From Nitrospira sp. (GTDB lineage: Bacteria > Nitrospirota > Nitrospiria > Nitrospirales > Nitrospiraceae), in NCBI GenBank assembly GCA_030123625.1, contig CP126121.1, positions 1,156,179 through 1,220,178 of the forward strand: a stretch of DNA of 64,000 nt, in the 5' to 3' direction. The translations under genes and the position numbers were made by a program. Positions 1 through 64,000 of this stretch are shown here, piece by piece. How positions within the stretch are numbered: the first letter of the stretch is position 1; each line of letters opens with the position of its first letter. The notes under the pieces were generated by a model. It worked only from the letters and a program-made list of their open reading frames with translations, was not told the origin of the DNA and did not search any database.

Positions 1-150
1 AACGGTTTTCCACGTTCCTTGATCGAGCCTCGACGCACTATGCACGATCGAGATCGGTTCGGCCTGCGTCAGACAATGCCGCAAACTGTCTCGATACAAA
101 CCATCTCGATGAACAAGAGCAATGTTGATTCCATGGGTATGGATCATCAT
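1..150 (-). CDS. Response regulator receiver-like protein, N-terminal part (cut by window edge)
   Basis: Only the first 50 codons are present and the gene runs off the left edge. The peptide begins MMIHTHGINIALVHRDGLYR and continues with a helix like the first helix of NarL/FixJ receiver domains (pattern I-x-I-A-L-V-x-x-D-G-L-x-R-x-S-L). In canonical receivers an acidic pair follows the first strand; here the equivalent stretch is VHRD, so phosphorylation may be lost. The ATG at 150 follows a GTGAGG ribosome-binding site with 6 bases between. The fold assignment is inference from a short stretch; any output domain lies outside the window. Confidence 0.5.
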   Translation of the reverse strand, partial: MMIHTHGINIALVHRDGLYRDSLRHCLTQAEPISIVHSASRLDQGTWKTV

Positions 151-573
151 CGATGACCTCACAATAGCTGATGAATAACGACATGCTCGTGCGCGAAGAA
201 ATTGAACCGAGCTCTCACTTGTAAGGTTTGTTCTGCCGGAAAATCCTTGTAGACAAATTAATTCTAAAAGTAAACCTAATAGATTGTTCACCAAAAATGG
301 TGAGCCATTCGCGTTCAACGAGCAAGTTTGATGCTACATCATTCGCCGATGATTCCTGAGGACATTTCACCTGAATTCAACATGATGGCTGAGAGGAATA
401 CGTGCAGCGGTTTCAATGTATCTAATCCGATTCATCATGATGAATCTAGAACGATACACCTCAGAGGATCTGTCTCATTTTGAAACACTCAATGCATCTG
501 GAATAGGGGAATGTCGAGAAAGGTAATAGAGCAGTCGCCGGTGAGGCATTACCCCCGAGAAGCCATTCAACTC
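151..573. other. Gene-free stretch with hairpin and palindrome
   Basis: No credible gene is seen. The stretch is AT-richer than its surroundings. It holds a perfect 6-bp hairpin (TCACCA-AAAA-TGGTGA, 288-303) and an 18-bp perfect palindrome at 429-446. It separates the divergent regulator-like gene on the left from the HTH-ATPase gene on the right, so control sites are plausible. Confidence 0.5.
429..446. promoter_or_regulatory. 18-bp perfect palindrome, possible operator
   Basis: The sequence GATTCATCATGATGAATC equals its own reverse complement with no spacer. That form suits a dimeric DNA-binding protein better than a terminator. It lies about 280 bp upstream of the partial response regulator start and about 350 bp upstream of the HTH-ATPase gene. 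The binding protein is unknown. Confidence 0.4.
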
Positions 574-677
574 TCACGCGCTCTTAAACTTCATGAGTTT
601 CACAATAGATGCAGAGAAGGGAAGAGCCAGGCCGATCACCAATTACGTGATCAAGAGACAGCCGCTAGGCAACGACA
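574..677 (-). pseudogene. Relic of MFS transporter 3' end (copy A)
   Basis: Read on the minus strand, this stretch gives the tail LVIGLALPFS followed by a stretch ending KFKSA and a stop. This matches the last 24 or so residues of the intact MFS gene at 3160-4794. The codon before the conserved stretch has become TAA (CAA in the intact gene), and nothing upstream resembles the rest of the transporter. It is one of three copies of this 3' end within 3 kb and is the most diverged. Confidence 0.65.
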
Positions 678-737
678 AGACTGGAATCGTGTTGCAGTGC
701 CAAGCGAGAATACACGAAACCCGCTGAACAGGTGATC

Positions 738-780
738 TTGACAATTTCAATATTCTTACATTGACAATTTATTGACAATA
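738..780 (+). promoter_or_regulatory. Triple TTGACAAT repeat upstream of HTH-ATPase gene
   Basis: TTGACAAT occurs at 738-745, 761-768 and 772-779. The first two copies extend to TTGACAATTT, and the last two starts are 11 bp apart, about one helical turn. The repeats end 16 bases before the ATG at 796, so a bound protein would block transcription or translation of that gene. Autoregulation by its own N-terminal HTH is inference. TTGACA also resembles a -35 box, but no matching -10 box sits 17 bp downstream. Confidence 0.45.
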
Positions 781-795
781 TGCCACCGTTTCATC

Positions 796-1830
796 ATGCA
801 TCCTAAGCGGCAGATCCTTGCTCTTCTATCTCGTCGAAGCTCTGCTTCGGGAGGAGAACTACGAGAGCGCCTCAAGCTCAGCCGGCAAGCCTTAAGTCTC
901 CATCTTAAAAACTTGCTTGCGGAGCACAAAATCGTGAAATCGGGAACAACCCGAGGAGCCAGCTATAGGTTGGCCGGCCGAGCAGATCAACCTATTATAC
1001 TGACTCGTTCGCTCGCTACGAGGGGCTGCGATGAAGATCGAGTTTGGGATGAAATCGAGGTGCGTCTCCAGCTCAAGCGAGCGCTTCGCCCCAATGTATT
1101 GGCGATCATGCGGTATGCCTTCACGGAAATGCTCAATAATGCCATTGAACATTCACAATCTGATCGATGTACCATTCAAGTTGTGCTAGGGCCAAACCAG
1201 ATATCCTTCGATATTCGCGATCTGGGAATCGGCGTATTTCATTCCATTGCGTCGAAATTCCACCTTCCGGATGAAGAGACAGCGCTCGTTGAGCTTCTCA
1301 AAGGTAAGACGACCACCATGCCTCACGCTCACACCGGCGAAGGACTTTTTTTCACATCACGGGTCGGTGATACATTTTCTTTGAAGTCCCACCGGATACA
1401 AATTGAATGGAACCGTGCCAAGGAGGACGTGTTTGTTTCACAGTCACGTTTCACGCGTGGAACCCTCGTACAGTTTTTGGTTCGGCGTGGTGCCCGCCAG
1501 ACTCTCGACAAGGTGTTCGGTGAATTTGCTCCTCAAAAGTATGATTTCCAATTTCAAAAGACTGAAGTACGGGTCAAGCTTCTGCAGCCTGACTATGTCT
1601 CTCGCTCTGAGGCAAGACGCCTTTTGGCCAACTTGGAGAAGTTCCGTGAGATCATCTTTGATTTTCGAGACGTGCGCTCGGTGGGCCAAGGGTTCGCAGA
1701 CGAAGTGTTTCGCGTGTTTGCCGATCGCAACCCCCGTATTGTGCTTCGCCCCGAAAATGCCGGTCCCGCCGTCATGGCCATGATCAAGCATGTGAGCCGA
1801 GAAGCCGGCGCCAGCAATATACCGAAATGA
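796..1830 (+). CDS. Winged-helix / HATPase / DUF4325 (STAS-like) regulatory protein
   Basis: The product is about 344 residues with three modules. Residues 1-60 are a winged helix, with the recognition region around SRQALSLHLKNLL. Residues roughly 85-215 are a histidine-kinase-type ATPase domain with an N-box (FTEMLNNAIEHS), a DLGIGV G1-like box and a THTGEG-like ATP lid written HAHTGEG. The last 90 residues match the DUF4325 STAS-like fold, ending in a pattern around FDFRDVRSVGQGFADEVFRV. There is no dimerisation/phosphoacceptor helix, so it is not a classical kinase. The start is uncertain: TTG at 772 would add eight residues, and neither start has a clear ribosome-binding site. Confidence 0.8.
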   Translation: MHPKRQILALLSRRSSASGGELRERLKLSRQALSLHLKNLLAEHKIVKSGTTRGASYRLAGRADQPIILTRSLATRGCDEDRVWDEIEVRLQLKRALRPNVLAIMRYAFTEMLNNAIEHSQSDRCTIQVVLGPNQISFDIRDLGIGVFHSIASKFHLPDEETALVELLKGKTTTMPHAHTGEGLFFTSRVGDTFSLKSHRIQIEWNRAKEDVFVSQSRFTRGTLVQFLVRRGARQTLDKVFGEFAPQKYDFQFQKTEVRVKLLQPDYVSRSEARRLLANLEKFREIIFDFRDVRSVGQGFADEVFRVFADRNPRIVLRPENAGPAVMAMIKHVSREAGASNIPK

Positions 1831-1993
1831 CGATCAGTGAGAATGCCAAGGCATCATACTTCTGCCTGCTCCGTAGAAATCAATAAATCGAGCGAATCTG
1901 GACACGGGTGATAATCCTGAGAGAAGATAGTCGCAATCTGAAAAATAGCATCTTGTTACGATTCTCGCTGCATTTGCAGAGCGACAAGCACAG

Positions 1994-2175
1994 ATGAACA
2001 TCCGTGAAGTGGTCGGACTCATCCTCTTGGTCATGGGCGTTATTCTATTTCCATTTGGATATTGGCTTCACCACGTATGGTACCTTTGGTACCTGTGGCA
2101 GTAATGTTGGTTTTCATAGGCGCATTCTTATTCTTTACTCACCGTATGAGTAAAAGCTTCGGAAACCCTCCCTGA
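1994..2175 (+). pseudogene. Small two-TM membrane protein broken by a frameshift
   Basis: An ATG at 1994 opens a 36-codon frame beginning MNIREVVGLILLVMGVILFP and ending at 2104. A second hydrophobic stretch follows in another frame (LVPVAVMLVFIGAFLFF, then THRMSKSFGNPP, stop at 2175). Joining the frames near 2081-2086, at the CTTTGG in TACCTTTGGTACCT, gives one plausible 59-residue protein with two membrane helices and a basic tail. One base missing, or two extra, would explain the break. It could be a real mutation, a sequence error or programmed slippage. No known family was recognised. Confidence 0.4.
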
Positions 2176-2298
2176 TACGGATCATCTCAGAGCCCCCTTG
2201 GTACGCGACGATCTCCGAGGCTTCCCTGGTAGCCGAATCCGAGATACCCACAAAGCCGATTCAGATATTGACATTGATGGCGACGGCGAATGATTTTG

Positions 2299-2415
2299 CT
2301 ATGCGCTCTTGAACTTGGTGAGCTTGGCAAACAGAATGGCCGAGAAGGGAAGAGCCAGTCCGATCACCAATTGCGCGATCAGAAGATCGCCGAGCTGGCT
2401 ACTATTTGAACTGTC
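2299..2415 (-). pseudogene. Relic of MFS transporter 3' end (copy B)
   Basis: The minus strand encodes SSQLGDLLIAQLVIGLALPF followed by SAILFAKLTKFKSA and a stop. This is nearly identical to the C-terminus of the intact MFS protein at 3160-4794 (which has SQLGELLITQLV and ends KFKSV). Similarity stops abruptly upstream at about 2415, so only about 38 codons survive. The hicBA genes follow immediately, suggesting that insertion or recombination removed the rest. Confidence 0.7.
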
Positions 2416-2473
2416 GCGCATACCGGCCGAGAGCGGCGATGGCCGCTTGCTATCACAGTCACATCATTTAGGA

Positions 2474-2701
2474 CTACAGCAACCCGTTCAATTGCTCCAC
2501 AGACAATCGTGCTTGTTTGAGAAGGTGAGCAAGAGTAGAACGTTTGAGAGGACGATGAGCGGGAACGGTGATTTTCAACACTTCCGTGGGAAGGCGCTTC
2601 TGCAGGCGGATGTGGCTGCCCTTCTGACGGACGATCACCCAGCCATCTCGCTGCAGAGCCCGAAGCACCTCGAGATACGAGAGGCTTGGGACTTTACTCA
2701 T
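2474..2701 (-). CDS. hicA: HicA-type mRNA interferase toxin
   Basis: A 75-residue protein of the YcfA/HicA family. It has the dsRBD-like core with LEVLRALQRDGWVIVRQKGS followed by HIRL, where the conserved G-S-H with its catalytic His is intact. The C-terminal half LKRSTLAHLLKQARLS is also typical. HicA proteins cleave mRNA when not bound by HicB. The gene overlaps the preceding antitoxin gene by 4 bases (2698-2701), the usual translational coupling. Here the order is hicB first, the reverse of many hicAB loci. Confidence 0.88.
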   Translation of the reverse strand: MSKVPSLSYLEVLRALQRDGWVIVRQKGSHIRLQKRLPTEVLKITVPAHRPLKRSTLAHLLKQARLSVEQLNGLL

Positions 2702-2901
2702 ACTGCCAGCTCGATCTCCTCAGCCTCGGAGCTCAAGGTCAGATCATCTTCAACAGGCTCCAAGTACAGCTCGATGGCCTCTCGAATGTTCTTGATCGCC
2801 TCTTCCTTGCTCTCGCCTTCGCTGATGCAGCCAGGAAGAGCGGGAACAAACACTGTGAATCCACCATCCTCGCTTGGTTCCAACACCACTTTGAGTTTCA
2901 T
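2698..2901 (-). CDS. hicB: HicB-type antitoxin
   Basis: About 67 residues starting MKLKVVLEPSEDGGFTVFVP. It has the partial RNase-H fold of HicB antitoxins: LPGCISEGESKEEAIKNIRE then AIELYLE. No separate C-terminal DNA-binding domain is present, so this is the short form. An in-frame ATG at 2937 would add 12 residues, but the downstream ATG fits the family start and has GAGG 6 bases before it. It is expected to neutralise the HicA toxin encoded directly downstream. Confidence 0.85.
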   Translation of the reverse strand: MKLKVVLEPSEDGGFTVFVPALPGCISEGESKEEAIKNIREAIELYLEPVEDDLTLSSEAEEIELAV

Positions 2902-3159
2902 GGACGCCTCGTTCAATGCCTGGGCAAAGCATAACAAACTGCTCAGAGAGGAGGCAATGAGAGGATGAATTCACAACCAGCCACGTGAAACGGGACTGTA
3001 AAGGCAGCGCGGTCTTCCGATGTATCGGCCATGTCAGGTTTCGGCAAGTTGCAGCGAGGAATGCGAAGAGCAAAAACAAGAAACTGCCGGGGAAGCCGAC
3101 GTTATACATCACTATCCCATTCCGCGCCGATTCTGCCCTGCAACCACTGCAACAGGGAC

Positions 3160-4794
3160 TCACACGCTCTTGAACTTGGTGAGTTTCGCAAACAGGATGG
3201 CGGAGAAGGGAAGAGCCAGTCCGATCACCAGTTGAGTGATCAGAAGCTCGCCGAGTTGGCTGTAATCGGCAGGAGTCTGAAGCACAGCGGTCGCTTGATC
3301 GCGCACCTCCCTGGTGACGACGAAGATTTCATTGAGATATTTGGTGCCGAGCTGACTCAGGGAAAGCGCAAGATTGGTGAAGGAGGCCATCACGGCAAAG
3401 AAGGTGGCTTTCAGATTGGGGGGAGCAGAGTTCGCAATCCAGGCCAACATCGGAATCATGGAGATCTGCACAAGGGGCGATTCCAACGCCGTATCGACCA
3501 AAGCAATGAAGCGTGCATCGACGACTCCGCCGGTCATCTTCGCTGTCCATTCGTGCAAACCATAATACATGCCTACAATCGGTAAGGAGAGCAGAGTCCC
3601 GACGACGGTCAAAAATCCGACTACGTACATGATCGAACGTTCGGCCATAAAGCGCCGAAAGGCGAACATGCCGACCAAGGCCAACACGCCGCCGATCAAG
3701 GAGAGGACGGACAAGAATTGCTGATCGAACTTCAGGTCATCGATCATCCACCAGGTCGATCCCGGACCGGGTCCTGGAATCGCGCGCAAGGCAAAGATGA
3801 CCGCCGCAGTGCCGATTAAAGTGAGCCGTTTATCGGGCTCTAGTTCCCGCACAAGTCTCGACATCAAGAACAGCACGATGCTCATCGAACCGACGAACAC
3901 AATCTCCTCTCGATATGGAAATCCGCCCAATCCCACTGTCAACGTGAAGAGAACAAAGGCGCCGCTTCCACCGAGGATCCACCAATTGGGTTTTGTCGGC
4001 TCGTTCTCCACATCACGCACATCCACCATCTTCCGGGCCTGCTCCGGTGAGAACCCTTCCTGAATAAGTCGCTGCATCTGACGCTGTCTTAGCCACCATG
4101 CCAATCCGACCCCTGCCACAGAGACAACCGGGATCACCATGGCCATGAGATAGATGTTCTCATACAGCCGAACGAGGTCGCCTTGCGGCAACCCTTCCGT
4201 CCCACTGAAGACATACACGTTAATGAGCGCGACGAGGATCCCGCCTCCGACAATCGCAACACGGCCGAGTGTCTGCATCGTGGTGTGCATCAGCTTGCGT
4301 GTTTGATCATCGAATGGGTGTCCTTGATCGTCGACACGAGGAACCGCTTCGACGGTCATGGCGTCCGCAACGACGTCTTGAATGACATACCCGATGGGAG
4401 CAAGCAACACGCTGAGGACATACCAGACTTCCGCGGGAAAGATCGCCGTCATCGCTTCGCGGTGACCGATCAACAGGGCCATGATCCCGAGGCTGATCGT
4501 CAACAGCCCTGCCCCCAACCCGACGAGCCAGCTCTTCCATCGCCACACGAGATCGACCGTGTGGCCGATCGGCATCTTCAAGGCCCAGGGAATCCCGGCC
4601 CAAAATCCGAGCGCGGCGAGAAATGCGGCGGAGAGTCCGAGGTAGTCTTTGACGAAGAACGTCCCGACGATTCCGGTGAGACCTGAGATACCGTAGGCGA
4701 CATAGACCATGAGCGGCGGCAGATACGACAACCGCATCTCGCGACCGAGAGACAGGATATTGCGATCAACCCAGGAAACCAGTGGATTCGGCAT
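3160..4794 (-). CDS. MFS transporter, BT1-like
   Basis: A 544-residue polytopic membrane protein with about 12 hydrophobic segments. Its opening (EMRLSYLPPLMVYVAYGISG, then a PWALKMPIGHTVDL loop near residue 70-85) resembles BT1/folate-biopterin type major facilitators. The conserved acidic, GHxVD-like first loop favours the MFS over other permeases. The substrate cannot be told from sequence. The central loop (residues about 235-260) is charged and cytoplasmic. The 3' end of this gene has been copied at least twice upstream (574-677 and 2299-2415). The gene is minus strand, with its own start at 4794, 36 bases from the next upstream gene. Confidence 0.75.
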   Translation of the reverse strand: MPNPLVSWVDRNILSLGREMRLSYLPPLMVYVAYGISGLTGIVGTFFVKDYLGLSAAFLAALGFWAGIPWALKMPIGHTVDLVWRWKSWLVGLGAGLLTISLGIMALLIGHREAMTAIFPAEVWYVLSVLLAPIGYVIQDVVADAMTVEAVPRVDDQGHPFDDQTRKLMHTTMQTLGRVAIVGGGILVALINVYVFSGTEGLPQGDLVRLYENIYLMAMVIPVVSVAGVGLAWWLRQRQMQRLIQEGFSPEQARKMVDVRDVENEPTKPNWWILGGSGAFVLFTLTVGLGGFPYREEIVFVGSMSIVLFLMSRLVRELEPDKRLTLIGTAAVIFALRAIPGPGPGSTWWMIDDLKFDQQFLSVLSLIGGVLALVGMFAFRRFMAERSIMYVVGFLTVVGTLLSLPIVGMYYGLHEWTAKMTGGVVDARFIALVDTALESPLVQISMIPMLAWIANSAPPNLKATFFAVMASFTNLALSLSQLGTKYLNEIFVVTREVRDQATAVLQTPADYSQLGELLITQLVIGLALPFSAILFAKLTKFKSV

Positions 4795-4830
4795 CGTGCG
4801 GTTAGATGGCTACGCTGTTCAATAGGATGC

Positions 4831-5712
4831 CTACGTGCCGACCCTAGTCGGCGAACGACGCCGGAGCAAGTCCTCAAGAGCCGCGCGCATCTCAGACGGC
4901 GGCAGATGAATCCGATCGCCGTGTCCGGCCAGTACCCATTCAAACGGATAGTCGAGGAGTTTCCGGATGGACTCGACCAAGGTCCATTTTCTCCAAACGA
5001 GACGGGTAGGAGCTTCCAACGACTTGGTGTGCGGATCCCACCAGAGATGATCGCCGGTGAAAAGAAATCGCTCACGGTACAGCAGGGCCATGCATCCCGC
5101 TGTATGGCCCGGCACGGGAACGATCTGGAATTCTGATTTCACTCGAACCGTATCTTCTCCCTCGATCACCCGTTCCGCAGTCGGAGCGGCAGCTCGATCC
5201 GCCTGATGAATGATGCGCTCCGCACCGAAATGCGCGGCATACTTCTCTGCGTCCGCCACGTCATCCTTGTGGGTCAGAAAGATATGGGCGATACCGCCCC
5301 GCCGTTCAAAGACCTCGACGAGATGCTTGATGTACCGAGGAGAGTCGATCAGCCAGTTACCGGCCGAGTGTTCAATGAAAAAACTATTCGCTCCGAATGA
5401 TTTCTCCGAATTGAAACCGCAATAACTCACCTCGTCGTCGAGACGCAACGGAAAACTCGCCATGGCTGTGTGCAATCGTGCCTTGTCGCTGTATTCGGTG
5501 CCGATCGAACCGACCGGGCAGGCAAGCAACGCCTGATACGCTTGATGAATCCGCGGTTCACTATCCGGCTGGCGGCTGACCGCGGAATAGTCGCCGACTT
5601 CTTCGAAACTCAGCGGCGCCAACTGGCGACAGGTGTCGCAATTGATGCAGGTGGCATCCACGTAGAAGTTACCGGGAACGTTGGAATCGAGGCGTTTGTG
5701 TCGGTCGGCCAT
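4831..5712 (-). CDS. Ferredoxin-domain / metallo-beta-lactamase-fold fusion protein
   Basis: About 293 residues. The N-terminal 75 carry an iron-sulfur motif (CINCDTC then C later in ACPVGSIG), matching a 4Fe-4S ferredoxin unit. The remainder is an MBL-fold hydrolase: FLTHKDDVADAEKYAAHFGA, then PGHTAGC, LFTGDHLW and LAGHGDRIHL. The first metal motif reads THKDDVAD rather than HxHxDH, so the dinuclear site may be altered. The start ATG at 5712 overlaps the stop of alkA by one base (TAATG), indicating translational coupling; a longer frame to 5793 is less likely. The function is unknown; a redox-linked hydrolase is inferred. Confidence 0.8.
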   Translation of the reverse strand: MADRHKRLDSNVPGNFYVDATCINCDTCRQLAPLSFEEVGDYSAVSRQPDSEPRIHQAYQALLACPVGSIGTEYSDKARLHTAMASFPLRLDDEVSYCGFNSEKSFGANSFFIEHSAGNWLIDSPRYIKHLVEVFERRGGIAHIFLTHKDDVADAEKYAAHFGAERIIHQADRAAAPTAERVIEGEDTVRVKSEFQIVPVPGHTAGCMALLYRERFLFTGDHLWWDPHTKSLEAPTRLVWRKWTLVESIRKLLDYPFEWVLAGHGDRIHLPPSEMRAALEDLLRRRSPTRVGT

Positions 5713-6353
5713 TAGAACACTTCCATAGCCCGCTTTTTCCGATCCGCGGCACGCCAGAGATACCAGGCGGCGGCCGTCCGGTAGGGTCTCCATCGCTCGC
5801 CGTATTGTAACAGCTGTTTTGGGGTGGGCATCGTGGGTCGCCGATAGGCGATCCGGAAGCCGTTGCGCAGGCCGAAATCATCAACCGGCAACACATCGGG
5901 ACGCCCCAACTGAAAGATCAACAACATTTCAACCGTCCATTGGCCGATGCCTCGGACTTCGATCAGCCGTCGGATAATCGCCTCATCAGCCAATTGCCTG
6001 ATCATACGGTTTGTCGGCACAGTCCCATCGAGGGTTTTCGTAGCCAGATCACGAAGCGCCAAAATCTTCGGTCGCGAGAAACCGGCTTTCCTGACCGATC
6101 GCATATGCATGGCAAGCAGCTCATCCGGACGAGGAAATCTCCGGCCGGGAAAGAGGGCAATAAATCGCCTGAGGATACTCTCGGCGGCTTTGTCGTGGAG
6201 CTGTTGATAGGCGATCGCCCGGGCCAACGACTCGAACGGCGAGCGGCGTATCTTCGGCATCAACGTGAAAGGACCGATCTCCTGGATCAACCGACGCATG
6301 ACCGGATCGACCCTGGAAAGATGGTCGGTCGGTTCAGGATCGAGGCGACTCAT
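5712..6353 (-). CDS. alkA: DNA-3-methyladenine glycosylase II, AlkA-type
   Basis: About 213 residues of the HhH-GPD superfamily that removes alkylated purines. The helix-hairpin-helix region reads LIEVRGIGQWTVEMLLIF, followed by the catalytic Asp context LPVDDFGLRNG. The N-terminal AlkA domain is short, as in many bacterial forms. The start ATG at 6353 overlaps the stop of the NmrA-like gene by one base, and its own stop overlaps the ferredoxin-MBL gene the same way, so three genes form a tightly coupled minus-strand operon. In-frame sequence up to 6455 is upstream extension inside the previous gene. Confidence 0.88.
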   Translation of the reverse strand: MSRLDPEPTDHLSRVDPVMRRLIQEIGPFTLMPKIRRSPFESLARAIAYQQLHDKAAESILRRFIALFPGRRFPRPDELLAMHMRSVRKAGFSRPKILALRDLATKTLDGTVPTNRMIRQLADEAIIRRLIEVRGIGQWTVEMLLIFQLGRPDVLPVDDFGLRNGFRIAYRRPTMPTPKQLLQYGERWRPYRTAAAWYLWRAADRKKRAMEVF

Positions 6354-7303
6354 TACGTGAGCGGAATACGGCTCTTGTTCTGAGTCAACCAGACTTCGAA
6401 TGTCTGCAACGCCAGATTCAAGCTCTTGGCGACGGCAACATTGCGTGCCCCGCAAAATACTTCATTGAAATCGGCCTTAAACTGGAACATGTTCCCGAGA
6501 TCCTCGGCGCCCTTGAAACCGAACGCTCGATACTGCTCCGGCGTCACCGCATTGTACCGCACCGGTTGACCCAACGCCTTGGTCATCACCGCCGCCATTT
6601 CTTGGCCTGTCAAATGTTCACCGGCAATCCCGATCGTCTTGCCGATGGGCTCCTTGCCGCCCTTGAAGATTCCCAACGCGCATTTCCCGATGTCCTCGAC
6701 CGCGATCCCCGGCAGTTTTTTATCTCCCATCGGCATCGTGAACAGGAACGTGCCGTCCGGCCCTTTCTTCGGTCCCATGCCGAAGAAAATCAAATTGTCC
6801 CAATAAAATGAAGTCAACAGAAAGGTCACTGGAAGGCCCAATTTGGTGAACTCTTGCTCAACTTCTCCCTTTGCATCAAAATGCGGGACTTTATACTTGC
6901 CCATCAACGTCGGCATGCGATTGTCTGACAGGGGCACCCATTTGCGTGTATCTTCCAACGTAGACCAGATCACATGTTGCACCGACGCGGCCTTCGCCGC
7001 CTCGGCCTGATTCTTGGCCTGCGCATACTCTTTTTCGGGGGAAAAGTGCTCCCAGAAATTCGTTAGACAAAACACGCCGTAGGCTCCCGCAAAGGCATGT
7101 TTCAGGCTCGCAATATCATCCAAATCGGCAGCCACCACTTCGGCACCAAGCTTGGCGAGCGCCTTGGCTTTGTTCGAATTCACATCTCTCGTCAACGCAC
7201 GGGCAATAAAGGTCTTGTCCGGATCGCTCACGATTGCCCGCACGAGTCCCCCGCCTTGCATGCCGGTCGCCCCCACGACCGCAATGATCTTTCTATCAGC
7301 CAT
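6353..7303 (-). CDS. NmrA-family NAD(P)-binding protein
   Basis: A 316-residue atypical short-chain dehydrogenase. The N-terminal nucleotide motif is VVGATGMQGGGLVRAIV, followed by an acidic strand end AADLDD and the typical NmrA run GAYGVFCLTNFWEHFSPEKE. No catalytic YxxxK pair is evident at the usual place, as expected for NmrA-like redox sensors or isoflavone-reductase-type enzymes. It is the first gene of the coupled trio with alkA and the ferredoxin-MBL protein. A purine-rich ribosome-binding site (GAGAGGAGG) precedes the start at 7303. The physiological ligand is unknown. Confidence 0.82.
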   Translation of the reverse strand: MADRKIIAVVGATGMQGGGLVRAIVSDPDKTFIARALTRDVNSNKAKALAKLGAEVVAADLDDIASLKHAFAGAYGVFCLTNFWEHFSPEKEYAQAKNQAEAAKAASVQHVIWSTLEDTRKWVPLSDNRMPTLMGKYKVPHFDAKGEVEQEFTKLGLPVTFLLTSFYWDNLIFFGMGPKKGPDGTFLFTMPMGDKKLPGIAVEDIGKCALGIFKGGKEPIGKTIGIAGEHLTGQEMAAVMTKALGQPVRYNAVTPEQYRAFGFKGAEDLGNMFQFKADFNEVFCGARNVAVAKSLNLALQTFEVWLTQNKSRIPLT

Positions 7304-7316
7304 AGAACCTCCTCTC

Positions 7317-7466
7317 AGCAGATGTTCAAACGGGGTGTCAGCAAGGCCGCAGCAATCGACACCGAACAGGCTGAGATTGAGGTTAAGGCTGAGTGGAGAT
7401 TCGATTCATCGACCTTAGCCTTAACCTTGACCTTCATGAAGCTGGTGCCCCGTTTCAACATCTGCT
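7317..7466. repeat. 150-bp inverted-repeat element (MITE-like) between two genes
   Basis: The outer arms are 26 bp (7317-7342 and 7441-7466) and match at 22 of 26 positions as an inverted repeat; two of the four mismatches would still wobble-pair in RNA. Inside are perfect 10-bp arms GGTTAAGGCT (7381-7390) and AGCCTTAACC (7417-7426). The element fills the whole intergenic space and its right end reaches the stop codon of the SDR gene. The inner arm carries the CCTTAACCTT motif seen again at 15165-15178 and 44357-44385. There is no coding capacity. The nature is inferred: a miniature mobile element or a large RNA hairpin. Confidence 0.65.
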
Positions 7467-8196
7467 ACATGACGATGCCGCCGCCGGCTTGTATCGTCTG
7501 CCCTGTGATCCATCGAGCCTCCTCACTCACGATGAACGCCACAACATCGGCGATATCTTTCGGCACACCGAGCCGTTTCATCGGCGACAGCTGAATGCCG
7601 ATCTGCCGATATTCCTCCGTCATCATTCCGGTTTCGGTAAAACCCGGCGAGACGGTATTTACCGTGACCCCTTTCGGGCCCAGCTCTTGAGCCAATCCCT
7701 TGGTGTATTGCTCCAGCGCCGCCTTGCTTCCCAAGTAGGCTGTGGCCCCGGGAAAGTGGAGATGAGTCCCGCCGGTTGAGATATTCACGATCCGTCCCCC
7801 GTCTTTCAGCACGCGTGCCGCTTCCTGCATGGCAAAGTACGGTCCCTTGGCATTCAAGGCGATCACGCCGTTGAAGTCTTCTTCGGTCGTCTCTTCAAGC
7901 GGCTTCGGCATGAATTTCCCGGCATTGTTGACGAGAATATCCAGGCGATTGAATTGTTTGACCGTATCGACCACCAGTCGGCGCGCGTCCACCACCTGAC
8001 TCATGTCGGCTTGGACCGCCAACGCCTTGCCGCCTTTGCCTTGAATTCCCGCAACGACCTGTTGAGCTTTTTCCGCGCTCTTCGAATAGTTCACGACGAC
8101 GATGGCGCCGTTGTCCGCCAGGCGTTCTGCAATCGCTCGACCGATTCCGTTGGAGGCCCCGGTCACAATCGCCACTTTCCCGCTCAATGATTTCAT
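7465..8196 (-). CDS. Short-chain dehydrogenase/reductase, FabG-like
   Basis: A 243-residue classical SDR. The cofactor motif TGASNGIGRAIAERL is near residue 12, NNAG near 92, the catalytic Ser region is NISTGG, and the active-site Tyr-Lys lie in YLGSK. The C-terminal ARWITGQTIQAGGGIVM is typical of 3-oxoacyl-ACP or glucose dehydrogenase-like members. The NYSKS segment after the second strand suggests NADP preference. Substrate unknown. It sits upstream of the 150-bp inverted repeat, which overlaps its stop codon, and is probably a single-gene unit. Confidence 0.88.
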   Translation of the reverse strand: MKSLSGKVAIVTGASNGIGRAIAERLADNGAIVVVNYSKSAEKAQQVVAGIQGKGGKALAVQADMSQVVDARRLVVDTVKQFNRLDILVNNAGKFMPKPLEETTEEDFNGVIALNAKGPYFAMQEAARVLKDGGRIVNISTGGTHLHFPGATAYLGSKAALEQYTKGLAQELGPKGVTVNTVSPGFTETGMMTEEYRQIGIQLSPMKRLGVPKDIADVVAFIVSEEARWITGQTIQAGGGIVM

Positions 8197-8575
8197 CCGT
8201 TCGGCTCCTCTTTAACCCACATTATTCATGAGCACTTCTGCTGCAATTGTGGATTCGCCGCTGCGACTCGCCGCTCGGTCGGTCAACAGACTGTTTCAAG
8301 TCTGCCTCCCTTCCTCGCGCCTCCGCGTGCCAAGACACCGCCGGCTCACCATCTCGCCGGCGTCCACAAGCGTGGCGCTCATTATTCTTCGCGCCGTGGA
8401 CCTCGCCTGGCGACTCCGCAATTTCGCGACACACTGTCATGAAGAGTGTGGGTCATCCTGTTATGCGAAGGGATTGCCCCATTGCCTTACAAATGTCGAT
8501 TCTCCGGTCGGCCGGCGACTCCGGGGCCGTAATTCACGTTCTCGCAGCCGCGGGCTCCGGCGACGGGCGATCAAC
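8197..8575. other. Gene-free stretch before the efflux operon end
   Basis: Open frames exist on both strands, but none has a family resemblance, a ribosome-binding site or a sensible composition. The sequence is GC-rich like the neighbouring coding DNA, so it may be decayed coding sequence, but no family could be recognised in it. Confidence 0.4.
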
Positions 8576-10051
8576 TCATGGATGGGAAATTGAGTGTGCG
8601 CGGGCTTCTCCATGGTCACGATCCTTGCTTGAATCCTTGGCCGGTTGGACGTCAGGAGACCATCCGCCGCCGAGCGCTCTGTACAGTTGCACAATCGAGG
8701 CGAGAAGCAATCGTCGCGTACCGGTCAAGGCCAACTCCGCCTCGAACAGATTTCTTCGGGCAACGAGGACATCCAGATAGTTGGACAACCCTCCTTTGTA
8801 GCGAAGTTCGGCAAGTTTCAACGCCGACTGCAACGCCGTGACTTGTTGCTGCTGTGATTGGCTTTGGATGCGAACCGTCCGAACGGCGATCAGCGAATCC
8901 TCGACTTCACGAAAGGCCGTCAGCACCGTCTGTTGGTATTGAGCAAAGGCCTCTTTGCTTTGTGCTTCCACCGCTTCTTGTTGGAAGCCCAGCACTTGAG
9001 CGTTCAACAGAGGGGCGGCCAAACCGGCGCCGAATATACCGAAGGAGGACGAATCCGTGAGGATCGAGGACAATGTGGGATGAGCCAAGCCCGCCAATCC
9101 GGTCAACGTGAATTTGGGAAATCGCTCGGCCTTGGCGGCCCCGATACGGGCGGTGACGGCAGCCAATTGTCGTTCGGCCACCAACACATCGGGTCGGCGT
9201 TGCAACAGCTCCGACGGCAAGCCCGGGGGAACATCCGGAGCGAGGATTTGCTCATCCAATGAACGACCACGGGCGACGGCAAACGGTCGCCGGCCGAGCA
9301 AGATGCTCAACTGGTTTTCGGCTTGAACCATTTGCCGTTGAAGTTCCGCCGTGCGGGCGGCCGCATTGGCTCGTTCCGCTTCAAACTGATCCGCGTCCAG
9401 TTTCGAGGTCATCCCTTGGCGCAAGCGTGCCTCCGCAATCCGCACCGACTCTTCCCATGATCGCAAGGTTCGCTCCGCGATGTCGAGCTGGAGATCAAAC
9501 TGGAGAAGATTGAAGTAGGCTTCGGCGACTCCGCTGACCAACTGAATCGTCACGCCGCGTCGGTTCTCTTCTTTGGACAACAAATCGGCGCGAGCCGCCT
9601 CGGTGGATCGTCTGATACGGCCCCACACGTCCATCTCCCACGCCAGATTGCCCAACATGTAATAATTAAACGGAGTGGCAAAAGCGGGAACGAGGAACTT
9701 CGCGTTTCGGGCGGCCGGCGCGTTCCCCGCAACCGCGATTTGCGGCACAAAATCGGTTTGGGCGACCAGGGCCCTCGCCCTATATTCATCGATGGTCGCG
9801 ACGGCGCGTTGGAGATCCCAATTGTGCTCCAGAGCCGTTCGAATGAGTTGCTGCAGTTGCTCATCGCGCAGAAGCTCCCACCATGGCAAATTCGCCAATG
9901 AGGGCAGGTCCGATCGACCCTCCGCCATACGAAACCGATCATCCACATCGGTCTGTGGCCGCTGGTAGTCCGGGCCGATGGCGCACGCGGTCAAGACAGC
10001 GCTGAATGCCAGCATAGACAGGCGACGACAGGTCGAGAAGGGTCGCATCAA
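8576..10051 (-). CDS. RND efflux outer-membrane lipoprotein, OprM/NodT type
   Basis: A 491-residue outer-membrane factor. It begins with a lipoprotein signal peptide ending in the lipobox LTAC (Cys at about residue 23), then GPDYQRP, the usual start of mature OprM-type proteins. Two OEP repeats follow with typical long helices, for example the segment around YRARALVAQTDFVPQI and the later ERQLAAVTARIGAAKAERFP. It would form the trimeric channel for the RND pump encoded just upstream; the two genes overlap by 4 bases. Third gene of the adaptor-pump-channel operon. Confidence 0.92.
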   Translation of the reverse strand: MMRPFSTCRRLSMLAFSAVLTACAIGPDYQRPQTDVDDRFRMAEGRSDLPSLANLPWWELLRDEQLQQLIRTALEHNWDLQRAVATIDEYRARALVAQTDFVPQIAVAGNAPAARNAKFLVPAFATPFNYYMLGNLAWEMDVWGRIRRSTEAARADLLSKEENRRGVTIQLVSGVAEAYFNLLQFDLQLDIAERTLRSWEESVRIAEARLRQGMTSKLDADQFEAERANAAARTAELQRQMVQAENQLSILLGRRPFAVARGRSLDEQILAPDVPPGLPSELLQRRPDVLVAERQLAAVTARIGAAKAERFPKFTLTGLAGLAHPTLSSILTDSSSFGIFGAGLAAPLLNAQVLGFQQEAVEAQSKEAFAQYQQTVLTAFREVEDSLIAVRTVRIQSQSQQQQVTALQSALKLAELRYKGGLSNYLDVLVARRNLFEAELALTGTRRLLLASIVQLYRALGGGWSPDVQPAKDSSKDRDHGEARAHSISHP

Positions 10052-13000
10052 TGCTCTCCGTCCACTAAAGTCCCGGCGTACTCTCGACGAACCCGTTCAG
10101 GCGGCGCCTCAGGCAACTCGGCTCGTTTCTTCACGGGAGCCCATCGCTCACCGATCTTCCGCACCGTCACGAAGAACAACGGGACAAAAAAGATGGCAAG
10201 GAAGGTGGCCGCCAGCATTCCACCCAAGACACCGGTACCGATGGATTGACGACTGGCCGCGCCCGCTCCGGTGGCGATCGCCAACGGCAAGACGCCGCCG
10301 ACGAACGCCATCGAGGTCATGATGATCGCCCGAAACCGCAACCGCGCGCCTTCCAGCGCCGCCTGCTGGATCGGCATGCCCTCGGTTCGGCGATGATTGG
10401 CGAATTCCACGATCAGAATGGCGTTTTTTGCCGCCAGTCCGATCAACGTCACGAGGCCGATTTGAAAGTAAATATCGTTCGTCATTCCCCGCAGCCACAC
10501 GGCGGACATGGCGCCGAAGACGCCGAACGGCACCGCAAGAATGACGGCGAACGGCACGGTCCAACTTTCGAACTGCGCCGCGAGCACCAGAAAGACCATC
10601 AGCAAGCCGAACCCGAACGCCAGGCCGGACTGTCCCCCGACCTTCGCTTCCTGGTAGGAAATGCCGCTCCATTCCAACGTGTAGCCTTGGGGAGCCAACA
10701 CCTCCCGCGCCGTTCGTTCAAGCGCCTCGAGAGCCTGACCCGAGCTGTAGCCGGGAGCCGCAGCCCCCAACACCCAGGCGGTATTGAACCCGTTGAAATG
10801 CGTCACCGGATCAGGCCCGCTCGTGAATTCGGTATCGACCACCGTATCAAGCGGAATCATCACGCCTCCCGGCCCGGTGCCTCCCAAACCTGGTGCGCTG
10901 CTTCTTCCGCTCAGCGCCGTGGCGGAAGGACTCAACGACCGCACATAGACCCTCCCGATGTCGCCGGGGTCCGATCGGAACTCGGCCTCGGCCTCCGTCT
11001 GCACCCGATAGACTCTGCCGAATTTGAGAAAGTCGTTGATATAGAAGTTTCCGAAGTACGCCTGCATCGTATCGAAGATCTCGGAGATCGGCACTCCAAG
11101 CGCCTTCGCCCGCTCGCGATTGACGCGGGCGAATAACCTGGGCGCCGTGACGCGGAAATTGGAGCCGATCCCGGCGATCGCGGGATTCTCCTTGGCCTTG
11201 GCGACGAATTCCTGGGTGGCGGCGGCCAATTTGCGGAAATCGCCTCCGCTCGGATCCTGAACTTGCAGCGAGAACCCGCCCGTCGCGCCGATTCCGCGGA
11301 TCGGCGGGGCGTTGAAGGCGAGAATCAAGGCCTCGGGAATTTTGGCGAACTCTCCATAGGCCGCGCCGACCAAGGCCTGTACATGTTCATCCGGCTTGCG
11401 CTCATCCCAGTGATGCAATGGAAGGAACATGGTGGCGGAATTGGGACCCCGCGTATTGAAAACGAAGTTCATGCCGGACATTGCATCGGTCGAGTGAACG
11501 GCCGGGACAGACTGGAAATACCGTTCGATCTTCTCGAGGACCTCATCGGTCCGTTGCTTGGACGCGCCGTCGGGCAGCTGCACGATCGTGATGAAATACC
11601 CTTGGTCCTCTTCCGGCAAAAAGGCCGGCGGAATCATGCGGAACAGACTCAATGCCGCGAACACGATCACCGCGAACATCGTGAATGAGACGGCGCGCCA
11701 TTTGATCACGACATCCACGGCTCGGGAATAGCGATTCCGCGTCCAATCGAAGAACCGGTTGAACAGCGCGAAGAATCCGGTCTCATGATGTTCGCCGCCC
11801 GGCTTCAACACCAGCGCCGACAAGGCGGGGCTCAGCGTCAGAGCGACCAACCCGGAGATCGTCACCGCCATGGCGATCGTGATGGCGAACTGTTTATAGA
11901 GCTCACCGATGATCCCGCCGAGAAATGCGACCGGCACGAAGACCGACACCAATACGAGGACGATGGCGATCACCGGCCTGGTGACTTCCGCCATGGCTCT
12001 CCAAGCGGCTTCTCTGGGCGACACCATTTCCTCTCGCATGTGTCGTTCGACGTTTTCGACGACGACGATGGCATCATCCACCACGATCCCGATGGCCAAC
12101 ACCATGCCGAACAGCGTGAGCGTATTGATCGAAAACCCCAAGGCTTGCATGCCGGCAAAGGTCCCGATCAACGAAACCGGAACCGCAGTGGCGGGAATCA
12201 AGGTGGCCCGCCAGCTCTGCAAAAACAGATACACGACGAAGATGACGAGGGTCATCGCCTCGGCCAATGTTTTGAGCACTTCCTTGATCGACACCTCGAT
12301 GAACTTGGTCGTGTCGTAAGGAATGTCGTACTTCAGTCCGGGCGGGAACGACTCCGCAAGTTCTTGCAGTTCAGCGCGAATGTGTTTGACCGTGTCGAGC
12401 GCATTGGCGCCCGGGGCCAGGAAGGTGATCAGGAACACGTTCGGCTTTCCATTCCACCGCCCTTGCATGACGTACGACAGGGCTCCCAACTCGACTCGCG
12501 CGACATCTTTCAGTCGGATCATCGACCCGTCCGGCATGGCTCGGACGATGAGGTTTTCGAAGTCTTCGACTTCGGTCAATCGGCCCTGGGTCATGATCGG
12601 GATCGTCAGTTCCGTTCCCTTGGGAGCCGGCTCGCGGCCGACTTGCCCGGCCGGAAAATCGCGGTTTTGCTCGCGAACGATAGTGGCGATGTCGCTCGGT
12701 GTCAGCCCCAACTGCGCCATGCGCACCGGGTTCAAAATGAGACGCATCGAGTAATTTTGCTGTCCAAAGACCAACGCCTGTCCGACACCCGGAATGCGCT
12801 TGAGGTTGTCGATGACACGCAACAACGCATAGTTCGAGATAAACACCGTGTCGTGAGTGGGGTCGCTTGAACTCAGCGCGACGACCGCCAAGAGGTCGGG
12901 AGAAAATTTCAAGACGCTGATTCCCTGCCGGACGACTTCAGGCGGGATCTGCGGCTCGGCCAGCTTCACTCGGTTCTGCGTCTGCACCTGCGCGATATCC

Positions 13001-13302
13001 ACATTCGTTCCGATTTCGAACGTGAGTCTGATGCTGACGTGACCGTCGTTCGTGCTGGTGGAATCGTAGTACAGAAGATTGTCGATGCCGGGCAGCTGCA
13101 CTTCGATCGTTCGCGCCACCGAATCAGCCGCGACTTCTGCGCTGGCGCCGGGATAGTCGGCTTCGATCTGAACGACGGGGGGGCTGATATCCGGAAATTG
13201 GGCGATGGGAAGCTTGCTGAGTGCGGCGAGTCCGATGACGACGATGACGATGGAGAGGACCGACGCAAAGATCGGCCGTTCGATGAAGAAGCGTGAACTC
13301 AC
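10048..13302 (-). CDS. RND multidrug efflux permease, HAE1 (AcrB/MexB) type
   Basis: A 1084-residue inner-membrane pump, the usual length for the hydrophobe/amphiphile group. The N-terminus SSRFFIERPIFASVLSIVIV is characteristic. The proton-relay pair is intact in GIVVDDAIVVVENVERHM, and the late motif GLAAKNAILIVEFA is also present. Two large periplasmic loops lie between TM1-2 and TM7-8. It overlaps the adaptor gene upstream by 4 bases and the channel gene downstream by 4 bases. Substrates are not predictable from sequence; hydrophobic toxicants are the usual class. Confidence 0.95.
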   Translation of the reverse strand: MSSRFFIERPIFASVLSIVIVVIGLAALSKLPIAQFPDISPPVVQIEADYPGASAEVAADSVARTIEVQLPGIDNLLYYDSTSTNDGHVSIRLTFEIGTNVDIAQVQTQNRVKLAEPQIPPEVVRQGISVLKFSPDLLAVVALSSSDPTHDTVFISNYALLRVIDNLKRIPGVGQALVFGQQNYSMRLILNPVRMAQLGLTPSDIATIVREQNRDFPAGQVGREPAPKGTELTIPIMTQGRLTEVEDFENLIVRAMPDGSMIRLKDVARVELGALSYVMQGRWNGKPNVFLITFLAPGANALDTVKHIRAELQELAESFPPGLKYDIPYDTTKFIEVSIKEVLKTLAEAMTLVIFVVYLFLQSWRATLIPATAVPVSLIGTFAGMQALGFSINTLTLFGMVLAIGIVVDDAIVVVENVERHMREEMVSPREAAWRAMAEVTRPVIAIVLVLVSVFVPVAFLGGIIGELYKQFAITIAMAVTISGLVALTLSPALSALVLKPGGEHHETGFFALFNRFFDWTRNRYSRAVDVVIKWRAVSFTMFAVIVFAALSLFRMIPPAFLPEEDQGYFITIVQLPDGASKQRTDEVLEKIERYFQSVPAVHSTDAMSGMNFVFNTRGPNSATMFLPLHHWDERKPDEHVQALVGAAYGEFAKIPEALILAFNAPPIRGIGATGGFSLQVQDPSGGDFRKLAAATQEFVAKAKENPAIAGIGSNFRVTAPRLFARVNRERAKALGVPISEIFDTMQAYFGNFYINDFLKFGRVYRVQTEAEAEFRSDPGDIGRVYVRSLSPSATALSGRSSAPGLGGTGPGGVMIPLDTVVDTEFTSGPDPVTHFNGFNTAWVLGAAAPGYSSGQALEALERTAREVLAPQGYTLEWSGISYQEAKVGGQSGLAFGFGLLMVFLVLAAQFESWTVPFAVILAVPFGVFGAMSAVWLRGMTNDIYFQIGLVTLIGLAAKNAILIVEFANHRRTEGMPIQQAALEGARLRFRAIIMTSMAFVGGVLPLAIATGAGAASRQSIGTGVLGGMLAATFLAIFFVPLFFVTVRKIGERWAPVKKRAELPEAPPERVRREYAGTLVDGEH

Positions 13303-14585
13303 TGTGGATTCCTCGTGGCTTCAGGCTTGGCTTCCACCTCATGGTCGGCCCCGCCGTTGGACGTCCTGTTATCCGGTTTTCCGTTACCCGTGGGCTCGGC
13401 AGCGGGCTCCGCAGCCGGAACCGGTTTGACGGGCGCTCCGGGCTTCGCCATGTGAAAGCCGCTCACGATCACCCGTTCGCCGGACCGCACACCGGACTCG
13501 ATGATCCATTCCTTGTCATGCCAGCGGCTCGCCTTGATGGGCCTGATTTCCACCTTGTTTTCTTCACCCACGACGAACACGATCGGACCCTGCGGACCTT
13601 GCTGAACCGCTCGCTGCGGCACCAACAGGGCATGGTCTTTCATCGTTCCCTTGAAGCGTACCCTCACAAATTGCCCGGGCAGCAGCACTCCGTCCGGATT
13701 AGGGACGACGAATCGGGCTCGCCTGGCTCCTGTTTCGGTCCGCAGGCCCACGTCGGCAAAATCGAGGACACCTTCATGATTGTACGTGCTGCCGTCGGCG
13801 AAGATGACGGTGCCTTTCAGCTGGGCAAGGCCGGGATGTTGAAGACCCACCATGATGGCATCTTGCCGCCGTTTGAGCAGAAAACTTTCCGGTACGTTGA
13901 CCACCACATACATCGGATCGATACGATGAATGACGGTCAGCAAATCGGTTTGCGCCGAGACCAGCCGGCCTTCGTAATATCGACTCCGCTCGATGAGCCC
14001 GTCGATCGGAGCGATGATTCTGGTGTTGTCGAAGTCGAACTTGGCTTTAATCACGTCGGCCTGAGCTCGTTGGAGGGCGGCCTTCGCCGCCAAGTCCTCG
14101 GCGATGGCATCATCCACATCTTTTTGACTGACGGCCTGCTCTTCAAGCAGCGGCTTGACACGGGCAAGATCTTGCTTGGCTTGAACCAAGCGCGCTTCCG
14201 CCTCCGCGATCCTCGCCTGCGCGCTTTTGTAAGCCGCCTCGAACGGCACCGGGTCGATCTGGTAGAGCTTGGTGCCTTTTTTGATCGCTCGTCCTTCCGG
14301 AAACAGCACGGCTTTCAGAATTCCCGTGACCTGTGAGCGGATTTCAACCGGTCGAGAGGCCTCGGCCTCTCCGATGAATTCCGGTTCATCCGGCACGGTC
14401 CGTGCCATCACTGTCACGACTTCCACTTGCGGAGCCATAGGAGCGGGAGGAGCCGAGCCCGCATTCTCTTTCTCTTTACAACCGAATACCCCGGCTATCG
14501 CAGCTGATACAATCACCACGGCAACGCCTCTGAACAGGTTCCGATCCAAAAGACTCATGTGCTCCCTACGTTTCACCCTACTCAA
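13299..14585 (-). CDS. RND periplasmic adaptor lipoprotein, AcrA/MexA type
   Basis: A membrane-fusion protein of about 428 residues. A short lipoprotein signal ends in AGVFGC, followed by a flexible Ala/Pro stretch, the biotinyl-lipoyl-like half-motif GEAEASRPVEIRSQVTG, a long alpha-hairpin rich in Ala/Lys/Asp, and the beta-barrel domain. Two starts compete: TTG at 14585 has GGAGG 7 bases upstream, while ATG at 14558 has AGGGAG only 3 bases upstream. It is the first gene of the operon and links pump to channel. The C-terminal 40 residues are low-complexity Pro/Ala/Glu. Confidence 0.92.
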   Translation of the reverse strand: MSRVKRREHMSLLDRNLFRGVAVVIVSAAIAGVFGCKEKENAGSAPPAPMAPQVEVVTVMARTVPDEPEFIGEAEASRPVEIRSQVTGILKAVLFPEGRAIKKGTKLYQIDPVPFEAAYKSAQARIAEAEARLVQAKQDLARVKPLLEEQAVSQKDVDDAIAEDLAAKAALQRAQADVIKAKFDFDNTRIIAPIDGLIERSRYYEGRLVSAQTDLLTVIHRIDPMYVVVNVPESFLLKRRQDAIMVGLQHPGLAQLKGTVIFADGSTYNHEGVLDFADVGLRTETGARRARFVVPNPDGVLLPGQFVRVRFKGTMKDHALLVPQRAVQQGPQGPIVFVVGEENKVEIRPIKASRWHDKEWIIESGVRSGERVIVSGFHMAKPGAPVKPVPAAEPAAEPTGNGKPDNRTSNGGADHEVEAKPEATRNPQ

Positions 14586-14721
14586 ATTTTTTCCTCCAAG
14601 GCAAACATATTATTGTACCGATGCGGTGAGGCAGCGGCAAGTCCGCAAGTCCGGCTGGACACAGATTGCCGGCACTATCACCATGATGAATCGCCGACAT
14701 CCGTTTTCATCACCTCTTCAA

Positions 14722-15033
14722 TCAACTTGTCGCGATTCCTTTCGAAGGTCCGCCCGGCTCATTTCTTCTGATCTCTTCGACGACACATCTTGTCAAACAG
14801 CCGGCCGCGCGCAGTTCCGCGCCCCTTCGCCACAGATCGGCCAACAGCGACTTGCCCTCGGAGTCGATGAACGTCACGCCCGTCAGATCGATCAGCACGC
14901 ACCGTTGCTGTCTGACGGATATCCGACGAAAACTGGCGCTCAGCTCATCGACCCATGGACCGGCCAGGCGTCCCTCAAGTCTCAGCAAGGTAAAGTCCGA
15001 TTCAGGGCCTCGTTGTTCGGTAATCTTCAACAT
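14722..15033 (-). CDS. STAS-domain protein (anti-anti-sigma type)
   Basis: A 103-residue single STAS domain. The core strand and phosphorylation region read VLIDLTGVTFIDSEGKSLLA; the Ser in DSEG is in the position phosphorylated in SpoIIAA-like antagonists. Such proteins bind partner anti-sigma factors or regulate transport. No partner kinase or phosphatase lies beside it here. It stands alone between the efflux operon and a DoxX gene. Confidence 0.82.
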   Translation of the reverse strand: MLKITEQRGPESDFTLLRLEGRLAGPWVDELSASFRRISVRQQRCVLIDLTGVTFIDSEGKSLLADLWRRGAELRAAGCLTRCVVEEIRRNEPGGPSKGIATS

Positions 15034-15164
15034 GTTCGTTGGGCGCTCTTCACCATTCCGCCTGATTCAAGCCGGTACCGACATCGCCATCACCGCCACC
15101 ACATTCAACAGGAAAGGAATGATCAGCCACATGGCGCGCTTTTATGGTTGCTTCAGTGCAACAT

Positions 15165-15178
15165 CAACCTTAACCTTG
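15165..15178 (+). repeat. CAACCTTAACCTTG intergenic motif
   Basis: A short intergenic stretch reading CAACCTTAACCTTG, the same motif found within the 150-bp inverted repeat (7412-7434) and just downstream of sucB (44357-44385). It lies between the STAS and DoxX genes. A single site means little; the recurrence in three intergenic spots is what matters. Confidence 0.4.
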
Positions 15179-15237
15179 CCGCTGTCTGTCCATATTCATT
15201 CAGCTTCCCAGAGTTCCCATCAGGACATCCGTACCCC

Positions 15238-15726
15238 TTAGGCAGCCTTTCGCTTCGAATGGAGGAAAACGCTTTCGCGCTCCTGAAGCCAATGAGCGAT
15301 CACACCATCCACCGCCCACTTTCCTCCGCCGATGATCACCAAGGCTGCGCTCATGGCGATGACCAAGAGGTGATATTCAAAGCCCTCCCCCTGCTGTTGC
15401 CCCGCCCAATTGATGAAAAACCCATACGGCCAGTGCACGGTTGCGATTGCGCCGATCATGATCGCGATAAAACTTGCGGCAATGAGTCGGGTAAGAAATC
15501 CTGCGATCAGTCCGAGACTGCCGAGTGACTCTCCGATGATGACCAGAAACGCTACAAGCCAGGGGAGTCCCATGTTTTGGGTAAAAAATCCCATCGTCCC
15601 GCCGAATCCATGCCCTCCGAACCATCCGAATAACTTTTGCGCGCCGTGCGCGAACATCACACTCCCGAGCCCGACTCGAAGAATGAGACCGGCCCACGAA
15701 TCATCTGTTTTAAAGAATGCTGCCAT
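15238..15726 (-). CDS. DoxX-family membrane protein
   Basis: A 162-residue protein with four hydrophobic segments. It has the DoxX signature [20 protein letters not shown] followed by a Gly-rich turn and [19 protein letters not shown]. DoxX proteins are small membrane subunits linked to thiosulfate:quinone oxidoreductase or to oxidative-stress complexes; the role here is not determined. GGGAGGGCATC precedes the ATG, and the start overlaps the end of the zinc-ribbon gene by 17 bases, so the two are probably co-transcribed. A second DoxX-like gene is at 20540-20926. Confidence 0.88.
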
Positions 15727-16009
15727 GATGCCCTCCCAGTCGGCTCACTCCCTTTCGGGTTCGTCCCATATCACTTCCAAGTTGTGATCGTCGATTCTGC
15801 AGAATAACCGGATCAACAACTTCCCCGCATTGCACACACCGTCGGATCGACACGTCGGCTTCACTGCTACCCAGCATGGAGTCGAATCCCTGTTCCACCA
15901 CCATGAGCCCCATGCACCTGGAACAACATACGGGATCGGAGATAGAGTTCCGTTCCGGCTGATGGCCCCCTGTTCGCCCTTTCTTCGTCAACTCAACCGC
16001 TGTCGCCAT
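15710..16009 (-). CDS. Small zinc-ribbon protein (paralogue 1)
   Basis: A 99-residue protein with two Cys pairs, CSRC and CVQC, separated by about 30 residues: a zinc-ribbon knuckle pair. The core ([14 protein letters not shown], then [20 protein letters not shown]) is shared with the protein at 24442-24729, where the same pairs read CSRC and CVQC. The N- and C-terminal tails differ. AAGGGAGG precedes the start at 16009. Function unknown; small Cys4 proteins of this kind often bind nucleic acid or act as adaptors. Confidence 0.72.
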
Positions 16010-16259
16010 GATCGCCTCCCTTGTATAAGGCTTCGTTCATCCGGCTGATGTCGCAACTTATGTTCCAGCGGAACGTGTTGCGACAGACACCATCCAAGTT
16101 GCGGAATTACATACAAGAGAGGCCTGTCGAACGGAGATTGAGCATGTTCGGAGACGAAGCGATTCTGCCGAACTTACGGCACAGTGCCGAGTGATCGGCG
16201 AACATGGCTTGCGCCTTTAAAACCCACATCCCTCCACAAGAAAACCGGATGAGAGCATT

Positions 16260-16324
16260 TTCATGAGGCTTTCATGCTCGGTTCATGTCCGATCGCTATG
16301 TTCTACTCATTCTTTCTTTGAGTA
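16260..16324 (+). promoter_or_regulatory. Phased TTCATG repeats and palindrome ahead of the amoC unit
   Basis: TTCATG occurs three times at exactly 11-bp steps (16260, 16271, 16282), the arrangement bound by PhoB/OmpR-family response regulators. Nine bases after the last copy is TATGTT (16297-16302), a possible -10 box at the spacing seen in PhoB-type promoters. Directly after it, TACTCA-N9-TGAGTA (16304-16324) forms a perfect 6-bp inverted repeat. The leader gene begins at 16417. Regulator identity and promoter use are inference. Confidence 0.5.
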
Positions 16325-16416
16325 TGGAGTGATGTCCAAGCCCTCTTGAACGCTCCTCAAGAAATCGGCAGATGATCAATTCAATGAGTTTCCCTCTAAC
16401 TGAAAGGAGTCGGTCC

Positions 16417-16533
16417 GTGGCGGCTGTATCTCAAAAAGAGGCATTCCGAGCGGCGCTCGTCTTCGATGCCATAGGCGGGTCTGCGCTGTTCTTTATCGGA
16501 ATTTATTCACATTTTGCGAGGAAGGGAATTTAG
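16417..16533 (+). CDS. 38-residue single-TM leader protein of the amoC unit
   Basis: A GTG start at 16417 follows AAAGGAG with 7 bases between. The peptide starts [20 protein letters not shown], continues [14 protein letters not shown], and ends RKGI. This is one membrane helix with a basic C-terminus. Its stop lies two bases before the amoC ATG, and its end carries the amoC ribosome-binding site, so the two are co-translated. It is too short for most gene callers. Function unknown; an assembly or stability partner for AmoC is a guess. Confidence 0.65.
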
Positions 16534-16535
16534 AT

Positions 16536-17372
16536 ATGGCATCAACTCGTACTGCCAACGATCAGGGATACGATATCTCGCAGTGGTATGATTCACGGCC
16601 GGCCAAAATCGGCTGGCTGTCGATGCTGGCGGTTATAGTCTTTTGGCTCTTGTACCAGCGAACCTATGGCTATTCGCATGGCTTGGATTCCATGACGCCT
16701 GAATTCGACTCAATCTGGATGGGGTTATGGCGGTTTAATATTCTCGCCAATGCCACCTTCTTTGCAGTCACCATCGGGTGGATCTGGATGACACGCGACC
16801 GCAACCTAGCCGACTTGAACCCCAAGCTGGAATTGAAACGATATTTTTACTGGTTTGGTTGGCTCGCCTGTTACGTGTTCGGCGTGTACTTTGCCGGTAG
16901 TTTGACGCTGGAACAAGATGCGGCATGGCACCAGGTGATCATCCGGGACACCAGCTTTACGGCAAGCCACATCGTGGCATTTTACGGAACGTTCCCGCTG
17001 TATATTACGTGCGGCGTGGCCAGCTACTTATACGCACAGACGCGCCTCCCGCTGTATGCTCAAGCGACCTCGTTTCCGCTGGTGGCTGCGGTCGTAGGAC
17101 CGATGTTCATTCTGCCGAACGTCGGATTGAACGAGTGGGGACATGCGTTCTGGTTTGTCGATGAGATGTTTGCGGCGCCGCTCCACTGGGGCTTCGTGGC
17201 GCTGGGCTGGTGCGGCCTATTCGGCGCTGCGGGCGGCGTGGCGGCACAGACGGTCTCGCGCATGTCGAACCTGGCGGATGTGATCTGGAACAACGCTCCC
17301 AAAAGCATTCTTGATCCATTTTCCAGCCAAATCGCCGCAGCAAACGCGTCAAACGCGCGTAGCGGCTATTAA
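16536..17372 (+). CDS. amoC: Ammonia monooxygenase subunit C (stand-alone copy)
   Basis: A 278-residue membrane subunit of copper membrane monooxygenases, with six hydrophobic segments. Both metal-ligand sets keep the family spacing: Asp128, His132 and His145 (EQDAAWH then TASH), and Asn199, His203 and His217 (NEWGH then PLHWGF). [20 protein letters not shown] and VIWNN near the C-terminus are AmoC-like. No amoA or amoB lies in the window, so this is a solitary copy such as those known as extra amoC genes in nitrifiers. GAGGAAGGGA precedes the start. Comammox rather than betaproteobacterial origin is inferred from context and overall divergence. Confidence 0.93.
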
Positions 17373-17391
17373 ACCTGCATGCCACTCATGA

Positions 17392-17425
17392 CCGGCCTGG
17401 GACTTCCATTAAAGTCTCGGGCCGG
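17392..17425 (+). terminator. Strong hairpin between convergent amoC and TSUP genes
   Basis: A 14-bp stem, CCGGCCTGGGACTT with AAGTCTCGGGCCGG (two wobble pairs), encloses a 6-base loop. It starts 20 bases after the amoC stop and ends 2 bases before the end of the convergent permease gene. No T-run follows on either strand, so it may stabilise mRNA or act with Rho rather than as a classical intrinsic terminator. Confidence 0.6.
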
Positions 17426-17426
17426 C

Positions 17427-18310
17427 TCACATGAGCTCCACACGCTGATGTTCGTGTGAGTAAGTTCGTGGGAACCCTACGGCTTTGCAAAAGTGCTCCC
17501 GGGTGATCGGATTCAAACGTTCGCTCTGAACAGTTTTCCACCGTTTCTGTATCATCATAACGATGGCGACCCCAAATGCCACGGCGGCAAAACTCTTCGC
17601 CAAGATAACCGGTGAAACGCGTTGCGCGATCCATGACCCTCCGGTCATCCCTAAAAGACTGCCGGCGAGCAAGAACCCAGCGAGCGGCCAATCCGTCCGG
17701 CGCCCAAATGTCCGACAATCCCTCCGATGGCCACAAGGGCAATAATCAACAGCGACGTGCTGACCGCCATCCGCACGGGAAACCCCAGCACGAGCGTCAG
17801 CGCCGGCACGATCACGAAGCCGCCCCCAATCCCAAAAAATCCGGTCAACAGGCCGACGATCACACCGATCAGCGAGATCTTGTACCAGCATGAAAGGGGA
17901 ACCCGTTCGGCGCAACTCTCCGTCGAGGAAGAATCCTGTCGATGCCCGCTCTGTTGCCACATCTGCCGGGCGGCGACGACCATCAAGAGCCCGAACAACA
18001 GAAGCGTCGTTTCTTCCCGAACGAACCGGTGGCCGACCGCACCGCCCCACGCGCCGACGATTCCCGTGGCGCTGAAGATCAAAGCCGCTTTGGCCCTCAC
18101 CTCACCGGACGCTCTCCTCTGGTACACGCCGAGTAAGGCGGAAAGCGCCACGGCCACCAGCGACATCGCAGCGGCTGCTTGAGCGCTTTCGCCGAGCACA
18201 TACACAAGAATGGGAATTGCCAGCAGCGAGCCGCCCCCGCCGGTCGTGCGAAGAACCAGACCAACGACTCCACCTGACACGACGGCGACCGTTGCGTGGT
18301 CTATCGCCAC
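17427..18310 (-). pseudogene. TSUP (TauE/SafE-type) permease interrupted by a frameshift
   Basis: The 5' frame (start GTG at 18310) encodes a TSUP permease with VVSGGVVGLVLRTTGGGGSL and a second half GVIVGLLTGFFGIGGGFVIV. It should continue, but runs out of family sequence near 17705 and stops at 17651. In another frame, WPLAGFLLAGSLLGMTGG and the rest of the second repeat resume and run to 17427. Joining the frames gives about 290 residues, slightly above family norm. One missing base near the TTGGGCGCCGG run (about 17696-17710) explains it. It could be a sequencing error. TSUP proteins export sulfite, sulfonates or organic acids; substrate unknown. Confidence 0.75.
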
Positions 18311-18372
18311 TCTTCAATAGAGACCTCCTCAACTCGGACAAGCCCCTAGTTTGCTTGTTCGGCGACGATTGG

Positions 18373-18816
18373 TTAGGCAACAGGAACCTCGAGGAGATAG
18401 ATTTCTCCTTTGAGATCGGGATGCAGATCGCACTGAAAGGTGAACCGTCCCTGGTGTTGAGCGATGAATCGAATGATCAAGGTCTTTCCAGGGCCAACAT
18501 AGAAACCGTCAATTCCTTTTCCATACGATTCTATCCCCTCTCCTTCACCATGAACGAAGAGGCCGGCCAGCATCGATGACGTGAATCCATGCCGAATATG
18601 GTCTTCGTTCCGGATGACGGTTTCGGTGGAAAATCCCGGATGAATCGGTGCGGTCTTGGTCCGCACAAACGTGCTGTCCCGGATTGTAATCTCAATGCGC
18701 TGTTCCTGCGCTCCCGATGCCGACGAACTCTCATCGGCCCACGGGCAGATCGGCAAAGAAAACAGGACACCGATGAAGATCAGCTTGGTCCAACCGGAAG
18801 ACAGGAAATTCCTCAT
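18373..18816 (-). CDS. Exported cupredoxin-like copper protein
   Basis: About 147 residues with an N-terminal signal peptide (SGWTKLIFIGVLFSLPICPW, then AD). The mature part has the cupredoxin pattern: a His in EDHIRHGF and a C-terminal loop FQCDLHPDLKG carrying Cys and His at the usual 2-residue gap. The fourth, axial ligand is not a Met at the normal place (LKG follows the His), so the site could be type 1 without Met, or altered. GGGAGG sits 6 bases before the ATG at 18816; an in-frame extension to 18858 is less likely. Probably a periplasmic electron carrier or copper-binding protein. Confidence 0.8.
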   Translation of the reverse strand: MRNFLSSGWTKLIFIGVLFSLPICPWADESSSASGAQEQRIEITIRDSTFVRTKTAPIHPGFSTETVIRNEDHIRHGFTSSMLAGLFVHGEGEGIESYGKGIDGFYVGPGKTLIIRFIAQHQGRFTFQCDLHPDLKGEIYLLEVPVA

Positions 18817-18884
18817 GCAACACCTCCCAATTGCTTCAAGAAGGAGTAGGCGGTTCACCTTCCCACTCTCAACCGATCCTTCCG

Positions 18885-19814
18885 TCAGTCCACGCGCTGC
18901 GGCACGACACGGCGGTGGCCCGGTTCAAACTTCGGACTCTTGACGGTCAGAACGGGACAAGGCGCTTGACGAATGACTGCTTCGGCGACACTGCCGAGGC
19001 GAAGTCGTGACCACCCTCGTCGTCCATGTGTGCCCATCACGATAAGATCGCATTCCTGCTCTCTTGCGCAGTCGAGAATCGAGTCCGCCGGCACACCGCC
19101 ACGGATGACCGTTCCAGCAGTCAAGCCGAAGGAGCCTATCAATCCGGCGAGCTGTTCCAGTTGCGCCCGCCAATGCATCCACTTTGTCTCCATGGATTGC
19201 AGTCCCGGGGATTGCAGTCCCGGCTCGGCATCATAGTACATCGGTTCCAGGACATGGACGAGCGTCATCTGGGCGCCGAAGTGGTTTGCCACTTGAATGG
19301 CATATTCAACCGCATCCAGGGATGGACTGGAGAAATCAAGGGGAGTCATCACGTGACGGATCGATGGGGCCACGGTCGTCGCCGGAACCACCAGAACAGG
19401 ACACGGCGCGTCTCTGATCACGCGATCGGCTGTGCTGCCAAGCAGGATCGTCTCTAAATCGGTGCGCCCCCGCATTCCGACCACCACCACGTCGGCCGCG
19501 ATGTCTTGGGCCGCCTTTTTGATCTGCTCACTCGGGATGCCGACCACCTGCCGCACTTCCACACTCGTCAGCCCCTCCTGTCTCAACTGCTGCGCAGTGT
19601 CCGCCAGTCGCCGTTCGCCCTCCTTTTGCGCATGCTCCAGGTACAGGATGGTCGCCGCGTTTGAGCCATACCACAGCGGGCTTTCCGGAACATGAATAAC
19701 CGAGAGGTCGGCCTCATACGTCCGGGTCAGGAACGCAGCATAGTCCTGCGCTTTGCCCGCACATTCGGAAAAATCCGTGGCCAATACGATCTGCTTCACC
19801 ATTGAGCGGTTCAT
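18885..19814 (-). CDS. Universal stress protein, two UspA domains
   Basis: About 309 residues. Domain 1 begins KQIVLATDFSECAGKAQDYA and ends with the nucleotide-loop-like VVGMRGRTDLETILLGSTAD. Domain 2 begins RHVMTPLDFSSPSLDAVEYA and ends IVMGTHGRRGWSRLRLGSVA. Both loops keep the G-x2-G-x9-G-S/T pattern of ATP-binding Usp proteins. The start ATG at 19814 overlaps the stop of the HPF gene by one base (TGATG), so the stress protein is translated with a ribosome-hibernation factor. Two similar proteins are encoded at 27586-28461 and 34280-35197. Confidence 0.9.
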   Translation of the reverse strand: MNRSMVKQIVLATDFSECAGKAQDYAAFLTRTYEADLSVIHVPESPLWYGSNAATILYLEHAQKEGERRLADTAQQLRQEGLTSVEVRQVVGIPSEQIKKAAQDIAADVVVVGMRGRTDLETILLGSTADRVIRDAPCPVLVVPATTVAPSIRHVMTPLDFSSPSLDAVEYAIQVANHFGAQMTLVHVLEPMYYDAEPGLQSPGLQSMETKWMHWRAQLEQLAGLIGSFGLTAGTVIRGGVPADSILDCAREQECDLIVMGTHGRRGWSRLRLGSVAEAVIRQAPCPVLTVKSPKFEPGHRRVVPQRVD

Positions 19815-20266
19815 CAAAAGTCTCCACGGGCCCTCGGACGCGTTCCGACTTTGATCGGTTTCATGCGTCTGCGCTGAACGCTTCGACGCACGGCTCGCTC
19901 TGTCCCGGTAAGAGCGCTGCCGACCGCGACATCGAGGGTGCCGTCCTGCGCTTCGAACACCACGCTTGGAAGATTGCTCAGGACCACTTTGATCCGGCAC
20001 ACTTTATCGATGCCGCCGCGGGGGCCGTTGACATCTTTCACACGCACACTGACCCGCTCGATAGAGTCGGCAAATTTTTCGAGCCTCCTACTCAATCTTT
20101 GCCGGATGAACGCCCGGTGGTCCTCACTTAGATCAACGCCGAACACCCGGATGTGGACTGGGACCGACCGTACATCTCTACGGCCGGATTTTCGCTTATC
20201 CACTCTGGGAACCCAACCCGGAAACCGTGAACGTGGAGAGCTGTGCCGGCGTCGTGTTCTTTCCAT
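19814..20266 (-). CDS. hpf: Ribosome hibernation promoting factor, short form
   Basis: A 150-residue HPF/RaiA (S30Ae) family protein. The core runs from about residue 35: VHIRVFGVDLSEDHRAFIRQ, then LEKFADSIERVSVRVKDVNG and the C-terminal helix GTERAVRRSVQRRR. No long-form C-terminal dimerisation domain is present. The N-terminus carries an extra basic stretch of about 30 residues, unusual for short HPF. GAGGAGGAAC precedes the start. It is expected to bind the 30S decoding centre and idle ribosomes under stress, consistent with its coupling to a universal stress protein. Confidence 0.85.
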   Translation of the reverse strand: MERTRRRHSSPRSRFPGWVPRVDKRKSGRRDVRSVPVHIRVFGVDLSEDHRAFIRQRLSRRLEKFADSIERVSVRVKDVNGPRGGIDKVCRIKVVLSNLPSVVFEAQDGTLDVAVGSALTGTERAVRRSVQRRRMKPIKVGTRPRARGDF

Positions 20267-20372
20267 GTTCCTCCTCTCCCTCGGATTCCCGCCATGATCA
20301 CTGACCTGGGCAATGCAATAATTTCGATCCCGTTCGGATTCTCGACGTCAATCCAAAAGAAGGAGGGACGAT

Positions 20373-20486
20373 GTGACACCGGAAGCTATTTCCGCAACCG
20401 ACCTCATGGATGCCGGCACAATGAGCATTCCCATGGTCAAGAAGGATCCAGAGGACATCGACGCTGTGCGCGGCTCACAGCTATAA
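20373..20486 (+). CDS. Possible 37-residue protein of unknown function
   Basis: A GTG at 20373 follows GAAGGAGG with 5 bases between. It reads 37 codons beginning MTPEAISATDLMDAGTMSIP and ending DAVRGSQL. It lies between divergent hpf and convergent DoxX genes. The ribosome-binding site is good, but the peptide resembles nothing known and is short, so coding is unproven. Confidence 0.3.
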   Translation: MTPEAISATDLMDAGTMSIPMVKKDPEDIDAVRGSQL

Positions 20487-20539
20487 GGCCCTCTCCTTCG
20501 GACGAACGTCCTACTGCGATCCTGCGGTATCGATGCCGG

Positions 20540-20926
20540 TTATCCCACCCGCGCAGCGTCCACACTCCAAATCCCCGACCCTTGTGCCGCAATGAATAAG
20601 AAGACGAAGCAATACAGCGCGGCAAGTTCTCCGCCATTTTCAATCGGGAGTAACGCCTTTGTGCCATGGACCATCCAATAGGCCACCGCCATTTGCCCAC
20701 TACAAATAAAGGCAGCCCACCCGGCAAAGAACCCGATCATGACCAGCAACCCTCCGAACAACTCAACCGGCCCCCCAATGGCGATGACAAACGCAGGTAG
20801 CGGGTGAGGCGAGGGTATCGGCACACTCAACAACTTTTGTGCCCCGTGCCAAAGAAACAGAAACCCTGTTACGATGCGCATCAAGGCATAGATTCGCGTG
20901 TTATAGCGCCTCAGAAATTCAGGCAT
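20540..20926 (-). CDS. DoxX-like membrane protein
   Basis: A 128-residue protein with four hydrophobic segments. LMRIVTGFLFLWHGAQKLL and GGPVELFGGLLVMIGFFAGW mark the DoxX superfamily. It differs from the DoxX protein at 15238-15726 and is not a recent duplicate. GGGAGATCACCT precedes the ATG at 20926. Role unknown beyond membrane redox or stress association in relatives. Confidence 0.8.
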   Translation of the reverse strand: MPEFLRRYNTRIYALMRIVTGFLFLWHGAQKLLSVPIPSPHPLPAFVIAIGGPVELFGGLLVMIGFFAGWAAFICSGQMAVAYWMVHGTKALLPIENGGELAALYCFVFLFIAAQGSGIWSVDAARVG

Positions 20927-21056
20927 AGGTGATCTCCCATATCGGTGCTACGCACTTATCAAGCCACGATCAGTGTGCCGGCAGCTCTCAGCAACACCTT
21001 TAAACCGCCGGCAATGCAGCTCCTTGGTCAAATAATGGCGCATTACACCGTTTCTT

Positions 21057-21485
21057 TCATTCAGTCTGTTCTTCAATGCCTTTCACGATTTCCCGAAGGT
21101 ATGGAGAAACCGCGCCGGGCACTAACTCCTTGAGCGTCATTTTGAGATGCACTTCGCCGCTCGTTGGATCAATTTTCATCTTGTTCCACGGCACAGGCTC
21201 CAGCGCGGATCGGTTATTGGACAATGGAATTTTTACGACTCCAGCCACTATATTCCCGCTCGTTGCATCGAGAACAACGCTGTTCAACGTCCCCACCATC
21301 TGATCCTCATTATCCTTTACAATGTGCCCCACATAGGTACTTTTCTTTGTTTGCTTGATACTCCCTTGAGGGACGGGCAGAACCTTGTACTGCTCTTCCT
21401 TACTACCGCCAGTCTGAGCGAAAGATGCCTGCGGAACCACAAACAGGACTACGAAGCACATACCTATGATTGTTGTAAGACGCAT
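21057..21485 (-). CDS. Exported PRC-barrel-like protein
   Basis: 142 residues with a clear signal peptide (MRLTTIIGMCFVVLFVVPQA then SFA). The mature part has PRC-barrel features: a short strand pattern around MVGTLNSVVLDATSGNIVAG and a later LEPVPWNKMKIDPTSG, as in PRC-barrel proteins where a conserved VPW-like element follows. PRC barrels are small protein- or RNA-binding domains; exported versions are of unknown function. It is a single gene with space on both sides. Confidence 0.65.
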   Translation of the reverse strand: MRLTTIIGMCFVVLFVVPQASFAQTGGSKEEQYKVLPVPQGSIKQTKKSTYVGHIVKDNEDQMVGTLNSVVLDATSGNIVAGVVKIPLSNNRSALEPVPWNKMKIDPTSGEVHLKMTLKELVPGAVSPYLREIVKGIEEQTE

Positions 21486-21563
21486 GCTCTATCCTCCTTG
21501 GTCGACTGTGGTGTGAAAATTCCGACCGCGTGGCTTTTCTCGTCATCTGATTATGGCTCCTCA

Positions 21564-22511
21564 TCACGCCCCTGCTTTCACTTCGAACACAACCTTGCCA
21601 TTTGGATGACCTTCTTCTGCAAGCTGAAATGCTTCTTTGCCCTTCTCCAACGACAAGACCTTACCGATGCGGATCTTCACCTGGCCGCTGTCCACCAGTC
21701 GTGCCAATCGAATCAGAACGTCAGTGGTGACACGGGTAAATTGGCCGATGGCTGTGACCTCGTGCTGCCGTGCAAGGGTTTCATCCGGTTGCCCTAACAT
21801 TGAGACGAGACAGCCGCCTCTTCTTAAAACTTGGAACGATTTCGCGGTCGTCGTGCCCCCGACTGTATCGAATACGGCATCCACTTCCTTAATCTTGGCT
21901 TCGAAACTTTCATTTTTGTAATTAATCACCTGATCGGCGCCTAATTCGCGGACGTATTCTAGATCGTCCCCCGTGGCGGTTGTCGCCACATAGGCGCCGG
22001 TTGCCTTGGCGATTTGGATGGCGATGCTCCCAATGCCGCCACCGCCGCCATGAATCAGCACCTTTTGGTCACGCTGAAGTTTGATGTGTTCTTCGAGCGC
22101 TTGAATCGCGCTCGCGCCGACCAACGGCAAGGCGGCGGCCTGGATAGCGTTCATTTTCTCCGGCGCAAGAGCCACGTTCCGGCTCAAGGCCGCAACAAAC
22201 TCCGCAAACGAACCTGATCCTCCTGACAAGGGGCTTCCGTACCCATATACTCGGTCACCGACCTTCAGGGTAGAATCCGATCGCCCTATTTCCATGACAA
22301 CGCCGGCAAAATCCCCGCCTAATGTCGCGGGCATAGTAAGCGGTACATGCTCTTTGAGATGACCCATCCTAATTTTCCAATCGATCGGGTTGATGCTCGC
22401 CGCATGCACCTCGACCAGAACTTGCCCGTTGCCGAGGACCGGCTTGGGCACATTTGAATTGAGTTCCAAGACTTCGTTCCCGCCATATTGTCGAATTTGA
22501 ACGGCCTTCAT
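21564..22511 (-). CDS. NADP-dependent zeta-crystallin/quinone oxidoreductase (MDR family)
   Basis: About 315 residues of the zinc-independent medium-chain dehydrogenase group. The N-terminal catalytic domain has VEVHAASINPIDWKIRMGHL and PATLGGDFAGVV; the Rossmann motif is IHGGGGGIGSIAIQIAKATG. No structural-zinc Cys cluster is present. GGAGG precedes the ATG at 22511 by 7 bases; an in-frame stretch to 22586 has no such site. It probably reduces quinones or enones using NADPH. Confidence 0.88.
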   Translation of the reverse strand: MKAVQIRQYGGNEVLELNSNVPKPVLGNGQVLVEVHAASINPIDWKIRMGHLKEHVPLTMPATLGGDFAGVVMEIGRSDSTLKVGDRVYGYGSPLSGGSGSFAEFVAALSRNVALAPEKMNAIQAAALPLVGASAIQALEEHIKLQRDQKVLIHGGGGGIGSIAIQIAKATGAYVATTATGDDLEYVRELGADQVINYKNESFEAKIKEVDAVFDTVGGTTTAKSFQVLRRGGCLVSMLGQPDETLARQHEVTAIGQFTRVTTDVLIRLARLVDSGQVKIRIGKVLSLEKGKEAFQLAEEGHPNGKVVFEVKAGA

Positions 22512-22866
22512 GTTGCCGTCCTCCTTTCTCTTTCCGGAACAGCGCGCAGAAGACGACTTTTCTGCGATGCGATTCGGAACGGCCACTGTTGATATGCTGG
22601 TATGCGTTTCTTGATTTTCGAGATCATGTGCGAATTCAGGTCAGGATGTGCATGACAGGGTATTGCATGAAACAAAAAGAGTACGGTGACTACCGTGAGG
22701 TTCATTCTCCTTCTTCTCAAATTGATGCCGGCTTCTCAAATTGATGCCGGCTTGTGTGGCGACAATACGCGGTGACGCCGAACCAGACTTGTGACTGAAT
22801 CCTCCAGATAAAGGACCTGGAAGAAACCCTAAACATAAGACGAGTCATCCCAGTGGAATAACCCCG
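22512..22866. other. Decayed stretch with a second SMP-30 tail copy
   Basis: No intact gene is seen. On the minus strand, near 22600-22630, the peptide ISKIKKRIP repeats the tail of the broken SMP-30 gene at 22867-23298, preceded by HPDLNSHM, which aligns with its EVTTHT. This suggests two decayed gene ends in tandem. A 19-bp tandem repeat lies at 22713-22750. Confidence 0.4.
22713..22750 (+). repeat. Two perfect tandem copies of a 19-bp unit
   Basis: The unit CTTCTCAAATTGATGCCGG occurs at 22713-22731 and 22732-22750 without mismatch. It sits in a decayed intergenic region. A recent slippage duplication is the simplest explanation. Confidence 0.75.
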
Positions 22867-23298
22867 TCATTTCGGAACGTTCGGGATGCGCTTCTTGATT
22901 TTCGAGATCGTGTGCGTGGTCACTTCCGCATGCCAAGGAGCATACGCCGTCGGTCTGTCAGCCTCTCTAGGCGGCAGGGACAGATTGGTGATGAGGACAT
23001 CGTTCCCCTAGAAGCCGGTAATATTCACTTGCCGCAGAAGCTTGCCTTGTGAGTCGAATACGAAGAGCGTGCCCGCACTTGTGTCCGCCTTGTTCACTGC
23101 CGTCGTTGCCACATATACGGTCCCATCCTCGTCCACTTCGATGCCTTCCGGATACTTTTCACCCGGAGGAAGTGTGGCGAACCGCTCGACCTTGCCACGA
23201 TCCCAGGCCGGTGCTCCAGTCGGCGTCGCGAGCAGCATCAGAAACGTCAGTGCGCTAGTTGTAATGATCGTCATCACAATGGTGCAACGTGCTCGCAT
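22867..23298 (-). pseudogene. SMP-30/gluconolactonase-like exported protein, internally deleted
   Basis: The first 96 codons give a signal peptide and the opening blade of an SMP-30 or NHL-type beta propeller (GEKYPEGIEVDEDGTVYVAT). A TAG follows, then in the same frame 46 codons that look like the end of such a protein (VLITNLSLPPREADRPTAY, then a tail ISKIKKRIPNVPK). The middle of the propeller, normally about 200 residues, is missing. Family assignment is moderate. The broken state is clear if the gene is what it seems. Confidence 0.6.
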
Positions 23299-23365
23299 AA
23301 CTTCCTCTTTCCCTATAAACCGGTATCGGAGGACACGTGAAACTCACCAAACAGACAAGCCTCTT

Positions 23366-24409
23366 TCACCGGTCGCTGAGCTGAAGGACATCATGCGAGT
23401 CGGTCACGACCCGCATGCCGGTGATGCCGGCCGATTGGATATCCCCGCTCGCCAGGTGGAGACGATTTCCCACCACGGCCCCTGCCAAACCATGTCGGGG
23501 CATCGGCATCATGGGCAGTTCCGACCAACTGTTCGTGACCGGATCGTATGCTTCCAACGCCCGAAAGGCCGCCATAAGATGCCCATCCTGATGTTCCCCG
23601 CCCGCCACGTAGATTCGTCCGTTGTAGACAGCCCACGCTCCCCCGCTCCGTTCGGTCGGCATGCGAGCTTTCACCAAGCCCCATTGGTCGGTCGCAGGAT
23701 CGTATTCTTCAACTACGTTGGTATTGCTCGCAGTGAAGATGAAGGCGCTTCCCAGCCGGCCACCGATGACATAGATTTTGTTGTTTACCGCGCCGATGGC
23801 GGCGTGGTTGCGCGCTGTCGGCATCGAAGACCGCACAGACCAGCTGTTGGTCTGAGGATCATATTCTTCCACGGTATCGACCGACCGATGGGGACGTGCG
23901 GGGTATAAAGCGGTTTCACTCGAGCCAGGATGCAGGCCCGCCCCGCCGATCACATAGATCTTTCCGTTCACCGCGGCGGCCACGGCTGAACCGCGTTTCG
24001 ACGGCATGGGCGCCAATGCTTTCCAACTGTCGTTGGCCGGGTCGTACTCCCAAGCGTGATTGATCGGCACCCAGGCCGGTGGACCGGACTCGGGCGGCAC
24101 GAAGCCACCGAACGCATAGAACTTGCCGTTGAGTTCCGCAAACGCGACATGGTGCGCCGGCAACGCCATCGGTCGTTTCTTCGCCCACTTGTCGGTCGCC
24201 GGATCGTACTCGTACACCAGACCCTGGGGGATCCAGCCCGGTCCTAGTCCTCCGAACACGTAGAATTTTCCGCCTGCCGAGACGCCGACCAGTTCCTCAG
24301 ACGGTTCCGGAAACGGCGCGCCTTTGGTCCACTTTCCCAAGGCTTGGGCCTCAATCGGGACAGCCATCATCAGAAGACCCATTACGGTTATTCCCATCAG
24401 GGCTCGCAT
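23366..24409 (-). CDS. Exported Kelch-repeat protein
   Basis: About 347 residues with a signal peptide (LMGITVMGLLMMAVPIEAQA). Five or six Kelch blades follow, each with a GG doublet and a later Tyr and Trp, such as KIYVIGGAGL, KIYVIGGRLG and RIYVAGGEHQ, then YDPATDQWG and YDPVTNSWSE. Together they should close a six-bladed beta propeller in the periplasm. GGAG sits 7 bases before the ATG at 24409; two upstream in-frame ATGs lack a site. Ligand or enzymatic activity unknown. Confidence 0.82.
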   Translation of the reverse strand: MRALMGITVMGLLMMAVPIEAQALGKWTKGAPFPEPSEELVGVSAGGKFYVFGGLGPGWIPQGLVYEYDPATDKWAKKRPMALPAHHVAFAELNGKFYAFGGFVPPESGPPAWVPINHAWEYDPANDSWKALAPMPSKRGSAVAAAVNGKIYVIGGAGLHPGSSETALYPARPHRSVDTVEEYDPQTNSWSVRSSMPTARNHAAIGAVNNKIYVIGGRLGSAFIFTASNTNVVEEYDPATDQWGLVKARMPTERSGGAWAVYNGRIYVAGGEHQDGHLMAAFRALEAYDPVTNSWSELPMMPMPRHGLAGAVVGNRLHLASGDIQSAGITGMRVVTDSHDVLQLSDR

Positions 24410-24441
24410 AAGAACTCTCCTTTTCATGATTTCAGTACAAC

Positions 24442-24729
24442 TCAAGCCTTTCTGATTGAGCCCACGCCACGTCCGTATAGGTTTACGAGCTCCGAAGAAT
24501 ACTTATTTTGAACTCCCGCCGGATGACTTCCACTCTGCAATAGCCGATTCTTGAGGATGACCGGATCGATAATTTCTCCGCATTGCACACACCGTCGCAG
24601 CAAAACATCAGCCTCGCTGGTACCAAGCATGGAATTGAACCCTCGCTCGATCACCATGAGCCCTGTGCATCGAGAACAACGCGTGGCGCCGCGCAGTTCT
24701 TTTTCCGCCAATCCTTCCATCATCGCCAT
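24442..24729 (-). CDS. Small zinc-ribbon protein (paralogue 2)
   Basis: 95 residues. The core matches the protein at 15710-16009: RCSRCTGLMVIERGFNSMLG, then [20 protein letters not shown]. The four Cys (CSRC and CVQC) form one zinc-ribbon. The C-terminal tail is unrelated to that of its paralogue. GGGAGG precedes the ATG at 24729. Function unknown. Confidence 0.72.
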   Translation of the reverse strand: MAMMEGLAEKELRGATRCSRCTGLMVIERGFNSMLGTSEADVLLRRCVQCGEIIDPVILKNRLLQSGSHPAGVQNKYSSELVNLYGRGVGSIRKA

Positions 24730-24978
24730 GGCCGGCCTCCCTGTTGAAGGGTTGAGCTATTGGCATGCGCACGATATGTTCCAAGAGAGTTTGAAAAACT
24801 GGTCCCATACAAGTTGTGGGAATAAAAATGAAGATATTTTGCTCCGCACCATACTAGGCGAAACCCGTGGATACATGTCGGTACACGATCCTTTCCAAGA
24901 CCATTCTGCGACAAGATTGAGAAAGAGTATGAGGACGGCGCTACATGACAGCCGTCGTGTGGGAAGGAGCGGAGGCGG

Positions 24979-26520
24979 TTACACGTGAGGACGGATGATG
25001 CCGAGTTTCTGCATCTTGGATTGGAGGGTCGTTCGCTTAATACCTAGTCGGGCGGCGGCACCTGACGAACCTCCGATGACCCATTTCGATTCGCGAAGCG
25101 CGCGTAGGATCTGCTCTCGTTCGGCGTCCTCCAGTGTCGAGGCGGATGAACCAGCCTGGTGGTTCTGTTCTTGGAGTTCGCTGATCGGCACCTGCAAATC
25201 CGTCCCTTGTGTCAGGATGACGGAACGCTCGACCAAATTCTCCAGCTCACGAATGTTCCCCGGCCACGCATAGCGCGAGAGCACCTCAAGGGTCTCGGCA
25301 GGCACGGTTTGGATATTCTTTTTCATGCGAGCGGCATAGTGCTGCGTGAAATAACGGACCAAGAGGGGAATGTCCTCACGTCGTTCGCGCAAAGAAGGCA
25401 AGGTGACCGGAAAAACATTCAGACGATAGTATAAATCGCTCCGAAACTGCTTGGCTTCCACTAGGCTCTTGAGATCCCGGTTCGTGGCGGCTATCAGGCG
25501 CACGTCGACACGAACGGTCTTGGTACTACCCAACCGTTCGAATTCCTGCTCCTGTAACACTCGCAGCAACTTGGATTGTAACTCCAGCGGGATTTCCCCC
25601 ACTTCGTCGAGAAAGAGTGTCCCTTTATCGGCCAGTTCGAATCGGCCGGATTTCTGAGCAATAGCGCCCGTAAAAGCCCCTCGCTCATGTCCAAAGAGTT
25701 CGCTTTCCAACAGACCGGTCGGAATAGCGGCGCAGTTCAGCTTGACGAATGTGCGCTCCCTGCGGCCGCTGAGTCGATGAATAGCCCGAGCGATGAGTTC
25801 CTTCCCGGTGCCCGTTTCTCCTTGTATCAAGACGGTCGAATCGGTCGGAGCCACGATCTCGACTTCCTTGAGGACGTGCTTCAACGCTTTGCTGTCGCCG
25901 ATGATATCCTCGAATCCATGCTCACTCCGAAGTTCTTCTTCGAGGTACAGCTTCTCTTTCGCCAGTTTATCTTTAAGCTCGGCAATCTCCTGAAACACCA
26001 ACGCGTTTTCCACCGCGACAGCCACTTGTTTGGCGACTTGCTGGAGGAACTCTAAATCCATGTCACTATAGGCTTCTTTCTGCAAACTCAAAAATCCCAT
26101 CGCGCCCAATCGTCCTCTCGCCGTGGTCAAAGGGACAAAGCAAAACGACTGGGTTCCGTCTTCCGTCATCGCACCGATGACCCACGGCCACCGACGTTCT
26201 TCCGACAGATTTGGGACCAGAAGCGGCCGCTGAGTTTCCCATACACAGCCCGCTGGACAATCTTCAACCGCTATCTCATGCCCTCCTATGAGGTCAGCCG
26301 GCACATTTGCCTGAATCGTATGCAACCGCATAACCTTCTTGTCTGGATCATGCAAGGAGAGGTCGACGTAATTGACCTGCACCACCCGAGGCAGACGGTG
26401 GGCAAGATCACGAAAGAGCCGATCGAGGTCGCGTTGGGCGGAAATCACTTGTGCCACTTCCAGAAGCGCCTGATAGCGCTCCGAGAGCGTCTCGCAGGGA
26501 GATGCGGATTCACGATTCAT
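24979..26520 (-). CDS. GAF-domain sigma54-dependent transcriptional activator
   Basis: About 513 residues. An N-terminal GAF sensor (from about residue 15, around LLEVAQVISAQRDLDRLFRD) precedes the AAA+ domain with Walker A GETGTGKE, the sigma54-contacting loop RGAFTGA and Walker B GTLFLDEVGEI. The C-terminal Fis-type HTH ends ARLGIKRTTLQSKMQKLGI. The layout is like FhlA/NorR-type regulators. The GAF ligand is unknown. The start is uncertain: ATG at 26520 has no clear ribosome-binding site, and a GTG at 26610 would add 30 residues. It lies upstream of the zinc-ribbon and Kelch genes. Confidence 0.9.
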   Translation of the reverse strand: MNRESASPCETLSERYQALLEVAQVISAQRDLDRLFRDLAHRLPRVVQVNYVDLSLHDPDKKVMRLHTIQANVPADLIGGHEIAVEDCPAGCVWETQRPLLVPNLSEERRWPWVIGAMTEDGTQSFCFVPLTTARGRLGAMGFLSLQKEAYSDMDLEFLQQVAKQVAVAVENALVFQEIAELKDKLAKEKLYLEEELRSEHGFEDIIGDSKALKHVLKEVEIVAPTDSTVLIQGETGTGKELIARAIHRLSGRRERTFVKLNCAAIPTGLLESELFGHERGAFTGAIAQKSGRFELADKGTLFLDEVGEIPLELQSKLLRVLQEQEFERLGSTKTVRVDVRLIAATNRDLKSLVEAKQFRSDLYYRLNVFPVTLPSLRERREDIPLLVRYFTQHYAARMKKNIQTVPAETLEVLSRYAWPGNIRELENLVERSVILTQGTDLQVPISELQEQNHQAGSSASTLEDAEREQILRALRESKWVIGGSSGAAARLGIKRTTLQSKMQKLGIIRPHV

Positions 26521-26647
26521 GAGCGCAGTATGGCGTATGGACGAATGCCGGCTCAAGAGGGGGATGTGACCACACCTCTCGCAAACGTTGAGTACCCCTC
26601 TGAAGGTCACCTCGCGCTAGGCTCGCGCCCCTCATTTGGCATGGCGA

Positions 26648-27031
26648 TTACGCGACGATGTCGGTTCCCCAGGGATTGTCCACGAGGAACAACCATCTCC
26701 CATTCGATTGACGACGCAAGATACTGGAGGATCGACCACCGAGATGCACGACAGCTCCTGTAGGATCGATGCCCTTCAGACTCCATCGAGCGCAGTATTG
26801 TGCGACATCGCCTGCCTGCACGAGTTGTTGTGCTTCGATAGTTAAGGTCGGTTTCAGCGCCATGAATCCCTCAAGTGCCTGACGTATCCCAGCTGTCCCG
26901 GTAACGACGACCCCGGGCTTGATAACGAACGACGCACCCGGCTCAAACAGGGTCATCGCTGATTCCAAATCCTGCGTATTCATGGCAGTAACGAGTTGCG
27001 TGATGACATCGAACGGGTCTGACGTTTTCAT
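26648..27031 (-). CDS. SnoaL-like (NTF2 fold) protein
   Basis: 127 residues with the cone-shaped NTF2/SnoaL pattern: DVITQLVTAMNTQDLESAMT, then GTAGIRQALEGFMAL and a C-terminal strand NGRWLFLVDNPWG. Members bind small hydrophobic ligands or act as isomerase-like enzymes. No operon partner is obvious; the sigma54 regulator gene lies downstream on the same strand. Ligand unknown. Confidence 0.75.
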   Translation of the reverse strand: MKTSDPFDVITQLVTAMNTQDLESAMTLFEPGASFVIKPGVVVTGTAGIRQALEGFMALKPTLTIEAQQLVQAGDVAQYCARWSLKGIDPTGAVVHLGGRSSSILRRQSNGRWLFLVDNPWGTDIVA

Positions 27032-27355
27032 TGTGCTCCTTTCTCTCCTCGTCCTAAGAGACCTGGGCTAGCACTGCCGCCTCTGATGCTGAAAGACCCG
27101 GGCAAGCCCGGGAGGCGGCCCGTAATGCGTGGGTTTGCCATGGGTCATCCTCTGCGTGGTTAACATGGGACTGCGCGGATGAAGTATATCGTTTCATCAT
27201 GCGCTTCGCACCCGTCTTCTTCACGATTCCCTTCGACCGCTTCCATCTCGTTGAATCTGCCCGACGCAGACTCACCATGATTGACGTATGAGGCGGCGGT
27301 TATTATTCACCTCGTCCATGGTCTCTGCGTTCCGTCTTGTGTTCCTTGCTGCCAG
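27032..27355. other. Gene-free stretch
   Basis: Between the SnoaL-like gene and the P-type ATPase relic, no frame on either strand resembles a known protein or carries a convincing ribosome-binding site. It may be decayed coding DNA. Confidence 0.4.
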
Positions 27356-27508
27356 GTCTGCGCGCTTCTGCAGATTGCCTATGTACATACTGATCCGATG
27401 CAGGTAGTCTTTCACTCGACCCATCTGACGTCCGAGGAGTGGTCCAAGGTCGTGCTGGTTGGAGTCTTTGTCTTTGCGTTCGCCGAAGCGGAGAAAGCGA
27501 TCATCCGC
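27356..27508 (+). pseudogene. Relic of the C-terminus of a cation-transporting P-type ATPase
   Basis: About 50 codons read CALLQIAYVHTDPMQVVFHS, then LTSEEWSKVVLVGVFVFAFA, then EAEKAIIR. This fits the last two membrane helices of Ca2+/Mg2+-type P-ATPases (pattern ALLQ-x-hydrophobic, P-x-Q-x-x-F, L-T-x-x-E-W, E-x-E-K). No catalytic DKTGT or other ATPase domain lies upstream; the frame before 27356 is unrelated. The relic sits directly before a universal stress protein gene. Confidence 0.55.
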
Positions 27509-27585
27509 TGCTTCAGCAAAAGCGTCGCTTATCCCGCATCCGTCGGTCGGAGCGATCGTTCAATCGGTAAGAGGGGACCTCACAC

Positions 27586-28461
27586 ATGAAGACGATCATC
27601 GCAGCAACCGATTTCTCCGATGAAGCTCGGTACGCTGCGGATCGCGCCGCCATTGTTGCCAAGGAACAGCATGCGCATCTCAGTCTATTGCATGTGGTGA
27701 GCAGCTCGGCTTTGAACGATGTGCGAAAATTGTTCCAGGCACCGACCGACGTGGAAGCCAAGCTGATCGACGATGCCGGATGCATGCTGAACGAAATAGC
27801 CGCAGGCATCAGCCTGAAGACTGGGGTGATGGCGAGTACCGACGTCAAGATCGGCCAGGCACTGGCCGACATCCTGTCGGCGACCGAGTCAGTGGATCTG
27901 CTTGTCTTGGGCGCTCATGGTGGGAACTCCCTGCATGATCTGATTCTCGGCACGACGGCGGAACGCTTGCTCCGTACGTGCAAGCGGCCGATGCTGGTGG
28001 TGAAGCGCCCCCCGAAGACACGATATGAGCGCGTGCTCGTGCCGATCGACTTCTCCCTTTATTCCGCCTCCGCCTTGACAATGGCGAGCCGGATCGCTCC
28101 CAATGCCCGCATGACGATCCTTCACGTGTTCAACCTTCCATTTGAAGGGAGGCTCCGTATTGCCGGTGCGTCGGAGGACGACATCCGCCGATACCGCGAA
28201 GAGGAACAGCGAGCCGCGGAGAGAAAGATTTGGGAGCTGATCCGTGAGTCCCATGTCGATGCGGATCGGGTTTCGTCTGCCGTTGAAGGCGGCGGTCCTT
28301 CTCCTGTGATTGTGGCCAAAGCAGAGGGACTCTCGTCCGACCTCATCGTGATCGGCAAACACGGCCAATCCTGGATCGAAGACCTGTTCCTTGGGAGCAC
28401 CACACGTCATGTCCTCGCCAGCTCGGAATGTGACGTGCTTGTCGTCCAAAAACAGGCCTAA
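27586..28461 (+). CDS. Universal stress protein, two UspA domains
   Basis: 291 residues. Domain 1 begins KTIIAATDFSDEARYAADRA and ends LVLGAHGGNSLHDLILGTTA; domain 2 begins ERVLVPIDFSLYSASALTMA and ends IVIGKHGQSWIEDLFLGSTT. Both nucleotide loops keep the G-x2-G-x9-G-S/T spacing. It precedes the mrp operon by 18 bases on the same strand and is probably transcribed with it, suggesting a role under ionic or pH stress. The ATG at 27586 follows GTAAGAGGGG with about 7 bases between. Confidence 0.9.
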   Translation: MKTIIAATDFSDEARYAADRAAIVAKEQHAHLSLLHVVSSSALNDVRKLFQAPTDVEAKLIDDAGCMLNEIAAGISLKTGVMASTDVKIGQALADILSATESVDLLVLGAHGGNSLHDLILGTTAERLLRTCKRPMLVVKRPPKTRYERVLVPIDFSLYSASALTMASRIAPNARMTILHVFNLPFEGRLRIAGASEDDIRRYREEEQRAAERKIWELIRESHVDADRVSSAVEGGGPSPVIVAKAEGLSSDLIVIGKHGQSWIEDLFLGSTTRHVLASSECDVLVVQKQA

Positions 28462-28479
28462 CGCCGTCGTCTTCTCGCC

Positions 28480-31272
28480 ATGACGTTGCCGATCATTATT
28501 CTGCTTCCGTTGCTCGTCGGAACTGCCGCCACATTGCTCCTGCAGCACCGCGGTTTTTCCGCCGCCGCCTGGGCCGCCGCCCTGCCGGTCGCCGCCGGCT
28601 TTGCGCTGCTTGCCCATGAGGCACCCGAGATTCTGGCCGGTGAACAGTTCATCACGAGCTGGCGCTGGCTGCCGGACCTCGGGCTGAATCTGTCCTTCAG
28701 GCTCGACGGGCTGGGGCTGCTGTTTGGGTTCCTGATTCTCGGCATCGGGTTGCTCGTCATTCTCTACGCCCGCTACTACTTGTCCCCGCACGATCGCATC
28801 GGCAGGTTTTATGCGCTGCTCATGTTGTTCATGAGTGCGATGCTTGGGATCGTCTTCTCCGAGAACGCCCTCCTGCTCCTGATGTTCTGGGAGCTGACGA
28901 GCCTCTCGTCCTTTCTGTTGATCGGCTTCTGGACCCACAGCCCTCTGGCTCGACAGGGCGCGCGCATGGCCTTCGCCGTCACCGGCGGCGGCGGACTCGC
29001 CCTGCTTGCCGGAATCTTGATCATCGGCGACATCGCGGGGAGTTTCGAGCTGTCCGCCTGGTTTACGGCGCGGGAGACGATCCACAATCATCCTCGGTTC
29101 AACGCCGCGCTCGGCTTGGTCCTGGTGGGCGCATTCACCAAGTCGGCGCAGTTTCCGTTTCACTTCTGGCTGCCCGCGGCGATGGCCGCGCCGACTCCGG
29201 TGTCGGCCTATCTGCATTCCGCCACGATGGTGAAGGCGGGGGTGTTCCTGCTCGCACGACTCTACCCCTTGCTCGGCGGAAACCTCGTATTCGAATACGT
29301 CACGACCACCGTCGGTCTGACCACGATGGTGGGTGGCGCCTATGTGGCAATGTTCAGGCACGATCTGAAAGGATTACTCGCCTATTCGACCATCAGCCAC
29401 CTGGGTCTCATCATGTTCCTGCTGGGTCTCGACACGTCGATGTCCTCGCTGGCCGCCGTGTTTCATGTCGGCAACCATGCGACCTTCAAAGCATCGCTGT
29501 TCATGGCGGCCGGCATCATCGATCATGAGTGCGGAACCCGCGACATGCGGCGGCTGGGCGGCCTCTGGCGTCAAATGCCGCAGACGGCAGTGCTGGCCAT
29601 CGTCGCGGCGTCGGCGATGGCGGGTGTACCCTTATTCAATGGGTTTCTCTCCAAGGAAATGTTCTTCGCCGAGGCGCTCGATCTCCATGACCTGGTATTG
29701 TTGGATGACATCACGCCGGTCGCCGTCATGTTCGGCTCGATGTTCAGCGTCGCCTACTCCGTGCGGTTCATCCACGATGTGTTCTTCGACGAGCCGCATA
29801 ACCTTCCTCATCAGCCGCACAAACCACCCCGTTATATGAAGGTACCGGCCGAAATCCTGGCGGTCATCTGTATCGCCGTCGGCGTGCTGCCCGGCTACAC
29901 CGTCGCTCCATTGGTGGACGTGGCGGCGAGGGCGGTGGTAGGGGACGCCCTGCCGGCCTATCGCATCGCGCTGTGGAACGGATTCTCACTGCCGCTGGTC
30001 ATGAGTGCGGTCGCGCTCGTCGGCGGGGGGATTATTTACTGGCTGCTGCGTCATCGTTTCGACCTGCACTTGCACGTGCCGGTGCGCTACACGGGACGAC
30101 TGCTTTTTCAGCACGCGTACGACGGATTGATCATCGTTGCGGCTCGGTTCACGAACCGACTGCACAACGGCTCGCTCCAGCGCTCCCTCGCGCTTGTCAT
30201 TGCAACGTTCCTCGGACTCGGGGCATGGCCGTTCATGGAACATGGGCTTGGCGCGGGGAACGTGACGCCCTCGGCACCGGCACCGCCGGGCGTCGTCGTA
30301 GGGAGCATGGCGATGGCCGGCGCCCTCGGCGCCGTCCGGTTCCATCACACGCGGGTCGTTGCCGTCGTACTGACCGGCGTCGTCGGGCTTGTCGCATCGA
30401 TTGCCTTTGCTTATTTCTCGGCTCCTGACCTCTCATTAACCCAGTTGGCCGTCGAAGTCGCCACCACTCTGTTGATGCTGATGGCGTTGGCGCTTCTGCC
30501 TCACTCGACGCCGCAGGAATCGACGCGCCGGCGCAAGGCGCGCGACGGAGCCTTGGCGGTCGCCGCAGGCGCCGGGGTGGCGATGTTGTCGTGGGCCGTC
30601 TTGACGAGGGAGCAGGAATCCATTGCATGGTTCTTTCTTGAGAATAGTCTGCCGCGCGGCGGAGGCCACAATGTCGTCAATGTGCTTCTCGTTGATTTCC
30701 GAGGTTTCGATACGTTCGGAGAGATGATCGTCCTCGGCATCGCAGCCCTGTGCACGTGGATGCTATTGGAGGGACTGCGCGGCGAGCGGCCGTCATCCAC
30801 GCCGGTCCTTTCAGCCGATCGCATCATCTTTGCTCCGGCGGCACGGGTGCTGCTGTCGTTCGCGCTTCTCGTGGCGCTCCACATGTTCCTGCGAGGACAC
30901 GATCTCCCCGGAGGCGGATTTGTCGCGGGACTCATCGCCGCGCTCGCGCTGATCATGCAGTACATGGGCGAGGACCTGAGACACCTACGCACTCTTGTCC
31001 GCATCGACTTCCGGCTCTGGATCGGAGGCGGCGTAATGATTGCCGGGGTGACCGGTCTCGCGAGCGTGGCGGCCGGCTTACCGTTTCTCACCAGTGAGAC
31101 GCGCCATCCCGTTGTGCCGCTTCTCGGCGAGATCCCCCTTGTCAGCGCGATGGGGTTCGACCTCGGCGTCTTTATGGCGGTCTTCGGCACCACGCTTCTG
31201 ATTGTGACCTCACTCGGACAAATCCACGGCAAGCCGTCAGCAACAGAGGAAGACCGACAATGGAACTCATAA
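28480..31272 (+). CDS. mrpA: Mrp Na+/H+ antiporter subunit A fused to subunit B
   Basis: 930 residues. The NuoL-like part (residues 1-600) has RLDGLGLLFGF, the TM5 Glu in MFWELTSLSSF (about residue 138) and the key Lys in GAFTKSAQFPFHFWLP (about residue 221). A DUF4040-like stretch follows (around APDLSLTQLAVEVATTLLML), and the last 140 residues match MrpB (LPGGGFVAGLIAALALIMQY). Many Mrp systems have MrpA and MrpB as separate genes; no separate mrpB is seen here. The Mrp complex exchanges Na+ for H+ across the inner membrane. No clear ribosome-binding site precedes the ATG at 28480. Confidence 0.93.
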   Translation: MTLPIIILLPLLVGTAATLLLQHRGFSAAAWAAALPVAAGFALLAHEAPEILAGEQFITSWRWLPDLGLNLSFRLDGLGLLFGFLILGIGLLVILYARYYLSPHDRIGRFYALLMLFMSAMLGIVFSENALLLLMFWELTSLSSFLLIGFWTHSPLARQGARMAFAVTGGGGLALLAGILIIGDIAGSFELSAWFTARETIHNHPRFNAALGLVLVGAFTKSAQFPFHFWLPAAMAAPTPVSAYLHSATMVKAGVFLLARLYPLLGGNLVFEYVTTTVGLTTMVGGAYVAMFRHDLKGLLAYSTISHLGLIMFLLGLDTSMSSLAAVFHVGNHATFKASLFMAAGIIDHECGTRDMRRLGGLWRQMPQTAVLAIVAASAMAGVPLFNGFLSKEMFFAEALDLHDLVLLDDITPVAVMFGSMFSVAYSVRFIHDVFFDEPHNLPHQPHKPPRYMKVPAEILAVICIAVGVLPGYTVAPLVDVAARAVVGDALPAYRIALWNGFSLPLVMSAVALVGGGIIYWLLRHRFDLHLHVPVRYTGRLLFQHAYDGLIIVAARFTNRLHNGSLQRSLALVIATFLGLGAWPFMEHGLGAGNVTPSAPAPPGVVVGSMAMAGALGAVRFHHTRVVAVVLTGVVGLVASIAFAYFSAPDLSLTQLAVEVATTLLMLMALALLPHSTPQESTRRRKARDGALAVAAGAGVAMLSWAVLTREQESIAWFFLENSLPRGGGHNVVNVLLVDFRGFDTFGEMIVLGIAALCTWMLLEGLRGERPSSTPVLSADRIIFAPAARVLLSFALLVALHMFLRGHDLPGGGFVAGLIAALALIMQYMGEDLRHLRTLVRIDFRLWIGGGVMIAGVTGLASVAAGLPFLTSETRHPVVPLLGEIPLVSAMGFDLGVFMAVFGTTLLIVTSLGQIHGKPSATEEDRQWNS

Positions 31273-31616
31273 TGGCGGTCGGCATCGGCATCATGACGTC
31301 CTGCGCGGTGTATTTACTTCTCCGGGGGCGGACGTTCCCATTGGTGCTGGGACTGTCGATGTTGTCCACAGCCGCCAATCTCTTTATTTTGTCCATGGGA
31401 CGCCTTCGACCCGGGGTTTCGCCCATCGTGGCGGCCGGCGCAGAGGACTATGCTGATCCGGTCCCCCAGGCTCTGGTATTGACGGCCATCGTGATTGGGT
31501 TCGGCATGACCGGTTTCATCATGGCGCTCGCGGCACGCACGCGGCATCGGACCGGCAGCGATCATGTAGACGGCGCCGAGCCGGTGTCGGAACGCAGGCC
31601 GGAGCAGGGCCCATGA
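31260..31616 (+). CDS. mrpC: Mrp Na+/H+ antiporter subunit C
   Basis: 118 residues, three membrane helices, NuoK-like. The core is ILLR-like YLLLRGRTFPLVLGLSMLST, then VPQALVLTAIVIGFGMTGFI. It overlaps the end of mrpA by 13 bases, and its stop overlaps mrpD by 4. GAGGAAG lies about 7 bases upstream of the ATG. The C-terminal 25 residues are polar and variable. Confidence 0.93.
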   Translation: MELIMAVGIGIMTSCAVYLLLRGRTFPLVLGLSMLSTAANLFILSMGRLRPGVSPIVAAGAEDYADPVPQALVLTAIVIGFGMTGFIMALAARTRHRTGSDHVDGAEPVSERRPEQGP

Positions 31617-33157
31617 CCCATTTGCTCGCCGCTCCGATTATTGTGCCCGCGCTTGCGGCAGCGCTTCTTGTGATCTTGCACCGCGCACCGATCGAGGTGA
31701 AACGTGCGATCGGCATGGGAGCAACGGTGGCCGTTGCATCTGCGGCACTCGCGATTTTCTCGGAGACGCGCTCCGGCACGCCGCTCGTCTACCGCCTGGG
31801 CGACTGGCCGTCGCCGTTCGGCATCGTGCTGGTCGCGGATCACCTCTCCGCCTTCATGCTGCTCTTGACGGCGTCGCTTGCGCTCGCGGTGCTGCTCTAT
31901 GCCGTGCAGGGGTGGGATACCCGGGGGAAGCTGTTCCACCCGCTCTTTCTCTTCCAAATGATGGGCCTGAACGGCGCCTTTCTCACGGGAGATCTATTCA
32001 ACTTGTTCGTCTTCTTCGAAATTCTCTTGATCGCGTCGTACGGTCTCGCGATGGAAGGCTTGGAAGTCGAGCAGCTGCGTGCCACGCTCCACTATGCCGC
32101 GATCAATATCGCAGCCTCCAGTGTGTTCCTGATCGCTGTCAGCTTGATGTACGGCGTCATGGGAACGCTCAACATGGCACATCTGGCCGAACGTGTCGCG
32201 GAGGTGCGGGCCGAAGACGTGGGACTCGTGCGAGCCGCCGGTTTGTTGCTCCTCGGCGTGTTTGCCGTCAAGGCCGCAGTGTTTCCGCTCTATTTCTGGT
32301 TGCCGGCCGCCTATTCCCATGCGCCTGCGCCGGTGGCGGCGCTGTTCGCCGTTATGACCAAGGTCGGCGTGTATGCGATCATCCGTGTCACGACGCTGAT
32401 CTTTACCGGCGGAGAAGATGGTGTGATGGAATTGACATCTCCCTGGCTGCTGCCGGTAGCCTTGATCACATTGACATTCGGCACCTTGGGCGCGCTGGGC
32501 GCCCAGCGCCTTGCCACCATGACGGCGTATCTCACCATTGCGTCGATCGGCACGATCCTCACCGGTGTGGCGAGCGGCGGCGAGGGCCTCGCCGCCGCGC
32601 TCTATTACCTGGCACATTCCACTCTGATCATTGCGGTCCTTTTCCTCGTCGCCGATCTGCTCAGCCGTAGCCGCGGCGCCGTGGGAGACCAGCTCCATCC
32701 GGGCCCGCCGCTCCGCCAAGCGGTGCCGCTCGGTCTGGCCTTTCTTTTCGGCGGCGCGACGGTGGCCGGCATCCCGCCGTCATCGGGATTTCTAGGCAAG
32801 CTGATGATCCTGCAAAGCACGATGGATGGGATGATGGTCATCGTCGTATGGGTGGTCATTTTGGTGACGAGCGTGCTGACCTTGGTGACGTGTTCGCGTG
32901 CGGGCAGCATCGTCCTCTGGAATTACATTGAACCGGACCAGCTTGCGCACGACCGGCCTCCTCGCGCCGGTGAGTGGATCGCGCTCGCCGCGCTGACCGG
33001 CTGCAGCATGGGCCTTGTCATCTTCGCGGCTCCCGTTACGCATTATACCGGCGAAATAGGGGCGCAACTGACATCCCCCGGTTCCTATATTCATGCCGTC
33101 CTGGGATCCGGGCAGGACGATTTCATTAGACCTCATGCCATGGACAGAGTTCGATGA
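31613..33157 (+). CDS. mrpD: Mrp Na+/H+ antiporter subunit D
   Basis: 514 residues, NuoM/NuoN-like, about 14 helices. The conserved Glu lies in FFEILLIASYGLAMEG (near residue 143), and the Lys in GVFAVKAAVFPLYFWLP (near residue 223). LTGDLFNLFVF is typical of MrpD. ATG at 31613 overlaps mrpC stop by 4 bases, and its stop overlaps mrpE by 4, so the operon is tightly coupled. MrpD forms one of the two large antiporter-like modules of the complex. Confidence 0.94.
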   Translation: MTHLLAAPIIVPALAAALLVILHRAPIEVKRAIGMGATVAVASAALAIFSETRSGTPLVYRLGDWPSPFGIVLVADHLSAFMLLLTASLALAVLLYAVQGWDTRGKLFHPLFLFQMMGLNGAFLTGDLFNLFVFFEILLIASYGLAMEGLEVEQLRATLHYAAINIAASSVFLIAVSLMYGVMGTLNMAHLAERVAEVRAEDVGLVRAAGLLLLGVFAVKAAVFPLYFWLPAAYSHAPAPVAALFAVMTKVGVYAIIRVTTLIFTGGEDGVMELTSPWLLPVALITLTFGTLGALGAQRLATMTAYLTIASIGTILTGVASGGEGLAAALYYLAHSTLIIAVLFLVADLLSRSRGAVGDQLHPGPPLRQAVPLGLAFLFGGATVAGIPPSSGFLGKLMILQSTMDGMMVIVVWVVILVTSVLTLVTCSRAGSIVLWNYIEPDQLAHDRPPRAGEWIALAALTGCSMGLVIFAAPVTHYTGEIGAQLTSPGSYIHAVLGSGQDDFIRPHAMDRVR

Positions 33158-33639
33158 AGAAGCTGTGTCCGTTTCCTATGCTCTCGACGGTGCTCGCCGG
33201 CACCTGGCTTGTCTTGGCCGGGATTTCGCCGCTGCATCTTGCGATGGCTCTCATGGTCGCCCTTGCCATTCCGCTCAGCATCGCTCCGCTGCTCGATGGA
33301 CTGCCGGGTGTCCGTTCGCTACCCGCGGCGATGCGGCTCGTGGCGCGGGTCTTGTGGGATATCCTCATCGCCAATATCACGGTCGCGCGCCTCGTGCTCG
33401 GGCCTATCTCACGCCTGCGCCCCGGATTCGTGCGGGTACCGCTTGCCGTGACGCACCCGCACGCGATCTCGCTGCTTATGAGCATGATTTCGATTACGCC
33501 CGGCTCCATTCCCTTGGCGCTCTCGCCGGGTGCGCGCACCATGCTGGTGCATGTGCTCGACCTGGAAGACGAAAAGGCCTTCATCGCCAAGGTCAAAGAG
33601 CGATATGAGCGCCCCTTGATGGAGATCTTGGAATGTTGA
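33154..33639 (+). CDS. mrpE: Mrp Na+/H+ antiporter subunit E
   Basis: 161 residues. It has the MrpE pattern: two N-terminal helices, then RVLWDILIANITVARLVLGP and LMSMISITPGSIPLALSPG, with the conserved TPGS element. The start overlaps mrpD stop by 4 bases; the end overlaps mrpF by 7. A small membrane subunit needed for complex stability in characterised Mrp systems. Confidence 0.92.
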   Translation: MKKLCPFPMLSTVLAGTWLVLAGISPLHLAMALMVALAIPLSIAPLLDGLPGVRSLPAAMRLVARVLWDILIANITVARLVLGPISRLRPGFVRVPLAVTHPHAISLLMSMISITPGSIPLALSPGARTMLVHVLDLEDEKAFIAKVKERYERPLMEILEC

Positions 33640-33902
33640 ACGCCGCCGTCTACATAGCTTTGGGCTCCATTGCGCTGGCGCTCACATTGTGCATGGTACG
33701 CCTCGTGCGCGGTCCCCACCCGGCCGACCGCGTGCTGGCTTTCGACACGCTCTCCATCAATACGATCGCGTTGCTCATCGTCCTGGACATCTACCTGTCC
33801 ACGTCGGTCTTTTTCGAAGCGGCACTGCTGATCGCGCTGACCGGTTTCATCGCCACGGCCGCCTTCGCGCGCTTTCTTGCCCGTGGCAAGGTCATGGAGT
33901 AA
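33633..33902 (+). CDS. mrpF: Mrp Na+/H+ antiporter subunit F
   Basis: 89 residues, three helices. RLVRGPHPADRVLAFDTLSI is the MrpF signature, followed by a hydrophobic segment and the end ARFLARGKVME. It sits between mrpE (7-base overlap) and mrpG (gap of 4 bases). Confidence 0.92.
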   Translation: MLNAAVYIALGSIALALTLCMVRLVRGPHPADRVLAFDTLSINTIALLIVLDIYLSTSVFFEAALLIALTGFIATAAFARFLARGKVME

Positions 33903-33906
33903 CACA

Positions 33907-34230
33907 ATGCTGGATATCCTCGTCTCCGTCCTCCTGCTGGTGGGGAGCCTGTTCGTCGTGGTGGGGGCGTTCAGTCTCGTTCGTCTTCCCGATTTCTTCA
34001 TGCGGCTGCACGGCCCGACGAAATCCACGACGTTGGGCGTCGGGAGCTTTTTACTCGCGGCCGTCGTCCACTCTGCCGACGGCGGATTCACCCTGCGGGA
34101 ACTGCTCATTGCCCTGTTTCTGTTCATGACTGCGCCGGTGAGCGCTTTCCTACTGGGTCAAGTAGGCCTGCGGAGACGCGTGACTTCACGTGCTCCCATA
34201 CCGGAAGATTTCCCCGGTTTACGCCGTTAA
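33907..34230 (+). CDS. mrpG: Mrp Na+/H+ antiporter subunit G
   Basis: 107 residues starting MLDILVSVLLLVGSLFVVVG. The signature LVRLPDFFMRLHGPTKSTTL is present, then a third helix LLIALFLFMTAPVSAFLLGQ. An upstream in-frame ATG at 33877 lies inside mrpF and is unlikely. Last gene of the operon; the universal stress protein gene starts 50 bases later. Confidence 0.93.
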   Translation: MLDILVSVLLLVGSLFVVVGAFSLVRLPDFFMRLHGPTKSTTLGVGSFLLAAVVHSADGGFTLRELLIALFLFMTAPVSAFLLGQVGLRRRVTSRAPIPEDFPGLRR

Positions 34231-34279
34231 CAGTGCCGTCGTCACGCGGATGTACGCTTTGTCGGAAGTGGGCAGGAGC

Positions 34280-35197
34280 ATGAAAACCGTCGCGCATCGA
34301 AGGCGAACGATTCTCGTGGCGACCGACTTTTCGAAGCCGGCTACGCTCGTGATTCCGTATGCTCTTAAACTTGCGCTGGTGTTGAATCTCCGTCTCGTCA
34401 TCCTGCATGTCGTGAAGGCCCCTCCCGGCTTCGAGCAGTGGTCTCCGGGCGCGCGCCGTTCTCTTCACTCCTTGAAGACCAAGGCTCTTCTTGAGCTGGG
34501 CCGAATCGTTCGTCTGGCGAACGAGAACGGCCTCATGGCCGATCACAGACTTCTGGTGGGCATTCCTGAGGATTCTATTCTGGAGGTTGCACACCATCCT
34601 GATGTCGCCCTTGTCGCCATGGGAACTCATGGCAAGACCGGCTGGAATAGGCTCCGGTTAGGCAGCGTTGCGGAGAGCACGTTGCGCCAGGCGCCTTGCC
34701 CCGTCCTGACGGTCCGTGCGTCCACTGCTGCGCATATCCCCGTCAATCCGTATCGGCTGAACGTATCTCGTCTTCTGGTGGCAACGGATTTTTCCGCTTC
34801 TTCCAAGGCTGCGCTTCGGGCCGCCGTCGTACTGGCAAAACGGCTGAACGCGCGGGTGGTACTGATCCATGCCGCCGAGCCTTCCAACTCCTTCCAGTCT
34901 GCGCCTCTTCGCGTCGATGAGCGTTCCCGGAGGCGCTATGCCGGACGGTTGCAGAAAATGATATCGGCGTCCCGAGCGGATGAGATCATCACCGACAAGG
35001 TCGTGATTACAGGAAATCCGGTTGAAGTCATTCTTGATCAGACAAAACACCGGAAAACGGACCTTCTCATCGTTGGAACCCATGGTCGTCGCGGCATGAA
35101 GCGACTCATGCTGGGAAGTGTCGCGGAAGCCGTGGTCCGAAGAGCCGCGTGCCCGGTCTTTATTGTGAAGGCTCGAGCGAGAAACCGTTTGAAGTGA
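34280..35197 (+). CDS. Universal stress protein, two UspA domains
   Basis: About 305 residues. Domain 1: RRTILVATDFSKPATLVIPY to VAMGTHGKTGWNRLRLGSVA. Domain 2: SRLLVATDFSASSKAALRAA to LIVGTHGRRGMKRLMLGSVA. Both ATP-loop patterns are intact. The start is ambiguous: the ATG at 34280 has AGGAG only one base away, and in-frame upstream ATGs at 34250 and 34190 lack better sites. It follows mrpG on the same strand, so the mrp operon is bracketed by two double-domain stress proteins. Confidence 0.88.
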   Translation: MKTVAHRRRTILVATDFSKPATLVIPYALKLALVLNLRLVILHVVKAPPGFEQWSPGARRSLHSLKTKALLELGRIVRLANENGLMADHRLLVGIPEDSILEVAHHPDVALVAMGTHGKTGWNRLRLGSVAESTLRQAPCPVLTVRASTAAHIPVNPYRLNVSRLLVATDFSASSKAALRAAVVLAKRLNARVVLIHAAEPSNSFQSAPLRVDERSRRRYAGRLQKMISASRADEIITDKVVITGNPVEVILDQTKHRKTDLLIVGTHGRRGMKRLMLGSVAEAVVRRAACPVFIVKARARNRLK

Positions 35198-35438
35198 CCA
35201 CCGGCACGAGGCGCTCCCTTCCCCGCAGCAGTACCGGTTAATACGGCTCGCTTTTGGGCGACGGCACCCGATGTCGTCACCGAATCGACTCCCCATACGG
35301 GCCTTCCGGTTCACGCCGCATCCCTCATCGTATCTCAACTACGGAATCCGGGCTTAATTCATAAGATAGCGGTATTGTTTCGCCATTTTTATGGTATGTA
35401 CGGTGCTCCAATAAACCATTCTCCTAAGAGGGTGTTCC

Positions 35439-37136
35439 ATGCAGCCCGACCCCGTATTTTTTAGAGACCTCGCTACAGTATTCCTTGCCGCCGTCGCCGG
35501 CGGCGTACTCGCTCGGCTTGCCCGGCAGCCGTTGATTCTCGGCTACGTGCTGGGCGGTATCGCCATCGGTCCGTTTACTCCGGGACCGACGATCTCGGAA
35601 TCTCACACATTTGATCTGTTTGCCGAAATCGGCGTCATTCTTTTGATGTTTTCGATCGGTCTTGAGTTTTCCGTGAAGGATCTGATGCGCGTCAAATGGG
35701 TCGCCCTCGCAGGCGGACCGTTGGGGATTCTCATGGCCGTCGGATTGGCGGTCGCGACGGGGAGCCTGATCGGGTGGTCTATAACTCAAAGCATCGTGAT
35801 CGGAACGGTCATTTCCATAGCGAGTACCATGGTACTCGCCCGTATGCTCGTCGATCGGGGCGAACTTCGTTCAAAGCACGGGCGAGTGATGATCGGCATC
35901 GCCCTGGTCGAAGACGTGGCAGTCGTCGCCATGACCGTGCTCATGCCGGCCCTCGGAGAGTTCGACTCGGGACGATTGCTCGTGATCGGTGAAGCCTTGG
36001 TAAAGGCGCTGCTGATTCTCGTGCCGGTGGGTTACTTGGGCACTAAAGTCATCCCACCGATCATGACGCACATCGCCAGGACCCAGAATCATGAACTGTT
36101 CTTGCTCGTCACGCTGGCCATCAGCCTTGGGACCGCCGCCGTCACGCAGATGATCGGACTCTCCCTCGCCCTGGGCGCCTTCTTGGCCGGCCTCATTATC
36201 AGCGCATCCGAATATGGGCACGAGACCTTGGCACGGCTGCTCTCGCTCCGTGATGCCTTCGTCGCGCTCTTTTTCGTGACCATCGGCATTCTGATCGACC
36301 CGCGCGTGATCATCGATAACCTTTCTCTCCTTGCCACAATGGTCGGCTTGATCGTGGCCGGGATGTTCACGATTTGGACGACCGTCGTGCGGCTCTTCGG
36401 CTACTCTTGGACCACGGCATTTCTCGTGGGGATCGGTCTCACTCAAATAGGTGAATTTTCATTTGTCCTTGTGCAGGTGGCAAAAGCGGCAGGCCACATC
36501 GGCAGCGAAGTCTACAATGCGACGCTTGCCGCCTCTGTCATCACCATTCTCATGAATGCGGCGCTCGTCAGGTATGTGCCAGGCTGGTTCGTCCGGCGGC
36601 GTCTCGACCATGATAAGCATGACACGGCGCACTGGCATCCGGAAGTCGAACCGCTCCGGCAGCATGTCGTCCTGTGCGGCTTCGGCCGGGTCGGCAGCTC
36701 TCTCGGGAAAGCGTTGGAGGTCTTCAATCTTCCGTATGTCGTCATCGATCGAGATCCGGACATCATTCGTCGGCTACAGAGCCGGGGCACTGCCTGTCTC
36801 TATGGCGATGCCTCGCATCGCGAATTGCTCATGAAGGCCGGAGCGGCCGATGCGTCTCTCATCATCGTGGCCTTGCCTGAAATTGAGCCGGCTGTGCTGA
36901 CGGTGCGTCGTATCCGAGACCTCAATCAAAAAGTTCCGATCTTAGCCCGTGCACACGGACTGGCGGAAGCTGAACGACTCGGCGTGGTTGGGGCGAGCGA
37001 GGTTATCCAACCGGAAGTCGAGGCGTCGGCGACGTTGGTCCGGCATGCCTTGACCTGGTTCGGGGTACCGAAAGACGGCATCCTAGACTATGTGGAACAG
37101 TACCGGCTCTCGATGGAAAGGAAGCGGACCAATTAA
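35439..37136 (+). CDS. Kef-type K+/H+ antiporter with TrkA-N domain
   Basis: 565 residues. Residues 1-385 form a CPA2 exchanger with about 12 helices (LVEDVAVVAMTVLMPALGEF with the acidic pair typical of this group). From about 409 a TrkA-N Rossmann domain binds a nucleotide (HVVLCGFGRVGSSLGKALEV, then VVIDRDPDI). No C-terminal TrkA-C domain is seen, so it is KefB/YbaL-like but short at the end. AAGAGGG precedes the ATG by about 8 bases. Likely a monovalent-cation/proton antiporter gated by nucleotide or redox state. Confidence 0.9.
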   Translation: MQPDPVFFRDLATVFLAAVAGGVLARLARQPLILGYVLGGIAIGPFTPGPTISESHTFDLFAEIGVILLMFSIGLEFSVKDLMRVKWVALAGGPLGILMAVGLAVATGSLIGWSITQSIVIGTVISIASTMVLARMLVDRGELRSKHGRVMIGIALVEDVAVVAMTVLMPALGEFDSGRLLVIGEALVKALLILVPVGYLGTKVIPPIMTHIARTQNHELFLLVTLAISLGTAAVTQMIGLSLALGAFLAGLIISASEYGHETLARLLSLRDAFVALFFVTIGILIDPRVIIDNLSLLATMVGLIVAGMFTIWTTVVRLFGYSWTTAFLVGIGLTQIGEFSFVLVQVAKAAGHIGSEVYNATLAASVITILMNAALVRYVPGWFVRRRLDHDKHDTAHWHPEVEPLRQHVVLCGFGRVGSSLGKALEVFNLPYVVIDRDPDIIRRLQSRGTACLYGDASHRELLMKAGAADASLIIVALPEIEPAVLTVRRIRDLNQKVPILARAHGLAEAERLGVVGASEVIQPEVEASATLVRHALTWFGVPKDGILDYVEQYRLSMERKRTN

Positions 37137-37174
37137 ATGAGCACAACGCTCAAGAATAGGATGAGAGTGGCGGA

Positions 37175-37312
37175 TCAGCGTCCTTTGCATCCACCGTGAC
37201 CACAGTCACATCTGGCATTGCCGGGATTGCCCGACGCACACTTGGCACTGCAATATGCCCATTTTTCTTGAACAGGGCAGCTGCAAGCAGGATGTGCACA
37301 TTTATTGGCCAT
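37175..37312 (-). CDS. Bacterial metallothionein
   Basis: A 45-residue Cys-rich protein: MANKCAHPACSC, a middle part with YCSAKCASGN, and the end RCDCGHGGCKGR. Eight Cys and two His (residues 7 and 39) are spaced as in SmtA/BmtA-type metallothioneins (C-x4-C-x-C, CSxxC, C-x-C-x4-C). GAGAGGAGAAGCAGCC precedes the ATG at 37312. The gene starts 51 bases after the ftsH stop on the same strand, so it may be read with ftsH. It should bind zinc, copper or cadmium in the cytoplasm. Too short for many gene callers. Confidence 0.85.
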   Translation of the reverse strand: MANKCAHPACSCPVQEKWAYCSAKCASGNPGNARCDCGHGGCKGR

Positions 37313-37363
37313 GGCTGCTTCTCCTCTCATCGAAGAACGATAGACCCAGGCCCCGTTGCGTTT

Positions 37364-39481
37364 TTATTGTGGCGATGGAGACGAAAATGCTCGAGCCGAG
37401 TCTGCGCTCGTCGCAAGCGAGGGCGAAGCGGACAATATCCCGCTGTCCAACGGCCGAGCCGGCGGGAGTCCGGTGACGTCGAGGATCTCCAGCTCGTTGA
37501 GCGTCTCGCGAGAAAGCAAGGCATCGGCCAGTGCGTCAAGTTGTTTCCGGTGCGCCGTGAGCAGTTCCTTGGCCTGCTCGTGACTCTCATGAATAATCTT
37601 CAGCACTTCGGCGTCGATGGCCTTTGCCGTTTCCTCACTGAAGGGCTTGGCGCCCATGTATCCCGGTGAGCTATTTAAATATGGATTATCCCTAGGCGCC
37701 AGCTGCACCAAACCGAGTCGGTCGCTCATGCCCCATCGAGTGACCATCCGGCGTGCCAGGTCGGTCGCCTGCTCGATGTCGTTCTCGGCTCCTGTTGTTT
37801 TGGTGCCATAAACGATTTCCTCGGCCGCCCGTCCTCCCAACATGCCGATGATTCGGGCGCGAAGATAGGGTTCCGGATAGTTGTAGCGATCGCTCTCGGG
37901 CCGCTGATAGGTCACGCCGAGGGCTTGTCCCCGCGGGACGATCGTGACCCGGTTCACCGGATCAGCGCCGGGCACGACGAGACCGAGGATGGCGTGGCCG
38001 CCCTCATGATAGGCGATTCGTTCGCGATCGGCCTGGCTCATGAGGATGGGGCGCTCAGGGCCGAGCACGATTTTCTCCAGCGCATCGAGAAAGTCCTTGT
38101 GACGGACCTCATTTTGCCCGCGCCGGGCTGCCAGCAGTGCCGCCTCATTGACGAGGTTTCTGATGTCGGCTCCTGAGAAACCGGGCGTCACTGCCGCGAG
38201 ATCGGCGAGGATTGCGTCGTTGGCAAGCGGCACGTTCCTGGTGTGGACTTTCAGAATGGCCTCGCGTCCCGCTTTATCCGGCAAATTGACCACAATGCGG
38301 CGGTCAAAGCGGCCGGGGCGCAGCAGCGCCTTGTCCAGCACGTCCGGCTGGTTCGTCGCCGCCAAGACGATGATGCCTTCACGGCTCGAGAATCCGTCCA
38401 TTTCGGTCAGGATTTGATTCAACGTCTGCTCTTGCTCGCTCGAGCCGCCGATCGCCATGTGTCCCCGAGCCCGGCCAATGGCGTCGAGCTCGTCGATAAA
38501 AATAATCGCCGGCGCATGTTCGCGCGCCTCTTTGAAGAGGTCCCGCACCCGGGCCGCCCCCACGCCGACGATCATTTCGACGAACTCCGCCGCGCTCATG
38601 GAGAAAAACGGGACCCCGGCCTCGCCGGCGACCGCTTTGGCAAGCAGCGTCTTCCCCGTGCCTGGAGCGCCGACCAGGAGCACGCCTTTCGGAGCGGTGC
38701 CGCCGAGCCGCGTGTACTTTTTGGTGTCTTTAAGAAAGTCCACGATTTCGACCAGTTCATTCTCGGCCTCGTCGATGCCCGCCACGTCATCGAACCTGAC
38801 CTTCGTCTCCTTTTCCTGATCGTAGCGGCGGGCCTTGCTCTTTCCGATGCCCATCAGTCCCCCGCCCATCAAGCCGCCGCCCTGCTGCGCCGCTCGCCGA
38901 AAGAGCCAAATATAAAAACCGATGAAGAGGAGGCCTGGGCCGAAACTGAAAAGCAGTGTGAGCAAAGGACTGGCTTGCTCTTGGATCGGCTTGGCGCTGA
39001 TTTCCACACCGTTCTTGATCAAGAACGCTTCTAGGCCTTGGTCCACGAAGGCGGGCAGGATGGTCGTGAAGTGTGTAGCCATGGCCGGGGAGGCCTTTGG
39101 AGTAGGCCGATTCCGATCTCCCCCTGTCTGCCCTGAATCCGAAGGCGCCGCGCTCTTGTCGTCCGCCGGTGGGTAGGCCACCGGGGTAATGAAGCGGCCT
39201 GTAATAGTCTCTCCCTCACTGTAAATTGCGCCGACGTTGCCGCTTCCGACCTGGTTCTTGAAAAATGTGTAGGGCACTGTGGTGGGCTCCTGAGGATTCG
39301 GCAGAAGAAGCCTGACGATGAAGTAATTGACGAGCAAAAGGCCCAAGAACCAAATCCAGGTGCGCCTCGGCGGCATCGCGGCCTGATCAGTTTTTTTGGC
39401 TCTAGGGTCGCCCGCTTGCTCCTTGAGGCGCCCATTCTGTTCAGAATTCCGTCGGTGAGCTGTCTTTGGTCCTGGTATCAT
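37364..39481 (-). CDS. ftsH: ATP-dependent zinc metalloprotease FtsH
   Basis: About 705 residues. One membrane helix near residue 40-58 and a second near 180 flank a periplasmic domain; AAA+ follows with Walker A GAPGTGKT, Walker [15 protein letters not shown] and SRH around RPGRFDRRI, then the protease motif HEGGH. The ATG at 39481 has GGAGGAGGCGAC directly upstream; frame extends to 39667 but lacks a site. The periplasmic domain has an extra Ser/Asp-rich, Pro-rich insert around residues 100-130. It degrades misfolded membrane proteins and some regulators. Confidence 0.95.
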
Positions 39482-39757
39482 GTCGCCTCCTCCAAGGAGC
39501 GGTTCAGCAAGTACAGTAGCACCTCGATTTTGACGTAAACAAGAGTGAGGAAGAGGGAGATCGTGACGTGAGATCTTCCCGGTACAGGAGCGCCCACAGA
39601 GCGATAAGGACCGGTGTGACGCCGATCGCACGACCGACTTCGAATCTGCCAAGAGATCCAAGATCACACTGGTACCAGACTTCCCCTGTTTCCGAAGCTG
39701 GCGAAGTGCCTAGTGACCCAAAACGTGACAAGCTCCTGTGTCGAATCCCTTATCGGC

Positions 39758-40627
39758 TTAGGGCGATGAGGTTTTCTGCCCAAGATATCTATACATGCCT
39801 TCCACGTTTTCCGGGAACCATTCGGCGTACCGCTGCCACGACTCGTATTGGGGAAGCCGTACTCGTTGTTTTGCCTCCTCCAGACCGGCGCCCTTCTTCA
39901 CCTGTTCCTCCACGGCCGCCCTGAGGTCCTCAAGGTAGCCGCGAAATTGTCGCACGTGCTCCTTTTTGCCGACCTTGTCATGGCCGGGGATGAGGGTCTC
40001 GAAATCCAATTGCTCGACCTGTTTGAGGGACTCAATCCAATCATCCGGATAATCGCTGCGCATCGTTCGGTAGGCCACCGTCTCGACCGGGATGAAATCG
40101 ACGGCAAAGAGAAGTTTGTTCTGCGGGAGCAGGACGATGAGGCTGTTATCCGAATGGTTCTTGCCGGTATAGATCAGTTCGACATGCTTGCCGCCGAGGT
40201 CGATCGACATCCGGTCGGTGAAGGTGAGGTCAGGAACGGGAGTGGTTGGATCCGCCGCTTGAAGAATTTTTTCCCGCGCCGCCGCATGGCTGATGAAGCG
40301 TGCCTGGTCGGCGAAGACGCTGCCGCCGGTGATATGGTCGTCGTGGTGGTGGCTGTAGATCACATAACGGACCGGTTGATCGGTCAGGGTTTTGATCTTG
40401 GCCTTGAGCCAGGTCGCCGCGTCGGAACTGATCGGATCGGTCACGATTACGCCCTTCGGCGTCGTGATGAAAATAGATTGATGGAACTGATGCCGGAACA
40501 GGTAGACGTCTTCGGTCAGTTTGGTGATTTCATCATCCGGTCGGGATTGTTGAGCAGACACTCTCTGGCCATGAATCAACAGACATCCGACTATCAACAC
40601 AAAGAAGCACCATCTCGAGATCGACAT
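39758..40627 (-). CDS. Exported metallo-beta-lactamase-fold hydrolase
   Basis: 289 residues with a signal peptide (ISRWCFFVLIVGCLLIHGQ then RVSA). The zinc motif is complete: SHHHDDH, then NHSDNSL, AVDFIP and PGHDKVG. The group resembles periplasmic MBL proteins of the quinoprotein-relay or class B3-like type, but no PQQ gene is adjacent. The C-terminal helices (about residues 230-289) extend beyond a minimal MBL fold. Substrate unknown. Confidence 0.85.
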   Translation of the reverse strand: MSISRWCFFVLIVGCLLIHGQRVSAQQSRPDDEITKLTEDVYLFRHQFHQSIFITTPKGVIVTDPISSDAATWLKAKIKTLTDQPVRYVIYSHHHDDHITGGSVFADQARFISHAAAREKILQAADPTTPVPDLTFTDRMSIDLGGKHVELIYTGKNHSDNSLIVLLPQNKLLFAVDFIPVETVAYRTMRSDYPDDWIESLKQVEQLDFETLIPGHDKVGKKEHVRQFRGYLEDLRAAVEEQVKKGAGLEEAKQRVRLPQYESWQRYAEWFPENVEGMYRYLGQKTSSP

Positions 40628-40786
40628 GCCATCCTTCCCTTCAGGTGATCAGACCGTAAGAGCGCGCGGAATCTTTAGTCCGACCACTACGCGAAACGCA
40701 CCGGATGAATATACCTGATCTAAAAGGCCCGTGATGATCAGTCGGCACGCGCATCGACATGCGCGCGCCGACTTCCGTATCGCCCG

Positions 40787-41722
40787 TCACTCCGCCTTTC
40801 GGAGATCGATGACGGTTCCCTTCTCGTCCAATTCAACGGTGATCATCGAGCCTTCCTCGATCGGTTTGGTCTTCACTTCCATCCGATCCAGCGGAAATAC
40901 CTTCTCGCCCTCCGGTGTCCAGAGCTTGATTTCCTGCTTGGTCAATCCTGCATAAATCAGTTTGCCGGTAATCAGCCGGTGCTTTCCCGGTTTATTCTTA
41001 TGTTTCCCATGGTGGTCGATCACCAGGTTTTCTTCGTTGAGCCACAACGTCACCTTGTCACCGACGGCCGCATCGGGCGGAGCCTGCTTCATAGGAATGG
41101 TGTATTGGCCCACCGGCGTCTTCACATACGCCAAACCGGACTGAATTTTCGTCACGACCCCGTCCAACGTGAGATGGTAGCCCGAGAGAGTGTGGGGATG
41201 CTCGTCCAGTTCGATCTCCACCGTCATGCGATGGATGTCGATGACTTTACCGTCTTCGTTCAGTTCGATGGTGACCGGGGTGCCTTCCTTGATGCCGGAG
41301 AGTTGGGACCGGCCGATTTGCACGTCAAACTTCTTTTTACCCTCGGGTGTCCAGAGCTTGATCTCCTTCTTGTCCTTTGACGCATAGGCCAACTTGCCGG
41401 AGACGAAGCGATGGGAATGGGACGGGTCTCCTACACGATGAACATCGACCACGATGTTGTTCTCGTTGACCTGCATCTCCACTTCCTCGCCGACTTCGAG
41501 GTTTTTCGGCGCGGTGGCGGAGGAAATTCTGATCTGACCCCACGCCGTCTTCACGGTGATGAGGTCCGATTGAATGGCCGATACTGTGCCGGTGACCTTC
41601 ATGTGGGTCCCCTTGCTGTGCGTTCCTCCTTGGTCGGCCGAGGCATAGGGCGCCGGCATCGACAAGCTCAGGACCATCAAACCGAAAATGATCATCTTGC
41701 GCATGTGCGTTCTTTTTCTCAT
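40787..41722 (-). CDS. Exported protein with two tandem homologous repeats
   Basis: About 311 residues after a signal peptide (MIIFGLMVLSLSMPAPYASA). Two halves are clearly homologous: KVTGTVSAIQSDLITVKTAW aligns with LDGVVTKIQSGLAYVKTPVG; KEIKLWTPEGKKKFDVQ with QEIKLWTPEGEKVFPLD; EGTPVTIELNEDGKVIDIHR with EGSMITVELDEKGTVIDLRK. Each half seems to hold small beta-barrel-like units, similar in feel to OB-fold or DUF5666-like repeats. The start is between 41722 and 41704; no strong ribosome-binding site decides. Function unknown. Confidence 0.7.
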   Translation of the reverse strand: MRKRTHMRKMIIFGLMVLSLSMPAPYASADQGGTHSKGTHMKVTGTVSAIQSDLITVKTAWGQIRISSATAPKNLEVGEEVEMQVNENNIVVDVHRVGDPSHSHRFVSGKLAYASKDKKEIKLWTPEGKKKFDVQIGRSQLSGIKEGTPVTIELNEDGKVIDIHRMTVEIELDEHPHTLSGYHLTLDGVVTKIQSGLAYVKTPVGQYTIPMKQAPPDAAVGDKVTLWLNEENLVIDHHGKHKNKPGKHRLITGKLIYAGLTKQEIKLWTPEGEKVFPLDRMEVKTKPIEEGSMITVELDEKGTVIDLRKAE

Positions 41723-42015
41723 GTATCCCACGCGTTCCGGTGACCATTGAATTCGACCATTCACAGTACCCTCCTTCGTTGCAGGTTAAAGATGTGGGTT
41801 GAGTCCATCGATACACATAATCACCCCTCCGCTCTCCGAAAGATCCTTGCCGGAGGCAAGCCCGCGGTATTTCGCTTTGGGGAGTAGGAAGTATCTAGAT
41901 GTTTAGGGGGAAACGCAACTCTCTCACCTCATCAATCGGATAACCCGAGGGGCGGATCAGCGCAGCTTCAGAACGTTCTACCCATCCTCCCGCCACATAC
42001 ATGTTTTGGTACCTT

Positions 42016-42786
42016 CTAACGACCATGGCGCACCACACAGGCAGCGCGTTCATCCTTCCAAGCCTGCTCCCAAATGCGAAATCCTCCGGCGAAAGCGTGA
42101 GCATTGTCGCCGAGACGGATGTCTTTCGGCAGACGCTTGAGCCGCTTGGCATTGCCCCCGCCCAGCACGACGTGGTCCGCCAGAAACGCATGCTTCAGCG
42201 CCGTCACGATATCCATGACGTATCGGCGCCATTTCTTCTTGCCGAACCGTTTGAGCCCGCGCAAGCCGACATAGTCCTCGTATGTACGGCCTTTCCGATA
42301 CCGCAAGTGCGCAAGTTCCATCGGCACCAGCACGCCGTCCGTGATCAATGCGGAGCCCAAGCCGGTGCCGAGTCCCAAGAACAACATCCGGCCGCCTTCG
42401 TAACTCCCAAGAGCCTGCATCGCGGCATCGTTGATTATTTTTACCGGACAGCCAAAGGCTTTTTCAAAATCAAACCCTATCCATCCCTTGCCCAAGTTCT
42501 TGGGTTCTGCAGCCGGCCGTCCGTCCCGTACCGCGCCTGGATAGCCCAGTGCGACGGCATCATAGGACCAATCTGCGGCAAGTTTTCGCGCCGCGTCAAC
42601 CATGTCCCGCGCCGTCATGTCCGGACCGGAAGCAATTTTGCGTGGCGTCCGTCTGCCGGTTGCGAGGATTTTCACGTTGGTCCCGCCCACGTCGATGACC
42701 AGCACCTTGTTAAAACTCCCATAAGCCTTCCCGTCGTTCTTTGATCGTGGTGTCGTCCATTGCAGCGTCGATGTATTCTTGATCAT
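42016..42786 (-). CDS. ROK-family sugar kinase, polyphosphate glucokinase-like
   Basis: 256 residues. The nucleotide motif is LVIDVGGTNVKILATG, then a catalytic Asp region IINDAAMQALGSYEGG and a GLGTGLGSALI phosphate loop. The length and layout fit strictly polyphosphate-dependent or ATP/polyP glucokinases of the ROK family rather than ROK repressors, as no HTH is present. GTGGGATGGCGAT precedes the ATG at 42786. It lies downstream of lpd on the same strand and would feed glucose into glucose 6-phosphate. Phosphoryl donor not determinable from sequence. Confidence 0.78.
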   Translation of the reverse strand: MIKNTSTLQWTTPRSKNDGKAYGSFNKVLVIDVGGTNVKILATGRRTPRKIASGPDMTARDMVDAARKLAADWSYDAVALGYPGAVRDGRPAAEPKNLGKGWIGFDFEKAFGCPVKIINDAAMQALGSYEGGRMLFLGLGTGLGSALITDGVLVPMELAHLRYRKGRTYEDYVGLRGLKRFGKKKWRRYVMDIVTALKHAFLADHVVLGGGNAKRLKRLPKDIRLGDNAHAFAGGFRIWEQAWKDERAACVVRHGR

Positions 42787-42858
42787 ATCGCCATCCCACT
42801 TCCGGTCTGCTGCGGAACATGCGATCGAAATTGGTGCTCGGGCCTCTATGGGGCCTGC

Positions 42859-44325
42859 CTAGATGTGAAGCGCTCGACCCTGCACCGCGAGTGCTGCTTC
42901 CCGGAACGCTTCGGCCAGGGTCGGATGCGCATGACAGGTCCGGGCGATATCTTCGCTGCTCGCGCCGAAGGCCATTGCGGTAGTCGCCTCGGCGATGAGG
43001 TCGCCGGCTCGAGGCCCGAGGATGTGGACCCCCAGCACCCGATCGGTCTTCTTGTCGGCGAGCACCTTGATGCGCCCCTCGGTTTGGCCCAGGGCTCGCG
43101 CGCGTCCGTTTGCGAGAAACGGAAAGACGCCCTTTCGGTAATCGATCTCCGCCTCTCTGAGCTCCTCCTCCGTCCTTCCAACCGACGCGATCTCAGGGTG
43201 CGTATACACCACCGTGGGAATCGCCTCATAGTGCACATGGCCATAGCCGCCTGCGAGCATCTCCACACAGGCGATTCCTTCTTCCGATGCCTTGTGGGCG
43301 AGCATCGGGCCTCGAATGACATCCCCGACGGCATAGACACCGGTTGCATTCGTGGCAAAGTGCTCGTCCACGGAGATGCGGCCCTGCTCGTCGGGCGTGA
43401 TGCCGACGGTCTCCAGACCAAGGTTCGCCGTCATCGGGACTCGCCCCACGGCCACCAATACGCGGTTACAGCGGATGGGTTCGGCCCCTTCGCATTCCAC
43501 GATACAGTGATCTCCTTCGACCCGTGCCCCCGTCACGCGTCTGCCGAGGAGAAAGTCGAGGCCCTGCCGCTCGAACATCCGTTTCGCCTCGGCGGCAATC
43601 TCCACGTCCATCCCCGAAAGAATGCGGTCCAGATATTCGACGACCGTGACCTTGGCGCCGAGCCGGCGCCACACGGAGCCGAGCTCGAGGCCGATGTATC
43701 CCGCACCAATGATCACGAGATGGTCCGGCACGTCGGGATAGCTGAGCGCCTCGGTGCTCGTGGCGATGCGGTCGCCGTCGAGCCTGACTCCTGGCAGGTT
43801 TGCCGGCGTACTACCGGTCGCGATCAGAATCCAGCGGCCCCTCAGAGTCAGGCTTTCCTGGCCGGTCTCGACGACGACTGCTCCTTGGCCCGAGATGCGC
43901 CCGTGCCCCATATACCGAACGATCTTGTGCTTTCGGAAGAGGCCGTCAACGCCTTTCGTGAGACGCTCCACAATCTCATTCTTCCGCCCCAGCATGGCCG
44001 CTAGGTCGAGCGTCACGTCCACAAGTCGAATGCCGTGTGCCTCGAAGCCACCGGTCTCATCCGCCCGACCCCGGCTCGCGACTCGACTGAGCTCGCCGAA
44101 GTCCGGGGCGCGCCGTTCCGCGAGCTTGGCGGCGGCGAAGAGCTCGCTCGACTCGAGTAGCGCCTTGCTCGGAATGCATCCCACGCGGAGACAGGTCCCG
44201 CCAAGCGCTGGTTCTCGCTCCACGCAGGCCACGTTCATTCCAAGTTGCGCAGCCCGGATGGCGGCGACGTAGCCGCCGGGACCGGCGCCGATGATGATCA
44301 CATCATGCTCGCGCTGAGCAGCCAT
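42859..44325 (-). CDS. lpd: Dihydrolipoamide dehydrogenase (E3)
   Basis: 488 residues. FAD motif IIGAGPGGYVAAIRAAQLGM; the redox disulfide lies in GGTCLRVGCIPSKALL; NAD motif IIGAGYIGLELGSVWRRLG; C-terminal active-site His-Glu in CHAHPTLAEAFREA. It follows sucB on the minus strand after 61 bases containing the CCTTAACCTT motif. It reoxidises the lipoyl groups of the 2-oxoglutarate dehydrogenase complex, and may serve other lipoyl systems. Confidence 0.95.
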   Translation of the reverse strand: MAAQREHDVIIIGAGPGGYVAAIRAAQLGMNVACVEREPALGGTCLRVGCIPSKALLESSELFAAAKLAERRAPDFGELSRVASRGRADETGGFEAHGIRLVDVTLDLAAMLGRKNEIVERLTKGVDGLFRKHKIVRYMGHGRISGQGAVVVETGQESLTLRGRWILIATGSTPANLPGVRLDGDRIATSTEALSYPDVPDHLVIIGAGYIGLELGSVWRRLGAKVTVVEYLDRILSGMDVEIAAEAKRMFERQGLDFLLGRRVTGARVEGDHCIVECEGAEPIRCNRVLVAVGRVPMTANLGLETVGITPDEQGRISVDEHFATNATGVYAVGDVIRGPMLAHKASEEGIACVEMLAGGYGHVHYEAIPTVVYTHPEIASVGRTEEELREAEIDYRKGVFPFLANGRARALGQTEGRIKVLADKKTDRVLGVHILGPRAGDLIAEATTAMAFGASSEDIARTCHAHPTLAEAFREAALAVQGRALHI

Positions 44326-44356
44326 CTTTCAGCTTCCTTTCACCAGGATTACGCTC

Positions 44357-44385
44357 CCTTAACCTCAAATCTCAACCTTAACCTT
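44357..44385 (+). repeat. Intergenic CCTTAACCTT motif downstream of sucB
   Basis: The intergenic stretch between sucB and lpd reads CCTTAACCTCAAATC and then TCAACCTTAACCTT, ending one base before the sucB stop codon. It shares the motif with 7412-7434 and 15165-15178. In the 7.3-kb site the motif is part of a large inverted repeat; here only direct copies are seen. Confidence 0.45.
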
Positions 44386-44386
44386 C

Positions 44387-45637
44387 TTAAATCTCCAAGA
44401 GGATGCGAGCCGGTTCTTCAATACAGGCCTTGATGTGTTTGAGAAACGTCACCGCCTCGCGGCCGTCCACGATCCGGTGATCATACGTGAGGGCGACGTA
44501 CATCATGGGCCGGAGCACGATCTGCCCGTCCCGACCCACGGGTCGGTCCTGAATCACATGAAGCCCCAGAATGCCGCTCTGAGGCGGATTGATGATCGGG
44601 GTCGAGAGCAGCGAGCCGTACACTCCGCCGTTCGAAATGGTGAAGGTGCCCCCCTGCAGCTCCTCCAGGGTGAGCCGATTGGCCTGCGCGCGCCGAGCGA
44701 AATCGGCGATAGCGGTCTCGATTTCGGCAAAGCTCAGGCGCTCGGCGTTTTTCAACACCGGCACAACAAGGCCGCGCCCGCTTCCGATCGCGATCGCGAT
44801 ATCGTAATAGTGACGATAGAAGATTTCCGTGCCTCGGATCTCGGCGTTCAGCTCCGGAATCAGCTTGAGCGCCTCGATCACTGCTTTGACGAAGAAGGAC
44901 ATCAGGCCGAGCTTCACCGCGTAACGCTGCCGGAAGCTTTCTTGCAGGTCTTGTCTCAACGCCGTCACTGCCGTCATGTCGATCTCATTGAACGTCGTAA
45001 GCAGGGCGGCAGTCTGTTGAGCCTGTACAAGCCGCTCGGCGACGCGGCGCCGGAGCAGGCTCATCGGTACCGCTTCTTCGTCGCGGCTGCCCATCGGCTG
45101 ACGCGGCGCGGATCCAGGCGGCGCAGCCTCCTCTTCGGAAACCGTCTCGACCGCAGAGGCGGGTTCCGCTTGGGACGGACGCTCTTCCAGCCGGCGGAGG
45201 ACGTCTTCCTTGAGCATTCTGCCGCCGGGGCCTGTCGGCATCGGCTCCTCGACGCCAAGCCGGTGTTCGCTCAAAAGCCGGCGCGCGGACGGCATCACTC
45301 TCGCCGGGTCGGGCGTCGAGCCCGGCAGTGGCTTGGAAGCCGGTGTCTTCGGGGGTGCCTTGCCGGAAACCGAAGGGGCTCCCGTATCGTTCTGAACCGC
45401 TGCCTCATCCAAGTACGCGATCACTTCGCCGACCTGTGCCATGTCGCCCTTCTTCTTGAGAACCTTGACAAGAACGCCCGACACGGGTGCGGGCAAGTCG
45501 AGTGAGGTCTTCTCCGTCTCGAGCGAGACGATCGGCTCATCTTGGCGAACGGTCTCACCCGGCGATTTGAGCCACTCGTCGATCTGGACCTCCGTAATTG
45601 ACTCCCCGATCGTCGGAATTTTCAGCTCAATGGACAT
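44387..45637 (-). CDS. sucB: Dihydrolipoamide succinyltransferase (E2)
   Basis: 416 residues starting MSIELKIPTIGESITEVQID. The lipoyl domain carries the modified Lys in SLETEKTSLDLP (about residue 42); a Pro/Ala linker, the E3-binding domain (VMPSARRLLSEHRLGVEE), another linker and the catalytic domain follow, with DHRIVDGREAV holding the active His and Asp. The ATG at 45637 overlaps the stop of a duplicated chimeric frame by 11 bases, itself part of the repeated sucA/sucB junction. Confidence 0.95.
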   Translation of the reverse strand: MSIELKIPTIGESITEVQIDEWLKSPGETVRQDEPIVSLETEKTSLDLPAPVSGVLVKVLKKKGDMAQVGEVIAYLDEAAVQNDTGAPSVSGKAPPKTPASKPLPGSTPDPARVMPSARRLLSEHRLGVEEPMPTGPGGRMLKEDVLRRLEERPSQAEPASAVETVSEEEAAPPGSAPRQPMGSRDEEAVPMSLLRRRVAERLVQAQQTAALLTTFNEIDMTAVTALRQDLQESFRQRYAVKLGLMSFFVKAVIEALKLIPELNAEIRGTEIFYRHYYDIAIAIGSGRGLVVPVLKNAERLSFAEIETAIADFARRAQANRLTLEELQGGTFTISNGGVYGSLLSTPIINPPQSGILGLHVIQDRPVGRDGQIVLRPMMYVALTYDHRIVDGREAVTFLKHIKACIEEPARILLEI

Positions 45638-45782
45638 CGAAGGCCGCCTTGAGCAGCTTCTGCTGCTCGATCTTGTGAAGATCATGCCATTTGGTCTCTA
45701 GACTGGCCGAGGTCGGCCGGCAGACCGTCTGGACCTTTGTAATTAACTCCCCGATCGTCGAAATTTTCAGCTCAATGGACAT
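45627..45782 (-). CDS. Chimeric SucB-start/SucA-end mini-frame 2
   Basis: A 51-residue frame starting MSIELKISTIGELITKVQT (copy of the sucB start) that continues into a copy of the sucA end (HDLHKIEQQKLLKAAFDVH). It results from a 145-bp tandem duplication of the sucA/sucB junction. Its stop overlaps the sucB start by 11 bases, just as the sucA stop overlaps mini-frame 1. It may be translated as part of the coupled chain; a function for the peptide itself is unlikely. Confidence 0.5.
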   Translation of the reverse strand: MSIELKISTIGELITKVQTVCRPTSASLETKWHDLHKIEQQKLLKAAFDVH

Positions 45783-45927
45783 CGAAGGCCGCCTTGAGCA
45801 GCTTCTGCTGCTCGATCTTGTGGAGATCATGCCATTTGGTCTCTAGACTGGCCGAGGTCGGCCGGCAGACCGTCTGGACCTTTGTAATTAACTCCCCGAT
45901 CGTCGGAATTTTCAGCTCAATGGACAT
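45637..45927 (-). repeat. 145-bp tandem duplication of the sucA/sucB junction
   Basis: The SucB start codon and its context recur at 45927, 45782 and 45637, exactly 145 bp apart; the SucA C-terminal codons and stop recur at 45917, 45772 and 45627. Copies differ by a few bases (for example KIPTIGE against KISTIGE), so duplication is not brand new. Because 145 is not a multiple of three but sucA and sucB are in different frames, each copy starts in the sucB frame and ends at a sucA stop, preserving the 11-base overlaps. Confidence 0.9.
45772..45927 (-). CDS. Chimeric SucB-start/SucA-end mini-frame 1
   Basis: 51 residues starting MSIELKIPTIGELITKVQT and ending LLKAAFDVH. It begins 11 bases inside the sucA stop region (45917) and ends overlapping mini-frame 2 by 11 bases. 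Identical logic to mini-frame 2. Ribosomes ending sucA would have to pass through both mini-frames to reach sucB, if coupling is by reinitiation. Confidence 0.5.
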   Translation of the reverse strand: MSIELKIPTIGELITKVQTVCRPTSASLETKWHDLHKIEQQKLLKAAFDVH

Positions 45928-48916
45928 CGAAGGCCGCCTTGAGCAGCTTCTGCTGCTCGATCTTGTGGAGATCATGCCATCCGGTCGCGGGGCTGGCAGA
46001 GGCCGGCCGGCAGACCGCCGAGAAGGGCCAGGTGCCCATCAGTCTGTCGCCGAATCGCGCAAACAAATACCGCCATGCTCCCATGTTCGCAGGTTCTTCC
46101 TGCACCCAAACCACCGACGCCTTCGGCGGATAGGACGTCAGGCACTGACGCAATTCCTCATCATGCAGAGGATAGAGCTGCTCCAATCTCAGGATCGCGA
46201 CGTCGTCGCGCTTGAGCTCATCCCGCGACCCCACCAGGTCATAATAGACTTTCCCGCTGCAGAGCAGAACGCGCTCGATCCGCTCCGGCTTGGTCGTCCG
46301 GTCGAAGAGGATTCGACGGAAACGGCCTTGTTCGAGGTCTTCGAGTGTCGAGATGGCTTGCGGGTGGCGAAGCAGGCTCTTGGGCGTCATTATAACCAGG
46401 GGTTTTCGCCATCGACGCAACACCTGGCGCCTGAGCACATGGAAGTATTGGGCCGGTGTCGTCGGGTTCACGACTTGGATATTGTCGTTGACGGCAAGCT
46501 CCAGGAAACGCTCCAGGCGCGCGCTCGAATGTTCCGGCCCCTGCCCTTCGAACCCATGAGGAAGAAGAAGCACGAGTCCACTCAGTCGGCGCCATTTCTC
46601 TTCGGCGCTGACAAGGAACTGGTCGATGATGACCTGGGCCGCATTGACGAAGTCTCCGAATTGGGCTTCCCAAAGGACCAGTCCGTCGGGACAGTCCAAG
46701 CTGTACCCGTACTCGAAACCCAACACGCCCGCCTCAGAAAGAGGACTGTTGTACATCTCCACCGACGCCTGATCCGGCGCGAGATGCTGAAGCGGCACAT
46801 ACATTCGCCCATCCCCGGTATCGTGCAGGATGGCGTGCCGCTGGCTAAACGTTCCACGAGGCGTGTCCTGACCCGATAAGCGAACCGGGTGCCCCTCCGC
46901 GGCCAGCGTGGCGAAAGCCAACGCCTCGCCGGTAGACCAGTCAAGAGGGCGCGCGCCGGCTGCCATTTCGCGCCGGCGGTGCAGCCACTGGGTGATCTTT
47001 GCATGTGGATGAAACCCCTCAGGCAAGCGGGCAAGCGTTTCCATCAGCGCGACGAGCCGACCCCGTTCGACTCCGGTGCCGACCTCTTCGGCATCTCCGT
47101 CGAGCCCTCCATAGTACCCGGCCCATGTCCCGGTCGACTTCTCTCGTAGCGGAATGTAGGCATGGCTTCGCGCCTCGGTGAGATCCCGCTCCAGCTCCCG
47201 CCGCCGCTCCATCGCAATCCGATCCGCCTCATCGCGATCCACCTCGCCGAGGCGCAAGAGATGGCCAAGATAATATTCGCGGATGGGCCGGCGTTTATCG
47301 ATGACTCCATACATGAGCGGCTGTGTAAAGCTGGGCTCGTCTCCTTCGTTGTGGCCGCGCCGACGAAAACAGTACATGTCTATCACGACGTCACTGTGAA
47401 AGGTCCGCCGAAAATCCATCGCGAGCCGCACGACGCGGGCGACGGCCTCGGGATCCTCCCCGTTGACGTGGAAAATCGGGATCTGAAGCATCTTGGCCAC
47501 GTCCGTCGCATAGAGCGATGACCGCGCCTCTTCCGGCGACGTCGTGAAGCCGATCTGGTTGTTGACCACGACATGCAGCGTCCCGCCCGTGCGGTACCCC
47601 TCAAGCCGGCTCAGATTGAGCGCCTCCTGCACGACACCCTCTCCGGCGAAGGACGCATCTCCATGGATGAGAAGCGCCATGCGGCGCGATCGAGTTCGAT
47701 CGCCGGCCCGGTCTTGCTTCGCGCGCGTGCGTCCAAGCGCGACCGAATTGACGAATTCCAGGTGGCTTGGGTTGAAGCAGAGGGACAAGTGCACCGTTCG
47801 TCCTGATGCCGTGACCCAGTCCGTGCTGTGGCCTAGGTGATACTTGACGTCGCCACGCCCCTCCCGGAGAGGGTCGATCACATTCTCGAATTCATGGAAA
47901 ATCTCGCGCGGCCGCTTCCCGACGATATTTGCCAGGACGTTGAGCCTGCCCCGGTGGGCCATTGCCAATACGATCTCTTCCACACCGTGCTCGCCGGCGG
48001 TTTCGATCGCCAGGTCGAGCAGCGGGATCAAGCTTTCCGCCCCCTCGAGTGAGAAGCTCTTGGCGCCGGGATACTTCTGCTGAATGAATTCTTCGAAGAT
48101 GACTGCGTCGGTCAGCCGCGTGAGGATACGGAGCTGCTCCCGTCGTGTGAGGCCGGCATGGTTGTCCGGCTTCTCCATCCGCTCTCGAACCCACGCTCGC
48201 CGCTCCGGGTCGTCGATATGCATGAACTGCGAGCCGATCGATCCGCAATAGGCGGCCCTTAGGCGGTCCAGAATCTCACGCAGGGTCAGGAAATCCGCCC
48301 CCGCAATTCCATGCGTGGAGAATCGCCCTTCCAAGTCGTTCGCTGTGAATCCATGGAACGCAGGATCCAGCTCGGGATGGACCGCGCGTGACATCTCCAA
48401 CGGATCAATGGCGGCGGCCATGTGCCCGCGGATGAGGTACGCCTGCACGAGCTGGGAAACACGATCTTGTTGCCCGATGATGGTGTCTCGTTCGAGTCGA
48501 CCGATGCCTGTCTCGTCATGATCTCGGGCAAGGAGCGCGTCCTGCTGGAGAGGAGCCTGTCTTGTCAGGTTCGAGACGAGAGGATGCAATGACGCCTGGG
48601 GTGGGTGGGTGAGACCGGCAATGCGTGCGTCCTTCGGGAAAGGAGCCTGTCTCAGAAGGCTCGGGGCGGGAGAGTGCAATGGCGCCGGGGGTGAATTGGT
48701 GGAATCAACACGATCGCGTTCTGGGTCGAAGAAGGATTTCGGCGGACGAGAGGGGCCGCGCCGCCGAGCCATGAGATGATCGCCATCGTTCTCCACATCC
48801 TTAAAATAGTCCCGCCAAGCCGGCGAGACGGAGGCAGGGTCCCGCAGGAACTCCCGATACAGATCCTCCACGAACGAGAGGTTGGCGGGAAGAGGTAGTG
48901 AAATTCGCTGGTCCAT
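45917..48916 (-). CDS. sucA: 2-oxoglutarate dehydrogenase E1 component
   Basis: About 999 residues. The N-terminal E2-binding segment (NLSFVEDLYREFLRDPASVS) is typical, followed by an unusual Pro-rich linker (about residues 75-130) containing two related units: LLRQAPFPKDARIAGLTH and LTRQAPLQQDALLARDH. The E1 core has the thiamine-binding GDASFAGEGVVQEALNLSRL and NNQIGFTTSPEEARSS, then the transketolase-like part. The C-terminus ends HDLHKIEQQKLLKAAFDVH. An ATG at 48916 is preferred over a TTG at 48937 on family grounds; neither has a strong site. First gene of sucA-sucB-lpd. Confidence 0.94.
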   Translation of the reverse strand: MDQRISLPLPANLSFVEDLYREFLRDPASVSPAWRDYFKDVENDGDHLMARRRGPSRPPKSFFDPERDRVDSTNSPPAPLHSPAPSLLRQAPFPKDARIAGLTHPPQASLHPLVSNLTRQAPLQQDALLARDHDETGIGRLERDTIIGQQDRVSQLVQAYLIRGHMAAAIDPLEMSRAVHPELDPAFHGFTANDLEGRFSTHGIAGADFLTLREILDRLRAAYCGSIGSQFMHIDDPERRAWVRERMEKPDNHAGLTRREQLRILTRLTDAVIFEEFIQQKYPGAKSFSLEGAESLIPLLDLAIETAGEHGVEEIVLAMAHRGRLNVLANIVGKRPREIFHEFENVIDPLREGRGDVKYHLGHSTDWVTASGRTVHLSLCFNPSHLEFVNSVALGRTRAKQDRAGDRTRSRRMALLIHGDASFAGEGVVQEALNLSRLEGYRTGGTLHVVVNNQIGFTTSPEEARSSLYATDVAKMLQIPIFHVNGEDPEAVARVVRLAMDFRRTFHSDVVIDMYCFRRRGHNEGDEPSFTQPLMYGVIDKRRPIREYYLGHLLRLGEVDRDEADRIAMERRRELERDLTEARSHAYIPLREKSTGTWAGYYGGLDGDAEEVGTGVERGRLVALMETLARLPEGFHPHAKITQWLHRRREMAAGARPLDWSTGEALAFATLAAEGHPVRLSGQDTPRGTFSQRHAILHDTGDGRMYVPLQHLAPDQASVEMYNSPLSEAGVLGFEYGYSLDCPDGLVLWEAQFGDFVNAAQVIIDQFLVSAEEKWRRLSGLVLLLPHGFEGQGPEHSSARLERFLELAVNDNIQVVNPTTPAQYFHVLRRQVLRRWRKPLVIMTPKSLLRHPQAISTLEDLEQGRFRRILFDRTTKPERIERVLLCSGKVYYDLVGSRDELKRDDVAILRLEQLYPLHDEELRQCLTSYPPKASVVWVQEEPANMGAWRYLFARFGDRLMGTWPFSAVCRPASASPATGWHDLHKIEQQKLLKAAFDVH

Positions 48917-48991
48917 AGGCACGTGAAATTCGTGCAACTCGGCCGTGCTTCTTCTCCATTATACTTACATCAGTCCAGCATGAAAGCGCCC

Positions 48992-49666
48992 CTACTTCTT
49001 GTCTTCGGACCGCCCGGACGATTCGACCTTACTCTTGAGCGCGGTCAGCCGATTGTCCAGATCGGTATGGAGCTCGCCGAGATGGCGTGAAAAGTCTTCC
49101 GCCATGCCTTTCAATGCTCCTTTCACTCCTTCGGATACGCGTTGCGACCGTTCTTTCATCTCCTGGCCTTTGTGCTGTATCTCCTCCAGCTTCCCTGCAA
49201 TTTGGGTTCTGGCGTCCGCGGCTTTTGCGGTGAATTCCGCCTTGGCCTCCTCGGCCCGACGCCGGAAATCAGCCGACGCCTCGCCCGCCTTGTCTCTCAA
49301 TGATCCGACCGTATCCTGGAGCGACAGGGTGGCCTTTTCGATCTCTGCGTGAAGGTCGCCGGCCCGTTGTTTGAGTGTGTCGAAGGTGTCGGCGTGCGCG
49401 GCGCGTAATTCAGTGATGGAATCCGACACGGTTCTCGCGAGTGTCTCGGCACCCGTCTTGATTGTGGCGGGTGCTTCCCGAGCCGCGGCCGATGCGGCTG
49501 ACGACACCCATTGAACCGCCCCTCGAAACTTGTCGATCGATTGGTCCACTTTGTCGAATTCGTCGCGCGCCTCCATCCCCAATAGGTGGGCCTGAAGCCT
49601 TAGCTCATCCCGCTTCTGTTCTAAGGAGCCCAGCCATTTCTTGATATCGTCAACGGTCAACGCCAT
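48992..49666 (-). CDS. Coiled-coil protein, apolipoprotein-like helices
   Basis: 224 residues, almost entirely amphipathic helix with 11-residue style repeats rich in Ala, Glu and Lys (LRDKAGEASADFRRRAEEAK, then AEFTAKAADARTQIAGKLEE). No signal peptide or membrane segment is present. AAAGGAG precedes the ATG at 49666. It resembles apolipoprotein- or LEA-like proteins that associate with membranes or stress granules. Specific role unknown. Confidence 0.65.
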   Translation of the reverse strand: MALTVDDIKKWLGSLEQKRDELRLQAHLLGMEARDEFDKVDQSIDKFRGAVQWVSSAASAAAREAPATIKTGAETLARTVSDSITELRAAHADTFDTLKQRAGDLHAEIEKATLSLQDTVGSLRDKAGEASADFRRRAEEAKAEFTAKAADARTQIAGKLEEIQHKGQEMKERSQRVSEGVKGALKGMAEDFSRHLGELHTDLDNRLTALKSKVESSGRSEDKK

Positions 49667-49809
49667 GTTGTGTCTCCTTTGTAACGCGTCCCATTCACGG
49701 AAAGAAGACTACCACTGTAACGGGTCGAAAATATACGTGTTCAGTACGCTGTAGTGATCCGATCCGGATTGAACAGAGAGAGCCGTGATCCGCTTGTCTC
49801 AGCGGCCCT

Positions 49810-49953
49810 TCATCGACCCTGCGTCAAACTGAGCATATAATTGGTCAGATCATGCAGTTCCCTCTCGGTCAGAGGGAAACTCGGCCGCGATCCAAGCTTC
49901 TTCAAGATTATCGATACGACGAAGCCGGTTGCGCCGATCAATGCGGTCTTCAT
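49810..49953 (-). CDS. Small protein with a TM-like start and cytochrome-c-like tail
   Basis: 47 residues: MKTALIGATGFVVSIILKKL, a short link, then LTERELHDLTNYMLSLTQ. The second part resembles the C-terminal helix of small c-type cytochromes, but no CxxCH is present. AGGAG lies 7 bases before the ATG, so expression is likely. It begins 14 bases after the aldo/keto reductase stop and is probably in the same operon. No confident function. Confidence 0.5.
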   Translation of the reverse strand: MKTALIGATGFVVSIILKKLGSRPSFPLTERELHDLTNYMLSLTQGR

Positions 49954-49967
49954 GATGGAACTCCTGC

Positions 49968-50906
49968 TTAAGAGCCGGGGGTCTGAGCCGACTGCGACAA
50001 GATCGCATCGATCTCAGCAAGCTCTGTGTCGGTCAATCGCCAGCCGGCGGCGGTCGCATTGGTTTTGACTTGTTCGGGCGAGGTCGCCCCGGCAATGATC
50101 GAGGCGACGGTCGGGCGTGAAGCCAACCATGAGACGGCAAGTTCTACCAGCGTATGTCCTCGCGAAGTCGCAAAATCGAGGAGCGATTCCACCAGAAGAA
50201 GGTTCGCCTCCGTAAACGGTTCCGTGCCGAATCGGGACTGCAGACGACTTCCTTGGGGAGGAGGCTGACCATGTCGATACTTGCCCGTCAGCAGGCCGCT
50301 CGCCAGCGGAAAATAGGGGATGAAGCCCAGGCCCGCGCGCCTGCATTCGTCCAGAACGTCACGCTCCGGGTCCCGCTGCAGGAGACTGTACTCGTTTTGC
50401 ACGCTGACGAACCGCGCCGCGCCCGGCCGCGCGACTTCCCTCGCCGCGCGAAGCTCGCTTGCGGAAAAATTGGAGCAGCCGATCTCCCGTACCTTGCCGG
50501 CCCGCACGAGCTCATCAAGGGCGCTCAGGGTGTCCGCAATCGGTGTGGTCGGATCGGGCTGATGCAGTTGGTAGAGATCGATGCAGTCGGTCCCTAGACG
50601 GCGCAAGCTGTCCTCGGCCGCCTGACGAACATAGGCCGGCTTCGCGCCGCGCCGCTGCTCGTCCACCTCCATGCCGAATTTCGTGGCCACGACGACGCCG
50701 GCGCGGCGCCGTCCCAGCGCGCGGCCGAGAAATTCCTCGCTTCTGGTTTTTCCATAGATGTCGGCCGTATCGAAGAACGTGATGCCTGCATCGAGCGCGG
50801 CGTGCACCGTCGCGGCGGTGCGTTCGGCATCCAGGCGCTTCCCAAAATTATTGCAGCCCAAGCCCACGACCGACACACTGAGCGATCCGATTCGTCGTAT
50901 CTCCAT
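49968..50906 (-). CDS. Aldo/keto reductase
   Basis: 312 residues, a TIM-barrel oxidoreductase. Catalytic residues are in GITFFDTADIYGKTRSEEF (Asp and Tyr), VVVATKFG (Lys) and LYQLHQPDP (His). The NADPH-binding end reads ASIIAGATSPEQVKTNATAA. The group is close to the YhdN/YccK-type reductases. The start MEIRRIGSLSVSVVGLGCNN follows AAAGAGGA. Substrate unknown. Confidence 0.9.
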   Translation of the reverse strand: MEIRRIGSLSVSVVGLGCNNFGKRLDAERTAATVHAALDAGITFFDTADIYGKTRSEEFLGRALGRRRAGVVVATKFGMEVDEQRRGAKPAYVRQAAEDSLRRLGTDCIDLYQLHQPDPTTPIADTLSALDELVRAGKVREIGCSNFSASELRAAREVARPGAARFVSVQNEYSLLQRDPERDVLDECRRAGLGFIPYFPLASGLLTGKYRHGQPPPQGSRLQSRFGTEPFTEANLLLVESLLDFATSRGHTLVELAVSWLASRPTVASIIAGATSPEQVKTNATAAGWRLTDTELAEIDAILSQSAQTPGS

Positions 50907-51448
50907 GTTGAGTCCTCTTTCAGGCTATGAAGCACGTGGCGCTGTCGAGAGGTCGCATGGCCGTCGCGCTCTCCTTCACATCCACGTATCCTTGCCGATG
51001 TCGATTCGGGAAGAATGCGCGCCTGATTGCCCACGACGGCCTTGGCCCGCAGCGAGTTCAGGATTGCCCGGCGAGAGAGCTTTCTGCCGGGATTTTCCTC
51101 CCTTTCGAAATCATCCGGCTGCACGCTCGATCAGTGTCGCTACCCTGAGATGTTTTTGAGTAAGTCGCCACGCAGACCCTGTCGCCTCTCGACATATTCC
51201 GGTGTCTTGTATGAGAGCCGGACCGATAATGATCCTGCCGACAAATCTCGTCGACCCGGTAATACCCTTGAACCGCTTCTCCTTCGCCCGGCAAGACTGT
51301 TCGGGCAAACGACTAAAGACGGCGTACGGGCCACGACATCGCGGAAAATGATCCGATGGACCCGAATGCCATCGCTTGGAGAGCAATCGATGGGGATGGC
51401 GACATAACGGCGTCGCTGGGATACCTGCACAATCCCGGAAGGGAACGC
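50907..51448. other. Gene-poor stretch with a dispersed repeat
   Basis: No recognisable protein is encoded. Frames on both strands are open by chance at this GC content. It holds copy 1 (51229-51319) of a dispersed repeat whose other copy lies at 54709-54800. Confidence 0.45.
51229..51319 (+). repeat. About 90-bp dispersed repeat, copy 1
   Basis: The first 60 bp match 54709-54768 with three mismatches; bases 51249-51288 are identical in both copies. A weaker match continues about 30 bp further. Both copies lie in gene-poor stretches, same orientation, 3480 bp apart. Both strands stay open in the copies, giving peptides around AKEKRFKGITGSTRF on the minus strand. It could be a small mobile or structural element, or the relic of a gene. 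Confidence 0.65.
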
Positions 51449-52108
51449 CTACAGCGACTCGACGGTTGCCGGCGTGAGGTCGCTCAAGGAATCGAGGACC
51501 AAAGCCGCGGCACCAAGTGCCTTTGGACTCGGTGGATACCGGCGATTCGGGATCGCAATGACGCGCATGCCGGCTGACACGGCGGAGAGGATCCCATTCT
51601 GCGAGTCTTCAACGGCCGCGCAGCGCGTGGGCTCGACGGCCAGCCGCCGCGCGGCCTCTCTATAGACATCCGGTTGCGGCTTACCGTGGCGTACCTCCTC
51701 GGAGGACACCGTGACGGCGAAGCAGGGCATCAGGCCGGCCAACTCCAGCACCAGGTCAATCACCGGCCGGTTTGAGGACGAGGCCACCCCAAGGGGCCAC
51801 CGCTCCGCCAATCGTTGTACGGTCTCGACGGCCCCCGGCAGCAGCGGCAATTTCCGGCGGTAGACATCCGCGACACGGTCGGCGACCTGCTGCGAGATCT
51901 CCTCAGGGGACTGTCGCAAGCCGATCTCGTCATGCATGTACCGGGACCATTCGCGTGAGTTCATGCCCATCATGTCGGTCTGGGCGTCGGCGTGCCATCT
52001 TCCCCCATTCTCTCGGGCATAGGATTCTCGAACCTCATCCCAGACCTGCTCCGAGTCGATGAGCACGCCGTCCAGGTCGAACACGAGCGCCTTGATCACG
52101 CGCGCCAT
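51449..52108 (-). CDS. HAD-superfamily sugar phosphatase / phosphoglucomutase-like
   Basis: 219 residues. HAD motif I is VFDLDGVLIDSEQVWDEVRE (nucleophile Asp), motif II GVASSSNR, motif III Lys in HGKPQPDVYREAA and motif IV VEDSQNGILSAVSAG. A C1 helical cap lies between residues 20 and 85. This is the beta-phosphoglucomutase / hexitol-phosphatase subgroup. GAGGAACTTGCG precedes the ATG at 52108. Either sugar-phosphate hydrolysis or mutase activity is possible. Confidence 0.88.
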   Translation of the reverse strand: MARVIKALVFDLDGVLIDSEQVWDEVRESYARENGGRWHADAQTDMMGMNSREWSRYMHDEIGLRQSPEEISQQVADRVADVYRRKLPLLPGAVETVQRLAERWPLGVASSSNRPVIDLVLELAGLMPCFAVTVSSEEVRHGKPQPDVYREAARRLAVEPTRCAAVEDSQNGILSAVSAGMRVIAIPNRRYPPSPKALGAAALVLDSLSDLTPATVESL

Positions 52109-52221
52109 CGCAAGTTCCTCGTCGGATTCATGCCCGCCTCAAGTCCGGCCCGGCATCGCCGGCCGCTTTTCTGTCCGACTCCCATGAATGTGCCCTGTCG
52201 AATAGCCCGACAGGCAAACGG

Positions 52222-52479
52222 TTACATCATGAGTTCATCGACATAACACCAGCGCCAATGCTCTCCCGGCTCGAACGACTGTATGATCGGATGGTGCGTC
52301 TTATGAAAGTGTTTCGTCGCATGAGTATTTTTGGATGAATCACAACACCCCACATGTCCGCAGGACAAGCACAGGCGAAGATGGACCCAGGTATCCCCGG
52401 TCTTCAAACAGTCTTCACAGCCTTCGGCGCTCGGCGTGACATCATGAATTTGATTCAAATGTGAGCACATGGTAGCCAT
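52222..52479 (-). CDS. UBP-type zinc finger protein
   Basis: 85 residues, a stand-alone zf-UBP domain. Zinc ligands are CSHLNQIHDV (N-terminal), CEDCLKTG, LRLCLSCGHVGCC and the His cluster HATKHFHKTHHP, then WRWCYVDE. GGAGG lies 7 bases before the ATG at 52479; a frame to 52584 lacks a site. In eukaryotes the domain binds ubiquitin tails; bacterial single-domain versions have no assigned function. Confidence 0.85.
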   Translation of the reverse strand: MATMCSHLNQIHDVTPSAEGCEDCLKTGDTWVHLRLCLSCGHVGCCDSSKNTHATKHFHKTHHPIIQSFEPGEHWRWCYVDELMM

Positions 52480-52738
52480 ATGTGCACCTCCTTTCTCTCG
52501 CATGCGGAAGCACCTTTCGTCGTGCCCCATAGGTACACCCATCATTCTCGATCGCAGTCGCGCCGGTTTTTGCCTAAGAGCCATCTTGCGCTCGGTTCAG
52601 GCTCAGATCAACCCTGAAGACGGACACAAAACAATCAACGATTCTCTCGGTTGTCGGGACGGCGTTCCGTTCATGTTCCCGGAGATGGTATAAGAAAATC
52701 TCCGCCGTTTTTCCGATTCTCTCGACGGATCATCACGT

Positions 52739-54574
52739 ATGACCCATGCAAACGCGACGAAACTGGATCGCCCTGTCGATAGCACACGGGATCACATCCT
52801 CGGAAACTCTCATGCCGACATGACCCTCGTCGAGTACGGCAGCTATGCCTGCCCCTATTGCCATGCTGCGCACGAAATCATTGCCGAATTGCGCGATCGG
52901 TTCGGCGATCGAATGCGATACGTATTTCGGCATCGACCCATTCCAGGCAGCGACGAGGCCGAACGAGCCGCCGAGCTTGCCGAATATGCGTCAAAGACGA
53001 CCGGCCGATTTTGGCCGATGCACGATGCTCTGATGAAGCAAGGGCCGACGTTCCATGAAGGAGACCTCGATCGGATCGCCTCAGAGTTCGATCTGCCGCC
53101 GCGCGATGCCTGGGATGAGACGACGCGACGAGCGGCCAGTGATCGAGTTGCCGAGGACGCTCGGAGCGCGCAGCGCAGCGGCGTGCTGGAAACGCCGACC
53201 TTTTATCTGAACAACCGTCGGTATGAGGGCGCGTGGGACGAGAGCTCGTTGGCTGAAGCCATGTTGGGCTCGTTGGGGCATCGTCTTCACACTGCGACGG
53301 TGGATTTCGTTCGATGGGCGCCGTCAGCCGGCCTCTCGTTGTTGCTGATGACGGTCGTGGCGGTCCTGCTCAGCAATTCGGCGCTTGGTTCGGCATTCAC
53401 CTCCTGGTGGCACGAGCCCTTTGGTCTTCACATCGGCGGCCGTGATTTCACCATGCCCGTCCTCGAATGGATCAACGACGGATTGCTGACCATTTTCTTT
53501 CTGGTGGTGGGGCTGGAAATCAAACGGGAATTCACAGTGGGCCGCTTGGCCACGAGACAGGCCGCCGCGCTTCCGATCCTCGCCGCATGCGGCGGCATGA
53601 TTGCGCCGGCGTTGATTTATTTGGTCATAGTTCCGCCCGGTCCGTGGCACGCGGGTTGGGGGATGACGATCGCCACGGATACCGCCTTTGCCGTGGCATT
53701 GATCGTCCTGCTCGGAGAACGGGTGTCGATCGAGTTGCGGGTGTTCCTCACCGCCGCAGTCATCATGGACGATCTCGTGGCAATCGCACTGATCGCCATG
53801 CTGTATACGGACGCGATCGACATGCAGTATCTGCTCGCTTCGCTTGCCGTGACGGGATTACTGGCTGCCTTCAACCGGTGGGGTGTCTACCGCTCATTGC
53901 CTTATGCCGTGGTCGGGGTGGTGCTCTGGGCCTGCCTGCATGGCTCGGGGCTGCATGCGACTCTGGCCGGCGTGATCCTTGCCGCCGTCACCCCCACGCG
54001 TCCTCCGGCAAACCTTCGCGCGCTGATGGGGCAGGCGGAAGCGGTGTTGCGGGCGGAGATGAAGCGCGCCGGCGACGTCATGCGCCACGGGCCGTCGGAG
54101 CCGGCCCTTCAGGCCTTGGATGTCATCCATGATCGGATCGAATCGCCGGCCAGCAAACTGCTTCGATCGGTCGAGCCCTGGTCCAGCTACGTCGTGCTGC
54201 CGATCTTCGCATTGGCCAATGCCGGCGTGGTCTGGTCGCACGGTGTGTTCGAAGGGCACGGACGCCTAATGGCGGGGATCATATGCGGCTTGGTAATCGG
54301 AAAACCGCTTGGAATCTTTTCAGCTGCCTGGCTGGCGGTGCGCTTCGGGATTGCGGTGAAGCCGACGGCTTATTCATGGCGCCAACTATTCGGCGCCGGC
54401 GCGCTGGCCGGCATCGGGTTTACCATGTCCTTATTTATTGCGGGTCAGGCGTTTCCCAACGCCGACGACTACGCGGTCGCCAAAATTGCCGTCTTTATTG
54501 CTTCATTATTGGCGGGAGTCGCGGGCATCCTGATTCTCTGGCCCAAAGATCCGGCGAATACGCACGTGCCGTAA
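52739..54574 (+). CDS. DsbA-like thioredoxin domain fused to NhaA Na+/H+ antiporter
   Basis: 611 residues. The first 185 form a DsbA-like fold with the redox motif CPYC (in [20 protein letters not shown]) and a cis-Pro region [18 protein letters not shown]. From about 195 an NhaA antiporter follows: [20 protein letters not shown], then [18 protein letters not shown], with the acidic pair in [14 protein letters not shown], and [15 protein letters not shown]. There is no signal peptide before DsbA, so that domain is probably cytoplasmic; the fusion suggests redox control of the exchanger. The same architecture is known in some bacteria. Upstream ribosome-binding site is weak. Confidence 0.92.
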
Positions 54575-54708
54575 ACACGCACCATGACTCCGGCTCGGTC
54601 ATCCTTGCCTGGTCGATGCGTTAGTGCCGGCTACCGCACATCCGGCCGCGGGTCCGCGACAAACCCGTTCCGATTCGGCATCTGAACCTTCGGCAATGCC
54701 GGTCGGCA

Positions 54709-54800
54709 ATGATCTTGCCGGCAAATCGCGTCGACCCGGTAATACCCTTGAACCGCTTCTCCTTCGCCTTGCAGCGACGGTTCGGCAGATGACGAAAGAA
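54709..54800 (+). repeat. About 90-bp dispersed repeat, copy 2
   Basis: See copy 1 at 51229. The identical 40-bp core is 54729-54768. This copy ends about 40 bp before the arsR promoter. Around it, GGCAA-TGATC-TTGCC (54705-54719) forms a short hairpin absent from copy 1. Confidence 0.65.
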
Positions 54801-54842
54801 TCCTGCACACCGCTTAATTATCAATTCTATTCGTAGAAGCCC

Positions 54843-54871
54843 TTGACAAACTTCTATTAGTCCACTACTCT
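54843..54871 (+). promoter_or_regulatory. Sigma70-type promoter of arsR, near-leaderless
   Basis: TTGACA at 54843-54848 and TACTCT at 54866-54871 are separated by exactly 17 bp. The arsR ATG begins at 54878, 6 bases after the -10 box, so transcription would start at or within a base of the ATG. No ribosome-binding site exists, consistent with leaderless translation. Confidence 0.7.
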
Positions 54872-54877
54872 GGACAT

Positions 54878-55255
54878 ATGGACATACATGACGCAGTGGC
54901 TGCTTTTGAGGCTCTTTCACAGGAAACCCGGTTGCGGGTGTTCCGCTTGCTCGTCGAGCATGGGAGGGATGGTGCGCCCGCCGGAATTTTAAGCGAGACA
55001 CTCGGCATTCCCCATAACACACTGTCCTTCCATTTATCGCGGATGAGTCATGCGGGGCTTGTCCTCTCGCAGCGCGAAGGACGCTCTATTATTTACCGGG
55101 CGAATTTTGAGTTTTTTACCGATCTCATCCGCTACATGGTGAAGGATTGTTGCCGCATGGAGTTCGCCAGTATCCGCGAGGATAAAAAGCGCGGATGTTC
55201 CGTCATCGAGATGCCAAGCTGTTGCCCGTCCAAAGGAAAGGAGAAAACATCATGA
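54878..55255 (+). CDS. arsR: ArsR-family metalloregulator
   Basis: 125 residues. The winged helix reads AFEALSQETRLRVFRLLVEH then GIPHNTLSFHLSRMSHAGLV, typical ArsR. C-terminal Cys occur at MVKDCCRMEF, RGCSVIE and PSCCPSK, suitable for As(III) binding though not the classical ELCVCDL motif. The promoter allows almost no leader. Its stop overlaps the next gene by 4 bases, so both are one transcript. It should repress its own operon until arsenite or another soft metal binds. Confidence 0.85.
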   Translation: MDIHDAVAAFEALSQETRLRVFRLLVEHGRDGAPAGILSETLGIPHNTLSFHLSRMSHAGLVLSQREGRSIIYRANFEFFTDLIRYMVKDCCRMEFASIREDKKRGCSVIEMPSCCPSKGKEKTS

Positions 55256-55725
55256 AACGCGTGCATATCCATATCGGTGTGGAAAATATCGAGCATGCCA
55301 TCCCCTTTTATAGTGCTCTGTTTGGTGCCGCTCCGGTGAAGACCAAAACCGACTATGCGAAGTGGTTGCTTGATGATCCACGCGTGAATTTTGCGATTTC
55401 GACCCGCGCCGGCAAGAAAGGCGTTGACCATCTTGGAATTCAGGTTGATGACCATGGCGAGCTGGATGAAGTTCGCGGACGGATACAAAGCGCAGCCCTG
55501 CCCGCATTTAATGAAGGGGAAACGGTTTGCTGTTATGCCAAGTCCGACAAAACATGGGTGCAAGACCCGGCGGGGGTGGCATGGGAAACTTACCGGACGA
55601 TGGAAGACGCGCAGATTTATGGAAAGAATCCGGCCATGAACGAAAGTGCTTGTTGCACCCCGGAAACCAAGGGAACGCCTGATTGCTGCGAGCCTTTGGA
55701 AGCAACCGCCGGGTGTTGCGGCTGA
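55252..55725 (+). CDS. ArsI/CadI-type VOC-fold protein
   Basis: 157 residues of the vicinal-oxygen-chelate superfamily, ArsI/CadI group. Metal-binding His sits in KRVHIHIGVENIEHAIPFYS; the conserved loop KSDKTWVQDPAGVAWETY follows. The C-terminal third ends with several Cys pairs (SACCTPE, PDCCEPLE, AGCCG), common in this family. ArsI enzymes cleave the carbon-arsenic bond of methylarsenicals; CadI-like relatives are cadmium-induced. The start at 55252 overlaps arsR by 4 bases. Confidence 0.82.
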   Translation: MKRVHIHIGVENIEHAIPFYSALFGAAPVKTKTDYAKWLLDDPRVNFAISTRAGKKGVDHLGIQVDDHGELDEVRGRIQSAALPAFNEGETVCCYAKSDKTWVQDPAGVAWETYRTMEDAQIYGKNPAMNESACCTPETKGTPDCCEPLEATAGCCG

Positions 55726-55745
55726 CGGAAAGCGATGCAGTCAGC

Positions 55746-55850
55746 ATGCTCGTTCTCTGTACGGGAAATTCCTGCCGCTCCATCATGGCCGAAGCCTTGA
55801 TTAACCATTCGGACAAGCATGGAACTCATGCGGTCTCGCCGCTGGGGTGA
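55746..55850 (+). pseudogene. Truncated arsenate reductase (LMW-phosphatase type)
   Basis: Starts MLVLCTGNSCRSIMAEALIN and ends KHGTHAVSPLG after only 34 codons. The P-loop CTGNSCRS (C-x5-R) is intact, as in thioredoxin-linked ArsC or low-molecular-weight phosphatases, but the family needs about 130 residues. A frame extension upstream (GTG within the previous gene) adds only a few residues. No continuation in any frame was recognised. It completes an ars-like cluster that has lost its reductase. Confidence 0.7.
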
Positions 55851-55867
55851 GAGGCAATAGGCCTCTC
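55849..55867 (+). terminator. Hairpin after the ars cluster
   Basis: GAGAGGC-AATAG-GCCTCTC gives a perfect 7-bp stem with a 5-base loop, starting within the stop of the truncated arsC. Only a weak T-rich stretch follows about 20 bases later. It also lies downstream of the convergent GMC gene, so it could serve both strands. Confidence 0.5.
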
Positions 55868-55926
55868 CTCCTGATGCTCTCGTTTTACTCTTGAAAATAG
55901 CTTTTTCAGAGCAAACAGGTTTTCCC

Positions 55927-58581
55927 TTACACTTTGATCCGAATATTCCGGAAGCCAACTCGTCCCGTGTGCGATTGCAGGCCGATCCAGCCGGAATCGG
56001 CGTCAGCCGACACCGGCTTGCCACGGTAGTTGTCCGTATTGGTGTATGTCGTCGTCAATTCGCCGTTCAGATACACGGTGTAGAGATCGCCGCCGGCCAC
56101 TTTGCGAACCTGGATGGAATAGTCATTCCAGACATTGAGCTTGGCCTGCCTCACTCGGCCAGTGAAGGCTTGCTGGATCCAGCCGGGCGTGGTGGGAATA
56201 TCATAGATTGCGCCGGTACGTTTCTTGTCCATGCCGTCGGGTTCGCCCTTGTCGTGATTTCCCAGAGCAAGCTCGTCGATTTGGATCTCAAAGCCGGTAT
56301 CAACCGCGACAAATGGCAAATCCTTATAGATATCGCTGCCGCTGCCGTCGCGGCGAGGCACGGGTTTGATCGGATTGCGGAAGCGCACGAAGACGCCGGA
56401 ATTGTCATCCACGCGGTCCAAGAAAAACTGCAGCCGCAATTCGAAATCATTGAAGCCTTGAGGGAACGCGAGCAATCCTAAGCCGCCGAAGGGACGCGCC
56501 ACGATCACGCCGTCGCGCAAATAAAATTTGCCCTGACCGAACAACTTCCACTGGCTTAAAGAGGCGCGTGTGCCGTCAAACAGGGAGGTGAAACCCGGTT
56601 CGGGGTTTATCTTTGCCGAGGACAGGACGCTATCCGTCAGTTTCTGGCCGGTACGCCGAGCCAGAGCGACACCGGTCAACATAGGGTTGGGTGAACCGAT
56701 GGTGGGAAAAAGGGCCGGTCCGGCGACATAACAGTTGGTCGTATCGTGAATGCGGCCATACTCATTGGTAACAGACTGCGCCACGTCATCGCCCATCCAG
56801 AGCGTGCCGGCCTCGTGGTGAGTTGTTCCCAACCCATCCCGGCGATCCCCCTCTCGCGGGTATGCATTGCGAATGTCGGCCGCCGTGGCTGTGCCCGCCA
56901 TGGGTATCACTTGGGTCTTCGTCAGCAGTTCGAACGGTTGGCCATTGGCGAAGATCAATGCCACCTGCTCCGTGAAATCGTCCATCACGTTCCAGAACGC
57001 GTTGTCGTCGCGCGTTTGCTGGCTCGCATTGGGATCATTATCGTGGGCATTCCCGATCGCAACCTCGGCGCGTGGACGGAAGAAGTCTTGCGGAGGTTGG
57101 TCCGTCAACGTGACGTTACTGTCGGGATTGTGCGGCGACATTTCGCCGATGCCGCGCAACACCAGTGCGATGCTCTTGTCGTCGGCCAGCCGCAGCTTCT
57201 CCATGGAATCGAGGTCGGGGACCTTTTTGAACAGTTCCGCCTCAGAATCCGCCAGTGCGGTGCTGCCCGCCGACGCCGTGATTTGCAGATGAAAGAAACG
57301 GTCCTTCCCGTTGATTTGTGTCTTGCCCTTGAGGAACAAGGCTGATGCTGCGAGGGCCTTGGGCAAGCCGGGGTACGCGGCAATCGGAATCCGCATGCCG
57401 AAGTTCGAGCGCAGGTGGCACATAAGATTCTGGCCCATCCGCTGGGCGGCACGACCAGCAAGCGACTGCTGAAACGTCGTCAACGCGATGCGCGTGCTTT
57501 CGATCGTCCCAGCCGCAAGCACCGCGATGCCTTGGCGTCCGTCCGGCTGTGGGGGCCTGAGCATGTACTCGACCGTCTCGTTGCCTGGTCCGATGACACG
57601 GACGCCGATGACGCGTACCCAATTATCGCCTTGCGTCTCGGTGATCAATTCTTGCACGTGGCACCCGCCGACAACCATGAGCCTCTTGCGCGCATCCGCT
57701 TCCGGGCCGACGCCATCCGCTTCGTTCGCCGCCAGGCGCGATGCCTTGGTAAGCAGGGGAACGGCGCTGAACTTGTTGCCTGGAAAATCTCCGGCCTCTG
57801 CATGCGCTTCAACGCCCAATGGGGCTTCCAGCTTGAGCATGTTGAGCAATTGCGCCCGCGGTGTGGTGTCGGTCGATGGAAGGTCGAGCATGCTCCGTAG
57901 TTCCGCATCGGTGGGATCGACGCCGTTTTGCACACGAAAAGCTCGAACCAGTGGACTCTCCGGAAGATCATTCAGGGCCATTGCCGATGCCGGAGCGCCC
58001 GCGCCGGTGAGGCCCGCAAAGAGGCGCGCACGGAGTGCCCTATGCAAGGGACCAAAAATGAAGTCATTGGTGCTGTTGACGCCGATCTGCCCACCGGATT
58101 GGTGGAAATAGGTGGCCTTGAGTTCGGCGGCAACGGTGCCCGGCCATCCGGCCATCTCATCGCCCTTGGCGCCTTCGTGCAGAAGTTCAGGTGACCAGCC
58201 GCCCCATTTCAGTGAACGCCCTCCGACGGCATACAGCAGACCAGCAGCGGCAAAGTTCAAACCAGGATGAGCCTCCCACGGCACGCGCATGGGGGGAGTG
58301 GGGTCACCAAACGTCATGTTCTGGACGTGCTCGGGTATGACAAATGGGCCGCCCTCCAATATCAGAATTCTGCGACTATTTGTCGGATCAAGCGTCAAGA
58401 GCCGCTCGGCCAGTACGCTTCCGAACGTCCCTCCGCCGACAATGATAACGTCGAAGGGATGAGTATGCCCGTGCAGCACTTGATTAACGCTGTCCGTCGC
58501 CTCCCGCAGCGTGTTGCACAGGAAACGACCCATGGTGTCCAACGTGAAGGGTGTGTTTTGCGGTCCAAGCAGATCCGCCAT
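55927..58581 (-). CDS. GMC-type FAD oxidoreductase fused to a DUF1080 (keto-disaccharide hydrolase) domain
   Basis: 884 residues. FAD motif DVIIVGGGTFGSVLAERLL near residue 44; the GMC C-terminal part has a catalytic His in THHEAGTLWMGDD and ends NCYVAGPALFPTIGSPNPML. From about residue 680 a DUF1080 beta-sandwich follows (FTSLFDGTRASLSQWKLFGQ, later SGVFVRFRNP and GWIGLQSHTGRVGFRNIRI). GMC enzymes of this type oxidise sugars at C3 and DUF1080 proteins are 3-keto-disaccharide hydrolases in characterised relatives, so one protein may do two successive steps. No signal peptide is visible. Close neighbours include a second DUF1080 gene (62941-63609). Confidence 0.85.
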   Translation of the reverse strand: MADLLGPQNTPFTLDTMGRFLCNTLREATDSVNQVLHGHTHPFDVIIVGGGTFGSVLAERLLTLDPTNSRRILILEGGPFVIPEHVQNMTFGDPTPPMRVPWEAHPGLNFAAAGLLYAVGGRSLKWGGWSPELLHEGAKGDEMAGWPGTVAAELKATYFHQSGGQIGVNSTNDFIFGPLHRALRARLFAGLTGAGAPASAMALNDLPESPLVRAFRVQNGVDPTDAELRSMLDLPSTDTTPRAQLLNMLKLEAPLGVEAHAEAGDFPGNKFSAVPLLTKASRLAANEADGVGPEADARKRLMVVGGCHVQELITETQGDNWVRVIGVRVIGPGNETVEYMLRPPQPDGRQGIAVLAAGTIESTRIALTTFQQSLAGRAAQRMGQNLMCHLRSNFGMRIPIAAYPGLPKALAASALFLKGKTQINGKDRFFHLQITASAGSTALADSEAELFKKVPDLDSMEKLRLADDKSIALVLRGIGEMSPHNPDSNVTLTDQPPQDFFRPRAEVAIGNAHDNDPNASQQTRDDNAFWNVMDDFTEQVALIFANGQPFELLTKTQVIPMAGTATAADIRNAYPREGDRRDGLGTTHHEAGTLWMGDDVAQSVTNEYGRIHDTTNCYVAGPALFPTIGSPNPMLTGVALARRTGQKLTDSVLSSAKINPEPGFTSLFDGTRASLSQWKLFGQGKFYLRDGVIVARPFGGLGLLAFPQGFNDFELRLQFFLDRVDDNSGVFVRFRNPIKPVPRRDGSGSDIYKDLPFVAVDTGFEIQIDELALGNHDKGEPDGMDKKRTGAIYDIPTTPGWIQQAFTGRVRQAKLNVWNDYSIQVRKVAGGDLYTVYLNGELTTTYTNTDNYRGKPVSADADSGWIGLQSHTGRVGFRNIRIKV

Positions 58582-59290
58582 TGTGTGCCTCCTTATAACG
58601 CTGATAGGAATGTGATGGAACGATAAGACAGTGAAATCATCATCTTATATTAGGTACAATCCATCAGAACATTATAATTAGTTACTATGGTTGTGTTATG
58701 GAATTCTTCGTTCAACCCGATTCCTCAGAAATTAACCGTGTTCCGACTACAGAACTCAGTTGCTGCATAAACGGTTGTGGGCTGTGCGATTAGTCCTTTA
58801 CTCTTATTATTGAAACTTGGCTAGAGTCCATTCATAAAAGCAGTAAATTATTTCATCCTCAAGATATTTGCCTGAGCGCTTCCGCACTCGCCGCTCAAAA
58901 TAAATACGTATCGCCGCTTATCGTATTCTTTTGTGTTCTTGGTGAATTGATTTAGATTCAATAGGGGTATTGCATTGACGATCGGCCAATGTCCAAGTGT
59001 GTATAAAACCCAGTTTCCACAGCTCCCGCTACACAACGCGATGGGAGGAACTTCCTCTTGTGCGCTAGGGCCCGTGAACCTTAATGGGGACGGATCGTCC
59101 GAATTCATGTTAACGAGCCTGGTCAACCCGCGCCGCCTTCCACTACGGCCGCCATATCGAATAGAGCACTTTCCTCCACGCTAGTTTTCAGCAGCTTAAG
59201 GTTCCTCGCTAATGTCTCGTGTATTGTTTCAAACAGACGCAGAACTTCCTCTTCTCCTTCAACGAAGAAAATTCGGCATCAATATGATGA
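58582..59290. other. AT-richer gene-poor stretch before the peptide cassette
   Basis: No credible gene. A 70-codon plus-strand frame at 58975-59184 contains VNLNGDGSSEFMLTS, vaguely like an FG-GAP or EF-hand loop, but has no start site or family support. Base composition is lower in GC than the flanking genes, as in acquired DNA. Confidence 0.4.
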
Positions 59291-59470
59291 TGAGCAGGTG
59301 GAACTATCATGGCGATGAGAACGCCTTAAAATTGGAGCGTTCCGGACGGCCGCGCACAGCCTCACTGTGTCAGACTGACACCCGTCACCTGTCTCCTACA
59401 GGCTTTATTTATCTCAACAGTCTATACGTACATGTACGCTCCCAAACTTCCCTGAAGAACCGAAGCCTTA
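59291..59470 (+). repeat. About 180-bp direct repeat, left flank of the peptide cassette
   Basis: Matches 61596-61772 in the same orientation and almost the same length. The best-conserved parts are the first 38 bp and the last 65 bp, including a 25-bp identical core at 59406-59430 (61707-61731 in the other copy). Around it, CGTACATGTACG is a perfect palindrome here and nearly so in the other copy. No protein of known type is encoded. Confidence 0.8.
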
Positions 59471-59693
59471 TCCCGCTTTCTCTCCTCGGAAGAAACAAGA
59501 TCCGCACCTTAGGAGATTGCGAAAGTACTCACCTGTTCAATAGTTAGATAATCAGTCCAATCATTTTCAAACCGCCCTTTTCATTTACATCGCTGTGTTA
59601 CCTAACCTTCTCTTCTAAGCCGGTACATGAATTGCTTGCCCAATGGATTGGCAGTGTCATGCACGATGGTTTGCCGTGACGCGCCTTTCTACC

Positions 59694-59719
59694 CGAGGCG
59701 CGCCTCGGTCGTTCGACCG
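59694..59719. promoter_or_regulatory. Two adjacent palindromes upstream of the peptide genes
   Basis: CGAGGCGCGCCTCG (59694-59707) is a perfect 14-bp palindrome; CGGTCG-TT-CGACCG (59706-59719) follows at once, sharing two bases. They lie about 65 bp before the first gene of the cassette, where an operator or an attenuating RNA hairpin could control it. Confidence 0.5.
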
Positions 59720-59781
59720 TTGCTGAACGCTCAAGCGGCCTACCACGCTTTGCTAACAATAACTGAAGGGAGGTGAGTCTG

Positions 59782-59988
59782 ATGACCAACTACCGTGAGG
59801 AGCAAGTGCTCCACGACCAGAGCCAACAGCCGTCACACCGAGTTCGCCTGCCCGGATTTGTAACCGACGAGGAAATCGGGCTCGGCGATGTGATCAAGCA
59901 AGCGACCTCATATTTTGGTATCAAGCCATGCGGAGGCTGCTATCAGCGGGCAGCGGCACTCAATCGTTGGGTGGTGTTCATCCCCTGA
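59782..59988 (+). CDS. 68-residue CGGC peptide
   Basis: The ATG at 59782 follows GGGAGGTGA, a near-perfect ribosome-binding site, with 5 bases between. The N-terminal 20 residues are polar (TNYREEQVLHDQSQQPSHR), then LPGFVTDEEIGLGDVIKQAT, then GIKPCGGCYQRAAALNRWVV. Cys50 and Cys53 form CGGC. From memory, the GLGD..K..T...GIKPCGGC..RAAALNRW pattern recurs in small bacterial peptides without known function. The L-P-G-F element echoes the M-P-G-F-T start of the peptide at 61047. Precursor or metal-binding roles are both possible. Confidence 0.75.
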   Translation: MTNYREEQVLHDQSQQPSHRVRLPGFVTDEEIGLGDVIKQATSYFGIKPCGGCYQRAAALNRWVVFIP

Positions 59989-60065
59989 TTGTGGATGGAG
60001 TCGTGGTCTCCCACTCGCGACTGTCACCATGACTGGAGATCCCGAAGACTGAAGGGAAAAGCATT

Positions 60066-61013
60066 ATGAATGAAGCAACTCAAACTCCGGAACCACCGGA
60101 AAGCCAGCCGGTTAGGGGGAGTGAAGTGCGTCAGACCGCATTTCCTACCCAGATGCATACCTCCGTCTCAATCGCGCCGCAGGCCGGATGTCCTAGCTGT
60201 AGCAGCGTGGGGATAGCAGATATGAATTCCACCGAGAAGGGGAGGCCATCTTATGTCTATGCCATTGGACGGGTCGAGACGCGTTTCCCTAGCCTCGCCG
60301 CACAGAAAGAATTTGCTCAGGCGACGGGGCGCTCAGACTCGGCGGGGAAAACCGACCAGCAGACCTTCCATGCTGTGCTGTCCAAGCGTGAGCACCGATA
60401 TTTGGTGCGCCAGTTATGTTGGGTACTGACGATTCAGGGCCTGGAAACCTATCTCCTAATGCCGCGAGATCCCGCAGACTTGGATCTTCTGGTGGAAGCC
60501 ATCCGTCCCGCTCAAAGTCCCAACGATATCGACGTCGTCATCGGTGTGCGCGGCCCTATCGCCCCGCCGGAGATGTGCAACGGACTGATGGTGCCTATAA
60601 TCGTGTTCGACCAAATCTATTCCTTCGATCGGGACGTGTTCATCAAATCCATCCCCAAACCAGAGAAAATTGCGGCCGAGAAATTTACCGCCACCGCAGG
60701 CGAACTTCTCGATCGGATTATACAGATGACGGATAATGCCGGCGCGACGGATGAATACCGGGCGATGAATTACCTCGCCATGCGCTATCCGGCCATCTAT
60801 GCGACCGTAACCGAATGTCATAACCGAGATTGTTCTCTCACTGCCGTCAATGTCCAGCCATCGTCTTTGAGCGGCATTCGCAAGATTGTCGAGGCCATCT
60901 TTTCGTTTACGCATCGTCAGACCGACGTGACCGAGAAGTACTTTGTGCGCGTCGACGTCACCGAGGAGTTTCCGTTCCTGGTCACGAAAATGTCGCCTTA
61001 CTATGATCGTTAA
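60066..61013 (+). CDS. PatG C-terminal-domain-like protein (cyanobactin maturation type)
   Basis: 315 residues. The first 60 are polar and hold a CPSC pair (Cys42, Cys45). The rest reads VYAIGRVETRFPSLAAQKEF, LVRQLCWVLTIQGLETYLLM and VVIGVRGPIAPPEMCNGLMV, then IVFDQIYSFDRD. I recognise this as resembling the domain found C-terminal to the subtilisin-like protease in PatG-type cyanobactin maturases; here there is no protease domain or catalytic Asp/His/Ser. It lies between two small Cys-containing peptide genes (78 and 33 bases away), so a role in handling these peptides is inferred. Confidence 0.65.
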   Translation: MNEATQTPEPPESQPVRGSEVRQTAFPTQMHTSVSIAPQAGCPSCSSVGIADMNSTEKGRPSYVYAIGRVETRFPSLAAQKEFAQATGRSDSAGKTDQQTFHAVLSKREHRYLVRQLCWVLTIQGLETYLLMPRDPADLDLLVEAIRPAQSPNDIDVVIGVRGPIAPPEMCNGLMVPIIVFDQIYSFDRDVFIKSIPKPEKIAAEKFTATAGELLDRIIQMTDNAGATDEYRAMNYLAMRYPAIYATVTECHNRDCSLTAVNVQPSSLSGIRKIVEAIFSFTHRQTDVTEKYFVRVDVTEEFPFLVTKMSPYYDR

Positions 61014-61046
61014 ACTTCTTCCACTGAAAAGAAAAGGAGATGTGAC

Positions 61047-61466
61047 ATGCGCGCCATAAACATGCCAGGATTTACTGCCGAAGCTTCGCTCTATAGGATG
61101 GTCAGATATTACCAAACACTTGGATCTGACGATTCAGCCGAGGAAGCCGTGGTGTCACCACAGCAATTACTCGCCGCAAACAATTGTTATTCGAAGTGCT
61201 ATTTAGATTGCATGGATTGCGATCGGAGCCGGCCAGGCTGCCCATTACCCTCCGTGTGCGCTTCTGGTTGTCGTTGTCGTTGCTACGGTATATGCCCACC
61301 GCCGCCGCTGCCAGCGCCACCTCCTTACTTTGATCAATGTGACAAAAATATGGGCTGGTGTATTTTAGGCTGTGCCCTGGGCGCAATATTTGGTGGCAAT
61401 CCGGCTCTATGCATCCTTCAATGCGACGCAAGATACGTCCTGTGCGAGAAGTATGGAATAGGGTAG
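61047..61466 (+). CDS. 139-residue Cys-rich peptide with PGFTAEASLY leader
   Basis: The ATG at 61047 follows AAAAGGAG with 7 bases between. Residues 6-16 are MPGFTAEASLY, an N-terminal motif that, from memory, opens many small unrelated Cys-rich bacterial peptides. Sixteen Cys follow (47, 51, 55, 58, 65, 71, 75, 77, 79, 83, then 98, 105, 109, 122, 126, 133) in two blocks separated by PPPPLPAPPP; several are spaced CxxxC. The second block is hydrophobic (WCILGCALGAIFGG), possibly membrane-inserting. No Sec-type signal is seen. It is a candidate precursor or metal-binding peptide. Confidence 0.75.
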   Translation: MRAINMPGFTAEASLYRMVRYYQTLGSDDSAEEAVVSPQQLLAANNCYSKCYLDCMDCDRSRPGCPLPSVCASGCRCRCYGICPPPPLPAPPPYFDQCDKNMGWCILGCALGAIFGGNPALCILQCDARYVLCEKYGIG

Positions 61467-61595
61467 CCCTCATAGCGATGTTGGAGTGATCCGGAATTAA
61501 ATAAGAACACGCGGGTCATCGGATCACTGGTTCCGGAGACTATAACTTCGCGCTGCGATCGTTGGGGTGCATGATTGAAATTCGTTCAACGATGT

Positions 61596-61772
61596 TGAGC
61601 AGGTGTAACTCTCATGACGGTGAGAACGTCTTAGGGATCGCTCAGCACGCACTGTGCAATGTCTCACCGTATCAACTGCGACATAATCGCTGTCGCGTAA
61701 AGGCTCTATTTATCTCAACAGTCTATACGTATATGTACGCTCAAAAACTTGCATGAAGAGCCGAAGGTCTTA
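61596..61772 (+). repeat. About 180-bp direct repeat, right flank of the peptide cassette
   Basis: Second copy of the element at 59291-59470; see there. The two copies bracket about 2.1 kb holding the three peptide-system genes. More diverged in the middle, conserved at both ends. Confidence 0.8.
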
Positions 61773-61969
61773 GGCGGCACCTCACCTCAACGCGGCATTG
61801 CGGTGGTTTCACCGTTTGGAACCGCCGTCACTGTGGGAGAAAGCGGTAGGCTGATGGAACCTATGCGGCAGGAAGTTCATGAATTTTTCATCGCATTAAT
61901 GGTTCTTATTTATGTTTAAATGCAACGACTTTTTTCAGGCGTCTCCGGAGGCTCCATCTGAATGATGGT

Positions 61970-62884
61970 CTAACCTTTCTTCATCGCATCGAGGCCGGCC
62001 CGTAACCCTTTGGCGACCTTTTCGGCACTATCGTCCGCCCAGAAATGCATGAAATACAAATCCGGCCATCCATGAACCAAATGGTTGTGCAGGGCCGTGA
62101 CCAGAATGCCATGTTCGGCCAATGCCTTGGTGACTCGATCCACCTCTTCACTCACCATGACAAAGTCCCCGGTCGTAGCCACCTTGTTCCCTCCCGCTGA
62201 TTGAAAATTGAGCGCGGTCGCCATTCCCATGCTTGGGGGCAGTAGTGCTCCATGCAGCTTAATGGACTCCGGCCTGGGCACCGAGACGTGCAACACGCCA
62301 TCTTTGATCTTGCCCTTGTAGCCGAGTTCCTTCTGAATAGCCTCGACATCAAAATCGACCTCCTCACCGGCAGTGCTCATCACAATCGGGGTCGCACCGG
62401 CAAGTTGCGGTTCCATCGGCGTACCCGTGAGACTTAAGGCCTCCTTGATCTGCGTGGCCATTTTCCCTGCATCGCCTTTACCTTCAATATGGAGAAACAT
62501 GAGCTTGGGCGTCTCACCAATCAGATGGTTATGGAGAGCACTCACTTGAATGCCTACTTTTCGAAGTTGGTTAAACACGGCACCGACTTCGTGTTCGGTT
62601 AACACCAGATCTCCGTCCAAAACCGCGTCATGGCCTGCCTGTTTAAATGCGATCCAGGTTCCGAGCGCAAAGCCGGGTTTCAGCTGGACTCCATTCAGCG
62701 TGACCGACAAATCTTTGCGGGGCAGCGACACTTTATAGACATCGTCCTTCATCTCACCGGGTTTGCCGATGGCTTGCTCAATCGCTTTCGTATCAAGGCT
62801 GCCAGAAGCTGCTTCGCCTTCAGCCGGTACTGCACACAAGCACACCATTCCCAACAGACTTATGGCAATCATTGTGCGGTTCAT
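61970..62884 (-). CDS. Exported protein with two DUF1259 domains
   Basis: 304 residues with a signal peptide (MNRTMIAISLLGMVCLCAVP). Two DUF1259 units follow, each ending in the repeated motif ALHNHL and a later His: ALHNHLIGETPKLMFLHIEG and ALHNHLVHGWPDLYFMHFWA. The paired His suggest metal binding, but function is unknown (LppY/LpqO family). GGAGG precedes the ATG at 62884. It faces the peptide cassette but is on the other strand. Confidence 0.85.
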   Translation of the reverse strand: MNRTMIAISLLGMVCLCAVPAEGEAASGSLDTKAIEQAIGKPGEMKDDVYKVSLPRKDLSVTLNGVQLKPGFALGTWIAFKQAGHDAVLDGDLVLTEHEVGAVFNQLRKVGIQVSALHNHLIGETPKLMFLHIEGKGDAGKMATQIKEALSLTGTPMEPQLAGATPIVMSTAGEEVDFDVEAIQKELGYKGKIKDGVLHVSVPRPESIKLHGALLPPSMGMATALNFQSAGGNKVATTGDFVMVSEEVDRVTKALAEHGILVTALHNHLVHGWPDLYFMHFWADDSAEKVAKGLRAGLDAMKKG

Positions 62885-62940
62885 GGTGCCCTCCATTTAT
62901 TTATACGAATCCCTTTAACATTGTGCCACTAGACAACGCG

Positions 62941-63609
62941 TTACTTATTACCGAGCACTTCTAACTGCAGATCGTCAAAATGCGTGACCGCGTCCGATTT
63001 GGTCCACAGCCCAATACGCCCTTTCGTAAACGTTTCGTCGCACAGTTTAAATACTGATCGCTCATCGAAGGTGACGTGGATGTTGCACCCCTCCATCCGC
63101 ACGCGCAGCTGGCGCCACTGGCGAACATTAATGACATGATCGAAATTCTGGAGCATGTGCCGCACCCCTTTCACGACCCGGTAGATGCGGATGTTTTGTT
63201 CCAGAGGGTTGGCCCGAGCGAGATAGTAATTGCGATCGTCAGTTGCCCGCCAGATGAGCCCGCCACCCATATCGGCCTTGCCATCAATGGGCAGCAGCTT
63301 CACGCTGAGGTCGATATTCTCCGACTCTGTGCCTTGGATCAGCACCGTTTTGTAGGCATGCTCCGCCCCTTTTCTTTGGAGTTGAGCCAAGGCATGGGGT
63401 GAGCTGGGAGCCTTGTCGCTGGCGGTGACTTGCCACTCACCTGCCGGCCGCCCATCAAACAGCGTTCCGATTTGGAAGCCGGGTGGAACCTTCCCCGGCT
63501 GGTCACGATCAAAATTCCAGAGTTGCACATCGGCGGCGATCGCGAGCGTCGTACTGAGCAAGAGAGCCGGCGCAGCGCCACACCACAGCCCAATAGATGA
63601 GGGTTTCAT
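62941..63609 (-). CDS. Exported DUF1080-like beta-sandwich protein
   Basis: 222 residues with a signal peptide (GLWCGAAPALLLSTTLAIA). The mature part has WNFDRDQPGKVPPGFQIGTL, GGGLIWRATDDRNYYLARAN and KGRIGLWTKSDAVTHFDDLQ, the concanavalin-like sandwich of DUF1080/laminin-G type proteins. GAGG precedes the ATG at 63609. It resembles the C-terminal domain of the GMC fusion at 55927-58581 in kind rather than close sequence. Carbohydrate binding or hydrolysis is inferred. Confidence 0.7.
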   Translation of the reverse strand: MKPSSIGLWCGAAPALLLSTTLAIAADVQLWNFDRDQPGKVPPGFQIGTLFDGRPAGEWQVTASDKAPSSPHALAQLQRKGAEHAYKTVLIQGTESENIDLSVKLLPIDGKADMGGGLIWRATDDRNYYLARANPLEQNIRIYRVVKGVRHMLQNFDHVINVRQWRQLRVRMEGCNIHVTFDERSVFKLCDETFTKGRIGLWTKSDAVTHFDDLQLEVLGNK

Positions 63610-63818
63610 AAATACCTCGCGTTTATGACCTTCAACGTCATGTGACCTCCTCCCAACAACAATGGGCGAAGGGCTCATACGGTGGAAAATGCCTCGTGTC
63701 CTGTTCCATTAAGTAAACTAGTCCTCCTTCATCATCCTGTACTTGAGAAAATGAACGATTCCGGCCATCACATGCTGCACCAAGTTGTAGAAGATGACGG
63801 GCAGCGAGAGGGCATGAG

Positions 63819-64000
63819 TTACAGATTCTCTCTCATGGGGACTTTTTTAAGAAAGGCGCCCAGATCAGGATTGGCATAGGCGCCATAGCCATCGGTGAGC
63901 GCTCCTCGTGTACCGTCGTTGGCCTCTATGGCATAGACGATCGAGAGATCGTCCGGATCGCTGGCACCTTCGAACCGATGATGTTCCACAATCGTCAACT
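63819..64000 (-). CDS. Unidentified protein, C-terminal end (cut by window edge)
   Basis: The last 60 codons of a gene that starts beyond the right edge. The end reads GAYANPDLGAFLKKVPMREN then L and a stop, preceded by SIVYAIEANDGTRGALTDGY. The composition is globular and soluble. No family is named with confidence. Confidence 0.5.
   Translation of the reverse strand, partial: LTIVEHHRFEGASDPDDLSIVYAIEANDGTRGALTDGYGAYANPDLGAFLKKVPMRENL

Follow-up and report, generated by a model that had tools for sequence, protein, structure and literature searches.

The 64,000-nucleotide stretch of the Nitrospira sp. genome analysed here (the window, to which coordinates refer unless another locus is named) probably contains a partly decayed copy of a module in which a leader peptide would guide an S8 protease, a PatG-like protein and a small CxxC protein to hypervariable peptides, which would be cleaved at a VxP[QA] motif and have all of their cysteines paired. 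The gene set is widespread in bacteria and apparently unstudied. Its features in the window are as follows:

59286..59466, no strand, left direct repeat of about 180 bp, with two copies only in the genome
59696..59773, plus strand, S8 (PatA-type) protease remnant RRASVVRPLLNAQAAYHALLTITEGR, last 26 codons
59782..59988, plus strand, CxxC accessory protein (the CGGC peptide of the initial annotation), 68 aa, ...LPGF...GIKPCGGC...
60066..61013, plus strand, stand-alone PatG_D/PatG_C protein, 315 aa, identified by Pfam and fold match
60171..60200, plus strand, IAPQAGCPSC segment in the disordered N-terminus of the PatG-like protein, a precursor-like xPQ motif followed by CxxC
61047..61466, plus strand, precursor peptide ORF, 139 aa, 16 Cys, MPGFTAEASLY
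61047..61163, plus strand, precursor leader MRAINMPGFTAEASLYRMVRYYQ...AVVSPQ, leader profile E 1.4e-9 (own genome), ending at the predicted processing site
61164..61466, plus strand, predicted core from Q40 onward with the stop codon, 16 Cys, eight predicted pairs
61591..61766, no strand, right direct repeat, pairing with 59286-59466

Layout of the window locus

The three open reading frames of the initial annotation, with their ribosome-binding sites, are all present (59782-59988, 60066-61013 and 61047-61466), and the sites GGGAGGTGA and AAGGAGATGT lie upstream of the two small genes. The PatG-like gene is flanked by gaps of 77 and 33 bases, the latter as first counted and the former previously given as 78. 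Direct repeats of about 180 bp had also been reported, and these are found at 59286-59466 and 61591-61766, with 86-87% identity within two ungapped blocks and 76% overall. They have no further copy in the genome and no match in the other fetched loci, on which grounds a dispersed element was rejected, and searches for known RNAs within them returned sub-threshold chance matches only. The repeats are local, and a mobilising role for them is putative. The low-GC flank lies upstream, at 58600-59200 (39-47% vs about 55-60%). In an empty-site comparison, the nearest relative of the flanking GMC-type gene reached at most 53% among the 76 genomes sampled. This flank also holds a 31-codon ORF with a Cys-rich tail (58698-58793, plus strand, MEFFVQPDSSEINRVPTTELSCCINGCGLCD), for which the best match in the genus is not convincing (E 0.036) and which lacks a strong ribosome-binding site.

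A stand-alone PatG domain

The 315-aa protein had been described as resembling only the C-terminal part of PatG, and the domain searches agree: Pfam PatG_C (1.8e-34) and PatG_D (7e-32) match residues 63-312, with no other Pfam match. The AlphaFold model (pLDDT 86.5, from 44 relatives) matches PDB entry 4uvq (Foldseek E 8e-15, probability 1.00, TM 0.64/0.75) and no other PDB entry below 1e-3. Since the match to 4uvq by sequence alone is weak (E 0.014), the identification rests on Pfam and the fold together. The protein is a stand-alone version of the PatG domain of unknown function. Its identity is 71% with a methanotroph protein but only 35% with a paralogue from the same genome. The crystal structure of the PatG/PatA domain has been available since 2014 without an assigned role, and the PatG domain failed to bind PatE in NMR tests (PMC4259220). 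We regard the PatG-like protein as the probable substrate-holding partner of the protease; here the domain stands alone in its own gene, in a natural module pared down to a protease, a CxxC protein and the substrates, and its role thereby becomes directly testable. In 20 of 47 relatives the disordered N-terminus contains an xPQ followed by CxxC or CxC, compared with 0.2 on average and at most 4 in 500 shuffles. This layout mirrors that of the substrates, and suggests either processing of the N-terminus itself or mimicry of a substrate by it.

Recurrence of the gene neighbourhood

The three-gene neighbourhood recurs, at three more loci in the same genome and at 79 loci fetched from public genomes of many phyla. 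The genome itself (4.69 Mb, one contig) encodes four PatG_D/C genes, the window copy and three others, and at each of these three an S8 protease of about 300 aa is found immediately upstream of the PatG-like gene, followed at two of them by a CGGC/CAGC gene. Peptides starting with P[GRE]F[TSN]AE lie downstream, eight at 265.3-271.2 kb and four at 3932.3-3933.4 kb of the genome, and at the third locus this place is taken by a single Cys-rich protein of 724 aa (3766.9-3769.1 kb). The leader profile matches 15 places in this genome, 14 of which are within the four PatG loci, the other being a partial match with E 0.57.

The usual gene order is a PatA-type S8 protease, a CxxC protein of about 70 aa, the PatG-like protein and one to six leader peptides. 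With gene models taken as plain ORFs, the S8 gene was present at 52, the CxxC gene at 47 and at least one leader peptide at 42 of the 57 loci with enough flank, and all three were found at 33; the motif used detected no leader peptide at 15 of the 57, mostly actinobacterial. Clustering of the neighbours of the 79 loci revealed no other recurrent family beyond chance, and no YcaO heterocyclase, oxidase, prenyltransferase or macrocyclase recurs near the relatives. The initial annotation saw no protease next to the PatG-like gene; one normally adjoins it and has been lost here.

Loss of the protease in the window

The product of 59696-59773 aligns with residues 271-296 of the L015 protease at 61.5% identity (E 4e-5, in a search of 3.5 kb), its DNA resembles the protease 3' ends of 13 other loci, and its position relative to the CxxC gene is as in the complete operons. 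In the window copy the protease gene is gone apart from its last 26 codons, and the locus seemed protease-free because only this tail survives. The truncation could mean that the locus is a dead relic, its protease deleted and its three other genes neutral leftovers, and decayed PatG copies do adjoin working ones elsewhere (L109; G059 contig 113). We find this possible but doubtful, given that the three remaining ORFs are intact and have good ribosome-binding sites, that the window PatG-like copy retains the invariant residues of the family, that three other proteases in the genome could act in trans, and that a similar protease-less unit with intact neighbour genes occurs at L109, in another genome of the genus. 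The PatG-like protein, the CxxC protein and the 16-Cys precursor of the window would thus either need one of the genome's other three proteases or be vanishing.

The S8 protease and the CxxC protein

The catalytic triad of the S8 protease (Asp33/His69/Ser235) is invariant in all 68 complete copies. Among solved structures, those closest to it are of N-terminal cyanobactin proteases, namely 4h6w (5e-28), 4h6v, 3zxx and 3zxy, while the PatG macrocyclase is a weaker match (2e-14) whose alignment begins only at the catalytic His. The protease covers the front half of the TIGR03895 PatA model and the PatG-like protein its back half, and the two are fused at L091, L120 and L122 (one Chloroflexi locus and two further loci in the phylum of the window). 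For these reasons the module is a split PatA, and a protease working like the PatA leader peptidase is a well-supported prediction. PADLOC returned general subtilase/IetS matches to the S8 protein and nothing beyond them, and a defence system was rejected as an explanation on that basis.

The CxxC protein, of about 70 aa, is conserved across phyla (67 ORFs), with L-P, G-L-G, C-x-x-C, R and N as its invariants; the S8 protease also carries a CxxC of its own. The model of the small protein, with pLDDT about 90 for residues 31-68, is a helix-helix structure in which the CxxC opens a helix; no Pfam or NCBIfam model and no PDB entry or fold corresponds to the protein. Two precursor-like peptides had been proposed for the window. 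The 16-Cys peptide is indeed a member of the leader-bearing peptide family; the CGGC peptide was rejected as a second precursor, being conserved throughout and lacking a variable part, and for that reason belongs to the machinery as a conserved accessory protein. An LPGF-like element is present in nearly all members of the CxxC family, and at L120 (L120:9404-9640, minus strand) a CxxC protein encoded beside the fused S8-PatG gene opens with a genuine MSIPGFTAET leader. Taken together, these two observations raise the possibility that the CxxC protein may dock where the substrates dock. It probably assists thiol-disulfide chemistry or holds the complex together.

Precursor peptides

In the 82 loci examined we found 136 leader ORFs, 130 of them downstream on the strand of the PatG-like gene. 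P, F and A are constant in the leader motif, though these columns are partly fixed by the search pattern, which also overlooks divergent actinobacterial leaders; E is present in 93% and Tyr at +15 in 74%. About 30 residues after PGF lies a semi-conserved VxP[QA], found in 56% of the peptides vs 8% in shuffles, about 44% of the peptides being without a recognisable motif. Cysteine makes up 0.3% of the residues before VxP[QA] and 12% after it. The cores are hypervariable (101 clusters from 182 peptides), with a median length of about 48 aa and from 2 to 16 or more Cys. The window core has no detectable relative among the 182 peptides, and the precursor peptides match nothing in Pfam or NCBIfam.

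Two groups of precursors stand apart. A sub-family with PGF[NS]AESSLGP... (at L023, L025, L029, L032, L035, L107, L109 and L015) has an unusually conserved core, DPDLGAYLRCRANGGSDLICRFFAGLPPFTIGG, in contrast to the hypervariable rest. Large leader-bearing Cys-rich proteins occur at L040, L059, L062, L074 and L090, and also in the window's own genome, where a 724-aa Cys-rich protein (L017:4878-7052; G000:C1:3766877-3769051, minus strand) has the leader-like start MALPGFTVPSSLGKAR and five STIG1-type Cys-rich stretches (E 2e-33).

The even-cysteine rule

When counted from +20, the number of cysteines is even in 115 of 123 peptides (p 2e-25), compared with 51% in neighbour proteins and about 50% or less for most other residues. 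The even fraction varies with the assumed cut: it is 0.85 for the whole peptide, 0.98 at +28 to +32 and 0.54 by +46. Parity therefore points to the processing site without recourse to the motif; with the cut at the end of VxP[QA], all 76 motif-bearing peptides have an even count. The rule was also seen in a held-out set of 37 previously unused peptides cut at +30 (32/36, p 2e-6) and with one peptide taken per core cluster (92/97, p 9e-22). The even numbers and the perfect parity at VxP[QA] make removal of the leader there by the PatA-like protease likely, and the processing site in the window precursor was placed by the same parity.

Azole, lanthionine and sactionine chemistries do not require even Cys numbers. 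The simplest reading is that the cores would be freed at VxP[QA] and all of their cysteines would pair mutually, presumably as disulfides, and hence the need for "distant enzymes or a new chemistry" that had been foreseen falls away in favour of plain disulfide pairing. Paired metal ligands would likewise predict an even count, and CxxC is frequent in all three machinery proteins, which would fit cores whose Cys pairs hold zinc or copper, in a module for metallo-peptide maturation or storage. That explanation is nonetheless unlikely in our view, because the spacings typical of metal sites (CC, CxC and CxxC) are depleted relative to shuffles and CxxxC is enriched (144 vs 97), because two-Cys cores are common (17/126), and because the 724-aa member matches STIG1, a plant Cys-rich extracellular family.

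Proposed maturation and relation to known systems

In the disulfide model, the Cys-free leader [MIL]-P-G-F-T-A-E-A-S-L-Y...Y would recruit the module, the PatA-type S8 protease would cut the leader at or near VxP[QA], roughly 30 residues past PGF, and the hypervariable core would then fold with all Cys paired, most likely in disulfides. By inspection there is no obvious signal peptide in the machinery or the precursors, and therefore disulfides would have to form in the reducing cytosol or after a putative export step. The likeliest guess is that the products are competition peptides. A bolder version, which we put forward tentatively, is that of a new class of leader-guided, hypervariable and fully Cys-paired mini-proteins, matured intracellularly by a PatA-type protease, a PatG-domain leader-binder and a CxxC disulfide maker or shuffler, and spreading between phyla including Nitrososphaerota archaea. 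Such a class would be a bacterial counterpart of conotoxin-like families. If the disulfide reading is true, the module also gives access to a large and so far unexploited pool of stable peptides encoded by genes, and perhaps to a way of making cytosolic disulfides.

The protease and the domain of the module were previously known mainly from cyanobacterial peptide drugs. With the cyanobactin PatA/PatG of the patellamide pathway (TIGR03895; PF18047/PF18065) it shares the PatA-type S8 protease (in the relatives, the window retaining a 26-codon stump), the PatG/PatA domain and an adjoining leader-bearing precursor. However, the protease and the domain are usually separate genes here, there is an extra conserved CxxC protein, no heterocyclase, oxidase or macrocyclase recurs beside them, the cores are Cys-paired and hypervariable, and no model relates the leader to that of PatE-type precursors. 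There is normally one S8 gene per locus, without the second, insert-bearing S8 of the PatG macrocyclase, and against the TIGR03895 cut-off of 421 bits the S8 protease scores 102 bits and the PatG-like protein 23 bits, each over half of the model. Membership in the cyanobactins thus fails on the heterocyclase, the macrocyclase and the precursor type. A split pathway, in which enzymes encoded elsewhere would heterocyclise or macrocyclise the cores, could draw on the PatA-type protease and PatG domain that both systems have, but it is very improbable: no YcaO, oxidase or other enzyme is recurrent beside the 79 loci, heterocyclisation needs no even Cys numbers, and the alignment of the PatG macrocyclase with the protease starts no earlier than the catalytic His.

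As in other RiPPs, a conserved leader and a variable core are encoded beside maturation genes; as in disulfide-rich peptides, the predicted mature part has an even Cys number. Leader removal and core modification are predictions from the Cys parity at VxP[QA]. Some other RiPPs have free-standing S8 peptidases (NisP-like; QhpE), subtilases that take off a leader as predicted here, and the L015 protease matches QhpE at 3e-15, but the S8 protease of this module lacks a secretion domain and would be partnered by the PatG domain and the CxxC protein. In a review, Streptomyces scabies 87.22 SCAB_66631, a "cyanobactin"-like call of RiPPMiner with homology to the PatG domain only and four short peptides adjoining, was presented as an example of output that is hard to interpret, and neither a family nor a leader, a site of processing or a rule for the cysteines was described (PMC7369419). 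Our locus L096, from the same genome, encodes a PatG-domain protein, four PGF peptides (6, 6, 6 and 8 Cys), a CxxC protein and an S8 protease; given this gene content, it is apparently the SCAB_66631 locus, which would then be the same system. The strings FTAEASL and PGFTAE were not found in the openly licensed papers searched, where the S. scabies call was the sole trace of the system, and an earlier description elsewhere is possible.

Distribution and mobility

The module is common in environmental bacteria, including nitrifiers, methanotrophs, Acidobacteria and Streptomyces. The PatG_C domain was detected in 9 of 79 genomes of the same genus and in 15 of 396 in a sample of the phylum, counts that include a few longer PatA-like fusions without leader peptides. 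Three Nitrospira loci (L101, L102 and L103) encode S8-PatG fusions of 665-670 aa without PGF leader peptides; these probably serve another pathway as genuine PatA-type proteins. Plasmids carrying the module come from Mesorhizobium, Sinorhizobium (conjugative) and Streptomyces; in the last of these it adjoins a Tn3-family transposase and a recombinase. In public plasmid records its genes are labelled "S8 family serine peptidase" or "hypothetical protein". In the tree of PatG-like proteins the window protein clusters with Methylococcaceae, Nitrosomonadales, Edaphobacter and Nitrospira, a mixture of phyla that is no proof of transfer. Being patchy in the genus, plasmid-borne and mixed among phyla in the tree, the unit behaves like a transferable cassette, as the initial annotation had proposed. 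A phage origin was rejected, since the patterns used matched nothing in the viral contig collection or among 50,697 phage records.

The largest precursor array, at L015 (G000:C1:262000-278000), lies by a tandem segment duplication (about 263892-265587 and 266515-268210), whose two segments each encode the same 408-aa putative nucleotidyltransferase and the same 81-aa MPGFNAESSLG peptide. At its edge is a 555-aa protein that is tetrapyrrole methylase-like by eye.
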